A stretch of 64,000 nucleotides of DNA from positions 1,948,001 to 2,012,000 of the forward strand of contig JAUCEF010000003.1 in the NCBI GenBank assembly GCA_033558025.1, given 5' to 3'. Below are positions 1 through 64,000 of the stretch, piece by piece. This stretch comes from Phytophthora sp. 'mugwort'. Taxonomy: Eukaryota > Oomycota > Peronosporomycetes > Peronosporales > Peronosporaceae. The notes under the pieces were generated by a model. That model had not been told where the DNA came from and did no database searches. It worked only from the letters and a program-made list of their open reading frames with translations. A program made the translations under genes and the position numbers. How positions within the stretch are numbered: position 1 is the first letter of the stretch; every line of letters begins with the position of its first letter.

Positions 1-2
1 CT

Positions 3-605
3 TTACCGTCACTCTCTAAGCTCACAGGTTTGCGCTACCTAACGTTGGCTGTTGTGTCGTCACTCAAAGTGCTTCCTAGTTTTGAGGGACTCTCAGCAGT
101 CACTGATTTAATCATCATTACTGCTCCTCAAGCCACGACATTGCCATCGTTGGCGCCGTTAATGAGCCTAACATCGATAGGGATACGCCCAAAAAGCGCT
201 GTGTGTTGCAACGGATACATCTCGGGAACGTGCGACCTGACAATGGATCAATGTTTGCCGGTAGCAAGTGACACGTTTACTATGACTTGCACGGATCAAC
301 GAATCTCAGAGCAAGACAAGGCCACTCTCTCTTTGTATGGGAGTCCAGTCTGTGCGAACGAAGCAGTAGTGGATCGAGAGGCGTCGGCTCCAAGTATCTA
401 TACAACGGACGAACTTTGTGGAGGGATTAAGTTTAAGAGCTGTACGCTCAATGGTGTACAGGGCATTTGTTTCAATACTCGTATGATGGTAATTAATTGT
501 GATACTACCACCGGTTTCATTGCGATGCGAAAGCTTCAAATCGAACGAGGTGTTGGCGATGCGTGCGACCCAGACGTGGAGGCATGGTTAGGTTGCACCA
601 GTTAA
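3..605 (+). CDS. C-terminal part of an LRR-like, cysteine-rich protein (5' end outside window)
   Basis: The frame is open from base 3 to the TAA at 603-605, so the gene starts left of the window; the first possible ATG is well inside, so no start is proposed. The first 60 residues show LxxL-type spacing (LPSLSKLTGL, then LPSFEGL and LPSLAPL), as in short leucine-rich repeats. The remaining ~140 residues carry about 13 cysteines (CCNG, TCD, QC, CTD, VCANE, LCGG, SC, ICF, NCD, DACD, LGC), suggesting a disulphide-bonded extracellular domain. I have an impression of similar C-termini in oomycete LRR-type secreted or membrane proteins, but cannot name a family. Function is unknown; extracellular location is inferred from the cysteines only. 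A 3' UTR should follow; no terminator signal stands out. Confidence 0.6.
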   Translation, partial: LPSLSKLTGLRYLTLAVVSSLKVLPSFEGLSAVTDLIIITAPQATTLPSLAPLMSLTSIGIRPKSAVCCNGYISGTCDLTMDQCLPVASDTFTMTCTDQRISEQDKATLSLYGSPVCANEAVVDREASAPSIYTTDELCGGIKFKSCTLNGVQGICFNTRMMVINCDTTTGFIAMRKLQIERGVGDACDPDVEAWLGCTS

Positions 606-909
606 TTTGGGTAGAAGAAAAGGCCTACAATAATTGATTGTTAACAAAAATACTTTTTTAGGAAGCATTTCGTGTTGCTCAATTTGTGGCGCAACGCTTT
701 TATTAAAACTGAAAATAGTAAGGCACTTCGAGAATAATTTTTTCCAGTACGCTGGATATTCAGTAATTCTCTTTCGGTCCGGAGGTGAGTTGACAACCTA
801 TCGAGTCTCTTCAGGCAACGGCACGACCCAAACGTACAACTATTTCCGAAGTCGACTCCTCGGCGGCAAAAGATCTGACGAACAAACTGATCGTTCTACC
901 CAGACGAGA

Positions 910-2439
910 ATGGCGCCCGCGCTCCAAGTGGACAGTAATTTGTTGACATGTTTTGGCATGTTGGTGTGTGCATTGGTGTTAATCGCCGTCGCGGTCGTGG
1001 TGCCTTTGATACCAAACAGGCTTCCAAGAATGCTGCTGGTTCCATGTATTTGCCGTCACGTCTACCAGTTTTCGGGAACACGTTGGCTTTCGCTATGAAT
1101 GTTGATCGCTGCCAGGAGTGGCTAACTGATCACAGTGTGGAACGTGACGGTAAACCATTTGCGCTTCATCTTGTTGGGAAAAACGACATTATGTACATCT
1201 CGAGACCAGAGCATTTTGAGGAAGTTTTGAAGACTCAAAGCAGCAATTTTATCAAGAGTGACAAGTGTCGTAACGCCTTCGACGATTTACTCGGCGAAAA
1301 CATCGTCCTATTCAATGGACAACGCTGGCAATTTCATCGCAAAATGAGCGCAAATCTCCTGACTATCCGTGCGCTGCGTGAGTACATGGCTCCGATTATC
1401 CAGGAGAAGGTGATGCAGTTGCAAAATTTACTGAAAAATGCAAGCGAAACCAAGCAGCTGTTTGATTGTACAAGCTGGTACGCCAGTTCACCCTTGATAC
1501 CTTTGTGGAGATTGGTTTCGGGTGCAAGTTAAACTGCTAGCTTCAGGAAAAGAGCACGCTTTTGAGATCGCATTTGATGACGCCAACCGGATTTCGAGTG
1601 CGCGCCTTACAAGACCCACGTGGATCTGGAAACCCATGCGATGGCTGAATGTTGGTAGTGAGCGACGAGTCCGTGAGGCTAGTGGCGACACATCTCGCTA
1701 TTGACGAGATGAATGAATTCATCGTGAGCTTGGTCATGAATTCCATGGAAAAATTCAATAATCTCAAAGCAATGAAACGGAAGATCAACCATCCCGCAAA
1801 AACATCATGACAATCCTCTTGAACAGCAAAAAAGATATCATGCCAACAGAAGTGCGCGAAATTGCGCTCACGGGGCTTGAGGCGGGGAGAAATACGACTG
1901 CAGACACGCTAGTGTGGTTGTTTCACGCGCTGAGTCTAAATCCGCGAGTTGAGACGAAACTTCGAGACGAAATTCTCACGAAACTCCAGGATTGAGGAAA
2001 TCAACGAGCTACGTGCCCTCTTACCAGGATATCCAGGATCTACCATACATGGAAGCTACCATTCGAGAAGTTTTCCGTCTCTATCCAACGGTTCCTGTGA
2101 TACCATATCATTGTGCTCGTGACACAGTCTTGAAGGACGGCATTCATTCCTGCTGGGCTCGATGTTTTCTTGCAGCTTTACGCTGCAGGACGACTCACTG
2201 GCGTGTGGGGGTCGACCGCTTTATCCTTCACCCCTGAGAGATTCCTAGACGCGAAACGGGGAAACTGCTTCAGGATCCACCGGCCACGTACTCGTCATTT
2301 TAGTAGTGGACCTCGTGTGTGTCCTGGACGAAAGGTGGCGATGATGGAATTGAAGATGACAATCGCTACGGTGCTTAGCCACTTTACACTGACCGAAGAG
2401 CCCCGACAGGACGTACGACCCACCACAGATCTCACTTAA
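910..2439 (+). pseudogene. Cytochrome P450 monooxygenase, decayed (CYP86/CYP5014-like class)
   Basis: An N-terminal ATG at 910 begins a peptide with a hydrophobic membrane anchor (about residues 10-35). All P450 landmarks then follow in order, but spread over different frames: the WQFHRK region near 1325, the I-helix AGRNTT near 1885 (usual AGxDT), the K-helix EATIR (ExxR) near 2055, TPERF near 2240, and the haem ligand loop FSSGPRVCPG (FxxGxRxCxG) near 2300. Frame changes are needed near 985, 1500, 1690, 1990 and 2170, and stops occur at several of these points, so no functional enzyme can be made. The order and spacing fit an intron-less microsomal P450 of about 510 residues. Such enzymes hydroxylate fatty acids or other lipophilic substrates; the substrate here cannot be told. 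The haem loop is intact, so decay looks fairly recent. Confidence 0.85.
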
Positions 2440-2939
2440 CCATGAAAAAAACGGCTAATGATGCGTGTTCATGCGGTAAACAAGCTGAGAAAGACCGCAT
2501 CCGCACAGTAAATAGCATTCAGGCTACCATGAACTGAAATCCTGTGCTTGCGCTGTCTGTACATCGCGGAGCCTCGTAGCGCCGAAATCATAGCCTCGTG
2601 TGCAATTCTTCTATTCAAGCAATACATTAACAACGATATGATGATCAGGGAATATTTGTAGATTATTTTATCCGAGCTACCAACTCATCTTCAGACGATA
2701 GGTCGAGGTCTTGATCTTGACGAACTTCTCTGGATCTAAACCTTAGAGATGCTCGGCGTAAACTTTTCTTGAATTTAGATCCAGCATTTTTTGTTGTGGG
2801 CGGCATCAAATTAACCTTACTTGACCTCTAAAAAAAAAACATATACTTCCTCCATATCGTTAGACCAGTGCATTCTTGCTCGACCCGCTGCAATTACCTA
2901 CGAGCTCAACCACTCTACAACTAGCCTCGAACCCCCACC
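2440..2939. other. Intergenic, nothing recognised
   Basis: About 500 bases between the P450 relic and the mariner transposase. It is AT-rich with a run of ten A near 2830. No coding sequence, repeat or clear transposon end is visible; the left terminal inverted repeat of the mariner may lie here but I could not match it to a right end. Confidence 0.4.
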
Positions 2940-3672
2940 ATGCCCAACCTGGATGAGTCTACGCGCCGGGCCATCGTTAACGACGTTATTCTCCTCCATG
3001 CTGTCGATGAACAAATAGACAGACTGCGATATACAACTTTCAGTGAGATGGGGCGTAAGTATTGCTGTAATAAGGGAACTGATGCTCGTATCTGGAAGCG
3101 CTTCAAGGATTCTGTCGCTGTAGGCAACGTTTCTGGCGACTTTCCAGCCGCATCAAGGGCAGATCGCGCCGCATGGGCTATGACAAGTCAGAGCTGGTGC
3201 GAAAGATCAAAGCAATCCCTATACAAGATCGGAGAAGGATTGCTCGTTGCGACGGCGAAGGCTGCTGGGGTGTCAACTGGCGTACTGCAACGTCTCCTGT
3301 GTGACTGCGTGGTAGAGCGCGTCATCTCAAGGATCAAACCCTCCTTACCCCGGAGAACATGAAGGCGCGGGTGGAGTAGCGCTGGCCTATTTCGATGAGA
3401 GTAGCCGCTTCTTCGATACCATGTACGATGTAGTACACGTGGACGAGAAGTGGTTCAATGAAGACGTCGACAAGCACACATACTACACACAGGAGGGACG
3501 AAAAGGCGCCGAAACCCCATCGCCGGAGCAAGCGCTTCATCCAGAAGACGATGATTGTCGCAGCAGTGGCCAAACCAAGGTAACCTGTTACATTTCTTTT
3601 TATTTGCGGAGCAACAACCTGATCGTATCCCGTATGTTTTGCGATTTCCATACTAAATCAAGGTTCAATGGC

Positions 3673-3680
3673 AAGATTGG
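3673..3680 (+). repeat. Left 8-bp target-site duplication of the Merlin element
   Basis: AAGATTGG lies directly before the left inverted terminus. The same eight bases follow the right terminus at 5119-5126. Eight to nine bases is the duplication size known for Merlin/IS1016-type insertions. Confidence 0.92.
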
Positions 3681-3711
3681 GGCTCTCCTCGGACATAGCC
3701 CCACATTTAGA
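3681..3711 (+). repeat. Left terminal inverted repeat of Merlin
   Basis: The outer 11 bp match the right terminus exactly in inverted orientation. The next 20 bp match with about six differences. Confidence 0.88.
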
Positions 3712-3975
3712 TAAAACTAGATTTAGCTAGCGGTCAATAAACTCAGCAATGCGCAAGCCGCTGGCGCAGTAAGTTGGCCTGAACCACACATTGTTTTATA
3801 AAGGCACTGGACAGGCTGCGCCAGCTGGCACTTTGCCCTCAAAACATGTCAGTTCCCCACTTCTCTTTTTACCAAGACCCCCCCCCCCCCCTCTCTCCCT
3901 CCCCAGACCACCGAGCACCAACATGCCCACCCGCCCCGCAGCCGCTATCGGATCAGGAGCCTGCCCACCTCTACC

Positions 3976-5040
3976 GTGCCCGGTAGACGTGGGGGCCGCC
4001 CGCGGACTCGTCAGCACCACGTTCGACGCATTGATGGAAGTCACGTCCAGCGCTGCGTCGACTGCGGAGTGGGCCAGGTCGGTGCACTTGCAGCCCCCGA
4101 CGCTCTTGTGCCCCAAGTGCACGAGAAAAAACGCCTGGACATCGGGCACGAGAGGTGGCGCTGCTCGCGCGCATCGTGCCGCACGGAGCGCGGCGTGCGC
4201 ACAGGCGCCTTCTTTGCAAAGAACAAGCTGCCGCTCAGGAAGCTGGTTCGTCTCCTTTGTCAGTAGTGCGCGCACCCCGGTGACGACGGCGGTGGGCGTG
4301 CACCAACAAGCGGTCATGCAGTGGTATGCGTACTGCCGCGACATCTGCTCCAAGGAGATGCTCTCCATTCACATGGAGGTGGGTGGCGACAGCCACGTAG
4401 TGGCAATGGACGAGACATCGCTGTAGAAGCCCAAGCACAATCGCGGGCGGTTCTACGCGGACTACTGGATATTCGCGGGCTTCGACAGGACGACTAACCG
4501 TTGGTTCGGTGCTGTCACCTACGAGGACAGGACGAAGCCAACTCTGTCGAAGCTCATCAAGAAGCACATTCGACCTGGGTAAGTCGCTACATTATTGCAC
4601 TTGATTTCACTATACTAGTGTATCGAAATATTTGCAGCACTACCATCATGAGCGACGAATTCGCATCGTAGTTCTCCGTCAACGGTGAGCACACACTCGC
4701 CAAGAACAGATACTTGCGCGGGCAGAACTACGCTCACTTGTGGGTCGGCCACAGTGAGACGTACGTGGACCCGGTCACCGCGCCCATACGAACCGCGAGG
4801 TGGAGGGCGCCTAGGAGATCCGGGTCAAACCCTAGCTTAAGTAAGCGTTTGAATAGTTGTCGCGTACGCGGTGATACTAATATCTATATTTGCGGGATAG
4901 GGAATGCGAGGCATGAAAAAGTCGCTGCTGCCAATGTACTTTGACGAGTACTTCTGGCGCAGCTGGTTCACGCCACCGAAACAACCGCCACGGACGCGCT
5001 CGTCCAGGGCATAATCAAGTACTACACTAGGCTCTTAAGA
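3976..5040 (+). pseudogene. Merlin transposase (IS1595/ISXO2-like DDE), degenerate, with two short introns
   Basis: The N-terminal zinc-type region reads WRCSRASCR and then GAFFAKNKLPL near 4155-4240. After a frame shift near 4262 comes the DDE core: VAMDETSL near 4405 (first Asp), DYWIFAGFDR near 4460 and TKPTLSKLIKKHI near 4530. An intron of 59 nt (4579-4637, GT-AG) interrupts the gene just before TTIMSDEF, which holds the second Asp. GQNYAHLWVGHSE follows near 4725, then the acidic third catalytic position in a GAWE-like stretch near 4800, out of frame. A second intron is likely at 4841-4900, with branch point TACTAAT. The end is GMRGMKKSL and then WRSWF near 4960. Stops follow DETSL and DEFAS. 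Merlin enzymes excise and insert their own element. Confidence 0.85.
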
Positions 5041-5087
5041 ACAATCTACAAATGTAGCCTTTTAGAAGTTTGATTTGCTGGCTTAAT

Positions 5088-5118
5088 TTTGAATGTGGAG
5101 CTTAGTGCGAGGAGAGCC
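5088..5118 (-). repeat. Right terminal inverted repeat of Merlin
   Basis: Inverted copy of the left end, exact over the outer 11 bp (CGAGGAGAGCC at 5108-5118). Confidence 0.88.
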
Positions 5119-5126
5119 AAGATTGG
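5119..5126 (+). repeat. Right 8-bp target-site duplication of the Merlin element
   Basis: AAGATTGG, identical to 3673-3680. It belongs to the interrupted mariner coding sequence. Confidence 0.92.
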
Positions 5127-5710
5127 CATTTGGTCTTTTACAGAAGACAGTTTTGCAGAGTGTCAAGCATCAACCGTGCGAAAGGCGCTCCCGTCCCGAA
5201 GAACATCGTGTCCATCACCATGAATGTGTACAGGTAGTACATCATCGACAAGGTGATCCCTGCTATTAAAGCAGTGTGGCCAAGAGGTGAGTGGTAGAGG
5301 GTAATATTCATTTATAACGCACGCCCTCACATCTCGCCGTTCGACCCAGACGTGCTTGCTGCTGGTTCGGAAAGGGGTTGGAATATTCATTCATTTGCCA
5401 GCCCCTATCCGGACTCCAGCGCGCTGGACTTGGGCTTCTTTGCGTCCATTCAGTCGCTGCAACTGCGCAAGGGAGATCGTGGCATCAAGAAGTTAGTGCA
5501 GACGGTTACGCAGGTATACAAGGAGATCGACACGGACGCTTTGGTATCCTATCTCTGAAGTATGTCATGATCTGTGGGAACGAATTCAAGATTCCACACT
5601 GCTCAAAAGATATTCTCCGACGCCAAGGCAAGTATCCCGACGCGCTTTCAGTAGATGAGGAGCTGTACCAGCGTGCAGCGCAGGATGTTAACTGGTGCTT
5701 CCAAGGCTAA

Positions 5711-6782
5711 TACCCCTGTAAGTAGAGAGAAAAATATACTGTGACAATCATAACAACATCTCGTCAAATAGCATCGAGACAAACAAGACAATATGAAGGA
5801 AGAAGTATACACCGCAACGTAGCGTTTCGAAACAATTAAAAAAAAATGCTCATCGGTTTTCGCATTGGGAAGATTGAACAACGTTAAGCTTTTCGGCCGA
5901 TGCAAATGTGCCCAATTGAGATAGAGCTCACTGTCAATAGCACCGAACATTTTCAAAAGCTCAGGTGATACAGAGCACTTTTATATAGCACGTGTTGCTG
6001 TGCCCATCTAGTCTCGTCATATTTTTGGTTTACACTGTAGTTTTTGTATTGGCGATCTCCCATCCCCAGTTAGCCTAGCCCTTCCGAGGACCGATGGGCG
6101 ATCTCGGGCTTGGGCTTTGCTCTGCATAGGCAGTCGCTGCGCTCCTGTGAGGAAAAGATTCTAAGATCGGCACACTATAGTGCTCGGCTCGCTGGAAAGC
6201 TCGGCGCTGGGCCTGCATCCGCAATTACGCGCGTGTTTGCTGTGGCTACGCGCGCTCGCAACCGCTCTCCACCGTTTTTCGTTTTATGTGACTTCCACCC
6301 CCCTCTTTTTCAGATGGGCACACGAACCATTCTCTTTTTATATTAGAAAAATGCATTGTCGGCGTGTGGGAAACAAAACTTGTTAGAAGCTTCTGTGTTG
6401 TGCAGGACAAACGCAGAAGCACATCTTTGGGCAGTGCCCCTGCACACCAGCCTGCTGGCAGCCTTTGATCAATTACTGCGCGAACAGCAACGGCAAGTAA
6501 GCAAACTGATACAATTTCGCGGAAAAGCTCACCACCCAGATCAGCCCAGAAGACATCGTTTGCGGACGACATCCCTCAATACTAAGAGGAATGGAAACGA
6601 ATATAGTGGAGCTTAAGTTCACTATGTGTCACCGTTTTGTGGATTCAGCGCAACGACGGAGTGACGTATGAATATCAAACAGTCACGATACCAGGAACTT
6701 TAAACGAGAACCAAAAGCTGGGGTTGCAGCACTTACAGGCACTAGGGACATGCGCGATCATATACGCGGATTCGGAACGAGG
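5711..6782. other. Mostly non-coding; possible 3' remnant of a LINE near 6405-6700
   Basis: No convincing gene. On the plus strand around 6405-6480 a short frame reads HIFGQCP and then ACWQPL. This resembles the C-terminal HxFxxCP...W region of LINE-type reverse transcriptases, and near 6640 WIQRNDGVTYE could be the segment that usually follows. The resemblance is weak and there are stops between. A 102-codon minus-strand frame at 5648-5956 resembles nothing I know. Confidence 0.25.
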
Positions 6783-6848
6783 TTGCTGCTTTGCCTCGTT
6801 AGCCTAACCTACAGCCAACTGAAGCACCACGCCATTTGGAAAGCCACG
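6783..6848 (+). repeat. 66-bp direct repeat, copy 1
   Basis: About 80% identical by eye to 9576-9641 (shared blocks TTTGCCTCGTTA, ACAGCCAAC, GCCATTTGGA and AGCCACG). The two copies bracket the minus-strand Gypsy fragment. Origin unknown. Confidence 0.65.
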
Positions 6849-7620
6849 TACACCTACCGGACCGCATATTGACACCGGCGCTAATATCAAACCTGGCTTA
6901 CGAAATTCCAGACATTTGTACGCGGTAACGTTAAATAGACAGTGTGGTCCTCCCTACAATTTCGTCGAAGTAATCGTTAATTAACAGCGGTGTATTCGTC
7001 AAACCTCTGTTTTCCTCACTCGTAGATTTAGTTTAGCCAATATTCGTTCAATACTAGCTGAGCAAGTGTAGTCAAACCAACGGGCGAGGGGGGCATGTCA
7101 TGTATGCCATACAGGCGGACGTATAGACCAGTTAATTCAGTGGGGCACAGCGTCTGAGTCGTTTTTCGTGCTCCACAGCTATGACATCAGGGTAGCGAGC
7201 TCACGTCCCCGAGCTCGACTCGGTTCGGTGGCTTACTTACCGACGACATGCATATACAACAGCACCCGGAGATAGTCGCTAGACAGCTCCGGTGACGAGC
7301 ATTCTTCCACGGTAAGGGAACGCTCACTTCAGCGTCCACCTCGACCCCAGTGGTCGCAAACCACTACCCCAACCCTCTATGACCGCTAGCCACTTCAGTC
7401 TACCGCCTCAGTACACGCCGTACCTGTCACGTAATCTGTAGACGAACGGAGTGTTGGAGAGGACTTGAGGTTGAACAGGAAAATTCAAGACTGGTAGATT
7501 GAATGAAGAAGATGAAAGAGAAGGCAAGCCACGGGCTGTTACCTAGGTTTATAGAAGGAGCTTGTGTGCGCCTATCGGTCCGTTGCAAAGCGGACACTGC
7601 TAGTATTGATTTTCAGGTTG
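6849..7620. other. Non-coding; possible Gypsy LTR boundary near 7096
   Basis: No open frame of note. At about 7085-7096 the purine run GCGAGGGGGGCA is followed by TGTCATGTATG, which looks like a polypurine tract followed by the TG of an LTR for a plus-strand element. The neighbouring Gypsy is on the minus strand, so either this LTR belongs to another element or the resemblance is chance. No CA end or second copy was found. Confidence 0.3.
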
Positions 7621-9575
7621 CTATGGCGTCGCGAGCTTGGCTAAAAATTGTCTGCTGATGCTCGAGGAATGAAGTTGCTTGCCGCTGATTCGGAGATGGA
7701 CGTGGGATGACGCAGTCTGCCCATTGACCGAGGTTCGTAGCCTAAATCCGCCATGAATGGTGACATCCCGATTGACTCGTGGTTCCGTGAATTGTAGGCA
7801 AATCCGGCAAGAGGCAGCAACTCGTCCCATTCACTCTGATATGGGTTCACAAAGTGGCGGAGTATCCAGATATCACCTTATTGGTGACCTCCGACTGTCT
7901 ATCGGTGGAGGGTTTAAATGCTGTACTGAGGTTGAGCCTGGCACTTTGAAGGTCCATGCTGTTTTGACACAGGCCAGAAGTAAACTTTGCGTCACGATCG
8001 TAGACAATAGAAATAGGCAACCCTTGGAGACGCCGACAAAAATCCCGGAAAGGTTTTGCCGTCTCGCGAGTTGTTGCTTTCGATGTCGTGGGCAGGAAGT
8101 GGGCTGTATTAGTAAGCTGGTCCACAATAGCGAGAATTGCATCGACACTCGTGTCCGTCTGGCAAGCTCGTCATCAATTCCATGCCGGTCCAGCGCTGCT
8201 CGGGGACTTCCAAAGGGTGAAGATGCCCAGTTGGTTTGCCGCGAATGTGTTAATTACGCTGGCGAGCTCACATGTCTCGACATACGAGCGAATGAACTTC
8301 ACCATACCAGGCCAGTCGTACTTAAATGCCACTAGAAGATGTGTCTTGGCCTGCCCAGGGTGTCTGCGAGTCGGCGTATCGTGCTCCTCGTATATGATAG
8401 TGTTTCTCAGCGAGGTTTCGGCCGGAACACACACACGGGCTGGACCCCAGGCCGAATCCGGAAGAAAAATAGCCCATCCGAGAGCACGAAACGTTGGTAT
8501 TTTCGCGGACGATTTGATTCAGTCGTGAGCAAACTCCATATTGGCTCAGAATATTTGTCAGTGGAATAAAGACGACTGCATTCCGCTGTGATATCGACCG
8601 GCGCTGAAGTAGAGTGGGCAAATAGCGCTTCTTCGTCTGCAGGTTCTTGATGAGTGAGAGACTTCAACAAAGCCGAAAAACCAATTGCTCGACTGGTTAC
8701 GTCGTTCCAGCCGGATTATGCGAGATCGTGTCAGCCATCATGTCTGTAGCCCCCGCGACCCACTTGAACAGCGGTAGAAAAAGTGCGAGCTCGTTAAGCC
8801 ATCGAGCCAGTCTTTGAGAGCACGTCTGCTGCTGCAAAATGCCCTCAATAGTGCGGTGGTCGGTATTTATGAAAAGTGGCCTGTCGATCCGATAGATCTT
8901 CCACGTTCGCGCCGCGTTTAGCGCAGCTAACAACTCGTTCTCGCGAGTAGAATAAATGGGCTCTTCTGCTCGAGAAAGCTTGTCCGTTGAAGGCAGTGAT
9001 CTGCTTGCGGGCGGAATCATAGTACTATAGAAGAGATGCCCCCAATTGCGAAGTCAGAAGCATTCATGCTGACGTAAAATGGTTTCGAGAAATCTGGGTG
9101 CGCAAGGACAGGAGGGGAGGCTAGCTTACGCTTCAGCTCATCAAATGCCTTCTGCGCTTTCTCGCCGAAGGTGCGCGGCGGCTTCTGCCTTCGGTGAGTT
9201 AGATGACCGGAGCCATCAGGTCGCCGAAGCCATCGCAGAACTTCATAACATAGACGCAGGCTCCGAGGAAGGACTGCACTCTTGTTTTGTGTGAGGTGTC
9301 GGCCAGTCTTTTATCACTTGATCTTGCTTGGGTCTACCCGACGCCAACAATATTACCGATGCATGGGATTTCAGTAGCGCAAAATGTGCACTTCTCGATT
9401 TTTATGTGGAGGTGTTGCTCAGCGCACCTTGTTAGCACAAGACGCCGAGGTGGTCGTCGATCGAGTCGGAGCGGATAAACACGAATAGGTCGTAAAGTAT
9501 GTCTGGCAGGATGGAGGTCCGATAAAACCGCTTGAACGAGGCGATTGAAGGATGACGGACTGCTTGAAATGCCCA
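7621..9575 (-). mobile_element. Gypsy retrotransposon fragment A (RT, RNase H and integrase), degenerate
   Basis: Reading right to left on the minus strand: the end of the reverse transcriptase with SSFNRLVQAVLSDL near 9540 and HLHIKIEKCTFC near 9390; an RNase H region with YSTRENELLAALNA near 8940 and FINTDHRTI near 8860; the integrase zinc region with HPGQAKTHLL near 8365 and YVETCEL near 8280; and the integrase core with IVYDRDAKFTSG near 8000, STAFKPSTD near 7930 and WDELLPLAGFAYNSR near 7820. It stops at AYNSR...MSPFMADLGYEPRS near 7740. Gag, protease and the RT N-terminus are absent, and the frame shifts repeatedly. The catalytic core motifs are recognisable, but the copy is dead. No LTR pair was found. 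Confidence 0.85.
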
Positions 9576-9641
9576 TTGCTGTTTTGCCTCGTTATTTTAA
9601 TGAGACAGCCAACAGAAGCACTTCGCCATTTGGAGAGCCAC
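9576..9641 (+). repeat. 66-bp direct repeat, copy 2
   Basis: Partner of 6783-6848. It ends just before the coding remnant of mariner II. Confidence 0.65.
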
Positions 9642-10212
9642 GAGTCAATTCTGTCGCATGCATTACATGTATAATACTGTGCATGTAGATGAAAAGTGGT
9701 TTAATATCTACAAGGGAGGCACTAAGTACTATTTGACGGCACCTGAGCAGCTGCACTACTGCATACGTCAATGAACGTTATAACAAGAAATCATGTTTTA
9801 GCTGCTGTAGCTCGTCCACGCTACGATTTTCATCTCAGGCAGTACTTCGACGGCAAGTTAGGGATTGACCTCTTGTTGAAGAAACAACCGCGCAGCGCAG
9901 CTCGGCCAATCGACCGAAAGGCGCTGTCGCCATAAAAATCATCTCTATGGCGCGGCAACTTTATCGCAAGCTGCTGGCGGAGAAGGCCTTTCCCGCTATT
10001 CGGGACAAGCTGCCAGGTAACCTATTCTAGTGCTCTGATATTGCAGTTGACTAACACTATTCTGTTGTGTTATTATACTCTTCGAAAGGCAATGCTGTGT
10101 ATGTCCAGCAGGATAACGCCGGCCCTCATGTGCGCGAAGATGACGACGAAATGGAAGAAGCAGGCAAGGCAGGTGGGTGGGAAATCAAGATGCGGTGCCA
10201 GCCGCCTAGGTC
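9642..10212 (+). pseudogene. Mariner-like transposase II, 5' half (left of an inversion breakpoint)
   Basis: The plus strand reads MYNTVHVDEKWF near 9666 (first catalytic Asp), AAVARPRYDF near 9805, QYFDGKLG near 9840 and MARQLYRKLL near 9950. A GT-AG intron of 73 nt (10017-10089) lies before GNAVYVQQDNAGPH near 10090-10130, which keeps the second Asp. MRCQPPRS near 10190-10213 is the last mariner residue group. The expected next block (DLNVPDFG...) is missing here and is found on the opposite strand at 18524. Frame changes near 9765 and 9925 show decay. It differs in sequence from the mariner at 2940, so it is a separate copy or family. The N-terminal DNA-binding region is absent. Confidence 0.82.
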
Positions 10213-12462
10213 TCAACTGTGCAACTGGAACGGTATCATGCACCAGCGGACTGTGCCGTACACCCCTCAACAAAATGCGGTGGCGGAACGCATAAACCGT
10301 ACCATCATGGAGAAGGCACGCAGTATGTTGCACTACAAGGGTGTGTCAACGCAGTGGTAGGCGGAGGCTGTGAGTACAACAGTATACTTGACCAACCGTT
10401 CCACGAACACGACGAACTCGACGTGACACCGTACGAGTTTGGCTTCAAGGTGAAACCTCGGATGGGTCATCTGCGCATATTTGGATCTTAGGGGTACGCT
10501 CACATCGACGACGTGAAGAGGACGAAGCTTGAACCCAAAAGCTTCAGGTGCATGTTCCTCGGGTATGCTGAGAACGTCGAAGGGTACCGCGTGTTTGACT
10601 TGGACGCTTCAAAGATCAAGGAATCACGGTCGGTACGGTTGGACGAGTGTGAAGTGGACGGTATATATGATACACTTATGCGGAGCAAGGAACGGTCATC
10701 CGTGTCACGAAGGACGATGTAGCAGTGAAACCCATGCGAGTGGAGCGTCAGCATGTCCCGGATGAGCCGATGCACGAGGTGAAGGAGCCCGTCCAAGACG
10801 TCGAGATGGACGAGGTGGAACCGGAGCCAGAAGTGCAACTACCCCAGCTACCGCCCCCGGAACCGTCCGCTTCTACCAGGCTAGCGTTGGCACCCGCCAT
10901 CCCCGTGCGCGCAGGCGATGGCTAGCGGTGAAGCTGCTGCATGGCACGATGCGATAGGTGCTGAGTTGATATCGCATGAGCGGAACGGTACGTGGACACT
11001 GGTTCCACGTGGAACGGATAGGCGTCCTATTGGCTGTCGTTGGATCTTCGCGAAGAAACGTGATGAGCACGGTCGGGTGGTTCGCTATAAGGCACGGTTG
11101 GTTGCGAAGGGCTTCGAACAGAAGTACGGTGTGGACTTCTTCGAGACGTTCCCCTGTGGCGAACATGAATTCGATTCGGGTCGTACTGGCGGTATGCGTT
11201 GTCGACGCATATGTTATGGAACAGTTGGATGTTGACACAGTTTCCTCAATAGTGACCTGACGGACCGCGTCTACACGGAGATTCCGTATGGGATCGAGAA
11301 CGCTGGTAACCAAGTATGTCGACTCAACAAGGCAATCTACGGGTTGAAACAGGGTACAAATGCATGGAACAAGACCATACATCGCGTGTTCTTGGGGAAC
11401 GGCTTCAGAGTTGCGTAGCAGATCAGTGCGTCTACATGAAGCGTTTCCGGAACGGTTTCGTGTACGTGTGCCGGTACGTCGACAATATGATCATCACGGC
11501 CAAGACAAGTGGTGAATTCGTGACGTGAAAGACGCTCTCAAGGCTGCATTCAAGATGAAGGAGGTGGATCCTGCCAAGTTCATCTTGGGCATGATTGATC
11601 GCGACAGGACTGCCGCAACGCTCCTGATTAAGCAGACTCGATACATCGACGACGTGGCAGAACGGTTTGGCTAGCAGAACGCAAAGGCTGTGGACAACCC
11701 ATGTGCAGCTAACCTGAAGCTGTCTAAGGCACAGTCGCCTGGAACGGATGCAAATCGTGCTGAGATGCGATCGAGACCGTACCGTTCCCTCATCGGCTGC
11801 CTTCTCTACATCACGACGTGTACGCGCCCGGATGTGGCCTACGTGGTAACGCAGCTATCGCGAGTTTTGGAGAACCCCGGACTACAACATTGGCGAGCTG
11901 CAATTCGGGTACTGCGCTACCTGAAGACGACACGTGAGTTCGGGATTGTGTACCAAGGTGGGCTGCGAGGACGTCACGGTGGAAGCGTACACGGACGCTG
12001 ATTGGGGTAGCAACATCGACGACTGGCGTTTCGTGTCAGGCGTGCTGGTGATGATTGGGAACACTCCAATGGTGTTCAAGTCGAAGTTCCAGAGAACGGT
12101 TGTGCTGAGCACTGCGGAAGCTGAGTATATGGCGTAGACCCTGTGCACTCAAGAGGTGCTATGGACGTGGGCCATGCTCATGGACATAGGTCACGGGCAA
12201 GTGGGAGGCACGCAGGTCTGGGAAGCCAACCAAGATGCTATTGCACTGGCAAGCAACGCTGTGTATCTATCATGCGCGAAGCAAGCATGTTGACATACGT
12301 CATCACTTCATCCGCGAAAACGTCGAACAAGGAACGGTCAATATCGACTACATCGACACGAAGCGTCAGATTGCGGACATGCTGACGAAGGCGCTGGGCA
12401 CCAAGCCGTTGGCGTACATGAGAGACCCAACTGGTGTCAAGACCAAGGTTGCCGTCCCGTAG
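10213..12462 (+). mobile_element. Copia retrotransposon I, 3' half (integrase end, RT and RNase H)
   Basis: The sequence starts abruptly in integrase with GIMHQRTVPYTPQQNAVAER near 10230, which contains the third catalytic residue (E of AER). The GAG-pol linker VFDLDASK lies near 10590. The reverse transcriptase spans 10918-11640, with GCRWIFAKK near 11035, RYKARLVAKGF near 11085 and YVDNMIITAK near 11480, where the usual YVDD is changed to YVDN. The RNase H part has YRSLIGCLLYITTCTRPD near 11780, TDADWGS near 11992, VLSTAEAEYMA near 12105 and SKHVDIRHHFIRE near 12290, and ends with ADMLTKAL near 12375 and a TAG at 12460-12462. Several stops and shifts occur (for example 10361, 10489 and 11235). 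The missing 5' half lies inverted at 18520-20426. The purine tract GTGAGTGGGGG (12465-12475) precedes the LTR. Confidence 0.9.
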
Positions 12463-12475
12463 CGGTGAGTGGGGG

Positions 12476-12736
12476 TGTTGAAGTGGTACCGCACATGCAC
12501 GGTTCGCTAACACATGTGGACCGAGGGAACGGTTCATCCCGAACCGTTCCCGGATTGGTTGATCACTCTTGGGTGGTTCGGAGGACCCAAAACTGGTGTA
12601 TGCACAAGCGCACGCATGAAGATAACAAGGAAGCCAACACGGAGTAGGCATTTAGGGAGACTTAACGGACAGGGTTAACCGTTCTGATCTTCTTACTTCG
12701 GCATTTGACTATAACAACGCAAGCTCCATCTCAATA
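12476..12736 (+). repeat. Copia I 3' LTR (261 bp)
   Basis: It begins TGTTGAAGTGG directly after the polypurine tract and ends at TCAATA (12731-12736), where the partner LTR has TCAACA. It matches the inverted LTR at 20166-20426 over its whole length with about 13 differences counted by eye (about 95%). It contains the palindromic pair GGAACGGTTC/GAACCGTTCC. Confidence 0.92.
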
Positions 12737-12741
12737 ACAAC
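12737..12741 (+). repeat. Target-site duplication of Copia I, 3' side
   Basis: ACAAC directly outside the 3' LTR. Reading the element's own strand, the same five bases lie outside the 5' LTR (GTTGT at 20427-20431 on plus). Confidence 0.85.
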
Positions 12742-13304
12742 CTCCAAAGCGCTGTCTCTATGAATCAGTCGGGGTATGGACAGACGCACATAGACTAATT
12801 CGTTCAAAAGTTGCTTATTCCTCAGTCATCTTTCCAAGAAAAAATCAACGCGCGATACACAATGAGTGACACCCGTACGGCGTATGCTAAATGCCCGGGT
12901 TTTATCGTATATACTAATTACATGCCTACTTTGTCACACTTGCTATTTCTACTATCCATCACTACCGAATTATTACTCCATAGTCCTCTGAACTCGATAG
13001 ATATTTCCGGCCGCTACAACGCTGCTGATCGACATCTACTCGCAACTTCTTAATTGATGCTGATGTGCTCAATGCCTGGTCGGTTTAATGAGGGTAAATA
13101 ATTTTTTTATTGCAAACCGGCAGCAAATGAACTAAGACGATTCTACTGAAAAGGGTTTCATCTGACTAAACAGTGAGGTTCCGCTTTTTTTAATGCGCCC
13201 CACCAACTAACCATCATACCGCCTAACTGCGTCCTCTACATCGCTGCTTTAAAATTCCTCCTCATCTTCGGTATCCGAAATTACGGCGCGAGACCATACC
13301 GAGA
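12742..13304. other. Intergenic, nothing recognised
   Basis: AT-rich. No coding or repeat signal apart from short homopolymer runs. The upstream part of the MULE gene may reach back into it (near 13265 the plus strand already reads acidic codons). Confidence 0.4.
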
Positions 13305-14739
13305 GTGTGGAAGAGGCGAAAGCGATATGGACAGGCTGGCAATCAGGCAACCACAAAGTTCGGCATGTCGGCCATCGACATCTGGAAGCAAGTCCACACA
13401 GTATTCTACTCCGAAAATGACGATCGAGTTGTCAAAGGTCGTACTGAGTGGGAACAAGTCGTCACAGAGAAGCGGAAGTACTTCGGGGGTGGATTGTATG
13501 GTATAGTGGAAGTGCAGTCACTATCAATGGTGACGCGAACCAAGGTGTTATTTTTTCAGTTCCACTTGGAGAAGAAGTCAAAGAGAAAGCCGAACCGTTT
13601 TTTTCGGATGGACACACCCAGCTGTAATGGAAGTTCTCGCAGCGCATAGCGTCACGCTATTTGTTGATGGAACGTTCAGGTGTGTTCCGAATGGCTTTTG
13701 GCAGTGCGTTGTGGTAATGACAGAAGACCGAGCACGTTGCTTGTTTGTGCCAGTATTTACGTGCTATGCAGTAACAGCAGCGGAGAAACGTGCTGGGAAC
13801 GCTAGATCAAACGATCAAGAGCACCGATAGCAACATGCATCCGGCCGAAGTCGTTTGCGATTCCAAACTTGGTTCTAATTAAAGCTGTACAAGGCCAATT
13901 TCGTAACGCAGAGGTTATTGGTTGCCTCTTTCATTTAAATCAAGCACTGATACGGTGGATGAAGAAGCTCTGCATTCTCGACTGGCAAGCGAAGGTCGCA
14001 ATGGCAAAGAGTGTGGCTGATATGCTAACGGTCATTGAGCCCGATAAAGTGGAAGTAGCTGGAATGACATGGGCAAAGGCGGAGGTTAAGGCAAGGTGCG
14101 CTCGACTTGATTATCACGGCTCTAAGACGAAGTGGAAGTCATTTTGGTCGTACTTCAAAAGGACGTGGTTGGGCGCTACTCAATGCTCGAATAAAATGTT
14201 AACGGCTTGGAGGGAACGTTGGTTGCGCGCACCAATAATTCCCATTGAACGTATCAACAGGGAGCTCAAACGCAGCTTTCAAGATATACCCAGACATGCC
14301 TACATTCGTGCAAACTATTCTCGATATTTCGGTCGACTAGGTCCGCAAGCAGATGTACACCACGATCAATCTCCGCAGAAAAGCTCAGCAGGTTATCAAG
14401 CTTCGAACTGACTGCAGCCGTCGACTTAGCGAACGTAGACACGACCGATAGCGACAGTGAATCATCCGTAGACGGCGGAGATTCTGACAGCGGTAACTTG
14501 GACATCAACCCTGACCTGTCGGACTCCGACGAGTCTGATGAAAGGTGCCACAGCGAGGGCGACGAGCACGATGAGGAAGACGACAATACTCTCTGCGACC
14601 TGGCTTTTGAATTTGAAGGATTCGTCAACGTTGATGACTCCACGGACGGTAGGTTATTCTTCGTGTTTGCTGAGCGTGTGAGATGTACTGACTCGTTGTG
14701 TGCAATGTAGCGGACTTCACGCAGGCGCCTGTCGTGTAG
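13305..14739 (+). pseudogene. MULE (Mutator-like) transposase I, degenerate
   Basis: The MULE layout is clear: SVTLFVDGTFRCVPNGFW near 13650-13705 (first Asp), EVVCDF near 13850 (second Asp), GCLFHLNQAL near 13920 (the conserved C..H), CARLDYHGSKTKW near 14100, SYFKRTWLG near 14150, and PIERINRELKRSF near 14240 (the E helix). The C-terminus is very acidic (DLSDSDESDERCHSEGDEHD near 14515). A GT-AG intron of 62 nt (14649-14710) lets the frame run on to DFTQAPVV and a TAG at 14737. Frame shifts occur near 13575, 13830 and 14330. It lacks a visible SWIM finger, unlike the second MULE at 59.4-61.7 kb. It lies inside the inverted segment, so its present strand is the reverse of the ancestral one. 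Confidence 0.8.
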
Positions 14740-15018
14740 ATGCCGTTCACATCAAGCTTTCATGGGCAATATTTCCAATTTCCATAGCTAACACTACCAA
14801 GTAGATGTTGCTTGAATACATGCGACCCACTTTAGGTCGGGCTTTTATCATGGTCGGGCTTTTCGGTCTGAAAAGCTATTAAACCTGAAATCATGTCCGG
14901 CCCGAACACGACATTAAAAGCAGCTAATCAGCCCCCCCCCCCAACCGTTCAAATGCTCCTGGCTCGCTTCCAGGACTACCATAAACATAACCCATAAGGC
15001 CCGGTACATATTCCATTA

Positions 15019-15320
15019 TTAGTCGCCTCGACGCGGTCTCTTGGTCAATACAAAGGTAACAACTAAGAAAACTCCAGAGACTCCACACCCTATATCATCC
15101 AAAGTAGGGCGCCGCCTATGGCCCACAGAAGCTCTCCCCAGAACCTCGCGGTGGTCAGCCAGCATCTGATGATATGCCGGGAACTCTATGTCCTTGTACG
15201 TTATCAAACGAAAAATGGTCAGCTCGCTGGCCCGGTCAGATACGCACCATGCGGTCATATTTTCTCTTGCCTATGCCGCTTCGGGGGTGGCTCCGTACAA
15301 CCTAGTCCACAATCTAAACC
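15019..15320 (-). pseudogene. Fragment of an unknown protein with a C-terminal hydrophobic segment
   Basis: The minus strand reads WFRLWTRLYGATPEAA, a stop at about 15273, then an open run of 79 codons ending at 15019. That run contains FRLITYKDIEFPAYHQML, DDIGCGVSG and a hydrophobic stretch GVFLVVTFVLT before a basic tail. The amino-acid texture (aromatic, tripartite, with a terminal membrane-like segment) looks like real coding sequence that has decayed. I do not recognise the family. Similar texture occurs in the minus-strand remnant at 32835-33612. Confidence 0.35.
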
Positions 15321-15540
15321 ATTTGATCTTTCCGCCAATCCACCTATGGCATCAAGATTTCAGATCACACTGTATTGGCCGAGTAACGGTCGTCATCATA
15401 CATGACAACAACATTGTCAAAATTTGTCAAAAGTTGATGTGACCTCGACACAACCGGTCGCAACGTCGATACCTCGACCTTCTGCCAGCCCCACTTCGCA
15501 GGTTCCCTAGATACTCGTTAAGTCAATATGAACACTAGAT

Positions 15541-16890
15541 GTCCAAATCCAAGGCGTCGCTAGCGGCCAAGACCAGTACGGTCGTCGACCTGTCTTCGCG
15601 CTCGCCTCGACGAGAAGAGCGAGAACAATTACGAAGGCTGTCGACTTCGCACCTAAGTCGCTATCTGGGAGCGCATGCGCCCCCAGCTAGCAGTGAATCG
15701 ACCGTCCGTGTGATGTAAGGCCTCGACAACATCGCCCCGGCGGTGATGCTTGAAGACGCTGTCAACGTACCTACAGAACGCAAAAGAACGATGCTGGACA
15801 TGGCTACAGACAGGCACCAGTCCATGGCCTCTTCTCAGAGAAGCGCTTCACCAATGCGAACCTGCAGTTGGACCCACGCGCGCATTTTAACCGTGCGAGC
15901 ACTCCCCGCCAAGACACAAAGTACGTCGAAGAGGAAGCTCGCTCTCCGGACGTTCAGCTTCGACCCCTCTCCAGACCATCAGAGATCGAGCAAGGCCTCC
16001 CTCGCTTGGAAAAGATCAATGTCGACCAAGGCAAGGCTACGTCCCGCCTCGCATTTCCTTGGGGTAGGTGGCGCGCCTCGTACCGCACGTTCATGGACCA
16101 AAATCTCTATCTGCTCCACCGGCTCTTCGTAGTGCAGCTCCAGCGCGTGTGCGCTCTAAACTACGCAGGTAGCAGAAGCCTAACGCGATCCAGACCCGTC
16201 TCAAGTTCAGAAGCTACAACATCGAGGTACCGATACGTTTCGGTTTGAGAACGCGATTCACGACACGGCCATGTGGTTCGGAAGCATGGTCAATCACGCT
16301 ACCGGCGCCAAAACATAGGCGTCTTCGGGACAGCCACACAACGACCTTGTTACTCTCTATCACCGAGAAAAGACTCTATACGAACGCGTTATTCGACGCT
16401 CGCTTTATTCGTCCCGAGTGTTATACTTTCCTCTCTAAGCAATGCATGCTCTAGACCTATCGAGGATCGCTCATATTCATATTTCTCTTGAGCGGCGCTC
16501 TCGGCGTGAGGTAAGGTAAGCCACCCCGGCCCTTACTGGGTCTGCCACAAGACTGCGAAGTCATGAAACCAGTTGCGAGACGATAAATCACTGCGGGCCA
16601 CACAGAATCGAGCCGGCTAACCTGTTGCTTACCAACAAGGTCATCAACACCGACCTTGAGAAACGGTTTAGGGCTCCGAACGATGATTCCGACTTCGAGA
16701 AGTCTGTGAGTACACCGTTTTACCACGATCTCCATCAATTCCCGCCATGCTCACCTCCAAAGACAAGCGCAAAGTTACATCTTCGCCTCACTGGCTTAGA
16801 CGACGGATCGCTTGAAGCTCATGCCAACGACGAATATAAGGACGACAACAATGAAAACCTTGCTTTTTTCAGTGCAGGAACCAGGTGACG
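15541..16890 (+). pseudogene. Unknown protein, serine/arginine-rich N-terminus, decayed
   Basis: An ATG at 15541 opens a serine-rich, charged N-terminus (MSKSKASLAAKTSTVVDLSS) with a stop near 15717. Two overlapping frames continue it: 15743-16132 and, better in composition, 15868-16248 with NLQLDPRAHFN, RQDTKYVEEEARSPD, WRASYRTFMDQNLYLLHRLF and ALNYAGSRSL. Later pieces are ITEKRLYTNALFDARFIR near 16355-16415 and LTNKVINTDLEKRFRAPNDD near 16625-16690. The pieces read as one protein of about 400 residues with frame shifts. It could be the gag or structural protein of an uncharacterised element, because it sits among transposons, but no zinc knuckle, protease or polymerase is visible. Function unknown. 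Confidence 0.35.
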
Positions 16891-17974
16891 ACGAATAGCC
16901 CCGCGACGCGAATAACCATGTCGTTGCAGCCGAATAACCACGCCTGGGAGTCGGCCTCCACCGCCTAAGTTGTCCTGCCTCATCCCGTACTAGTCGTCCA
17001 TCCAGCCCTCGATTCCTCTTTTGTTTAACACGTCGATGTGACAGGCTCAGTCATTGTTTCAGAAAGATTTTCGTTTCTTGTTCCCGTTCGTTCGAGAGTT
17101 CTTCCACTTTAGATATATCCTTAATGCAAATGCAAACTTTCACGTCTCACAACCTTCCCATCAATAGGTTATTTAAAAGTCAATCCGTTATATCGTCCCT
17201 GTCGCCAAGACGCAACAAGCGTCACTAAGCCATTATCGGGTCGCCGTCCTCCACGCGAGCGTTGGTATCCGCCAGCCTCGCATTTCTCCAGAATTCACGT
17301 AGACGACGTTTCTTCTTTTCCACTTACTGGAAAGCCATTACTAACGCAGCTCAATCGCATCTTGGATAGCTAGAAAATATTAAAGCAAATGAACACGTCT
17401 AATCAACAAGCCGTTTGTCACTTCGTAACGAGAGGTCATTTCCACGCCTCTAACCGTCAGGAATGGGTTCAACGGAAAGGCCCGTCACGCACATGCGCCT
17501 ACGGCGCCTTAATTCACTTCACGTTCTGTTGTTTGTCTATAAAGTGCTCGAGGCCAAGCCACCCTGTCCCACCAGTGATAACGGGACGCTCGTAGGAATT
17601 TCATGTATTGACCCCCTCCCGCTCTCGTGGCCGTCAACATAACCAGCGCCTTCCTCTCCGAGATTATCTTTCTCACACATGGATTCGCGAGCGCTCTCAC
17701 CGGGCTGTGGCCGCCCACTTTTGGAACGGGATCCCTCCACCCTCGGTTCATTCCGGACTACTTCTCTGGCCCACGCCAAAATGACGATTTTAACTTACCG
17801 ACGATAACGGCTCAGCAACGACTCGTCAAGCATATATAAAGTCAGCGCGGTATAGCTCTTGACGGAGCCTGATTTTCTAGTATGTTTAGTTTCCGTGCAA
17901 GTAATGTTTTGAGAGAAAGAGGGTCACTCAAAATCGACGCGTTCGCTGGCACATTAGCTTTTTTTGTCGTAATG
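16891..17974. other. Non-coding, C/T-rich; nothing recognised
   Basis: Pyrimidine-rich plus strand with several 70-80-codon frames on both strands that look accidental. It may be the untranslated or LTR part of the unknown element to its left, but no TG...CA repeat pair was found. Confidence 0.3.
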
Positions 17975-18036
17975 AAGTCATTTTTTAGCGATAATCCTTC
18001 GCGTTTTAGGCGAAGGATTATCGCTAAAAATGACTT
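17975..18036. repeat. Near-perfect hairpin, 27-bp arms, 7-nt loop
   Basis: The left arm (17975-18002) and right arm (18010-18036) are reverse complements except for one extra T; the loop is GTTTTAG. It is far too long and perfect for chance. It is not next to a gene end, so a terminator role is unlikely. Confidence 0.9.
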
Positions 18037-18302
18037 ATCCGTATAATTTGAAGCCCATGGATGCTGCGCAAAGCACCAGAACGGAGTGGAAGGCTTTCGA
18101 TTAGTCGATTAAATGATGAGGTTATTGCAAACTTTTGGCAGTTAGCTATGAATAAACCAATACACTCAAGATGCGTTTTAGTTATAATTTTAGCGATCCG
18201 AAACCAATGAATTAAAACTACAAGAAAAATTGCTGTACCCCTTCGTTACCGCTTCCTGTGAGACTTGCACAGACATCGACAGCTGACAATTGAAACAACA
18301 TG

Positions 18303-18524
18303 TTATCCGACACGTGGCAGCTGGAAGTCATTGCCGCCGTCGTTCAGTAGGATGGCCTCTATCACCTTTTAAAGGGTGCCAAGACACATGTTAAGTGTCT
18401 CCCACCGGACCTCTTCAAAAGCCTCCTGTATTGCTTGGATGTGGCCAGGGGTGTCGTACGTAGCCTTGCGGTACTGTAGAGCCTGGATAGAAGCAAAATA
18501 ACCAAAATCAGGTACGTTGAGATC
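18303..18524 (-). pseudogene. Mariner-like transposase II, 3' end (right of the inversion breakpoint)
   Basis: On the minus strand the Copia integrase frame passes directly into DLNVPDFGYFASIQAL near 18520-18475, then GHIQAIQEAFEEV near 18430 and NDFQLPRVG, and stops at 18303-18305. This is the C-terminal block of a mariner transposase and begins exactly where the plus-strand mariner at 9642-10212 breaks off. One in-frame stop lies near 18370. Confidence 0.85.
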
Positions 18525-20165
18525 CGCTACCTTCTTGTTCACGTATTCCGTGCCGTTGTCCGACCATAGACAATTTAACTGTTCGCCCCACTGGTTCTCG
18601 TAAAGCGCCTTGAACTCGACAACTTGGCAGCGACATCACTCTTGGCCTTCAGGAAGTAGGCTACCACGAACCGTGAATAGTCGTCTACGAACATTAGGAT
18701 GTACTGAGCGCCGCCCTTGGAGACCGTTCGCATAGGTCCCATCACATCCGTGTGCACTAGTTCCAGCACGCGGGATGCCTTGCTCAGTGAGCGCGATGGG
18801 AACGGTATCGCCGTGTGCTTCCCCTTCATGCATCCACCGCACACGTTCTGACACCACGGTTCACGGTTGCATACCCGTTGCTGCACCCTGTGTCTTGGCT
18901 AGACCGTTCTCGCTGGGTGTCCCATGCGAGCGTGCCAAAGCTCCCACTCACTATCAGCCCCTGAGTACTGCACATACCGTGCCTCGTCCTGTTGGCAGTC
19001 GTGCACGAACGCCTTGCCGACCTTCTTGCCCAATGCAATAGCGCTGACCGTGCCCCAGATGACGCATGAAGAACGCTGAAACTCCACGTTCAGGTCACGC
19101 TCGGCAAGCTTCTCCACAAACAGTAACCGTCTGTCAAGTCCAGGGATGTGCAGCACCTCCTTCATCGTGATCCGGATAATGTCCAGACCGGTCAATCGCA
19201 CCGTTCCACGGCAAGTCACGCGCAACTTCTTTCCGTCCGCAATCGTCACGTCAACCCCCAGTCCAGCGTCTCGTACTTGAAGAGATCGCTGCGGTGAGGA
19301 GACATATGCGCCGCCGCACCGCCGTCAATAAGCCATCCAGCAGACCGTTCCTCACACACTGCAAATACGGCGTCATCCGTTCTGACACCGTTCCGTTTCG
19401 GGCAGTCCCGCTTCATGTGTCCAGTCTGGTTACACCTGAAGCACTTGCCCATAAAGCCACCGCCGTTTTTCCGCGGACCGTTCCCTTTGCGCCGTTGCCC
19501 CGACCACCCTTGAACCGCCTAGCATTCACCTTGAACGCGCATTCCGCGGTCTCCTTCTTCTGCAACCGTTCGTGTTCGTTCAACAGCTTCTCCTTCACGT
19601 CATTGAGGGTGATGTCCTTGGCGTTCTCCACGATTGACGCAATCAGCTCATACTCCGACGGAAGGCTGCTCAGCAGCATCACAAGCTGCCGTGATTCGTC
19701 GACTTGCTCCCCAAGCGTCTGGGGTCCGATGACGAGCTAGTCTAAAGCGTCCAGATGCTTCGCCATATTCGAACCGTTCTCCATCTTGAACTCGTGCAAC
19801 TTCCGCGTCATCGTGACACGGTTATGGAGCGTGGTACGGTTGTAGAATTCGCGAAGCGTATTCCACGTTTGCGTGGCACGGGTGGCAGACCGTATCTTGG
19901 TCTGGTATTGCAGCTCAACGCCTTGAGCAATGATGCCGAGTGCCTTGGCGTCGTTCACCAACCATGCCTCGGTGATCTCGTTCTCCGGCTTGAGGACCTC
20001 CACGTGCGCCAGCAGTCCCTTCCGTGCGAGGGTCATGCGCAAATTATACTCCCAGTAGAAGTAGTTCCCACTACCCAGGAGGACTTCGGCTCTCCTGATA
20101 GTCGTCATGGCTTGAGCGTTCTTGACAGGCCGTTCCGGGTCCGGTTTTTTGTGCGGCTGGTAACC
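18520..20165 (-). mobile_element. Copia retrotransposon I, 5' half (gag, protease and integrase start)
   Basis: Minus strand, from the LTR inward: a UBN2-type gag from ATG at 20108 (LLGSGNYFYWEYNLRMTLAR, then YNRTTLHNRV near 19830); a gag tail with MLLSSLPSEYE near 19670; a zinc knuckle CFRCNQTGHMKRDC (CCHC) near 19440; a protease with GWLIDGGAAAHMSPH near 19330, where the usual DSGA is changed to DGGA; a GAG-pre-integrase region with ELWHARMGHPA near 18930; the integrase zinc and core with LVHTDVMGP near 18755 and FVDDYSRF near 18690; and LWSDNGTEYVNKKVADL near 18570-18520 with the second catalytic Asp. There the frame switches into mariner. The rest of the element lies at 10213-12736 on the plus strand. 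Stops near 19740 and elsewhere make it inactive. Confidence 0.92.
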
Positions 20166-20426
20166 TGTTGAGATGGAGCTTGCGTTGTTATAGGCAAATG
20201 CCGAAATAAGAAGATCAGAACGGCTAACCCTGTCCGTTAAGTCTCCCTAAATGCCTACTCCGTGTTGGCTTCCTTGTTATCTTCATGCGTGCGCTTGTGT
20301 ATACACCAGTTTTGGGTCCTCCGAACCACCCAAGAGTGATCAACCAATTTGGGAACGGTTCGTGATGAACCGTTCCCTCGGTCCACATATGCTAGCGAAC
20401 CGTGCAAGAGCGGTGCCACTTCAACA
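20166..20426 (-). repeat. Copia I 5' LTR (261 bp)
   Basis: On the minus strand it runs from TGTTGAAGTGG (ending at 20426) to CTCAACA (20166), so it is bounded by TGTTGA/TCAACA. It has the same length as the LTR at 12476-12736 and about 95% identity by eye. The next minus-strand bases (GGTTACCAGCC...) should be the primer binding site, but the tRNA was not identified. Confidence 0.92.
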
Positions 20427-20431
20427 GTTGT
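20427..20431 (-). repeat. Target-site duplication of Copia I, 5' side
   Basis: GTTGT on plus, ACAAC on the element's strand; matches the bases outside the 3' LTR at 12737-12741. Confidence 0.85.
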
Positions 20432-21118
20432 CTATATTTGACGGATTACCTTATCTAAGTGAACATTTATATAGATGCAGGCTTCAGATGTCGTTGCTAT
20501 ACGACGCTAAGTGAAATGTAGTATTGTAAATTCCAGCCAAACTTGCGATGCTGCTCGGCTCATCAACAGTGGGTTGAATAGGCCAATACAATTCTCAAGT
20601 TGTATGAGAATCAACCAAGCCCATTTCATATGATACGGCCAGGTTTCGCCTAAGTCTGATTACGTACTTAGTGGTGACCGTTGACAACTCAAGTGCGTTT
20701 GGGTTTCGGTCGATTTGCGGCTTGATCTGGGCGCATCGATTCAACCATCAACCGCGGAAACTTCAACTAGAACGCACAATATGATCCAGTCTGTTAAACT
20801 CGTACGAAGTTAAGCTTAACTAGTACGAGCAGAAATAGCCAGATTATAAACATCTGGAGTGGTGAAACATGTGTGTACTTATTACATCTAATTGATGATC
20901 AATGGAGGTCGACAAGGTCGCTAACGGCTACCTTAGCTAGAGGTTTAACGTGCTGAATCATGCCCTTCCACACCTTTTTCCGTTTTCTTTGACAATCACG
21001 CCGCTTGCGCGCTCCAGTTTCGTCTGAGGTAGTGAAACCGGCTCAAAGCGCGACTGACAGCCTTGCCTCGTCGCGCTGAGACTTTCTTGATTTCTTCACA
21101 CTTGAACTTCTTGGCAAG
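20432..21118. other. Intergenic; nothing recognised
   Basis: No gene seen. A minus-strand frame at 20996-21265 is basic in composition but lies opposite the Tc1-like remnant and resembles nothing known. Confidence 0.35.
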
Positions 21119-21660
21119 GTGGCACCGAAGGGGGCAGGCCGCGCGAGCATTTCCAGCAAGAGCGGGGCTTGGTTTGGCGTGGTCTGCAACCTTCAGGTTG
21201 CGGAGCGCACAACCACCAAATATTTGGTGGTTGTCCAACTTAACGGTACCCAGAACAGTGTGCATTATGTAGAGACGTTGAAGAAGAACTTGCTACCCTT
21301 CATCAGCAAAAATCATCGCCGTGCTTGCCTCTTTCAGCACGACAGCTGCATTCGTCGCATTACATCAAGGACTGTCTCAGCGACCAAAATTTGGCTGTTT
21401 TACTATGACCAGCGCTATCACCGGACCTCAACCCCATTGAAAACATATGGGGGAAGCTGTCAAGGTTAGTCTACCCTGGTGGAGAGCAGTACCACTCCAC
21501 TCAGGAGCCACGGCCATCTTGAGGTACTGGGATCAGATCGATCGGTGTTACATAGATACGCCCCTTGATTCAATGCCAAATCGTTGTTCCATAATACTCA
21601 AGGACAACGGGAAGAAGACTACTACTAAACGAATGCAAACAACGCGAGGAAGATATTAAA
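21119..21660 (+). pseudogene. Tc1-like (DD34E-type) transposase fragment
   Basis: The plus strand reads TTTKYLVVVQLNGTQNSVHYVETLKK (with a shift at the first T) near 21210-21280, then LLPFISKNHRRAC near 21290, and FQHDSC near 21330 in place of the usual FQHDNA with the second catalytic Asp. After frame shifts come PDLNPIENIWGKL-type residues near 21430, holding the catalytic Glu, and ILRYWDQID near 21520 and DSMPNRCSIILK near 21570. This is the C-terminal two thirds of a Tc1 transposase. The DNA-binding N-terminus is missing, and several stops are present. Confidence 0.75.
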
Positions 21661-22361
21661 AACGTAAAATACGCCATCGTTTGTATACCTTCCGTTACCC
21701 ACAAAGGCGTAATTTTTGCTGCTCGGTCATTTCGCAGTCAATTTTTTCAAATAGAGACCACCATTCGAACCCTCTTGATGTCGTGAGTTTTCTTGCCCAT
21801 TTTCAGCGTTGTAGCGCTATCCTATTCGTCAAAATTATAACAAGTATACTGTCCGTATAATCTCCGCCGGCACTGTATTATGTAATCTATCTACCGGTAC
21901 AGTAAGTAACTGGCAAGCGAAGCGGTCATGTCTGTATTACAGACCCGCGACTACCCTCCCAAACCTCCGACCAATAAGGAAGCGAGGCAAAAGACGTTAT
22001 CATGCGAAATAAATGCATAGCACGTCGTAGGGCTATCATGTTATACACGGTCGATACATGATAAGAAATTTGTATATACGGTGCCATACATCTATACAGC
22101 TTTTCTAGCTGTCCTTCGATGATGATGCGTAGAACCAGAGTTTTCAAAGATACTACTAGTAGTACTAGATTTTAATTCGTTTTAGTTTCACCCGAAAAAG
22201 TTACCATCCATGGGGTGCTACAATCAAACAGAACATTAAAACTGGAAGCACTCATTCCATGAGTGATATGTCCTATATAATCTCCGCCCAGCTTCCCGCA
22301 TCCTGCAAGGAGGAGCACCTGAAATAATCCGCAAAAATCATTGACGATTGCTCAGGTGGCA
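21661..22361. other. Intergenic, AT-rich; nothing recognised
   Basis: No gene. The phrase TATAATCTCCGCC occurs twice, near 21856 and 22275, and may mark a short dispersed repeat; the surrounding bases do not match further. Confidence 0.35.
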
Positions 22362-22531
22362 TTCGTTTCGCGCTCTTGATAGCAGGAATCGTGCACGTCT
22401 TGAAGGTGTGGGTCTGGCAGCGAGACGGATCGAGCTCCAGCACCCGTCCAGCGTACTGGCTGGAATGGACGCTTCCAGCCTCATACCTTCAAGACGTGCA
22501 CGATTCCTGCTATCAAGAGCGCGAAACGAAT
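22362..22531. repeat. Foldback repeat, 49-50-bp arms, about 71-nt spacer
   Basis: The arms 22362-22410 and 22482-22531 are reverse complements with one mismatch. The spacer contains a smaller inverted pair (GCTGGAA...TTCCAGC, about 22458-22478). Open frames that cross it on both strands are by-products of the palindrome. It could be a foldback MITE or an inverted duplication. No target duplication was found. Confidence 0.88.
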
Positions 22532-23350
22532 TCATCGACTTGGGCGCCAACGTCACGAGTGGAGAACCGCTCCAATATAAAACAATCGACCAAAAATGCA
22601 GCCTTAGGGCCGTATGTCCACTTGCCACAATATCTGGTGCCATAAAGTAGTTCTTGCAACGTGTCGACCATCAGCACGACGGTGTCTTCTGGCCAGATTG
22701 AAATATGCAAGCTTGCAGCGTCCGTGATGCAGATATGATATGCTTAAACGAAATATGCCCGTATTCATGTAGAAGTGTCACTCCCGCTCCCTTTGGGCAG
22801 CATGCTCAACGCATTCGCATACGAGATGACGCTTTGTTCAAGTAGTTCCACATGTCTCGCAACCTGTGCAGTGCTCCATCACGATTTGAATCGTCTCTTG
22901 ATCATCTACAAATGAGTATTGTATTGCACTAGGTTAGGATGCCCTCCTGGCGTCCGCCCACATCTTTCTCGGTGACGGGGTCGTCAGGAAAGAAGGAAGA
23001 ATGCCAAACAAGTTATCACCGCGCTCAAGCTTCGCCTAATAACAACAGAGGGGATAAAATGCAAACGTCGGTGCAATTTCAGCTCTCTTATTTCATACCT
23101 TCACAAGTGGCGAGTAGTGCGTCATGGTCTGCTCGCGGTATGACTTGTCAAGGTTCGCGGATCACCGACATCGAGCCATATCGAGGAGATGTTTCGATCG
23201 AGAGGGAGATAGGTGAACTGATTCTGGACTGGGAGTAGCCTCAAGAGTCTTGACAACTGGCTCGTTAGTCCAACCGCTCAGATCGTCAGAGGTGTACTAT
23301 AACGCAAAACGGCAGGCTGTTTTGGTGCTGCGATTTGTGCGTATCATTTT
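22532..23350. other. No secure gene; short minus-strand coding-like stretch
   Basis: The minus strand at about 22930-22513 reads VARHVELLEQSVISYANAL, then a stop, then HISIWPEDTVVLMVDTLQEL and YGPKAAFLVDCFILERFST. The texture is protein-like and may be a gene remnant, but no family is recognised and the frame is broken. From 22940 to 23350 nothing is seen. Confidence 0.3.
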
Positions 23351-23444
23351 ATCGAAGTATCAAAATCCGCCTCAGCATTTCAAGTTGAAATTGCAAGTTG
23401 CAAGTTGCAATACTGAGGCGGAGATTTCGATACCGTATTTCGAT
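23351..23444. repeat. Imperfect foldback around CCGCCTCAG
   Basis: The left arm 23351-23379 and right arm 23409-23444 pair with gaps, with the core CGCCTCAGYATT exact apart from one base. The spacer is a threefold TTGCAAG repeat. A run of 12 C follows at about 23460. Confidence 0.5.
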
Positions 23445-24391
23445 TGCAATATGCGACGCCCCCCCCCCCCCTCCCTCAGTTGATTTGGCGAAAACGTTCC
23501 GCTCAGTCAAGATCCTATTATTTGCGCGCCTGTTCCTTGTAACCCCTTCGACGTTGCATTGTCATTATATTTACCCCATTTGACGCTCTATACATGTACT
23601 ACACTTACTGTAATATCAGCAAAAATGCGTACGACACACCAAAATGTAGATGAGTCATCATAAAATCCGAAGCACTGAACAGCTGTACGCCCATATGGGA
23701 AGCTGCGAGCCTACGTGGAACTTGACTTCTGCCTACCAAGGCAGTCATATTATGGGGCGCGACGAGTCTTAGCGCCTCAGTTTTCCTGGAAACTCGAGTT
23801 TGACATGGCGGCAGTAACGTTCCAGAAAGACGCCCCATCCCCTCAGATAGATGATGGCTGCCAGCTGTACTTCGAAGGGCCACCAGTCCACGATCATTCC
23901 CCCAACTCAGGTGTCGAGCAGCGGAACGAGGATAATGGCGAATGAGCAGCTACCGGCGTGCTCTGCCAGCTTTATGCGCGCTACGTGTCCGCATGCACGG
24001 CTCTTTAAGGACGAGTACAAGCGGTGGGTAGCGACGATCGTATTCTTTGGCTGTCGAGGAAGCGAAATAGTTTCTGAGACAGCGTTGACGGCGCGGTAGC
24101 CCCGCTTCATGACTCTTATGCTGCTTTTGGTACCGTATTTGTGTGAATTTTCTTCTGTTAGAAGCAATCGGAACCGCGGCACGAAGGTCCATCTACAAGT
24201 CTCGTACCACCTCTCTCTGTATCCTTACAGCATGTGGGTGTTTTTGTCTATTCCTTTCTACTTATCCAACTGCGTTTCTAGATCTTGCGGTAAGTGCTCG
24301 GAGATTCCGACTTCGGATAACGGTGGTATGATGCAATCTCTGACGGCACGTCTTAACGTGGTTTAGTTGCTTCCCTCACTGTTGTCCGCAG
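23445..24391. other. Intergenic; likely holds the 5' end of the next gene
   Basis: Frames at 23605-23883 and 23907-24182 (minus) are unconvincing. A strong donor GTAAGT at 24290 and an acceptor GTCCGCAG ending at 24391 with a pyrimidine tract suggest that an upstream exon of the following gene ends at 24289. The phase-matched frame there has no ATG, so the true start is unresolved. Confidence 0.35.
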
Positions 24392-27182
24392 CACTTGGAC
24401 CGAAGCTACTGCGGGTCGTCTCTTGAAGTGGTGGTGCGTTCTGGCTTCGAAACAGACGTTTCTCTGTCTTCCTTTCGATGTGGACAAGACCAAGTTGCGT
24501 CACTCGACGTTGCCAACGTCTTCGTCTTCGCCCGCTTTGAAGCCGCGAACGGAGTAAAATCTTCTGCAACCGTCTACTCATTGGAGTATCTCCGCAGTGT
24601 TTGTCAAAGCGAGACGAACCCAGAAGCCTCGTGGATCGAAGGTGTGCGCCGAACGGGGATTGACAGGCAGCAACACTCTCAGCTAGTAGACAGCAGTCAA
24701 CAGGATTCGCAGGTACGACCACCAGGAACCGGCGATCTCTCTGTTTCAGCCACGTTTGTGCTGAATGATCGACCTTATGCTAAGTGGTATTATCACTGGG
24801 AAAGCGGTGCAAACAAAGTACAGCGCTCTACCAAGCATGCACTGAAAGCATACGTATTCTACCAAACGCAGCAAGCACAGGCTCGAGGTGATCGGGAATC
24901 GACGGCCGATGGGACACTTGAGTTGTTATGCGTCGTAACATCACCCACATTTACTGTGGTCTCGTACCGCCGTCCGCCAGTAGGACCCTCCGTGACGCTT
25001 CCAAGTGTCCCTCGGGCTCTCGCCGAAGCTGGTGGTGACACCGCGTCGCTATTTACTCAGAACTATGCAGCAGATGTTCGTCACCCTAAAGAATTACAAA
25101 TTCGGCGTCTAGTGGATCGTCATGTTTCCCGAGCATTCCAAGAGTATAACCAGCAACATCGACAGTATTTCTGTCGTGAAGCAAGTGATTCGGTTGATGA
25201 GTCTTGTGAATCCACGGAGGAACAGAACGAAGGCGAGTATCCAGTCAGCAGCGTATACGATCCCTACCGACAGGATCAGAGGCACCTGGTGCGTCAATTT
25301 CGGCTTTTGAGACCAGTAGACGCTGCTCACACTGGGTCCTTGATGCACGATGAAACCCACACAAATGAACGGCAACTCTTCAGTCGTAAAAGAGGTACAT
25401 GTCACCCCAAGAAGGCTGGCAGTGCTAATGCTTCCAGGGACGAGGAAGGCAGCACTATTGATCAAGAAACGCATAAGGCATCATTCGGTAGTCTTGCCCC
25501 GCCAATCGGGATCCCGCCGCCAAGTGCAGGCCCCGCAAAGCAAATTTGCATGGATCCGGGTACGGCTACGCTACAATTGAAAAAGCTCCAGATCCATTTG
25601 GATTTGCACGAAATCCATCAGCTTACCGACTTTGTCATCATACATTTCTTCGTGTCCCGCATTAAAATTGCCAGCACCAGAAGTGTGGCAAACCTGAAGA
25701 TTGTTCTGGCGATAGCGATCGGACAGCATTGGAATTATGGTACTGAAGAATCCGCTCATCTAGCCAGGGTGCTGCTAGCTGTTGCGGAGGAAGGCTCGGA
25801 AGCGCATCCTGGTCGTTACACAAAACCCGAGGATGCTGCAGCACGCTCCATGCTTGAGGAACTGATACTGTTATTGGCAGAAGTGTGTGTATGGGCGTTC
25901 TCCCCAGGGAATCTCTACTTGATGCAGAAGTTGCTTGAAACTTATCAGCCGCTGCTGCTCACGCCCAGCCCACTTGATTCTTTCAAGGATACGAGCAAGG
26001 AACTCCGCTCAGCCTTCTTCAAGTGTATTACACGCAGCTGGAGTGCCTTAAACGCTTTTTTGCAGACCCCACGGGCAACTCGAACGACTATTCGAAGCGT
26101 GCGATGCTTGAGCGATGCTATTGTTGGGGCTGTGCACAGCTATCCAGAGCTCGAAGAGTTGCGTGTCGGATTACGAGCTGTTCTTCAAAGACCAACGGTC
26201 TTGGCGGACGCTGACGTCCGCTGTAATCTCGCGGGGTGGCGATGTTTCGTGGCGCAACTGCGAGAAGGTTACCTGGTACGTATCCACAACCTTGAATAAT
26301 ATAAACTGCAGCGCAACGTCTAACATGTGTTTTTTTTCTGTTACGGATATAACAGATAACCCAATGTTCAAGAAGTGGTCTCCCACGAACTCCTTCGACG
26401 ATCCCAACTACGCGATTAGATCGATGGAAAGCCGACTGGGTTCTGCAACCTACCAGTCTATCCGTCAAACCTAGCGACGGGAGCCAGATAACACCTATCG
26501 AACGCAGGCAAACAAAAACTGGCACTCTTCTGTCACTGGAGTTTCTAGCACGTGGTGTGCCCTCAATGTGGACGTCATGCGTGGCGTTATCGCAATTGCT
26601 TTATCTCAAGCTTATGACGATGGGGGATCCCATCCACACCTTCTGTGTACGTCTTGAATGTTGTTCTCTTTATCCTAATTTGATACTAACGTCCCATTTG
26701 CGTAGCTCCAAGCGGTGCCATCACTATTGAGTGCTGACAGTGCGTGGCTTCGGCTCATTTGTGACGGCCGCTTACGAGTAGCTCCAGTGGCCCCAAACGG
26801 CATGAGCAGTTTACTCGGCGGAGCTTCACACACTTTTGGTGGCGACTACATTGCGTATTGTCTTGATCAGCCAGCTACGGAAGGCAACACCACCGGAGCC
26901 AACGGGCCTATTTGCCTCGAGTTTTACTGGTGGCCACTTGCAGCCACAAGAGAGGAAAATTCGCATTTTAATGCTTTTCGAGGTGTTGTGACATTGAAAA
27001 CGGGGACAATTGGAGCTTTCATGGAAGCGCAAATGAACTTGGAGCGCGGTTTCATTGCGTCCGAGATCCTTAATGCGGCTCCAACACCCCAAATGGAGTT
27101 ATGGACCGCCGCAGAGCGCCTCCAGAGTGTAACCAGTTGGCAACCGTGGCTCTCCATCGAGGGTCTCTACGCACGGCGATAG
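24392..27182 (+). CDS. Three-exon gene of unknown function, about 882 codons plus a missing N-terminus
   Basis: Exon a (24392-26275) is open for 628 codons, exon b (26356-26646) for 97 and exon c (26706-27182) for 158 plus TAG. The introns 26276-26355 (80 nt) and 26647-26705 (59 nt) are GT-AG, both phase 0, with CTAAC-like branch points, and removing them gives one uninterrupted frame. The N-terminal third has beta-type texture (VFVFARFEAA; LNDRPYAKWYYHWESG; LELLCVVTSPTFTVVSYRRP), the middle is acidic and glutamine/histidine-rich (about residues 230-360), and the C-terminal half is alpha-helical. It ends in GGASHTFGGDYIAYCL and CLEFYWWPLAA. No signal peptide or membrane segment is visible. 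The DNA-binding-like TSPTFTVVSYRR phrase hints at a transcription-factor fold, but I do not recognise the family. There is no in-frame ATG near the start, and an acceptor site sits exactly at 24391, so at least one upstream exon is missing. Codons are intact throughout, unlike all neighbours. Confidence 0.75.
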
Positions 27183-28409
27183 TGGCGCGAAGACCTTCGT
27201 CCGCTCATGAACAGCTTTTGTTGCCATCCAGCCAAAACAGTTGCCTAAGTCCTTTGTCTAACGCAAATTCTACCACAATTTCATGGGTCATCAGACTTCT
27301 AGAACGCTTTTGTGTTATCATTGTCTTGTCAGAAGAAGTTCATCATCAAAATACCGAGATAGGTCATTTTTTTAGTGACGTCGGTGAAGACCTCCGCCAT
27401 GCAAGTACAAGAAGATATGGAAATGCCATCATTTCTTCGCATCAATCTGGTAATCAGCTCGTAGTGTCTGCCGAATTATTTCATGGGCGAAGAAAGCACT
27501 TGACAAGAAGAAATGACGTTTAACAGCCCAGTTACAGAATTAGGTTATGGGATTGACAGATGGCATGTGGTGTGGTGAACTGTTTTATTTTGTTTATAGA
27601 AGCCATATTATTTATAGAGCCGTATAACAGTAAGACGTGGCTTGATCGTATTCGTCTGTCCTGGGTGGTTTGTCGCTGGCCGAGGTAGGCACGGAGCGGT
27701 ATCGCCTTGTTCTTAAAATAGTTTTATTTTTCGGAGGATCGATACATTGCATAATAGTAACTGCAAAATAACAAGTCGGGAATGAATTGCCACCATTTCT
27801 CGCTACTACACCTCCATCAGGGCCCTCACCTGATTCACTGTACGTACCTTTATTCGACGTGTCACTAGTAGCATGGAGGAATGTAGGCAGAGTTAGCATC
27901 AGTCACTGCGAAGGCAGGATCAGTTTACAGACGTTCACTCGCGTTGTCCATGGGCGGTATTTCGTAGCAGCGCGTCGTCGATCTGTATGTCCTGCGCAGC
28001 ACTGCGCCTCAAGTAGAACCGTATTGGCGAATTCTGCTTCCTGTCCTGAGGGCGCCGCGCGTCTATATCAGGATACCTCTCCAACAGCGAGCTAACATAA
28101 CATTCATCTCGTCTTGCAGACACTGTCCAGGTCCACATTCAGTGCCCCGAGTCTCCGGTGGGCAGACGCAAAAGGGACAAAGGCCTCGACTGCGCCGAAG
28201 GCAACGCTAGATCGTCCAACTAAAGTTAGCAATGTACAAGCTTGCAACAGTTTTAGTGTCACGTCTTGAGTTCTAGTCGCGAGTGACATGTGATTGTTTC
28301 GGTACCTTTCGGTAAACCAGGCCGCCCCATACGACTAGCGTAGTTGACGTGCTTTCATCAGCGTGGCCTGTCACCAGTTTATCGATCGAGCAACTACTTT
28401 TTTCTGTTT
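27183..28409. other. Intergenic; nothing secure
   Basis: Probable 3' UTR of the preceding gene, then mixed sequence. Minus-strand frames at 28104-28289 and 27935-28138 together resemble a small protein with a hydrophobic N-terminus, but this needs a frame shift and no family fits. Confidence 0.3.
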
Positions 28410-28510
28410 GCCGAAAAACACCTCAACCGAGCTCACCATAATGGGGCTTAGCCAAAAAGCCTTCGCCAAAAAGCCCCATTATAATGAGCTCGTTTGAGGC
28501 GTTTTTCGAC
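28410..28510. repeat. Foldback repeat, about 40-bp arms, about 21-nt spacer
   Basis: The arms 28410-28449 and 28471-28510 are reverse complements with about five mismatches (shared blocks CGAAAAAC, CCTCAA, GAGCTCA, ATAATGGGGCTT). MITE-like. No target duplication identified. Confidence 0.85.
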
Positions 28511-30712
28511 GTCCATCGCTTTTACTTGCTGATCTTCGAACAACCGCCGATATTTGCCTTGATTGCGTATCTTTAAGCTAGATTGCGGGTTAGGACGAGT
28601 CGCTAGACAAAGTATCTGGGACCTGCGATCGGCCGTGGTGTCGTGGGTGGGTATGACTTTAAAGACATTTACAGATAAGGTTTTGGTCGCACTTGATTTC
28701 TACTACCAGCGTTCTTAGTCAAAAAGTCATTACCCCCCCCATCTGGGATAAGAAGTATATATAGGGTTGGCAAAGCTGTACGCTGAAGGATTCGCCATTA
28801 TTCGTGGGGCTAGGCTGGGGTAAGGTCGTAAGGATGGTGATTATAAGGGATACCTATTATAATATATACACATACAACATCCAGTACTAGTATGGTAAAT
28901 TGGTACGGTCTGGACGGTGACATCGGGTTTGGGGTGTGGATGCGCGAGAGGATGGCGGTAAGCTCGGATCCTGACAATAATGCAACTGTCATCCCGATTT
29001 GTGGAACCTTCAATGTCTAAGGAGTGGCTGCGGCGAGTTATTTAGCAAGACCGAAGGCTGCCAGGACGGTTGGTTGTAAGATCAAAAATGGTTATGTATG
29101 TACGCCTTTTCCGGTAGTCCGGTACATAATCGTGGCCGAGGAATACCCTAAATAGTTTGTTCCCGATCCTACGATTACATGAAGCAAGGGGACAATCGAC
29201 ATTAAAAATTGTATCTTGTCCTTTCCGAACGACGTACGCGATGACGGCATATTTTTTTTTTCTAGGATCAAATTTATAATAATAACCAGTTCCATGTAAG
29301 ACCCAAGTCATAAAGGCAAACCCGTTTGGCGTATTTGCATCTCAGCGTGATGTTTCCTCCACACATTGGTTCTTGCTGGATTGGGTGTGTGTCGGGACAC
29401 ACAACACCTTTCGCACAGGAAGTATGATATCCGGAGAGTATACAAACTCTCAGTGAGCGGCAGTTGACTAGTCCCTAGTCTGGGGGACTGCTACTCTAGG
29501 GTATCGATTCTTCTCGCGCTTGGTTCTTGGAGTCTTGCTCGGTGAGATGTAAATTGGAAAGTGAATGATATTGATCAGATAGACAATGTCCTGGTTACGA
29601 CTTCTTCCTAGATTACTCTCCTAGTGCTTTACTTAAACTTGCGCTACATCCAGCCGCATTTATCTCTATAAATACATGTACAGGTAAGTTCAACCCTCAA
29701 TACCAGATAAAATCGAGCTTGGGATCTGACCGCTGCCTCCAAGCCACTAGCAAGCAGCTCAACTGCAATCAGCTGACTGAGTAACATACGAATGTCGGAT
29801 GATGCAACCGGCTAATCTTTGGAGTTTGGTGCAGCTGCCGACAGTTACCAAAATTAGGTAGATTTGAGACTGAATATATTTATTGTAAAAACCGACCAAT
29901 ATGTCCAGCTCGGTTAGGCCGTTTTGGATGGCTTGAAAAATACTAAAACAGGGTAGGGGAAAATTAAATCTGAGTTCTGGATGTAAAACGTCCATTGTTC
30001 AAGTCTAAAGCATAGGACACCACGAGCTTTTATAGCTCCCGCTATTAATATAGCCTTGCGCTGATCGAGTCTCGAATGAGCAAATAGTTCAGAGACTGCG
30101 CCCCAAATGAAGCCATTTCAATCCTAACAGACTTAAGAGATGCAAATGTATTTATTTTAAGCTTTTCGATCGTAATACGTATCATTATCCGTTGTTTAAT
30201 GATGATAGCGACATCGACATCGTTTATGTATATAGCGGTGACCTCAAATGTCCAGTATTAAATGGGGATTCGAAGCGATTTGATGCTAAATCGACGGCAA
30301 CATGTGATATATGAACAGGTGTTGGGATACAACAAATCGGACTGACGTTCTAAACTTATACATAATAAAAAAAAAGGATACGTCGTATATATATAGCCTA
30401 ATTCAGCTATAAAGCGGTCGGTTTGCAAAAAAAAAGGATATATCATGTGACGTTCACAATATAGGTGACCCCTTTTAATGCGTCAACCTACTAGCTATTA
30501 GTCACCTATAACGTACCCTAGATATTACCCTATTGGGTGGCTCTGAGGCCTTTGTACCATATGTGTGGCACATACATTATCGGGACGTCACAGTGATGTT
30601 GAAACATCACTTAGGGTACATAGGTACACCATTCTGAAGAGTGACTTGGCACTTTTCATGTAACCCCATTACATCCCCCACTTAGGTTCGGTTTACCGAC
30701 CATGCAGGACGA
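28511..30712. other. Long AT-rich intergenic region; nothing recognised
   Basis: No gene supported. A 90-codon minus-strand frame at 29042-29311 is open but unlike anything known. Two copies of an A-run followed by GGATA occur near 30370 and 30430. Near 30590-30620 a short inverted pair GTGATGTT...AACATCAC is present. Confidence 0.35.
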
Positions 30713-32060
30713 GTGGAAGGAAGTCGCCGCCTTTCACTCTCCAGGTCGAATCACATCGACTTCGTTTCCGCAACCGGCTCATTTCCTTTTGAGCCCGAAC
30801 ACTTTTGCGTGCTCCTCTTCTTTTCGGCTTCCACGTCAGCCTCTAGCATGACCAAGACTCGGTCTGGCAGCGGAGCGAAAGCGCGAGCCAAGCCTGTTGC
30901 TTCCAAGCAGCCGGTTGGGGCGACAACGAAATCCCGCTCGTCAAAGAGTCTGACGCCGACCCGAGTCAGTCTGATTCGCTTGTGTCTCGTACCTTGCTGT
31001 CTAGCCATCATGGCGACGATGGCGACGAGCCGAAGACGCCCGAGCACCAAGGGAGCCCAGGCTCACCCAAGGAAGCGAAGAGAAACCTCGTTCTCCAGTC
31101 AAGAACTTGACGCTCGCTCTCCGGTAGGATCTCGCTTTACGGGCCATCCTTGACCTCCCAGATCTGCGTAATGAATTTGCCCATGTGGAAGGCAAAACAG
31201 CAGCTCTCTCGAGAACTGCAAAAACATTCTGCTTCTAACGCTTCTGATGAACGCGGGTATGGCCTTGGCTCCACGACCACACCCCGTTCGGGCAAGAAAG
31301 CTCGAACTACTTACGAAGCCGCCGCTGATTCTGTTTCCAGATCGCAAGACAACCTTCGGACATTCAGCATGGCGCCGTTCGAACTGCTCTCAGTAGCGCT
31401 CAGCATCCGAATAACCCTCTCCACGTCACGCGGAGCTGGCGCTTCCTGTGGACACGCCGCACTTGGAGTACACGCCCACGTGGTCATGGGTCTCCCCATT
31501 ACGGTCAAGGAGAGACGGCGGCGCCCTCGAACGAATACGAGTATGGGGCACCGTCTCTCCGGACCTGGTGTGCCGCCTTCGGCTCCAGCTCGGGTTGTTA
31601 AAGACGCCGCTCTTCGTCGTCGAGTCCTTGCGCTTGAGATTGCGCTTGGATTTGAGAGGGCGGGGATGCCGCCGCCCAGGCCGGTAACGCTGGGATCCTT
31701 GGGCCGATTCGTGACGACGAAAATCGTCTGGCCGACGACTTGCCGGCCCTTGAAGGTCGCGAATGACGTGGACGAGGCTTTCCGACGTCTGGATGCCCTT
31801 TGGTGTCCATGGACCGAGCCCAACAGGAGTACGGGGCCTCCTACGGCCTGTGCCCCCAGGCGGGAGCGACTGCTGCGTACTCCCAGTCGTATCACTATGG
31901 CTTATACTCGACGTATGCAGTCAGGGTTACTTTGTATGGAGCCCCTTCCGCGGGCTCGCAAGTGACCTGGCTTTCTGGTCCTGGACACTCTCAGAGGGAA
32001 GGGTTGCAGCCTCGCTTTGAAGGCTGGGGTCTGCGGGGCTGCCGAGTCCAGCGGATCATG
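30713..32060 (+). pseudogene. Unknown element-associated protein (gag-like position), decayed
   Basis: An ATG at 30848 starts MTKTRSGSGAKARAKPVASK, a basic alanine/serine/lysine-rich N-terminus. Frames at 31150-31965 and 31448-31687 continue in broken form with SRSQDNLRTFSMAPFELLS, RIRVWGTVSPDLVCR and WTRLSDVWMPFGVHGPSP. Composition changes little across the frame breaks, as in a decayed ORF of about 400 codons. Its position just before a Gypsy 3'-end repeat suggests a retroelement gag, but no zinc knuckle is visible. Function not assigned. Confidence 0.3.
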
Positions 32061-32630
32061 TGTCGTGAGTCGTCCCGGTGTAGGGCGGTCGACGCTGGAT
32101 AGAACTAGTACACGCTTGTAGGGCTCAAAGAACAAACTAACTAACAAAGTCGAATACAAAACTCAACTTGTTATTCACCGGGTAAATTCACGACTGACTA
32201 ACTCAAACCTAGGCGGTGAGGCCCCCACACTCTGTCAATTCGGGAGTCCGCACGCCATCCATCATGACTTTAGCCAGCCCGTCTCCATCCCACGGGTCAA
32301 GTACTTGTCACCACTCCGACCGTTCCGTCCACACAGACCTGTCCGTCGTCAGTACTTGCCTCCATGATCTCCATCCTCGCAGCTCGGCTGCTTCTTGGCA
32401 AATGACCCACAGTCCCTCTTAACCGGGAACAGGGACGGGACGCAGGCTGTTTCTCAACCCGACCGGGTCCGACGGTATAGTGAAGGTAGGTCTAGGCCAG
32501 ACCCGACTCGCTTACCCGTAAAGCATATCCTCCGGCCAATGGGTGTTAACCAGTTTTTCAACCATGGACCGTCGCGCACGACGTGGCCCAGACCGACCCA
32601 GACGATAACCTCCGTCTGGACTCGGCACAT
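32061..32630 (-). repeat. Gypsy B 3' end/LTR, extra copy
   Basis: More than 90% identical by eye to 43893-44457 in the same orientation. It starts TGTCGTGAGTCGTCCC and loses similarity just after CTGGACTCGG. It contains the LTR-side sequence and the last codons of the Gypsy B polyprotein (minus-strand GGYRLGRSGPRRARRS). The protein upstream of that (QNPAERELRARMEARRAEEA near 32710) differs from the second copy, so this is a truncated or recombined copy. Confidence 0.8.
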
Positions 32631-32834
32631 CCTCCCCGACTGAAGCTCGCTGTCCTCGATGAGCTTGGGCCATACGGCGGGCTTCTTCGGCACGGCGTGC
32701 TTCCATTCTGGCACGCAATTCACGTTCAGCAGGGTTTTGCCTTTGACTCGGAACAGTTTGGCGCGGACGGTTTCCTACCCCGTCCATCCGCCAGAACGCT
32801 TTACTGAGCCGTTTCGTTCCTCAACGGCTTTGCA

Positions 32835-33612
32835 TCAAGCAGCATAACCATCAACGATCATCTTAAAAGGCGTACGTCCGCAAGCAGACACTTCATACAA
32901 ACGCCAGTTGCGACTGGTGAAAAAAAAAAAACCTACCACCAATATAGTCACATTGAAACCCTGCAAGGCTTGGCTCACCACTAGGCCGTCGTATCCAACC
33001 GTTCCGTCAAAATCGACAAATTGATAGTTAATAGCAACCACAAGAGCGAAAACCCCAGGTAGACCTCGACAAGCCCACTCTACTAGTTCGTACGAGTACA
33101 GCACTCCGTAGAACGTGGAGTACGTCACTAGCGATACGACCGTCCAAAATGCTTCTCCAACGAGCCAAGCACGGTTAACCGTCCGCTTTCATTCCAGTCC
33201 TAGTCCGGTCATGTACCGCACCGTAGATCGCCAGGTGAGCTTCATCGTGTTCGGCAAGAACACGCACCAACACTCGTGAATGGCATCCAGTCAATTATAC
33301 TGAAGTCGACCCAACCCTTTTTGATGCTTTCGACTCGCTAACAACACCCATTGGCGTAGCCAACAAAGCCTCGTAGATTCTCCACAGTCTGGTCCGGCGA
33401 GGTTGGACCTGCACGGTTGTCCCCGCACGTACCGTCGGTATCGACAGACGCAGGACTGGGCGAGCGCAGCCCACTTGTAGACGAATAGACTGGTAGCCGA
33501 GAACAGTGGGTGGCCAACCTCGCAGAGGCTCAGTGACCGTCCAGATCACGATCGCGACGACGAGATAGCTAAGTTCTTTACGAAGCGATACGACGGCTTC
33601 GTAGCCGATCAT
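32835..33612 (-). pseudogene. Decayed multi-pass membrane-like protein of unknown family
   Basis: The minus strand is open at 33612-33295 (MIGYEAVVSLRKELSYLVVA, then TRLWRIYEALLATPMG). After a stop and a shift it continues with MKLTWRSTVRYMTGLG and NRAWLVGEAFWTVVSLVTYS, and on through 33128-32835 with LPGVFALVVAINYQFVDFDG and NVTILVVGFFFF. Hydrophobic segments near 33560, 33150, 33050 and 32935 suggest several membrane passes. It lies between Gypsy remnants, so it might be an accessory gene of an element or a captured host gene. Family unknown. The texture recalls the fragment at 15019-15320. Confidence 0.4.
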
Positions 33613-34075
33613 CGCGGCCGCTTTCCCTACCGGACACGCAATCCAACTAGTACATAGATTAAAAACGCCATCCCGCGCTGGTAGACTACACTATATTATG
33701 TCTTGCCGAAAACGGTCAAACTTGATTGAGGCAGCCCCGTCAATCAGACAAGTAGATATCCATCACAATTCCTATTTTACAGACCGTTCTTGGCTGGGTC
33801 CCTTCACTGGACCATTCCAGTCTCTGTTTGCAGTCAGTTCCTCAAATAGATCCGGTCCTCAGTTCCGAAGCATCCATCAAACATCTTCGATATCCGTCGT
33901 CCACAAACGGAGGAGCGACAAAATTTCCGGGAACGGCTCCGAACCGTGACGTCCTGTCGCACACAGAAGGAGAGAAAGAGACCGTGGTCAGAACACACCA
34001 ATCAGAAGAGAGTTCCACCATTCCCAAGTTCTTCTCAGCTCGCAATTCCTCCCACAAGCCTCAAGTTCTCCAGCC
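33613..34075. other. Non-coding; nothing recognised
   Basis: No supported ORF. The phrase ACTATATTATGTC near 33690 also occurs near 50875 and, with one change, near 49495, as a possible tiny dispersed repeat. Confidence 0.35.
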
Positions 34076-35552
34076 ATGTCTAAGCAGCCGCCAAAGAAGC
34101 TTTCCACCTACGAAGAGGCCATCGACCAGCTTCGCGTCCTCCTAGACGACGCACACCGACACCGACCACTCCCTCATGACCCAAATCGCCATGTGGTCGG
34201 AGGTCCGAGAACGCCTCGCCGCCGATGGGGCAAACGGGTCTCGAAGCCCTTGACGAACTAGTTGTCTCGTACTCCATGACAAACCCGGATTCCTGGCAAG
34301 CCCAGTGGTACTGCTGCCTCCCCTCGCTTGGATAGCCAAGGACGACCCGCAGCGGCACCAAGGTCAAGTCTCCTCCCGCAAAAAAACAGAAGATTGCCAC
34401 CAAGAAAAGAAGACCGTTCCTCAGCTCACTTTCGACTTCCACTTGCCCGCCACTCCCGACCAAACCAAGAAAGACATTCCCAGATCCAGCAGGCAGCCCA
34501 CGATTAAGGCAAGGAACCGTTCCCCATCGTGTACCCTTGGAGGTTTGGTATGACCCCAAGTAGCACAAGACCCTTCACCTCATGCACTGGCGCTTTTGTA
34601 TGCGCTTTCGTCGCCTGTTCTTCGACTGTGCGCTAAACCCACCCACCACCAGATCAGATGTGCGCTGCAAACAGAAGCTGAAGGACGTTATCGCCAGGAT
34701 CAAATTTCTCAGTCTTAGCATAGAGGAGTCCGGATACTGCGGCATTTTAGACAAGTACGAGAACGGTGCCCGCGCCACCATGATGTGATTGGGTGGCAAA
34801 ACGGCCAAGCACTCGGTCGATGCCAAAGACGCCACCGGGCCACACCACGAAGACCCCGACACCTTATTACGACGCGACCGTTCCCGATACGACCGTGTAA
34901 TCGCCCGCGCGCTAGACCCGCTCCTCGTCGACGCGGACGGCTACTCATCCATCCCTGAGCTACTCGAGCAAACACAGCTTCTCAACCCCAAGAGCAAACC
35001 GCATAAGCACCTGTCAGATAAGGCATTGGCCCGCGTGAAATCGATGTAGTGGGCGGCTCCCCACCAGTTCCTTCGTGGGTCGGCAACCGTTCCAGTGGTC
35101 CTTGGAAGGCACTCCTTTCAGATACAACGCTCAAGGATACTCAAGTCGAGGCCGACAAGCTCACTTTGGGCGGCAATAAGGTCGCCGTGTACGACGAGAA
35201 GGCGTTCAAGCCATCCGAGCAGGGAGACGAAGACTCCGATTTCGAAGATGAGGCCGGATTTACAGCACTTGTCCCAACATCGCTGATCCCCCTGACGAAG
35301 CCGCGCAAAACCTCCAAGACACGAGCCATTTCCGAGCAGTCCAGCTCCGACGAAGACGACCAGCAAGAAATCGACTCTCCGGACGAAGACGCCGGCGGAG
35401 AAGCTGACCGAGATGCGCCCGCGGAAGACGCCGACAACGAAGGCAAGGCGCCCAGTGACGAAGCTTCATCCAGCACTGATGAAGCCACCACGAGCACGAC
35501 CCCACACAAGACTACTGCTTGGGGGAACGAAGTAAGATATGGGTCTTACTAG
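34076..35552 (+). pseudogene. Unknown ORF antisense to, and just beyond, the Gypsy C pol gene
   Basis: An ATG at 34076 starts MSKQPPKKLSTYEEAIDQLR. With a shift it continues MTQIAMWSEVRERLAADG and ELVVSYSMTNPDSWQAQWY near 34170-34310, then a lysine-rich stretch, LKDVIARIKFLSLSIEESGY near 34680, DRVIARALDPLLVDADGYSS near 34890-34950, and an acidic, low-complexity C-terminus at 35200-35500 (SEQSSSDEDDQQEIDSPDED). It ends TAG near 35550, 155 bases from the end of the minus-strand Gypsy pol. The pieces look like one protein of about 480 residues with a few stops. Some plant and oomycete LTR elements carry an extra antisense ORF in this position; whether this is one is inference. Confidence 0.4.
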
Positions 35553-35706
35553 TTGGTTCACAAAATTAAAGAAATACAAACATAAATCCCCTCCACTCTC
35601 TTGTTCCGTTTTCGAGTCACCAATCTAATCCATAGTATGACCGATCGACTCGAACTCTAGAACTGTTCACTCCTTCACGACTACACCAGAAGTAGATAAT
35701 CGTCAT

Positions 35707-38700
35707 CTATTCGGCGTTAGCACCAGCCAAACGGGCACTTCTTCGCAAAGGCGGCAAATCCTTTCTCTTTCTTTCAACTTGTTCGTAAGATAAAATCAAA
35801 GTTTCGTACGCGGGCATGAGGACCGCTCTCGGTAGTAAAAAATCCCATAGTTTGCGGTGAGCGCCAAGTATTTCCACGGACCGGTTCACCACTCTTTATG
35901 CAACTATCTCGAGTAGCGGGGCAGCCGTTCCAACAATCACAGTATCGTCACGTCCGATCGTTCTTCGTTCTGTGAAACTAGACTAAGGGAGGTCAGACTC
36001 CTCTAAGGATCCATCTTCCTCTTCGTCATCGAGGTCCGGCGGCACTTCGGTCACATAGGGTCGCGTCCACATGCCTCGGTAACGCTTCAGGCGGTTCACG
36101 TTCACGGGTGCGACGGAATCTTAATCCGATAAGAGTTGTCTTGATCCGTTTCATTACACGGTACGAACCGTGCCATGAAATTGCGAGCTTCTCGTTCGGG
36201 TCCCACCTCGTCGAGCGCTAAAATGTTGATACATCGACACTGGGTCACTCACTTCGTAGCGCACAGCAACTTGTCCTTCCAGTCGACGCTCGTGTCGATC
36301 CTGGGCTTTCACCAGCTGACGCTCGACTAGATGCCTCGAGGCTCTTAGGGAACGGTCCAGTTCCGTAAGGTATTAAGCGACCTCATTACTTTCCCATTTG
36401 GTCCCTAAATTCAGAAAAGCCACGTCTAGAGGCAACAGGGATCACGCCCGTACAACGAGAAGAACGGGGAGTCTTTTTTAAGGCGTTCGGTACGCGAACA
36501 GGACCCTTGGTAGATACACACCCCAAGCTTTCTGCGCCTCGCTCACATGCATTCTCAGTATTCCAATGAGTGTGCCGTTGAACCGTTCCACGAGGCCTTG
36601 TATTTGAGGATGGTAAGCGGCACCGACAGCTTCCTGATACCCAAAGTCTGATAAAAGGACTTGGCCACTTCGAACGTAAAATTCGATGCGTTATTACTTA
36701 ACAACCGTGACGGGACACCGTGACGAGCGATCACTCCAATTAGCATCGTGTTGACGAACGTGATCGCGTCCAACCGTTCTACGGCGAATGCTTCAGCCCA
36801 TCTCGTGAAATAATCAACGAACCCAAGTATGTACCAGTTGCCACTGTCTATGACCGGTAAGGAACCGGTCGCATCCAGTATCAGCAGCGAGAACGGGCCA
36901 GAGAGGTCCGCGACAGGCATCCGTTGCATCAGGCCGGCACTCCACGGACGAGGACTTTTCCCTCCACCGCAATTAGCACACGCACGCAAATATTCTTCGA
37001 CATCCTTGTGCCATTCCAGCCAGTAAGTATGTATCTTGACTTTTTTAGCGTCTTCGTCGGCCCCAAGTGAGCGAGAAGAGGTCCGCGTGGCAGTAATGTA
37101 AGACCGTTGGAATGTACGGCAACAGAATAACCGGAACGGACAGGTCGGCGCGGGTCCTACTCGGGCCGGCAGGCTGAAAGTCTCACCAATATCCCATCCT
37201 TGACAGCATGTCTCGGGGCCATTTTCACCACTTGAGACCGTAATCGCGGGTCCAAGGGCGTAGCGGGCGCCGTCAAGAACGCTATTAAAGCCAGTAGGCC
37301 AGGAGACCTTCCTCTGCTCAGCTCTGAACGGTTCCGTGTTAAGCCCAAACACGTCCACCGGAGAAACGGGGCTCCGGATGAAGGATCTTGAACCACTTCT
37401 TCATCGTTATCCGGATCGTCTGTTCCTTCCCGTCTAAGACAGTCATTGTCTGGATCAGTAGAACGGTCTTCGATTGTTCCTTCGGGCCCCCAGACTGAGT
37501 CATCAACCATTCCGTCTTCTACTTCGGTCAGGTTTAGGAGATCCGCCATCGTCACCGCGTCTACACGGCCGATTGGCAGTCGTGACCGTCCGTCGACCTG
37601 GCCCATTGACGTCCCCGGATTGTGTTACACCTTGAACCGCAGGCTCGATAACTCCATGGCTCACCGTGCTAGTTTATCGTTCCCAGTACGATTGCCAGGG
37701 CTGAACACCCAGGTCAAAGCCTGGTGATCCGTGTACAAATCGAGCACCTTCTTGTCAAAGTAACAGCGGAACTTCCGAGTCGCCTAAACTACGCCCCAGT
37801 ACTCAATCCCCGAAATGGCATCCTGTTTATCGATCCAGTTCTTCTGCGATCCAATCAGAAGCTTGCTTGCAAAGCCACGACACGGTCACGACCGTCCACC
37901 TCTTGCATTAGGCAGGCTCCAACCGCGTATCGAGACGAGCCCACGTAGAACTTAAACCGTTTCTTGCCATCGGGGTACACCATGATAGGGGGCTTCACGA
38001 GATTTCTTTTGAGCTGCAAAACGCCGCGACACAATCGTCGCTCCACACGAATGCAGCATCCTTCACCTCCAACCGTTCCAGAGGGGAAGAAAATAAGCGC
38101 GCAACCTACAATATATCGTCTGAAATAGCTAATTAGCCCTAAGAACAACCGTGTCTCGTGAGGTCCTTAGGCGGCTGCACATTCATTACAACCTTTACCT
38201 TTCCGGGTTTGGCAAGATTCCACTAGAGGTCACAATATGGCCGAGGGATGCCACTTGGCTCCGTCCCCAATGACATTTTTTCATCCTAAGCGTGAAACCG
38301 GCTTGTTGGAACCGTGTCAGCACTTGACGGACCCGTACTAAATGCGACGGAAAGTCCTTGCTAAAGATGACACAGTCATCGCGATATACCAGGCACACTC
38401 GCCACTTCAAATCCACGAAAACAGTCTCCATCAACCGTTCAAAATCTGGAACGGCGTTGCATAGCCTGAAAGGCATCACAGCCACTCGTAAGGCCAAACG
38501 TGTAAGTGAAAGCCGTTCTCGACACGCTGTCTTCATCCATGGGGGCATTCCAGTATCCAGACGCTATACCCAACGTCGAGAATAGTCGAGCTTCTCCTAG
38601 GACATCGAGGAGGTCGTCGATCAACGGCATCGGGTAACAGTCCTTCAGTGTCACACCATTCAACCGTCTATAATCAATACAAAACCGTTTACCACTGTCG

Positions 38701-39978
38701 GGATTACGAATCATCAGCACAGGATAAGCCCAGGGACTGTTCGAAGGACGGATGAGCCCCGACTCGAGGTATTGAGCTATCTCGGTTTCCATCACTTTTC
38801 CTTCACCAGCGAGACTCGTTACGGTTGTTCTTGATAGGAGGATTCTCTCCCGTGTCGATCTGGAAACGTAGTAAGCCCGTTCGGCCGGGCCGTTTAGAAG
38901 ACTCTACAAACATTCCTTGAAAGCTATCCAGTTCGGACTGGAAGAGTGCCTTCTGTACAGGGGACAGTTTCGACTCAGAGAAGTCAGCTTGCGAACTGTT
39001 CGTTTTTTCCGGGGGAACCGTTGGCTTCTCCGACTTAACAGTCGTTTCCAAAACATTTTCAGGCGATCCTTCCCTCTGGGTTCCTGCCTCTTCAGGGTGT
39101 CCGGCACGACCAGTAGAGAACGAAGTAACCACTCGCCCACCGGCTCCAGATGGTAGTTCAAGCCCGAAAGCCGACTCAGGTATTACCGTCTTAGACGCAA
39201 TAACCGTTCTCTTGGAGATCCGGCACTCGTCCGTAGACGCATTGCAGACTTCTACTACCACCTATCCTTTCTCAACCGTGCATAGTGACCGCGCGATACA
39301 CACAATTGGCGGGAGGTCAAGTGAACCTTCCACTAGAACGGTTGCGTTCTGGTCGACATCTCCGACAACGGAGGTCGTTACCAGAGTGACCCCGAGGAAG
39401 TAGTCTTATCGACGCAGACATCGTAGCCATAAACGTCTCGTGCACGACAGCTACTCCTAGCGGAAGCACCTCGCCCGTGTCTTTGAGGGTCATCTTCCGT
39501 TCTTCTACGTCAAGTACAGCTCAGAGAACGCTCCCAGCGCATCACCTCCTAGTATGGCGTCCACGTGAAGGACGTCGGCAACCAACATTTGGATGGTCTG
39601 TTCTCGCGATCCTAGTCTTAGAGGAAGACTGATCCAGCCTCGGATTGTAATTCATGTCCCGACAAACTTCACGTGACCGTCGAACTGCTCCAAATGCTCA
39701 GTAGACCGTCCCAGCCGTTTCAATACTCGACAGTCGTCCAGATACAAAGCCGCACCAGTGTCTACCAACAATTGAGAGGGAAGGCAGTCGATGTGGCCGG
39801 TAGAGAGAGCTTCAAAGCTCCCCACTGAGCAGACTACCCTCCGTCCTAATTTAACTACTTTCAGGCCGCACGTAATCAGCTTCATCTTTCTTGAGACTTC
39901 AAACCCGACGGATGGGTCGACCCACCTCCACGAGACCGGTCTTCGGAGTTCGGTGGCGAGAAGGGCGTTCAGGTCCAA
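35707..39978 (-). mobile_element. Gypsy retrotransposon C, pol region (protease, RT, RNase H, integrase)
   Basis: Minus strand, in order: a retropepsin-like protease QLLVDTGAALYL near 39760 (DTGA intact); the reverse transcriptase with GLIRPSNSPWAYPVLMIRNP near 38745, FCIDYRRLNGVTLKDCYPMP near 38670, and the active site VYRDDCVIFSKDF near 38385 (YxDD); the RNase H linker MFLGLISYFRRYI near 38145 and VGACLMQE near 37910; the integrase zinc region YLRACANCGGGK near 36980; the integrase core with LLILDATGSLPVI near 36885, FVDYFTRWAEAFAVE near 36810 and RHGVPSRLLSNN near 36710 (usual SDN changed to SNN); a C-terminal tether with HLVERQLVKAQDRHERR near 36320 and VNVNRLKRYRG near 36090; and a basic end (RRSARLAGANAE) at 35707. 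Several stops and shifts occur, for example near 38440 and 36560. This is the most complete LTR element in the window. Confidence 0.9.
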
Positions 39979-40304
39979 TTCACGTAATCCGTCGCGTCGT
40001 CATCACTTTCAGGACGGAAACATCGTCCCCCATCCGCTTCAGCACGGTCTCCATAGAGAGAAGAACAGTAAAAGCACACTCTCCTCTGAGCGTGACGCCA
40101 CTTCCTTCGGCAGGACCTAGAAGCGCGAGGGTTTCTAGTCCGTTTTCTTATCTTTCCCCAGACTGTAGGAGCGAATTCCGCGAAATAGTCACGGCCCTGC
40201 CCATTAATAGAACCCATACGTCGTCAGGGAAACCGTGCTCGGCTATCACTCGATCAGCATGCCAGTGCAGGCGATCCCAATTTAGTTCTGGTACTTCCTT
40301 CAGC

Positions 40305-43300
40305 TCACTCACCAGCTTCTGGGATTCGGTTTTCCATTTCGAAACGCCTTCCTGGTCGTCCTCTATGCGAGCATTGTTCTTCCTTCTCCTCCTTCAACAT
40401 CCGATACACAGCCAGAAGAGCAACCGTCCTAATTTCCTGCGGAACGGTTATTCTTCCGTCCAATTTGGACAAGACCGCCTCCACGCACGACGGGAGTACG
40501 GACATCCTCGTCGCGTTCATCCAAAGGAATTGCATTGTTGGCATAGCTATCCTTTCTAGGGCAGGAGTATCGTCTGGATTGTCGGGTGCTTCCCTGTCAC
40601 TGTCGCTCACGATTAGGGGAGAATCCGTTCCCGCACAGACCGTTCTCGACAAGTCAGTTAGGCTCGTACCTATTCCACTAGCAGCGAGTTCACGAAAATT
40701 ACGGTTAGCCTTCTTGACTTCCGCCGAGATCTCCAATGCGTCCTCAAACCACCGTTTCCAATACTCGGGCGATGAAGCCGTTTCAAGCGAGCCAGCCTTG
40801 GTATGCAACAAAACTTTCTCGGGTATGTCCAAAAATCGTGCCATGTCTTCCAGAGACGGTTTTGCCGAGGTTTCTACATTCAACTTCATACGCTTCTTGG
40901 GCTCTACTTCTTCAAGGGAGTATAAACGGTCCTCAAGTTCTTTGTTTTATTCTTCTTCTTCTTTAACTTCTTCTACTACTACGCCGGCCAACACCGTTCC
41001 TTCCTGACCTGGAACGCACGCTTCCATAGCATCTAATTCGACGTCCGTGGAGAGGCGGTGTAGCTCGTCGAACTTCTTCGCTTTCCCCATCCCAAGACCT
41101 CACCGGCACCGTTCTCCCTGACCGTCTCTTTCTTCAAGGTAGCCGTCGTAGCAACCGTTCCTCTGGTGGCAGCGCCGTCTTCATCCGTTTTCATTGTCGT
41201 CGCAAAGGCTTCCTCTCGCGAGTCGCCAGAAACACTTTCTTCTCTTTCATAGTCGCTCATCGGTACCGAGACTTCACCTCCAGTCGTCCCGAACAAACGA
41301 CACCCTCCGTCCTCGTAGCCGTTCCCGAGAGCCGCTCATGTTCTTCGCTCAATTCAACTTCCGTTCGTTCTTGTTCGGTTTCGACCAGTGCGGCTACGCC
41401 GACTGTTCTAATCCCAATTCCAACCGTGTCTGGAGACGAGCGGAACTCGTCTTTGCCGTCGCCTCGTGCATATCACCCTCATCTCTTCCTGCATCACCGT
41501 TCCCAACGATCGACGGGCATTCCTCCTCCAAATCAAACTCACGACCGTTCCTCGAGCCATTCACTAGACCAGAGAAAGGCGTGGCCCCCTCCTCTCCTTC
41601 CTCCCGCCCTCTTCGTTGAGGAGCGGGGAGTCTCGAGACCGTCGCGGCTCCGGACAGCTACGGCACCATCGTCCATAGAGAATTTAAGGCGGAACAATCT
41701 TCGATCACATGGCCTGGGTCACGGCAAAACCCACACCCCTAGGCGAACGGTCACTGTAGTTGGAATTCGTTCCTCCGTTGTAAGGAGCGTCACACTCGAT
41801 TCAGATGTGACCCATCTGTCCACACTTACGACAGCTCATCTGTTGGCACTTACACGTAGCACGCCCATGGCCCTTGTAGTTGCATCGACCACACTCCGGA
41901 ACACCATTCTGCATACGCCGTCGTCCTCCATCGGAATTCCTCGGACAGGGGGACCGCTTCCTTGCAGACGTTGACCGTCCCCAGTTAGGAACAGGCGCCG
42001 TTGTGGTAGCCGAAACCATCGGAACACGGTTCCGAAGCGAGCGCTGCCCCTGCCATCTGCTCCGGCTCAACTGATTATGCCCTTGCTGCTGTTGTTCCAT
42101 GTAGGACTGCAGTAGTTGCGCGAGAGCGCCCACAGAAGGAGAAACTGTCTCCGCCATTTCACAGTAACCCGTTCGAGAACTCCTCATCCTCTTCTATCGG
42201 GCGTTACATATCCTTGAAAATAAGCCGCTCGCAGGCATTCGGGATTTTTTGATGCGGGGCTCGCGTCTAACGTAGCCAGCATGCGCTTGTTGCGTAGACC
42301 ACGGCGGAACAGTTGATAAAGCATCTGCGGATTCGGGTAATCCAGCGACGCACAAAGGTCCGACACTCGGTCTCCCCATTCTTCCACAGACTCGCCACTC
42401 TCTTTTTCGTCGTCTCCAACCGTTCCCACAGCTCGTCAGTCGTTCGACTGAGGAACTGATTGTAAACCCTCAGGCGCAGAGTGTTGAACGTCTTGATCCT
42501 CGGGTTTCCCCACCTCCGTTCAGCCACTCGTCCTTTCAGTTTGTGGCGGAAGACCAGTAGATGGGAACGGTCTGCAAGCCCTTCTGTGTGTGGTGTGAGT
42601 TTCAAACGTCTCCCAAAAGTGTCTGGCTTTTTCCACAGTTGCCGTGTCAGAATAGAACATGGGCAACACCTTCCCAGTATTCGAGCCAAACGTTGACAGT
42701 TTGAACGTATTCGTATTCCCGAGGACGGCTCCAGTTCGACGGTTTAGCGGTGTCTTCGGCTGTTTGGGAACTGTTCTCGCTGTTCCACGGTTAACTGTTC
42801 CCACGAATGATGGTGCCTTAGCAGGGGACCCCGGTAGGGTACACTGCTCTTCCGAGGGATTGCACCACTCCGGCTAGCACGGACGCCCGGCTTCGCAAGC
42901 TCAGACTTCAGCATACACTTCTGCGGCTGACCGTGCCCTCCACTCTGGAAACGGTAGGGCCTAGCGGCAGGGTTCTTCTTAGGACTCCAACTCCAGGCAA
43001 AGGTGGGACGATCTGCTCGACGAACTTCAGGACCGGAGTACTGCGGGATGAAACCACTGGGGTTCCTCTGGAACTCCCCTTCTTACTGTTCCTCTTCACA
43101 CGGGTAATCTTCCTCGTACTCCTATCCCTGTTCCTCTGAGTCGTAATACTCCTGCTCGGCGGGCTGGAACCGTTCCGTTCCGGCAGGACCGCTCCGGCGC
43201 TCTTCCTCCTTGCTGCCGTCTCTTCCTTGCCTTCGAACTTGACTCGAGGCTCGGCCTCAGCCACCTCTTTTTCTTTCTCCTCTTCTGCGGTCGCCCACAG

Positions 43301-43354
43301 TTCGTTCATCGCTTGCGACAAACCGGTCGGAAGGTCGTCTAGGCCAGGGCTCAC
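40305..43354 (-). mobile_element. Gypsy retrotransposon C, gag region
   Basis: The minus strand starts with a charged N-terminus (MSPGLDDLPTGLSQAMNELW at 43354, glutamate/lysine-rich to 42910). The retrotransposon gag fold follows: LPMFYSDTATVEKARHFWET near 42660, VFRHKLKGRVAERRWGNPRI near 42545, FNTLRLRVYNQF near 42490, EEWGDRVSDLCASLDYPNPQ near 42390, and FRRGLRNKRMLATLD near 42300. A glutamine-rich spacer (YMEQQQQGHNQ near 42100) and two CCHC-type knuckles follow (CGRCNYKGHGRATC and CRKCGQMGH, 41895-41805). Then comes an unusual extra domain at 40889-40305 (LEDMARFLDIPEKVLLHTKA, EYWKRWFEDALEISAEV) between knuckles and protease. Frame shifts near 42700, 42270 and 41750 and stops make it inactive. 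No LTR pair could be matched on either side. Confidence 0.85.
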
Positions 43355-43892
43355 AGCTGACTCGGCCTCTTCACTCTCGGTTGTATCCCCTACGTGCCCT
43401 ACGCTACTTACTCCTTCATGATGTTCTCACCGCTCCCTTCGTTCCCCGCTTCGTCATCACCGGCGATAGTCATCTTGCTACCGATTCTCGACGAGACTCC
43501 TCAGGAACTCCTTTCTTCTTACTCTTGACGCCGATGACTGTGCAGACTTCTCTCCCCGAACCGTTCCTGCGACGGTTCCAGTTGACCTTGGCTCTGATCC
43601 GACCGGGCGGACTTCTCTTCACGGACCGTTCCTACGACGGTTCCAGTTGACCTTATATCGCTTGGCCTTGTGAGTTGACTGTTATTACTTTACCGGTCCT
43701 GACAGACTTATTGCTTGTTTCTTTAACGCCCCCCAGTGACACTTCTGCGGTTGTAGATATGTGGTTCCGGGATCTTCACACACACTCGACTTCAGGCGAA
43801 ACAAGTCGTCTACTCCAGGTTCAGACACGTGACAATTCTTCTCAAGCTTGTACCACTTCACAGCAAAGTCCGTATCCTACTTTTTCACCACG
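43355..43892. other. Non-coding leader between Gypsy C gag and Gypsy B
   Basis: It contains the 65-bp tandem duplication but no convincing gene. The 5' LTR of Gypsy C is expected here, but no matching copy was found near its 3' end. Confidence 0.35.
43546..43654. repeat. Tandem duplication, 65-bp period, two copies
   Basis: The block 43546-43589 recurs at 43611-43654 with about five differences; both contain CCGTTCCTRCGACGGTTCC. It lies upstream of Gypsy C gag on its own strand, so it may be part of that element's leader or LTR. Confidence 0.8.
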
Positions 43893-44457
43893 TGTCGCGA
43901 GTCGTCCCGGTGTAGGACGGCGACACTGGATAGAAGTAGTACACGCTCGTAGGGCTCAAAGAACAAGCTAACTAACAAAGTCGAATACAAAACTCAACTT
44001 GTTATTCACCGGGTAAATTCACGACTGACTAACTCAAACCTAGGCGGTGAGGCCCCCACACTCTGTCAATTCAGGAGTCCGCACGCCATCCATCATGACT
44101 TTAGCCAGCCCGTCTCCATCCCACGGGTCAAGTACTTGTCACCACTCCGACCGCACAGACCTGTCCGTCGCCAGTACTTACCACCGTAACCTTCGTCCTC
44201 GCAGCTCGGCCGCTTCTTGGCAAATGGCCCACAGTCTCTCTCAGCCGGGAACAGGGACGGGACGCAGACTGTTTCTCAACCCGACCCGGGTCCGACGGTA
44301 TAGTGAAGGTAGGTCTAGGCCAGACCCGACTCGCTTACCCGTAAAGCATATCCTCCGGCCAAAATGGGTGTCGACCAGTTCTTCAATCGTGGACCGTCGC
44401 GCAAGCCGTGGCCCAGACCGACCCAGACGATAACCTCCTTCTGGACTCGGAACACAT
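43893..44457 (-). repeat. Gypsy B 3' end/LTR, copy attached to the element
   Basis: Partner of 32061-32630, in the same orientation 11.8 kb away. The shared part covers the LTR side and the last polyprotein codons. Confidence 0.8.
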
Positions 44458-45735
44458 GGTACCGCTTGAGACGGCCCAAGTCGAACGTCGGGTGGGTTGT
44501 CATCGACTTAGGCAGGTCAATGGGATATGTCGCACCATGCCTGGCCAGGACCGCGAAGGGTCCAATGAAGCAGTGCTTCATCTTGCTGATCCCAACGGAA
44601 CTTACCGTGGCGAGTGGTAAATTCCTATTGTCTAGTAGGACTAATACATCCACTTTAAACACGTTGAAGTTTCCTCTTCATTCTGTCTGAGTACTCATTT
44701 TGTTCGTACTGTGCCGCTGCCATGGCACCACGAGCACGGCTGATTACATTCAACCTGGTCTCTACAAAAGACTCCACTTGTTTCCGTAGGGAAACCGTTC
44801 TCATGTCCGAGACCCGGGAGGAAAGTGCTTTCCGAGACTCCCGCACACTAAGTACTGAAGACGGGGTGCTGCCTCGTTAAGTGAGCGGCACCCCTGGATG
44901 GCGTAAGCCGTTCAATAGAACGGGGTATACCCAGTCGATGCGTGAACCGCATTGTTAAGTGCAAACCCAACTACTGGCACGCGTTCTGATCAAGTGCGAG
45001 GAGACTCTGCACAGATTCGCGGAGAGTGTCCTCAAGCACTCGGTTGACACGCTCCGTCTGCCCATCCGTTTGGTGACGATCGGCAGTGGACATGTGCAGC
45101 CTCGTTCCAAGTAGTTGGAACAGCGTTCGCCAAAATGCAGGGGTAAATCACGGGTCGTGATCCGAGACAATTGTCTCCGGCAGACCATGATGGCGGAACC
45201 GCCATCCAGGAACAGCTTTGCTCCTGTTCACCGGTCACGGTGTCTTGGACCGGAGCAAGACGTACCATCTTGCTCAGTCGGCACACGAACACCAAGATGC
45301 CTGTTTCCGTGGCCGTCGGCTGGAATCCCGAAGATGAAGTCTAGACTCATCGACTCCCGGCTGCCCGCTGAAACGGGCAGGCACTGCAAATGAGCCGAGG
45401 CATGACCCGTGGGCTTCACTCGCTGACATGTCTCACATGCCTTCACGTACTGTGTGACCGACTTGTACATGTAGTCCACCAAAAGTACTGAGAGACCGAT
45501 TCGAAGGTTTTCTCGCGTCCCAAGCGACCGCTGAACGGTGCGTCGTGCGCCTCCTGAAGGATGCCAAACTTGAGATCCTCGTCGTTATGTACGACTACCC
45601 GTGGGGGGTTCTTGGCGCTCTACTCGATAGTTGAGCCGGCCAATTTTTTTATTGGCCCACTCGTATCGATGAAGCCGGCCTCTCTGACGTGGCGTGAGCC
45701 ACTTGGCCTTAGATTCCTTGTCAGCGTCCCGGAAA
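43893..45735 (-). mobile_element. Gypsy retrotransposon B, 3' part (integrase, C-terminus, LTR)
   Basis: Minus strand: the end of RNase H (KAKWLTPRQRG near 45700, then RLHRYEWANKK), DLKFGILQEAHDAPFSG near 45580 with the integrase zinc histidine, VKACETCQRVKPTG near 45440 (CxxC), SLDFIFGIPADGHGN near 45335 (first Asp), VFVCRLSKMVRLAPVQDT near 45290, GLPETIVSDHDPRFTP near 45180 (second Asp), STADRHQTDGQTERVNR near 45080 (Glu), and the C-terminal KVDVLVLLDNRNLPLATVS near 44650, HCFIGPFAVLARHGATYPID near 44560 and THPTFDLGRLKRYH near 44490. It is 5'-truncated at a fusion with Copia III. The 3' LTR side ends TGTCGCGAGTCG (plus) at 43893. Confidence 0.87.
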
Positions 45736-48714
45736 CGCACCGAGGACCACGAATGCGATGTCCGGGCGAGTACACGTCGTGATGTACAGCAGCATCCGAT
45801 CAGGGAACCGTGCGGTCTCAACCGCATCCCATTTCGTTCAGAACCCCTTCTTGGCGACTGCGTCTTCGTCAATACCAGACCAGCCGCACATGGGTTGTCT
45901 ACTGATTAAGCGTTCTCCTGCCCAAACCGTTTTCCCACCACATCATTAATATATCGTGTCGGCGTGATCATGAGCGTTTCAGCTGCCATATGTTTGGTCG
46001 ATCTCCATACCATGATAAACATCGCCGGTCCAAGCTCCTTCATCGTGAAGGTGTTCTTGGGTGCGTCATTCACGTCGCAGATCTCATCGCTCGTCTTCGT
46101 CGCAATGATTATGTGGTCGATGAAGAGACATACGTAGATGAATATGTTCTTGGAGCGTTTGACACAGACACACGGATCCGCACCACAGTCCTTGAAGCCG
46201 CTCCGGAGGAACACACGATGGACGGTCTTGTTCCAGGCACTTGCACCTCGCTTCATTCCGTACAGGTCTTGTTTGGCTGACACGCATAGCCCTGAGCATT
46301 CTCGACGCCAAAGGTTATCTCCGGCCTTCCGCACGCCGCTGAGATACGCTGTATCTGCGCCAACGGTTCCATCCGATACTCATACGCGGCTCAGACCGAG
46401 AGAACAACTCGGATCGAGTCCAGGTTGGCCACCGGAGAGTCCGTCTCGAAGAAGTCTACTCCCTACTTCTACTTGAACCCTTTCGCCACTAACCGTGCCT
46501 TGTAGCCGACCACGCTACCGTGCTGATCACGCTTCCTGGCAAAGTTCCAACTGCACGGTTGTCCGTTCCTCGTGGAACCAATGTCCAGGTACCGTTCCTC
46601 TCGTGTGAGAGCAGTTAAGCATTCATGTCTTTGCGTCATTGCGCAGCGTCGTCACTAGTCATAGCTTGAATATGCGTCGTCAGTATGTCCACTGCGTCGC
46701 CAATGCTTGCAGCGTAGACGAGAACAGTTTATGCGATAATACCGTCCTCATCGATTCTGGCACGATTCGGAGAGGGTGGTCCATCACTCCCTTCCGACTT
46801 CCATTCTTCCTCGCATTCGTTCCATCTTCAGGAGAAACGCTGGTTCGCGGGAACGTCGCGAACGGTCCATCGGGGGATGAAACCCCACTCGATACTCGTC
46901 GAGCACGGTCGGCTATGCACAGTACGGTGCCAGCTTCAGTCCAGTAGGAGCTGGCCGTTCTTCCGGCATCTGCTGAGGTTGTGTACTATCCTGCTCTGTT
47001 TGCGTGCTTTTCGTGTTCATGTCCGGCGCGTCGTTTTCAACGCATTCCATAGGTTCACCCCACCGCGGGTTTACGTCCACCGGTGCAAGCGCGGCTGCAT
47101 CATCAGCGGCATTACCCATATCGATGGCCGTTCCGTTCTGAGCCTGCTGCGTCCCGTAAACACCGTCCACATCACGCTCACCCAGTTTCCCAGGGCGCGC
47201 CACCTTGACCTTGGAAGCGTCCAAGTCAAACACGCGTTACCCCTTGCCGTTCTCAGCACCCGAGGAGCACGCACCTGAAGCGCTTGGGTTCCAGCTTCGG
47301 CCTCTTCGCCTTGTCGATGTGAGCGTACCCTTGAGGCCAAAACAAAAGGCGTAGGTGATCTAGCGTAGGCTTTGCCTTGAAATCCAGCTCATATGGTGTC
47401 ACACCGTTGTGTACTGCGTACTCGCAGAACGGTTACCGATGTACTCACTGCTTCAGCCCACCGTTCCGCTGGAACGCTCTTGTAGTGTAGCATACTCTGA
47501 GCCTTATGATGGTACGGTTCGTCCGTTCTGCCACTCTGTCCTGCTAAGGGCTATGCGGTCAGGTCCGTTGGTGCATGATACCGTTCATTGTACAAATCCG
47601 AGCAACCTCCTTGATCACAATTTCCACTATAGCGATCGCGCTAGCGTCGTCCCGAATGATACATGAGGAACACTGAAACGCCGCGTTCAGGTCATGTTCT
47701 GACAACTTCTCCACCGACAGCGACAGCCTGTCGAGACCCGGGATGTGGAGAACCCTCCACCATCTTGATACGTGTCAGTTCTAGACCGAGCAAGCGTCCC
47801 GTTCCTTTTGGCCAATCCACGATCAGCTTATTAACATTTCGCAATCGTGATCTCGATAGCATCGGCCACGTCGGCGTACTCGTGTAGATCGTAATCATAT
47901 CGGCGGTCGCACTATTGCCGACCTACCACCCATCGAGGCGTTCCGTACCCACGACAAAGACCGCATCGTCATCACCGCCAGTGTTCCGAACGGGACAGTC
48001 CCGCTTCATGTGCCCGAGATGTTGCACTTGAAGCACTTGCCTCTGAAGCCATCAGCGTTCTTCTTCGGACATTTCCATTTGCGACCGTGCCCTTGCCGCC
48101 CTTGCGCCGTCCGGTGTTCACCCTGAACGCGCATTCCGCGGTCGTGGCATTCTTCTCCAACAGTTTTTACTCCTTCAGGAGCTTCTTCGTGACCTCGATT
48201 AGCGTGATGGCCTTCGCATTCTCAATGATGGACGAGATTAGCTCTTACTCGACCGGAAGGCAGCTGGATAGCGCCACGCGCTGCCGCACCTCGTCGACGG
48301 GCTCTCCGATCGTCTGTAGATCGGCGACGAGCTAGTCAATGGCGTTCAGATGCCTCATTATGTACGCCTCGCCCTCTATTTTGAACTCATGGAGACGGTG
48401 TGTCATCGCGGCACGGTTGTTGAGCTGGTACGGTTGCAGAACTCCCAATGTATCCCCCACGCTTGCAGGCACGCATCACACGACGGATCTTTGTGTGGTC
48501 CTGAATTTCCACGCCCTGCGCGATGGTGTCCAGCGCTTTCACGCCGTTCACGAGCAGCGATCCGCGACCTCACTCTCCACCTTGACGTCCTGCACATGCG
48601 CGAGCAGGCCCTTCCGGGCCAGCGTCATGCGCATGTTATACTCCCAGAGGAAGTAGTTTCCACTTCTGAGACGTTCTTAGTCTTGTGAAACGTACCGAGC
48701 TGTGGTTGTTAGCC
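45736..48714 (-). mobile_element. Copia retrotransposon III, 5' part, degenerate and internally deleted
   Basis: Minus strand from the LTR: gag with YNMRMTLARKGLLAHVQDVK near 48640-48590, TECAFRVNTGRRKGGKG near 48150, and a damaged zinc knuckle near 48020. The protease/pre-integrase stretch LIVDWPKGTGRLLGLELTRI lies near 47820. Most of the integrase is missing: the reading jumps to its end near 47600 (TNGPDRIA, EWQNGRT) and then to the linker VFDLDASKVKVARPGKLGE near 47230. The RT part is QDLYGMKRGASAWNKTVHRV near 46280 and IYVCLFIDHIIIATKTSDEI near 46130 (YVDD changed to FIDH), then GSLIGC and LLYITTCTRPDIAFVV near 45790-45745, where it fuses to Gypsy B. The 3' part and 3' LTR are absent. 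Many stops. Confidence 0.82.
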
Positions 48715-48981
48715 TGTTGAAGTGAAGTTTGAATAGTAGATGGCAATGCCGAAGTGAGTAGATTAAATGCTTAAACCTGTCCTTAAACTACCTCTTACTG
48801 TCTACTCCTGTTATCCGCCCTGTTGTCCTGTTGCGTGCACTTGCACAAACACCAGTTCCCGCCCCAATAAACCACCAAGATGGCTATCTTGGTTATCAAC
48901 TAATCAGAGCGCGATTTGGAATGGACAATGTCCGCGGTCCTCATACGTTAGTGAACCGTGCAAGAGCGGTGGACTTCAACA
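48715..48981 (-). repeat. Copia III 5' LTR (267 bp)
   Basis: Bounded by TGTTGAAGT...ACTTCAACA. It is clearly related to the Copia I LTRs (shared CTTGCACGGTTC, AACTGGTGT and CACTTCGGCAT blocks) but diverged. The next minus-strand bases GGCTAACAACC parallel GGTTACCAGCC in Copia I and are the likely primer-binding position. Confidence 0.85.
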
Positions 48982-50429
48982 GCTGAATATAAGGGCTAGC
49001 TATTAAGTCTACGAGATGCCCTGTTCTACAGTATATACGGACTTAATGCCGTTGGCGAGATGGAAACCGCCTAACACAGCGTATTTACGTGGCACGCGTA
49101 TCGCTTGCAAATCACGAGTTGAATGCGCCACATCAGGTACTTCAATAAGATGGCCAACGTATTGGACAACACCGTTATGGATACTACGACAAGTACTAAA
49201 AAAAAAATACAGATATTATAATACCTCCTACACGACAGACTATTACCGGTGCTCTTAACTGGAAACGATAGTCAATGACTAGCTACACACCCGACTACAT
49301 ATCGGACGCCCCGCGATCAAGATCGGGTGCTTACCATAGGTAAGATTAACCAGCTTGCATGCACTAGCACTGGGCTCAGTAATTATCACACTAACTGGAG
49401 ACGTGAAGGCTCTGGTTAGTAGGATATTGTAGGACATTGGTGAGTCGATGAGACACTAAATGACTGTAAAGTGCCAGAAACCAAAGCAAAATATACTATA
49501 TTACGTCGCTCTACTTATTGGCTATGCGTACATAGTTTTTTTTTGGTTAGCTGCTGTCATCTCCTTGCATTAATAACTAATTTGGTCATAATAAAACACA
49601 ATATGCAATGTCGACGCACGAACTAGTTATCTTGTTCGTTCTACTCAAGGTTGGAATCGACAAATCGCGCAGACACACCGCTAAGGACGATGCATTTCTT
49701 TGCAAATGGTGATATTTTATTAGGGCGATCCGCTCAATCGGTAGTTTTGAAAAAAAAATCGTGGAATAACCGCAGCGCTCGACCTACATCTGTCGCGGTG
49801 CCAAAAAAAAAAAACGCGAGCTTGTCCGCATGTACGTCGAATTTCTGCTCATTAGCATGTCTAGCGGCTCTTGAACAATAGATCGAACAACGTATCTGAA
49901 CAGCAAATTCTAGCTATAAAAACTGACTGATTTACAGCCACTGACGTAATCTGTCGCGGAGTGAAATATACTGGCGATGCTATTTAGTATCGTTCGATCG
50001 AATTCCACCGCTTCAGCACTCCGGTGGTCGGCAACACTTTCAATAGCTTGTGTCGTTTCACGGTGTCTTCGAGCCCTCTGGTCATGATCTCGGTACTAGC
50101 AGCATGCCCCATCTCGGTACTAGCAGCAAGCTCCATCCAGTAGATCCAGTAGCTTTAGGACAACCTCAAAATTTAATGCTCTCTTTATAATGCCCGCTCT
50201 GTGTGAATGCTGGTGATATCCCCTTCCTCTCTAGCGACCCACCCAATCGCAGTTTAAGTGCCACCACGATACCCGCTAAGTTGAATATTTCATGTTGAAC
50301 CCAGTGACTTGACTCTACTCCCCAGCAGTTGTGCGCACAGGTTTCACCGGAATATTCAGGGTCTCCTGCCAACGGTACAACCCACCTACGACGGGCTTGG
50401 TGTGAACAAGTGCTTTAGTGTACCTCTAT
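48982..50429. other. Intergenic, AT-rich; small tandem duplication
   Basis: No gene supported. ATCTCGGTACTAGCAGCA occurs at 50087-50104 and again at 50111-50128 (24-bp period). The minus strand near 50410-50160 could continue the Crinkler-like relic to its left end but shows no recognisable C-terminal domain. Confidence 0.35.
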
Positions 50430-50800
50430 GTCATCTTATTCGTCGCGGAAATCTCGCTCGCTGAACAACCAGAACTACTCCAGGCGCGTCAGCGTACCTT
50501 AACTGCGGCGCCGTCGTGTTTTTTTTTTCTTCCAGCGCGTCCTTAATTGCCTGCGTCGCCCTCTCCTCTCGATCGAGCATCGTCTTGTCGTCGGAATGTA
50601 TACCCTTCCTCCAGCTTAAACGCCTTGGTATTGGCCAGAAAGAGCTGCACTTCGTCGGCAGGAAGCTGGAACATCTTCTCATCCTTGAACGCCTTTTTCA
50701 AGGGGTCCATCGATTAGTTTTCGTAGATGTCCATTCGGAACGTACTTCATGCGGCACCAACATTGTCAACGTAGAGAGTCGCCAGCTTTTCTTGCAGGAT
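50430..50800 (-). pseudogene. Degenerate Crinkler (CRN)-type N-terminal LFLAK-like domain
   Basis: On the minus strand short frames read FRMDIYEN, DPLKKAFKDEKM, LPADEVQLFLANTKAF and LEEGYTF between about 50750 and 50590. This matches the layout of the CRN N-terminal domain: a ubiquitin-like strand with xDI, a KxAIK-type helix, then the LxLFLAK motif, here LFLAN. In-frame stops fall before and between these pieces, and the following region (50600-50430) is frame-shifted with no recognisable DWL or C-terminal effector domain. CRN proteins are translocated oomycete effectors acting in host nuclei. This copy cannot be functional. The identification rests on motif order only. Confidence 0.5.
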
Positions 50801-50929
50801 CTCGAATGATAATCAGGAGCACTCGAGTTGTCAGGAATGTGATGTAAGAAAGTGTACAGCATCGGCATATATACTATATTATGTCATTATCCTAATAATC
50901 TAATAATTCCATGCAAAATACAGAGATCA

Positions 50930-51325
50930 TCAGATCTTGCCGTCCTTTCGTTGCAGCTGGGACTCGAGGCGCTCAATGAAGTCTTCAAGCTTGCTCAATC
51001 GGTCCTCTAATTGAGGCGCGCATTCCGTCTGTAGATCCTCGACTGCTACCTTAAAATTTCTAGATACATTATCGACGGCACCTTGCAGTAACAAAACCTG
51101 GCGCCCTAAGTTATGATGCTTGCCGGTATGGCTTTGCACTTCTTGATCTTGATTCTCGGCGTTCCTTGTGAGTTGACGAAGGTCTCGTAGCATCGGCTTT
51201 GGCTTCCTGGAAATGAGTTTAAGCTGGTGATTCGACATGGATGCCCAGACCGAGATATACTTTGTGCGTGGAGAAGATGCGGACTCGAGAGATAAACGAA
51301 CACTGCGTTCCATGCTGATCAGCAT
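50930..51325 (-). CDS. Small coiled-coil protein, unknown
   Basis: Uninterrupted 131-codon frame starting at ATG 51325 and ending at 50930. The C-terminal 60 residues form a plausible coiled coil (LLLQGAVDNVSRNFKVAVED and then DRLSKLEDFIERLESQLQRK), with leucines at heptad-like spacing. The N-terminus is basic and serine-rich. There is no signal peptide or known domain. It is close to the Crinkler-like relic but on a separate reading with about 130 bases between. It may be a genuine small gene or the surviving end of a larger one. Confidence 0.4.
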   Translation of the reverse strand: MLISMERSVRLSLESASSPRTKYISVWASMSNHQLKLISRKPKPMLRDLRQLTRNAENQDQEVQSHTGKHHNLGRQVLLLQGAVDNVSRNFKVAVEDLQTECAPQLEDRLSKLEDFIERLESQLQRKDGKI

Positions 51326-51514
51326 ATCTTGAGGCTATATTTGGTCAGGGGGTAAGCTGCTGAGGACACAGATAAGTCAGCACGACGAGTGCATTAGACG
51401 TCCGGTGAGGTACCTCAACTTAAAATGGGTTGACTTAAATTGGGCCAAAAATGGGAACCACTCGAGGACGAATGTAATAACTCTTTAATCGTTTACCACC
51501 GCTTTGAATTCGAG

Positions 51515-51612
51515 AAAGAAACGAAGCAGACTGCAAACAGGTAACAGGTGTTAGCAAAGTTAGCAAAGTTTGCTAACACCTGTTACCTGTTTGCAGTCTG
51601 CTTCGTTTCTTT
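51515..51612. repeat. Perfect 44-bp inverted repeat, 10-nt loop
   Basis: The arms 51515-51558 and 51569-51612 are exact reverse complements. The loop GTTAGCAAAG repeats the tip of the left arm. It is not adjacent to a gene end. Perfect arms imply a very recent origin or continued correction. Confidence 0.95.
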
Positions 51613-52665
51613 TACGAGGGCTGCGTGCCAGCCAGTATAGCGAGACGCGGCATTACTATTTCCTGTCATTTCACCATGGACCACGCAGTGGCTGTCAGTT
51701 TCTTGTCTGCCACAGCCAATTTAAAACCTATCTCCGGCGCCGCAATAATTCTTCTTGAGATTAATCACATGTAGATCATGGGCGAATTCATGCATAACTT
51801 ATGCCGTTACATCTCTAATTATCGTATCCACTTCAATCCGACGAACAGACCATTTGAACACCCCAAGTCCAAGCAAGTTCCTCGTCTATTATGTGTTTTG
51901 AAATAAAATATATAGGCAATAATCTTAGAAATCTCTTTATGAAATTGGGCACGGTATATATCGTCTCCAATGGCCATCATTGTCCTCCACGAGGTTATCT
52001 TGCTGTGAATAAGAATCGATCGAGCCATCTGAATCTTCCACGATACCAACAGTCATCCGCAGGTATAACCCAATTTGGTTTTCGTATATCTTCTTTCGAC
52101 CGCGTGTACGGAATTTCCATATGAAAATCATAATGTCGTTGATTGCGCTTCTCGAGAGCGATATTCACGAGCATTTTCGTTTATTCTGCTGTCGAAGGAA
52201 GGCACTCTCGCTGCGATATCCCTACAATAAGCACGTGAACTTGATCTTTACCCTCCTCAAACTCTATCTCACAAATACGTTCGTTCCTTAGAAACATCGA
52301 GGGATAAATTTGCTCAAAGCCTTGCGGATGTCCACTTTGATCGAGTGTCAGCGATGGTCATATGGCAGGTGGTAATGCTATTTTGTTGGTAGGCGTCAGG
52401 TCTAGTAGTAGATGACGCTGTTTCGTGTGGCAGGATTCTCAGCGGCGGACCAAATCGAAATGGTGATTGACTTGTTGCCGTCTGTGAAGTGAATTGGTGA
52501 CACGTACACGTTCTGTCTGAAGTGACTTATCGTCTGTGGCAGCCCATGTCTATGGTGGTTCGGCGGGGTACTTTCTAAAGTTTAAGCAATTAAGTCGTTG
52601 GGCTCTCGTCTAAGTTTAACTCGGACGGCGGGAGATTTTCGCCTTCTATACAACCGACACCTGCG
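51613..52665. other. Intergenic; promoter region of the FAD oxidoreductase at its right end
   Basis: No gene seen; two minus-strand frames of 64 and 76 codons (51819-52131) are unremarkable. The upstream region of the next gene should lie in the last few hundred bases, but no clear initiator motif was found. Confidence 0.35.
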
Positions 52666-52773
52666 ATGATGACGCAAGATTATTTTGGTCATGGGATGTT
52701 CACAAGACTAGCTGTGCAATCGGAGGAAGAAGAAGCTACTCACTCACGAAGCAGCAGCCTCCGAGACCAAAGG

Positions 52774-53988
52774 ATGTCTCAAGTTCACGCCAACAACAAC
52801 AAAACTATGGCACGCATCGTTATTATCGGTGGTGGAGCAGCTGGTATCAACACTGCACAAGCTTTAGCCAGGAAGCTCACGCCGGCCGACACTACCGAAG
52901 TCGTTTTGTTCGAAAAAAACGCCTATTATTACCATGTTGTGGGGGCACCGCGCGCTTACGTCGATTCCAACTACACCAGCAAGATGTTCATCCCGTACGA
53001 TAACGCCATACCGAAAGGCGCCACCAGCTTCGTACGGATTATGCGTGGTGTAGCCACAAGCGTCTCAGTCGAAATGAATGAGGTGTCATACCGCGCAATC
53101 AACAGTGACGACAAACCGAGCGAGAACGTCGAGAAACTGCAGTTTGACTACCTGGTGTTCGCCATGGGGAGTACCTACTCCGTCCCTATTAAGCAGGACA
53201 GCCGTGACTACACGCGATCAGCAACGGAAGCCAAGCTGCAGGAAGTACGTAGCCACATTCAAAGTGCTAACAAGATCGTCGTTATTGGAGGTGGCGCTGT
53301 GGGCTGCGAGGTGGCAGCTGAGATCAAGTTTAAATACCCAAACAAGACTGTGACAATCATTGAGGGCCACAACAAACTCGTTTTTGGCAACAGTCTGACT
53401 GACAAGTTCTACACGCGCTTGAACAAGTCACTGGACAAGTTGGGCGTCAAGGTGATTTTAGGTGAGCGTCCGACAGAGCGTCTGAACGGCAACAGCTTGG
53501 AGAAACGGACGATACGCACTGATAAGGGCACAGAGATTGAGTCGGATATTCAGCTACTATGTGGTGGTTTTAATCCAGCGGTGACACTAGTTCAGGAAAT
53601 GGACGCTACTCTCGTTACGAATCGTGGATTTATCAGGGTGAACGGCCAATTGCAGCTAGAAGGCGAGAAGTATGGCCATATGTTTGCTTTAGGTGATGTA
53701 TGCAACCACCAATCACCAAAGATGGCGTTCATCGCTGGAGAGCAAGGGAAGTTTCTTGCTGGAGAGTTAGTTGCAGTGATACGAAAAAAGCAGCTGAGGT
53801 TTTCCAAGCCGTTTAAAGCTCCAGGGACAGCAGCCATGGTCTTACCTCTGGGACCTCTGGGAGGAGTTTCGCAGCTGCCGATATGGGGAGGAGTTGTCGT
53901 TGGCAACTGGTTCACCAGGATGGTTAAGTCCAAGGACTATTTCGCAAGTATGACGTGGGCCAGGATGGGCGCATTCGTACCTAACTAA
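52774..53988 (+). CDS. FAD-dependent oxidoreductase, AIFM2/FSP1-like (pyridine nucleotide-disulphide family)
   Basis: A protein of 404 residues from ATG 52774. The N-terminal FAD-binding Rossmann motif VIIGGGAAGINTAQAL begins about 14 residues in. VVGAPRAYV follows, and LVFAMGSTYSVP near residue 130 is the ATG-type strand. A second Rossmann motif VVIGGGAVGCEVAAE (about residue 173) binds NAD(P)H, and HMFALGDVCN (about residue 310) is the C-terminal FAD contact with its Asp. There is no CxxxxC redox disulphide, which separates it from the disulphide reductases and fits the AIF/FSP1/NDH-2 class. Such enzymes reduce quinones or other acceptors with NAD(P)H. An in-frame ATG at 52666 would add 36 acidic, serine-rich residues with no targeting character; ATG 52807 would cut close to the first strand. 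I prefer 52774. The frame is intact, single-exon and clearly under selection, unlike the surrounding repeats. Confidence 0.9.
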   Translation: MSQVHANNNKTMARIVIIGGGAAGINTAQALARKLTPADTTEVVLFEKNAYYYHVVGAPRAYVDSNYTSKMFIPYDNAIPKGATSFVRIMRGVATSVSVEMNEVSYRAINSDDKPSENVEKLQFDYLVFAMGSTYSVPIKQDSRDYTRSATEAKLQEVRSHIQSANKIVVIGGGAVGCEVAAEIKFKYPNKTVTIIEGHNKLVFGNSLTDKFYTRLNKSLDKLGVKVILGERPTERLNGNSLEKRTIRTDKGTEIESDIQLLCGGFNPAVTLVQEMDATLVTNRGFIRVNGQLQLEGEKYGHMFALGDVCNHQSPKMAFIAGEQGKFLAGELVAVIRKKQLRFSKPFKAPGTAAMVLPLGPLGGVSQLPIWGGVVVGNWFTRMVKSKDYFASMTWARMGAFVPN

Positions 53989-55668
53989 GCACCTAGCGGC
54001 CGATCAGTACTTAACGCAGAACTTTCAGCTTAGACGTAACCTAACAGCGTTGCAACGTCGACTATCTGGGCATGTCTTGAATTTATCACTCAGAATTGCA
54101 TGCACTACATTTGCTTTAGGCAGTAAGTGTGTTCTTTGATTGATGAAAAGCGCGTTAAAAAAAAATGAGTGAAAGATCTTATCGAGAAGCGAAAAACCAG
54201 GCGAACATTTTTAGAGCACCGATGCCAGTGTTTGCCACGCAAGGAGCAATATGTAAACAGATAAGTAAGTAGCATTGGTGTTTACTTCGCACTGGCATCA
54301 GGACGAGTAGCGAGGTAGGAATTATTGCTCGAGCCGTACTGGCTAGTCTAACTGTGCCACTTGTACAGTGCATCGTGTGTATTGTCGGTCCGCATGATAA
54401 TAGTCATTAAATATCGGCCAAGCTTTTACGAGCCAACTGGATAAGCTCCAACCCGTTCACTTCTTAGAGACTTGAGTTTTCCGCTTGGTGAGACCTGTAA
54501 AATAGTTTAACACTAAATGTAGCCTTGATCCCATTATCAAGTCAGTGCAGCTGAATAATACCAGTGAGGCAGGAATAAATGGGGCGAAATGCGAAATGGG
54601 CAAGAGAGACAGCGCAAACAAAATGTTAATGGTATACGAAAGTGTACACACAAAAATCAAAGCTGGTTTACCACCGTCGTAAGACGGACGTATCCTCTTT
54701 CGAATGGGTAGTTTTGCGTTGCAAATATCCGCGCGGAAAAACGTCCTATTCTTAACAAACCTATGTTTTTACACGTGTTAACGCGGATTTCTATTTGGCT
54801 TTTATGTTTTGTTTTTTACAGAAGCGTGATATGTAGCTAGACGCGAGGCAGTCACTCGCAGGTTGCTGGATGGTTCCATGCTTTAAATATATATTAATCA
54901 GGTCAGGTATATTCCCATTCCATTGTTTGTTTATTACTTCTCTATTCTGCGCAGCCCTGGTCGATGTAGCCATGCTACGTCTTACTCGAGCAAAATGTCA
55001 CGTGTTGGTAATACTGCACTCTTTACTGAACGTGATTTGACTACTGAGTTGATTTTGTTAGAAGAGGCTTAAAGCTTCTTGCTCTAGTTTCTAAACTCGC
55101 CTTCGTATGTGGTGTTTCAGCTTCAGTCCTGGCTTGACGCTTTCTTACTTCTACCTCACATGTATAGGCGTCGATTCCTATACCGGACCTCCTCACCTTC
55201 ATGGCTTGCACGTCATGGCTACCTTCGTTCAGCAGCGGTGGTGATAGCTCGCACGGACAGTCTTGTCAGCACTTTGCTTGTAATCGCAGCGTAGAAAAAA
55301 AAAAAACGTATATAGTAGGTGAGTAGAGACCGAAGGCAATGCTGCGGTGCTACAGAGAGGTGTTGGCAGGCAGTGCGAGATTGAGTGCAAATTGTATGAT
55401 TGGGGCAAATTGCAAAGTGTGACTTATTGAGGTTTTGTTAGGGTGTTCTCCAGGGCGCCCAGTGGCTGCCAGAGGTTTGAATATAATGCCGTTGCCTTAT
55501 TGGTTAACTTCGCTGACGGTGCCCTTCAGGAGGTGGGATGACGTGCACCATATTAGGTTCACTAGAATGGACAGAGGTAGCGTTCCCAGGAGGTTGTTCT
55601 CTGCAGCAGGAAGGACGTGTCTTCGCTACAGAGCAATGAATGTGTGTAGACACATGGGTGCATGTGCC
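53989..55668. other. Intergenic; nothing recognised
   Basis: 3' flank of the oxidoreductase, then AT-rich sequence. Minus-strand frames of 60-67 codons (54179, 54457, 54791) are short; the one at 54457-54660 is hydrophobic, but no family fits. An A-run of 12 lies near 55300. Confidence 0.35.
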
Positions 55669-57020
55669 CTAGACTGGTGACGGGGGGGTCGATGACTTCG
55701 CCGCCTTAGTCGGGGGCGGCGAACGAGACAAGCGCGACGGCGGCGTCGACCTTACATCCTCCCGGATTTGACTTCGTGTTGACGGCGTTTCAAGTCGTCG
55801 ACGAGAACTTTCGAGTATTGATGCTCTTCTCAAGCTCCCATGTAGCTTCGTGGTCTGAATGGCATTCCATTTGACAACCATTCAGTCTTGCGATTAAACT
55901 GGCGCTTGAGTAACACCTCTTCGATAAAAGGAACATTTGTCTGACGCCTCATGTGCGACAACCCGATAAGCTTTGGAGAGTATGCGAGAATCGAACTTGT
56001 CTGGATTGGAGACGAAGTGACTGAGTACATCTACGTTGAAGGTAGGATTAAAAGATTTCATGCTGCTGACAAAGTAGGTCGCGCAGCATTGTCATTGACA
56101 TCTTCTTGCTGGCAAGGATCCCGCTTTACGTGCAGCTGAATTGGCACGCTTGACGTCAATATCCATTGCGGCATCCTTGAGAGGAATACGACGAGTATCC
56201 AACCTGACGCAAGCCTTGCTTTGGTGCTGATCGTAGTACTTCTTTTATGAGGCTTGAGCCTTGAGTAACCGCTCCGTAGCCTTGCCAATAATTTGTTCAC
56301 GTCCATTCTTGAAGCGATGTGCGTACTTTTTTAGACCTTGCCGAACTTGCACGTTCGTAGCCAATGTTGCAATGGAGTCGAAGGGTTTCGCTTCTGCGGA
56401 CTCGTATCCACTTCAAATGGCGATAAAAGAGTTGAGGCGCTAACGAGAGTAGCGTGAGCGTACTCAATGGTGGCGAGTTTGCTTGCCCAATCATCACCAT
56501 GATACGAAACAATGTATCGAAGGGTATCAGGTTCTGACGTTCGGTTTGACCTCCCGTTTGACCGAACGTCAGAACCTGATACCCTTGGCCTGAGCGCGGT
56601 AAGATGTTGTCATTTTTTATTGTACGACCATAATCTTGGCAAGCGAGGTCCATAAACCTAAAATGAATTGTGTATCACGGTCGCTGATGATGACCGCAGG
56701 GATTCCATGGTGACGAACGACATTGTCAAACAAGCGATAGGCTGTCCTCTCTGCATCATCAGTCGTATTGACGGCACAATAGATTGGACATTTGGGAAGC
56801 ATCATAGCCGTCGGACTCTAGCAATCCGGTCACGAAGTCCATGGATACAACTTCCCAACATTCCGTAGGTACCGGAATTGGAATCATCTGTCATTCTTCT
56901 TGGTGTTACTATGCTTCCAGCGTGTGCAAGTTTCGGAACTTTGCACGCAGTCTGAAACATCTTCGTGCAGAAATGACAGGTAACGGCATCCTCGTGTACG
57001 TTGACGCACGCTGCATCCAT
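55669..57020 (-). mobile_element. Gypsy retrotransposon fragment D (integrase and C-terminus), heavily decayed
   Basis: Minus strand: LPKCPIYCAVNTTDDAERTA near 56790, LFDNVVRHHGIPAVIISDRD near 56740-56680 (second catalytic Asp), GGQTERQNLIP near 56550 (Glu helix), RYIVSYHGDDWASKLATIEY near 56520-56460 and THATLVSASTLLSPFEVDT near 56450. A basic C-terminal part follows to about 55680 (RLKPHKRST, PLIGLSHMRRQTNVPFIEEV). The frame changes every 100-200 bases. Order and motifs fix it as Gypsy integrase, of a subfamily different from A and C. A 65-bp hairpin interrupts the coding sequence at 56521-56585. Confidence 0.78.
56521..56585. repeat. Perfect 25-bp inverted repeat, 15-nt loop, inside Gypsy D integrase
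   Basis: The arms 56521-56545 and 56561-56585 are exact reverse complements. Read on the minus strand, the lower-numbered arm keeps the integrase coding sequence (TERQNLIP), while the higher-numbered arm is its inverted copy and has replaced the expected preceding codons. Confidence 0.93.
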
Positions 57021-57559
57021 CAGCATTACACGAGGTACGGCGAGCCGCTAGCCGACCTTACGGATGATCGCTACGTGGAAGCCAAACGCAAGGGCAAATA
57101 GCTTAGTTTCATCGCCGCGATCATTGATACAGATCGCAATATTGATAAAAACGATCGTATCCCTGAGCAATCCGCCTATATTGTAGCTGGCACTGGTGGC
57201 ATTTTTAGGGGGGGGGGGCAAATCGCGGGTTATCATGACGTATTTTGACGTATTATTATGTGGGTTGGATGCAAACATGCTCGAGGTGTTGGATTCGAAA
57301 ATATGACATACTGTACGATCGTTATGGACAACACTAAGCTTTTATACGTATAGTCGGATATCAAATACGTCCTGAGTGGACTCAATGACCTGATCATTCA
57401 AGACGTTGGTGTTTAAGTGCAAGAATGCCATATCTTCGTCCGTCCTCTAAGTACAAGTGCCTTCATACATGGCAAGCATTGGTTATTTGCTTGCTGGGTT
57501 GTGGAGAAGAACTCACTAATCATGATCATGTATTTGGTGTTATTTTTTGTGTTAGAAAG
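57021..57559. other. Intergenic between Gypsy D and the MULE; G-run
   Basis: No gene. A run of about 12 G lies near 57208. The left terminal inverted repeat of the MULE should be here, but I could not pair it with the right side. Confidence 0.35.
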
Positions 57560-59416
57560 CTAGCTCAATCTTGCGTGCACATACAAAGGTAGCGGTATTG
57601 CAAGCAGTAATGTATTCTTGTCCACATATATGTGGCTCGGCGCCACAAAGTATCTCGAAAAGTCAGCAAGATATACACGCCCCCCCCCGCAGTTGTAATT
57701 ATCCACTTGCACTCTTAGGCCAGACTCGTAGATTTGCAGGCGCGGACTTGGTCGTACATCTGGCGGCAGCAGAGTTACCAGGTTTTGTGCCAAAGCGCGA
57801 ACGCTGACCAGGTAAGAGGACGACCTGAATCGTGACGAATACCTTCCTTTGGCGAGGTCCATCACAGAGCACCAAAAACGATTTCCGTTGCACCACGGTA
57901 ATGAGCACCATCTGCTTTGACAGCCCCGACATTGCTACCTGTATATTGCCCTGGTTTGCTGTGACATCCACAACAACCCCCAGAGTTGAGGCTGAAAGTA
58001 TTACGATGTTGGGATCACTGCCATACTTCATTGTCAATAACACATGCATTATCTCGTCGGTAAGGCATTCTTTCGCAATGAGATCTAGCACTTGAGCCTG
58101 TTCACAGCATATTATAGCTTGTTAAGATCTTAAATAGGAAAGAAAGCAAAGTTGACCGTACCTTGTTGGACAAGAATGGGATATCCTTCAGTAGAGCAGG
58201 CAGCTCTCGGTTACATTCAACAAAACAACTGGTGTTCGTGATATGCGAGAAATGCAGTTGTTCTATCCAGTCCAACGCTCGCTCAGCCTTTTTTTTAATT
58301 TCGGATGCTGTGTGCCATTTTTTCATGAGCGCCAAGGTGGAGTTGGCGAAGACTCCGATACCAACAACTTCAAGTGCAATGTCTAATTTGCGGACGCCAC
58401 GATGTTTTCTTTGGTATGCGGTGGTCACCTTCGCCATACACTTCGTTATAATGGGGAATATTCTGACGATATCTTCTGGCCTGAGCAGAGGTTTTGTCGC
58501 TGGCAGTTTCGAGATCTCGTGAGCAATAGGCGGATTTGGCTTGGTTATAAACGCGAGCAGCTTGAGCTGGGTCAACTTCTCGCGTGACGAGTTAAACGAC
58601 GGATTGCTGTCCAGCAATTCGTATCGCGAAAGAAGGTTAAGATTATTCTCATGCATGCCCAGACCTCCTTGGATCATCGTGACTCGGTTTCGGTTTGCCT
58701 TCACAGCTTTCGGTTTTTGCTTGGGTCGCCCTTTCGATTTCGGTGGACTTTCAATCTTAAAGTCGTTATGACGTTGGCGAGGTCAATTGATCTTGCTTGT
58801 GTTTCATTGTGCTCCGTAGCACGGCATGTCGGTGCAATTCCAGTGCGCAATTGCCCTAACTCCGTGTTCAACTGGGTATTCTCGCCCAGCTGTATTACCC
58901 GCGGGGTTTCGCTGCCCAACTGGGCTGAATCAGAACCAAACTGATCTCCCACTTGGGTTTCAGGTCTCGAGTGGGTTTCGTGGCACGACTGGGTGGTTTG
59001 TTCCGAGCTGGAAGACGAACGAACTTCGCATGTAGTATCAGGTACCTGCGGAGGAGCGTCGATTGCATTCACTACATTTTCCAATTCGACGCTACATACA
59101 CTCTCTACCCCATCCATGTCTTCAACTTCCTCGGGATGATACTGTGTGGATGCTCGTGAAATCGTATCGTATCCACGGTGCTTGAACAAACTGGCTACAC
59201 TTCTGAGTATTTTCCTGGCCTTCGTGTACTCTTTCGTTCCCAGACTACTCAAGTACTCACTGATAGTCGTTGCCGCTAGATGGCCTCTCGAAATTTCCGA
59301 TTGGAATCCCACATCGTAGTCACGTCCGGGATAATCCTCGAGACAGCAAATGAATCTCCAGACATGTCTGGTAGATCATTGATCGTACGCAGGGATGCCA
59401 ACAACCACCTCGGACT
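57560..59416 (-). pseudogene. MULE II C-terminal part: AT-hook linker and Ulp1/C48 protease domain
   Basis: It continues the transposase on the minus strand: WLLASLRTINDLPDMSGDSF near 59370, GHLAATTISEYLSSLGTKEY near 59280, and an acidic linker with repeated Gln/Glu-Leu-Gly units (AQLGSET, IQLGENT, TELGQL, 58930-58840). In another frame an AT-hook-like KSKGRPKQKPK follows near 58740, then a helical domain from about 58704 to 58162. A GT-AG intron (58098-58161) precedes LIAKECLTDEIMHVLLTMKY, VILSASTLGVVV and QMVLITVVQ. After a shift near 57895 the protease core follows: NRFWCSVMDLAKG near 57880 (the catalytic His of HW is replaced by Phe), VRALAQNLVTLLP near 57810, and QVDNYNCGGG near 57700 with the nucleophile Cys. 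Ulp1 domains cleave SUMO-type conjugates. The lost His and the frame shifts make this copy inactive. Confidence 0.75.
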
Positions 59417-59417
59417 A

Positions 59418-61714
59418 TCAGGTGGGTGGAATGTCCTCAAAATTGAGGTCCTTCCGAAGAAAAAAGACATGTCGGCAGGGTAACAACCGTGAGCTCATGA
59501 AAAGACATGAGCATGACCAGTCACATTTAGTGACCGAGTATTCACGCCGCGGCTCGTCAAGGTCATCTTCCTCATCAGAATCGTGTTGTATCAACATCAC
59601 ATCGAAAACTGGCTCGTAGTATTTGTACTTAGCCCTAGTAGTCGCGAAGATGTATTGCTCGTAAACGAGCTCACACGCATGCTCACTGACCAAATTCGAA
59701 AGAAACTGCATTTCTCGATCATACTTGGGGTTGTGGACGACGCTTAGTTTGTACAGCAATCCACAAACTTCCTCCCCACTTGATCTTGGTAGAACATTAT
59801 TGATGCAACACACTCGTCTACTCCCATAAACGAACTCACAAGATCTTTTAGTTGCTTCCAAGAGGCCTCAGTTCTGTTGTTCGTGTTGGTTCCCATAGTT
59901 ACAGCATTTTCTCGTTCGAAAGCACACCACATAGCTCGGCAAGAGTCCCAGCTCTTAGCGAATTAGATTTCAAATAGATGCTTCGGTTCTTCGCAGTCGC
60001 CTACTCCATCATTTCCACCGAGCTCTGCACCAGCTGAGCCCAACTCCCCACTATCAGGGCCCAACGCTCTATATTCCGCCCCCAACTCGTTACTAGCGGC
60101 ACCCAACTCCTCGACATCTTCACCTAAATCACCGCTGCTAGAACCACATTCACGTAATACAGAGGCAACCCTTTGACGAAACGGAACACCTAGACCGATA
60201 TTCATGATGTGGCGCATGTAGTTGTGATACTTCATGAACTCTAGTTCATTTTCTCGCATATACCAGTAAGTTCACCAGTCTTTGCTGCTGCCACGACGAG
60301 AACCTAAAATCCGCACTTGCTATCTCCTCGCGCAGAAATGTAATGACATGGAACTGACAAAGGAGCGAGCGAGCATCTGGAAAAGCAATCTTGGGAACGG
60401 AGATCTCGGTGAAGTCTTTGTCCCCTTCCAAAGATATCGTGAGTCGTAATCGAGAAAACCTTGTACTTGAAATATTGGTTCCGTGAGTAGCATCAATCAT
60501 CAAGACTTCGGGACATCGTTCAAACATTTGAAGCATATGCTGTGTCTGCATCGTTATACACGTAGCGATTGTCTACAAGAGGCTCAGAGTCATTTTCCCT
60601 ATTTTATTCCTATAAAAACACAGGACTCACATACCTTATCCCGCACACAATCCACGAAGATGCGACCAATATTTCCTGGCTCCTCAGAGAATTCAGTCAT
60701 CCACTGCTTCAGCCTCTTCGCACTGGTGTTAGCCGTGTCTTCTTGCTTCTTCTGCTTTCGGACTAGATTATGCACGTCTTGTGTGGATGAATTGCATGTG
60801 GATGTGTCGTGGATGTACTTCAAAATACTCTGTTTTGCCCCGGCTTTCCGAAGCTCATTCACCGTGTTGACCACATCAGCCTCGAGCGCAGTTCGGTTGT
60901 GCGGATACTGGTTGAATGTGTGCTTGTTCAGCGAATGATTGTGCACCAACCGAACCGTGGTAATATTCAAAGCTTACGTCGGAACGAGGCATCCTTCACT
61001 TGGATACAGGGATTGATCTAGAGTAACGACAGATACCCAATTAGCACAACCAAAACCCAAACTAGTAAAAGGAAACACAACTGAGTCCCAACTCATGCCC
61101 ATCTGAGCCGAAATACACCCAGCAGAAAAAACGTACCTGAGCTCTACACTCCATAGCTCTAGACTGTATCCGCTTCCTCTTTCCCTTACCACACGCCTTG
61201 TACTTCCCTGAGTGTGTGAAAGCAAAGGTCTTCCCGTAATTCCCCACTCCAATGAAAGTAAAGGCTTCGTGGAAGAAGTCGAGCACATCTTAGCGTTTCT
61301 GGTAGCCACGGTATTGTTTGTTCGGACGCGAAAACTCAGTTGACATATAATACCGGTCAGTATGGTCAGTATCATATGAACGGCAGCAAATTCATGACAG
61401 CAAATTCACGACATCAGCATACCTGGAAAGAACGCTGCATATACTCCTCCTCCAGATAGGCCTCTAAATCCTCCCAAGACTCAAACTCCCTCCGATTAAG
61501 CAGGGCGGCGTGTATCTCGACTTCTTGGCGAGCGGCCCTGCTTCGACTGCGACGGGTGTTGGTACTCGAACTGCTCGACGTTCGTTGGAAGAGTCCACCC
61601 ATTTCTCATCACTCGATTCATCCGGTCGCGAATAGGCAGATGTGCCTTCGCGTGCATCACTCTTTGCCTCACGAGGCGTCCTCATCACCGCTTTAACGTT
61701 ATGATCGGACGCCA
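59418..61714 (-). pseudogene. MULE II transposase (FAR1-like N-terminus, DDE core, SWIM finger)
   Basis: The minus strand starts at ATG 61714 (MASDHNVKAVMRTPREAKSD). After a shift, FESWEDLEAYLEEEYMQRSF near 61480 leads to a FAR1-like region with THSGKYKACGKGKRKRIQS near 61200 and ECRAQ near 61150. An intron probably begins there (GTACGT near 61138). It continues with VRLVHNHSLNKHTFNQYPHN near 60950, ILKYIHDTSTC near 60825, FERCPEVLMIDATHGTN near 60520 (first Asp), FPDARSLLCQFHVITFLREE near 60390, a run of six seven-residue Leu-Gly repeats (ELGAASN, ELGAEYR and so on, about 60150-60020), NAVTMGTNTNNRTEASWKQL near 59905, and a SWIM finger CDWSCSCL...LPCRHVF near 59510-59460 (CxCxnCxH). Stops and shifts show decay. 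Confidence 0.82.
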
Positions 61715-61730
61715 TATTCCCCCCCCCCCC

Positions 61731-61745
61731 CCGGCGCTGGTTTTC
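61731..61745. repeat. C-homopolymer, about 14 nt
   Basis: One of several long C/G runs in the window (others near 3882, 14937, 23461, 57208 and 57680), mostly beside transposon edges. Confidence 0.6.
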
Positions 61746-62004
61746 CACAAATGAGTGGTGGGGCCGGGTATACAGGGGATGTATACAGCATCCGCCGGAT
61801 GGATATTTGAAAAGCCAGCTGGCGGGTAGGTTAAAAACGGGCGCAACACTCACTCTCATTAAAAAAAAAGGTGTCCGTTCCCGATTTTACAAATACCTTC
61901 ACAACAACAAGTCCGCCAGCAATTACGTCTATTGTATTACTACGTAATAAATTACAATTTGGGTGTCTACTTAGTGCCCATTCTGGCTTCCGTTTCTCAG
62001 CGTG

Positions 62005-63999
62005 TCACTCTGTCAGATTCCCATTAGAGATACTATGTAGTAGCAGTCGATCGTGTGGGGCCAGCGTAGCTTCCGAGGCTGTAATACTGTTTACACTCTC
62101 ATCCAACGGAGCCACAACATGCTGGTCACTGGGTTCCTCTTCACAACGAGATCGGAACATGTAGACCATTTCAACCCCAAAGAAATGTGGCCCAGTCGGT
62201 TCCAACTCTTCTTTTCGCGGTATTTCGTCGCGGGACGTCATCAAACCAAGCAACTTCTTCAGCTGTTTACGGGCTACAATACGTCCCTGAAGCACAAGAT
62301 TTCTTGCCTCTAATGGATCCACTCTCTGCATCTGGGCCAGCAACTCCATAATAAACTTACAAATATGTGAGTACGGCACGTCCACATTGATGCGCTCTAC
62401 GTTTGCAGCCACGTCAGCCGAATTAACCACACAAGATTCTCCTAAAACTCTGTCTCCTTGCTGGAGCTTGAAAAGCAAAGCCTCAAGCATTGCGCGGTCT
62501 GGAGCGGGAGTGTTGGGACTTGTCCACGCTAACTTGTTGCGTTCACGATACTCTGGGAAGTCTTGAAGGAGGCGTTCATATGGCTCATGATCCAACCGAT
62601 AGAGCTCTGTAAGGCTGAGAGCTACACAAGTTTCGAGACGAGAGATGCCGTAAAGCAACGCTAACTCTCCGAAAAACTCACCACGTTCACGAATAGATTC
62701 ACTCGGATCTAGTTTCATCAAGACGCGACCTTGAGCGATAAAGTACATGCTGCGGTCGACGTCACCTTTCAGGACCACGTCCTCCCCTTCCGAGCACACG
62801 ACGTACTGCAAACACACGAGTAAACCACGTAGAAAATGATCGTCCAAGGCACGAAACGCACTGACTCGAGCTGCAAAGCTACGAAGAGTAGCCAATACAA
62901 CGTCTTGATGCAAAGTTTGCGAGACTTTCGCCACCGCTGCAAAGTCGTGTTCGCCTTTACACCGACGCCAAATCCGCGCGTAGTATGATTTCACCTGCCT
63001 TTTCAGCGTCTTCGGAACTTCATTCTGCACCAAATAATGCTGCAATTCGCCCAAATTCTGCTCAAATGCGGCTTCACGACGTGTTTGTGCGTCGAGTAGT
63101 TCACCCTGAGCTCCGACAAGCGCTCCGTAAATGTAAATACTCCATAAAGTGATCGCAATTTCCGCCACCAACTCCAACGGATTCATGGAGAGAATATCAC
63201 CATAAAACAGCGTTGAAATGCACTCCATGGAGAAGAGAAGCGAGCGTAGATATTTGCGTGTAAGTGGAACACTCTTCAAGTAGAAACCTGTAGGCCCCTC
63301 GCTCAGTAGTCGCGCACTTCCAGCCGTAGTCTCCGTGATGAACGTTAACATGCCTGATGTTGATAACCACGACGTTCCATAATGATGGAAGCTCAGTTCA
63401 CTAGTGACAAACCAGATACAAGCCAAAATATGACCCATCGCCAGGTACGAGGCCAATCCTTTCAAAAAATAGAGAAACGCTTCGTTCGCTGGTATTTTGC
63501 GATCGTAAATCAAGAATTGAACCAGTTGCTCTGACAATGGTTCAATCCGTTTTATCAACAATAAACGATTCATCCGTAACAACCAGCGTGTTGTCCACCA
63601 AGCAGCATGAGCTTCATGCTCCATGGATGACACGTAAGTTAATGGTATTCGGATATCTATTGAGAAAAGTAGCAATTCAAGTGGCAATATGGCTAAAATG
63701 TCAGCACAAAGAGCTGGATTCGATGTGAAAATTCGCCGACAACCGCCTTGACGCGTGTTTGCCAAACTGGCACCGACACTATGCACTGTCAACGAGGCAT
63801 AACGGATTTTATACCCAATATCAAATAGACACAGTAAGTCAAAGAAAACTTCCACGCCTGACCAAGAGCGCAACACACTAGTAGGAAGCTCGACGAGATC
63901 GGTCGCAAAACAGAGTTTAAAAGGAGTCACGAGCATGTGGTAAATTGCCAACATGAGCATGAAAATATCCCAAAATCGGCCCAATTCCTTAACTCGTCG
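62005..63999 (-). CDS. Cyclic-nucleotide-gated/HCN-type cation channel (N-terminus outside window)
   Basis: The minus-strand frame is open from the right edge to a stop at 62005; 665 codons are visible and the start lies beyond 64000. Six membrane segments and a pore can be placed: S1 FWDIFMLMLAIYHML (63970), S2 VEVFFDLLCLFDIG (63860), S3 ADILAILPLELLLF (63700), S4 WLLRMNRLLLIKR with spaced basic residues (63590), S5 FLYFLKGLASYLAMGHILA (63480), pore LFSMECISTLFYGDIL (63235-63190) and S6 ELVAEIAITLWSIYIYGALV (63180). A C-linker and cyclic-nucleotide-binding domain follow: EGEDVVLKGDVDRSMYFIAQ (62795) and the phosphate cassette GEFFGELALLYGISR (62690-62645). The filter reads T-L-F-Y-G-D, lacking the first glycine of TxGYGD. 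The C-terminal 200 residues are helical and acidic, function unknown. Plasma-membrane cation channel gated by voltage and/or cyclic nucleotide is the family role. Confidence 0.9.
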   Translation of the reverse strand, partial: RRVKELGRFWDIFMLMLAIYHMLVTPFKLCFATDLVELPTSVLRSWSGVEVFFDLLCLFDIGYKIRYASLTVHSVGASLANTRQGGCRRIFTSNPALCADILAILPLELLLFSIDIRIPLTYVSSMEHEAHAAWWTTRWLLRMNRLLLIKRIEPLSEQLVQFLIYDRKIPANEAFLYFLKGLASYLAMGHILACIWFVTSELSFHHYGTSWLSTSGMLTFITETTAGSARLLSEGPTGFYLKSVPLTRKYLRSLLFSMECISTLFYGDILSMNPLELVAEIAITLWSIYIYGALVGAQGELLDAQTRREAAFEQNLGELQHYLVQNEVPKTLKRQVKSYYARIWRRCKGEHDFAAVAKVSQTLHQDVVLATLRSFAARVSAFRALDDHFLRGLLVCLQYVVCSEGEDVVLKGDVDRSMYFIAQGRVLMKLDPSESIRERGEFFGELALLYGISRLETCVALSLTELYRLDHEPYERLLQDFPEYRERNKLAWTSPNTPAPDRAMLEALLFKLQQGDRVLGESCVVNSADVAANVERINVDVPYSHICKFIMELLAQMQRVDPLEARNLVLQGRIVARKQLKKLLGLMTSRDEIPRKEELEPTGPHFFGVEMVYMFRSRCEEEPSDQHVVAPLDESVNSITASEATLAPHDRLLLHSISNGNLTE

Positions 64000-64000
64000 G

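What the first reader, a model, noticed from the sequence alone, without database searches (positions are those of the whole stretch)
10205..20431. One inversion swapped the halves of a mariner transposase and a Copia element
At 10212 a plus-strand mariner transposase breaks off after QPPRS and passes into the middle of Copia integrase. At 18520 a minus-strand Copia integrase breaks off after KKVADL and passes in frame into the missing mariner end (DLNVPDFG). The Copia halves complement each other, and the integrase catalytic triad is divided between them (Asp at 18560, Glu at 10270). The two LTRs are both 261 bp, and the outer flanks carry the same target duplication ACAAC (12737-12741 and, inverted, 20427-20431). 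Before the event, mariner (plus) and Copia (minus) lay intact apart from decay; inverting 10213-18520 gives today's order. The 7-mer TCTCAAC is present at both junctions in inverted orientation (10211-10217; 18516-18522), and GATCT at 18520-18524 would fit an in-frame exchange, so short homology between unrelated transposons may have mediated it.
Basis: seen in the sequence. Interest (0 to 1): 0.92.

Follow-up and report, generated by a model that had tools for sequence, protein, structure and literature searches.

The report
Small inversion broke two dead transposons
An 8.3-kilobase stretch of DNA in what is probably a water-mould genome was flipped around, cutting two decayed mobile elements and swapping their halves; the sequence supports this well, and ordinary repair of broken DNA explains it.

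Summary
At 10214/10215 (+) a decayed mariner/Tc1-like transposase passes into the 3' half of a Copia pol. At 18526/18525 (-) a Copia 5' half passes into the missing mariner end. Elsewhere in this genome, 5 of 5 mariner copies found by the right half also hold the left half beside it. In 4 of 4 mapped Copia copies the two halves abut. The window LTRs are each other's best match (95%) and carry the same 5-bp target duplication, ACAAC. One inversion of 10215-18525 explains this. No reads and no unflipped relative could be examined.

The proposed cause, exchange through TCTCAAC or GATCT, is not supported. 9 of 9 Copia relatives lack the 7-mer near the break. J2 retains mariner bases upstream of it. 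Two double-strand breaks joined with 0-1 bp of homology and about 3 nt lost fit best, that is, end joining. The mariner was also not intact: about 700 bp of its 5' end is absent. This is a well-resolved but ordinary small inversion.

The parts
9644..10214 (+). Middle part of a decayed mariner/Tc1-like transposase element; its own 5' ~700 bp is missing upstream
   Evidence: Matches 4 close genomic copies at 82-85%; these extend 704-713 bp further 5'
10214..10215 (+). Junction J1: mariner CCTAGGTCTC | Copia AACTGTGCAAC
   Evidence: Base-level comparison with mariner and Copia relatives
10215..12475 (+). 3' half of a Copia pol (end of integrase, RT, RNase H region), with stops and frameshifts
   Evidence: Pfam RVT_2 E=1e-14 on 10885-11232; the RNase H label is recalled from motifs
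12476..12736 (+). 3' LTR of the Copia
   Evidence: 95% to the other window LTR, the best of the 42 other matches listed (40 of 63 candidates scored)
12737..12741 (+). Target-site duplication ACAAC
10215..18525 (.). Inverted segment, about 8,311 bp
   Evidence: Reciprocal junctions; 12735-13300 inside it has a single copy in the genome
17759..18525 (-). 3' part of the mariner-like element, ending in its right terminal repeat (17759-17789) and TA
18525..18526 (-). Junction J2: Copia GTAG[C] | mariner GGATCTCAAC, C shared
   Evidence: Zero mismatches to one relative of each kind at this break
18526..20165 (-). 5' half of the Copia: gag, zinc knuckle, Pol_BBD region, first part of integrase
   Evidence: Pfam Retrotran_gag_2 E=5e-24, zf-CCHC E=8e-8, Pol_BBD E=1e-7; rve E=2e-5 below its curated cut-off; 87-96% to 4 genomic copies
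20166..20426 (-). 5' LTR of the Copia
20427..20431 (-). Target-site duplication ACAAC (reads GTTGT on +)

Best explanation
A Copia LTR retrotransposon had inserted on the minus strand (TSD ACAAC) to the right of a mariner-like element on the plus strand. Later two double-strand breaks, one in the mariner transposase gene and one in the Copia integrase gene, released the ~8.3-kb piece between them. It was rejoined backwards by end joining with 0-1 bp of homology and about 3 nt lost. No function need be assumed; the in-frame fusions are incidental and lie in decayed genes. Shown: reciprocal junctions, halves contiguous in relatives, LTR pair, TSD, base-level breakpoints, single copy of the interior stretch tested. 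Inferred: the repair pathway and the order of events.
For: The J1 query splits into Copia hits (from position 163-179) and mariner hits (to 158-165), and J2 splits the same way; in both lists only the window matches throughout (40 of 85 and 40 of 52 candidates scored). 5 of 5 non-self copies found by the mariner right half also hold the left half adjacent (in the C5 copy only the last ~97 of 613 bases of the left half). In 4 of 4 Copia copies mapped, the two halves abut with 1-4 bp of alignment overlap. 9 of 9 Copia loci aligned read on as Copia across the break. Mariner relatives read TCTC|CGGATCTCAAC and Copia relatives GTAGC|TG|AAGTGTGC, with variants; J1 = TCTC|AACTGTGC and J2 = GTAG[C]GGATCTCAAC, with best break models at 3 and 0 mismatches. 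The LTRs are each other's best match by score (95%; next 92%, and one partial copy 93% over 194 bp). TSD 5 of 5 bases; two single LTRs of the family also show perfect 5-bp duplications (TATCC on C9, GTGTT on C16). One P. rubi protein spans the mariner break and 5 of 5 Copia integrase proteins span the Copia break.
Against: No read data and no assembly of a relative could be examined, so the unflipped order was not seen. The mariner halves rank the four close relatives differently (left: C7 and C16 best; right: a C6 copy best), so similarity alone does not prove one copy. Of the five other two-LTR Copia copies whose outer flanks I read (C2 twice, C7, C10, C13), none has a perfect TSD at its own two ends. 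Of the 9 Copia loci, one (C7:10299873) has no left-half match listed; of the left-half matches, C1:2463637 and C8:2656645 have no right-half match listed. The lists are capped.
Confidence: 0.9

Rival explanations
1. The inversion occurred by recombination through the short homology TCTCAAC (or GATCT) shared by mariner and Copia.
For: The 7-mer is at both junctions in opposite orientation; 3 of 4 close mariner relatives carry it near the break; a distant mariner copy (C5, 70%) lacks 8 nt at the same place, so such a gap is possible.
Against: 0 of 9 Copia relatives have TCTCAAC within 40 bp of the break; most read GCTGAAGTG there. J2 keeps CGGATCTCAAC, i.e. mariner DNA upstream of the 7-mer. By my reckoning the model needs an 8-nt loss in mariner and a 5-nt gain in Copia before the event; the end-joining model needs neither.
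Confidence: 0.05
2. Assembly artefact: the segment was placed backwards or two contig ends were misjoined.
For: The locus is repeat-rich, and inverted LTRs of 95% identity lie at 12476-12736 and 20166-20426, the kind of repeat that can mislead an assembler; reads were not available.
Against: The breaks are not in the LTRs but at two sites sharing 0-1 bp, and they are complementary to within ~3 nt in both elements; a flip between the LTRs would have moved the TSD, which is in the place expected without one. No N in the window.
Confidence: 0.04
3. Two or more independent rearrangements (for example template switching during replication, or separate truncated insertions) made the two junctions.
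For: The region is otherwise rearranged: the mariner is cut at 9644, downstream of a stretch coding for an RNase H-like domain.
Against: The complement is within about 3 nt in both elements, with no second copy of the interior stretch tested (12735-13300).
Confidence: 0.02

Closest known systems
Transposable-element-mediated rearrangements of the non-homologous class (TEMR-NHE) in human genomes, PMC9675761 (passages seen)
   Same: Breakpoints inside transposable elements; the paper gives a median microhomology of 1 bp for TEMR-NHE; its inversions are of kilobase size
   Different: Here the two elements are of unrelated classes (DNA transposon and LTR retrotransposon) and the host is probably an oomycete; the passages seen give counts for Alu and LINE-1 elements
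Ty1/Copia elements of Phytophthora, such as CoLT, PMC7082073 (passages seen)
   Same: Copia-type gag and pol domains and LTRs beginning TG
   Different: I did not compare the sequences, so whether this Copia is CoLT is untested
mariner/Tc1-like elements of Phytophthora (e.g. the P. rubi protein P0006)
   Same: 66% identity over 47% of the J1 frame, the mariner part; terminal repeats and TA in genomic relatives
   Different: The window copy lacks its 5' end, is split by the inversion and its gene is broken

Membership tests
Simple reciprocal inversion | Two junctions that are complements of each other | tested here: met
   complementary within ~3 nt
Simple reciprocal inversion | No duplicated copy of the inverted segment | tested here: met
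   12735-13300 has 1 hit, itself, in 86 Mb; the stretch 13301-17499 was not searched
Simple reciprocal inversion | Unflipped order seen in a relative | not testable with these tools
   states that this genome has no relatives held
End-joined (NHEJ-type) breakpoints | Little junction homology, small losses | tested here: met
   J1 0 bp, J2 1 bp, about 3 nt lost
Homology-mediated exchange at TCTCAAC | Both parents carry the 7-mer at the break | tested here: not met
   Copia relatives 0 of 9; mariner relatives 3 of 4, but downstream of the J2 break
Single Copia insertion | Two LTRs more like each other than like other copies | tested here: met
   95%, against 92% for the next full-length match and 93% for one partial match (40 of 63 candidates scored)
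Single Copia insertion | Matching 5-bp target-site duplication | tested here: met
   ACAAC/ACAAC; single LTRs on C9 and C16 also have 5-bp duplications
mariner/Tc1-like element | Inverted terminal repeats flanked by TA | tested here: met
   Both ends with TA in 2 of 4 relatives (L032, L033); L030 lacks TA at its left end and L031's right end was not reached by the alignment. In the window only the right end survives
mariner/Tc1-like element | Match to a transposase family model | tested here: not met
   Pfam found no transposase model on the J1 and J2 frames at E<=0.1; naming rests on P0006, the terminal repeats and recalled motifs, so 'mariner/Tc1-like' is a likeness

The most novel reading that the evidence does not exclude
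The inversion and the nearby conversion-like tract (18629-19606, 99.2% identical to a Copia copy about 67 kb away, against 93.5% and 84.5% in the adjoining stretches) were made by one repair event: a broken Copia end copied from the distant copy and was then end-joined to a break in the mariner. This would be a fossil of homology-directed and end-joining repair acting in one event. Against it, the tract stops 103 bp short of the break.
Probability: 0.03. Interest if true: 0.4.

Novelty: new member of a known kind. Interest (0 to 1): 0.15.

Why it matters
It is a base-resolved example of an inversion with both ends in unrelated decayed transposons and almost no homology, so repeats can host breakpoints without mediating recombination. 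It also warns annotators: the two open frames (101 and 88 codons) that cross the junctions look like transposon fusions but are debris. It could help to order events at this locus if relatives are compared.

Tried and rejected
Homology-driven exchange by the 7-mer: rejected. Flip between the inverted LTRs: rejected, because the TSD positions fit no net LTR flip. Nested insertion: rejected, since the halves lie in opposite orientation. Empty-site test: both Copia flanks were searched in the genome; 12735-13300 is single-copy, and 20427-21000 matches other places only from about 216 bp outward, so no contiguous empty copy was found. Conversion tract bounded by the breakpoint (which would date the inversion): not supported, because the tract stops 103 bp short of it. 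Chimeric protein in another assembly: none among 6 hits of 7 candidates; P0004 aligned over 90% of the frame, but the part over the mariner half is a weak extension of a Copia integrase match. Literature: three searches listed nothing on this locus by title and abstract start; the library holds open-licence PMC papers only, and only passages of two papers were seen.

Full report
Setting. The window is C3:1948001-2012000 of an 86.26-Mb genome in 154 contigs. Of the six protein relatives of the J1 frame, the two that carry a name come from Peronospora and Phytophthora, so the host is probably an oomycete; I did not identify it further.

The observation. A DNA query across J1 (10050-10450) splits: Copia-type copies match from position 163-179 on, and mariner-type copies match up to position 158-165 (40 of 85 candidates scored). 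In that list only the window itself matches the whole. The query across J2 (18720 to 18290, minus strand) splits likewise, Copia up to position 187-198 and mariner from 195-200 on (40 of 52 scored). The mariner right half alone finds five other copies, and in 5 of 5 the left half, or in the distant C5 copy its last ~97 bases, lies directly beside it. Other places found by the left half (C8, a second place on C5, C18, C12, C4, C1) are weaker partial matches that do not reach the break. For the Copia, four copies were mapped in both halves (C2, C7, C5, C3), and in 4 of 4 the halves abut at the break with 1-4 bp of alignment overlap. Between a few Copia places appear in only one list (C7:10299873; C1:2463637; C8:2656645); the lists are capped and I did not pursue them.

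One Copia insertion. The two LTRs, now inverted, differ at 12 of 259 aligned sites (K2P 0.048) and are each other's best match by score, 95% against 92% for the next and 93% for one partial copy. They are flanked by ACAAC in the positions expected if 10215-18525 was flipped after insertion. Two single LTRs elsewhere (C9, C16) are flanked by perfect 5-bp duplications, so 5 bp is probably the family's rule. Five other two-LTR copies whose flanks I read (C2 twice, C7, C10, C13) have no perfect TSD of their own; in the two C2 copies the flanks look exchanged (see noticed items).

The mariner. Four relatives are about 2.0 kb long. Terminal repeats of about 30 bp with TA are seen at both ends in two of them; L030 lacks TA at its left end and L031's right end was not reached. 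The window copy begins at 9644, 704-713 bp inside that element, downstream of a minus-strand frame with an RT_RNaseH domain (8700-9020; 'Ty3-like' would be my label), and ends at its right terminal repeat at 17759. So it was truncated at some time, before or after the inversion. Pfam gave no transposase match on the junction frames; the name rests on the P. rubi relative, the ends and recalled motifs.

Breakpoints. Mariner relatives read CCTAGATCTCCGGATCTCAACGTAC and Copia relatives GTAGCTGAAGTGTGCAACC, with small variants. J1 is CCTAGGTCTC|AACTGTGCAAC and J2 is GTAG[C]GGATCTCAACGTAC. Scored against one relative of each kind, the best break in J1 has 3 mismatches in total and the best in J2 has none. 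The mariner is preserved across the two junctions with no more than one base in doubt. The Copia has lost TG or CTG. J1 shows no homology and J2 one base. The 7-mer TCTCAAC at J1 is thus a composite, at J2 it is plain mariner sequence, and none of 9 Copia relatives has it within 40 bp. The 7-mer occurs 9 times in the window, as expected by chance.

Mechanism. Two double-strand breaks and end joining fit best. Among human transposon-mediated rearrangements of the non-homologous class the median junction homology is 1 bp (PMC9675761, passages seen). One interior stretch of the inverted segment (12735-13300) is single-copy, so the event was conservative there. That both fusions are in frame has about a one-in-three chance once the exchange is reciprocal and in the same sense (my reasoning), and both frames are short (101 and 88 codons).

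What is not shown. No reads, isolates or sister species could be examined. The age of the inversion is bounded only by the Copia insertion (LTR divergence). The similarity ranking of mariner relatives differs between the halves, so their unity rests on the base-level complement and not on phylogeny.

Verdict.

Noticed in passing
window 18629-19606 (Copia 5' half) and G000:C3 about 2,034,280-2,035,260 (L017): A ~978-bp tract is 99.2% identical (8 differences of 978) to a Copia copy about 67 kb away on the same contig, against 93.5% and 84.5% in the adjoining stretches; 2000 shuffles of the differences gave at least 21 in any 970-site window, against 8 observed. It looks like ectopic gene conversion younger than the insertion (LTR divergence 4.8%).
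   Followed up: partly
G000:C2:1099503-1104124 (+) and about C2:1144612-1149228 (-); L072, L068, L076, L077: Two Copia copies in opposite orientation, 99.7% identical over the 3,240 bp compared, seem to have exchanged flanks: GATGC lies 5' of one and 3' of the other, and CATTC/TATTC lie at the other two ends. This would fit an inversion of the ~40 kb between them by recombination of the two copies.
   Followed up: partly
L022 (G000:C5:3919810-3920616): The C5 Copia copy has an internal piece matching window 10328-10890 in reverse orientation, flanked by forward pieces: perhaps another small inversion inside the same family.
   Followed up: no
window 17975-18036: A 62-bp stretch inside the mariner 3' part matches its own opposite strand at 89%, so it could form a hairpin; the C7 mariner relative does not align across 18009-18163.
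   Followed up: no
window 9643/9644: Another abrupt join: the mariner is cut off here, and upstream lies a minus-strand frame with an RT_RNaseH domain (8700-9020); no match to the missing mariner 5' end was listed in the window.
   Followed up: no
window 20521-20781: Dispersed repeat of ~260 bp with about 40 further places listed (40 of 100 candidates scored); one of them lies about 0.3 kb outside the left end of the C7 mariner copy.
   Followed up: no
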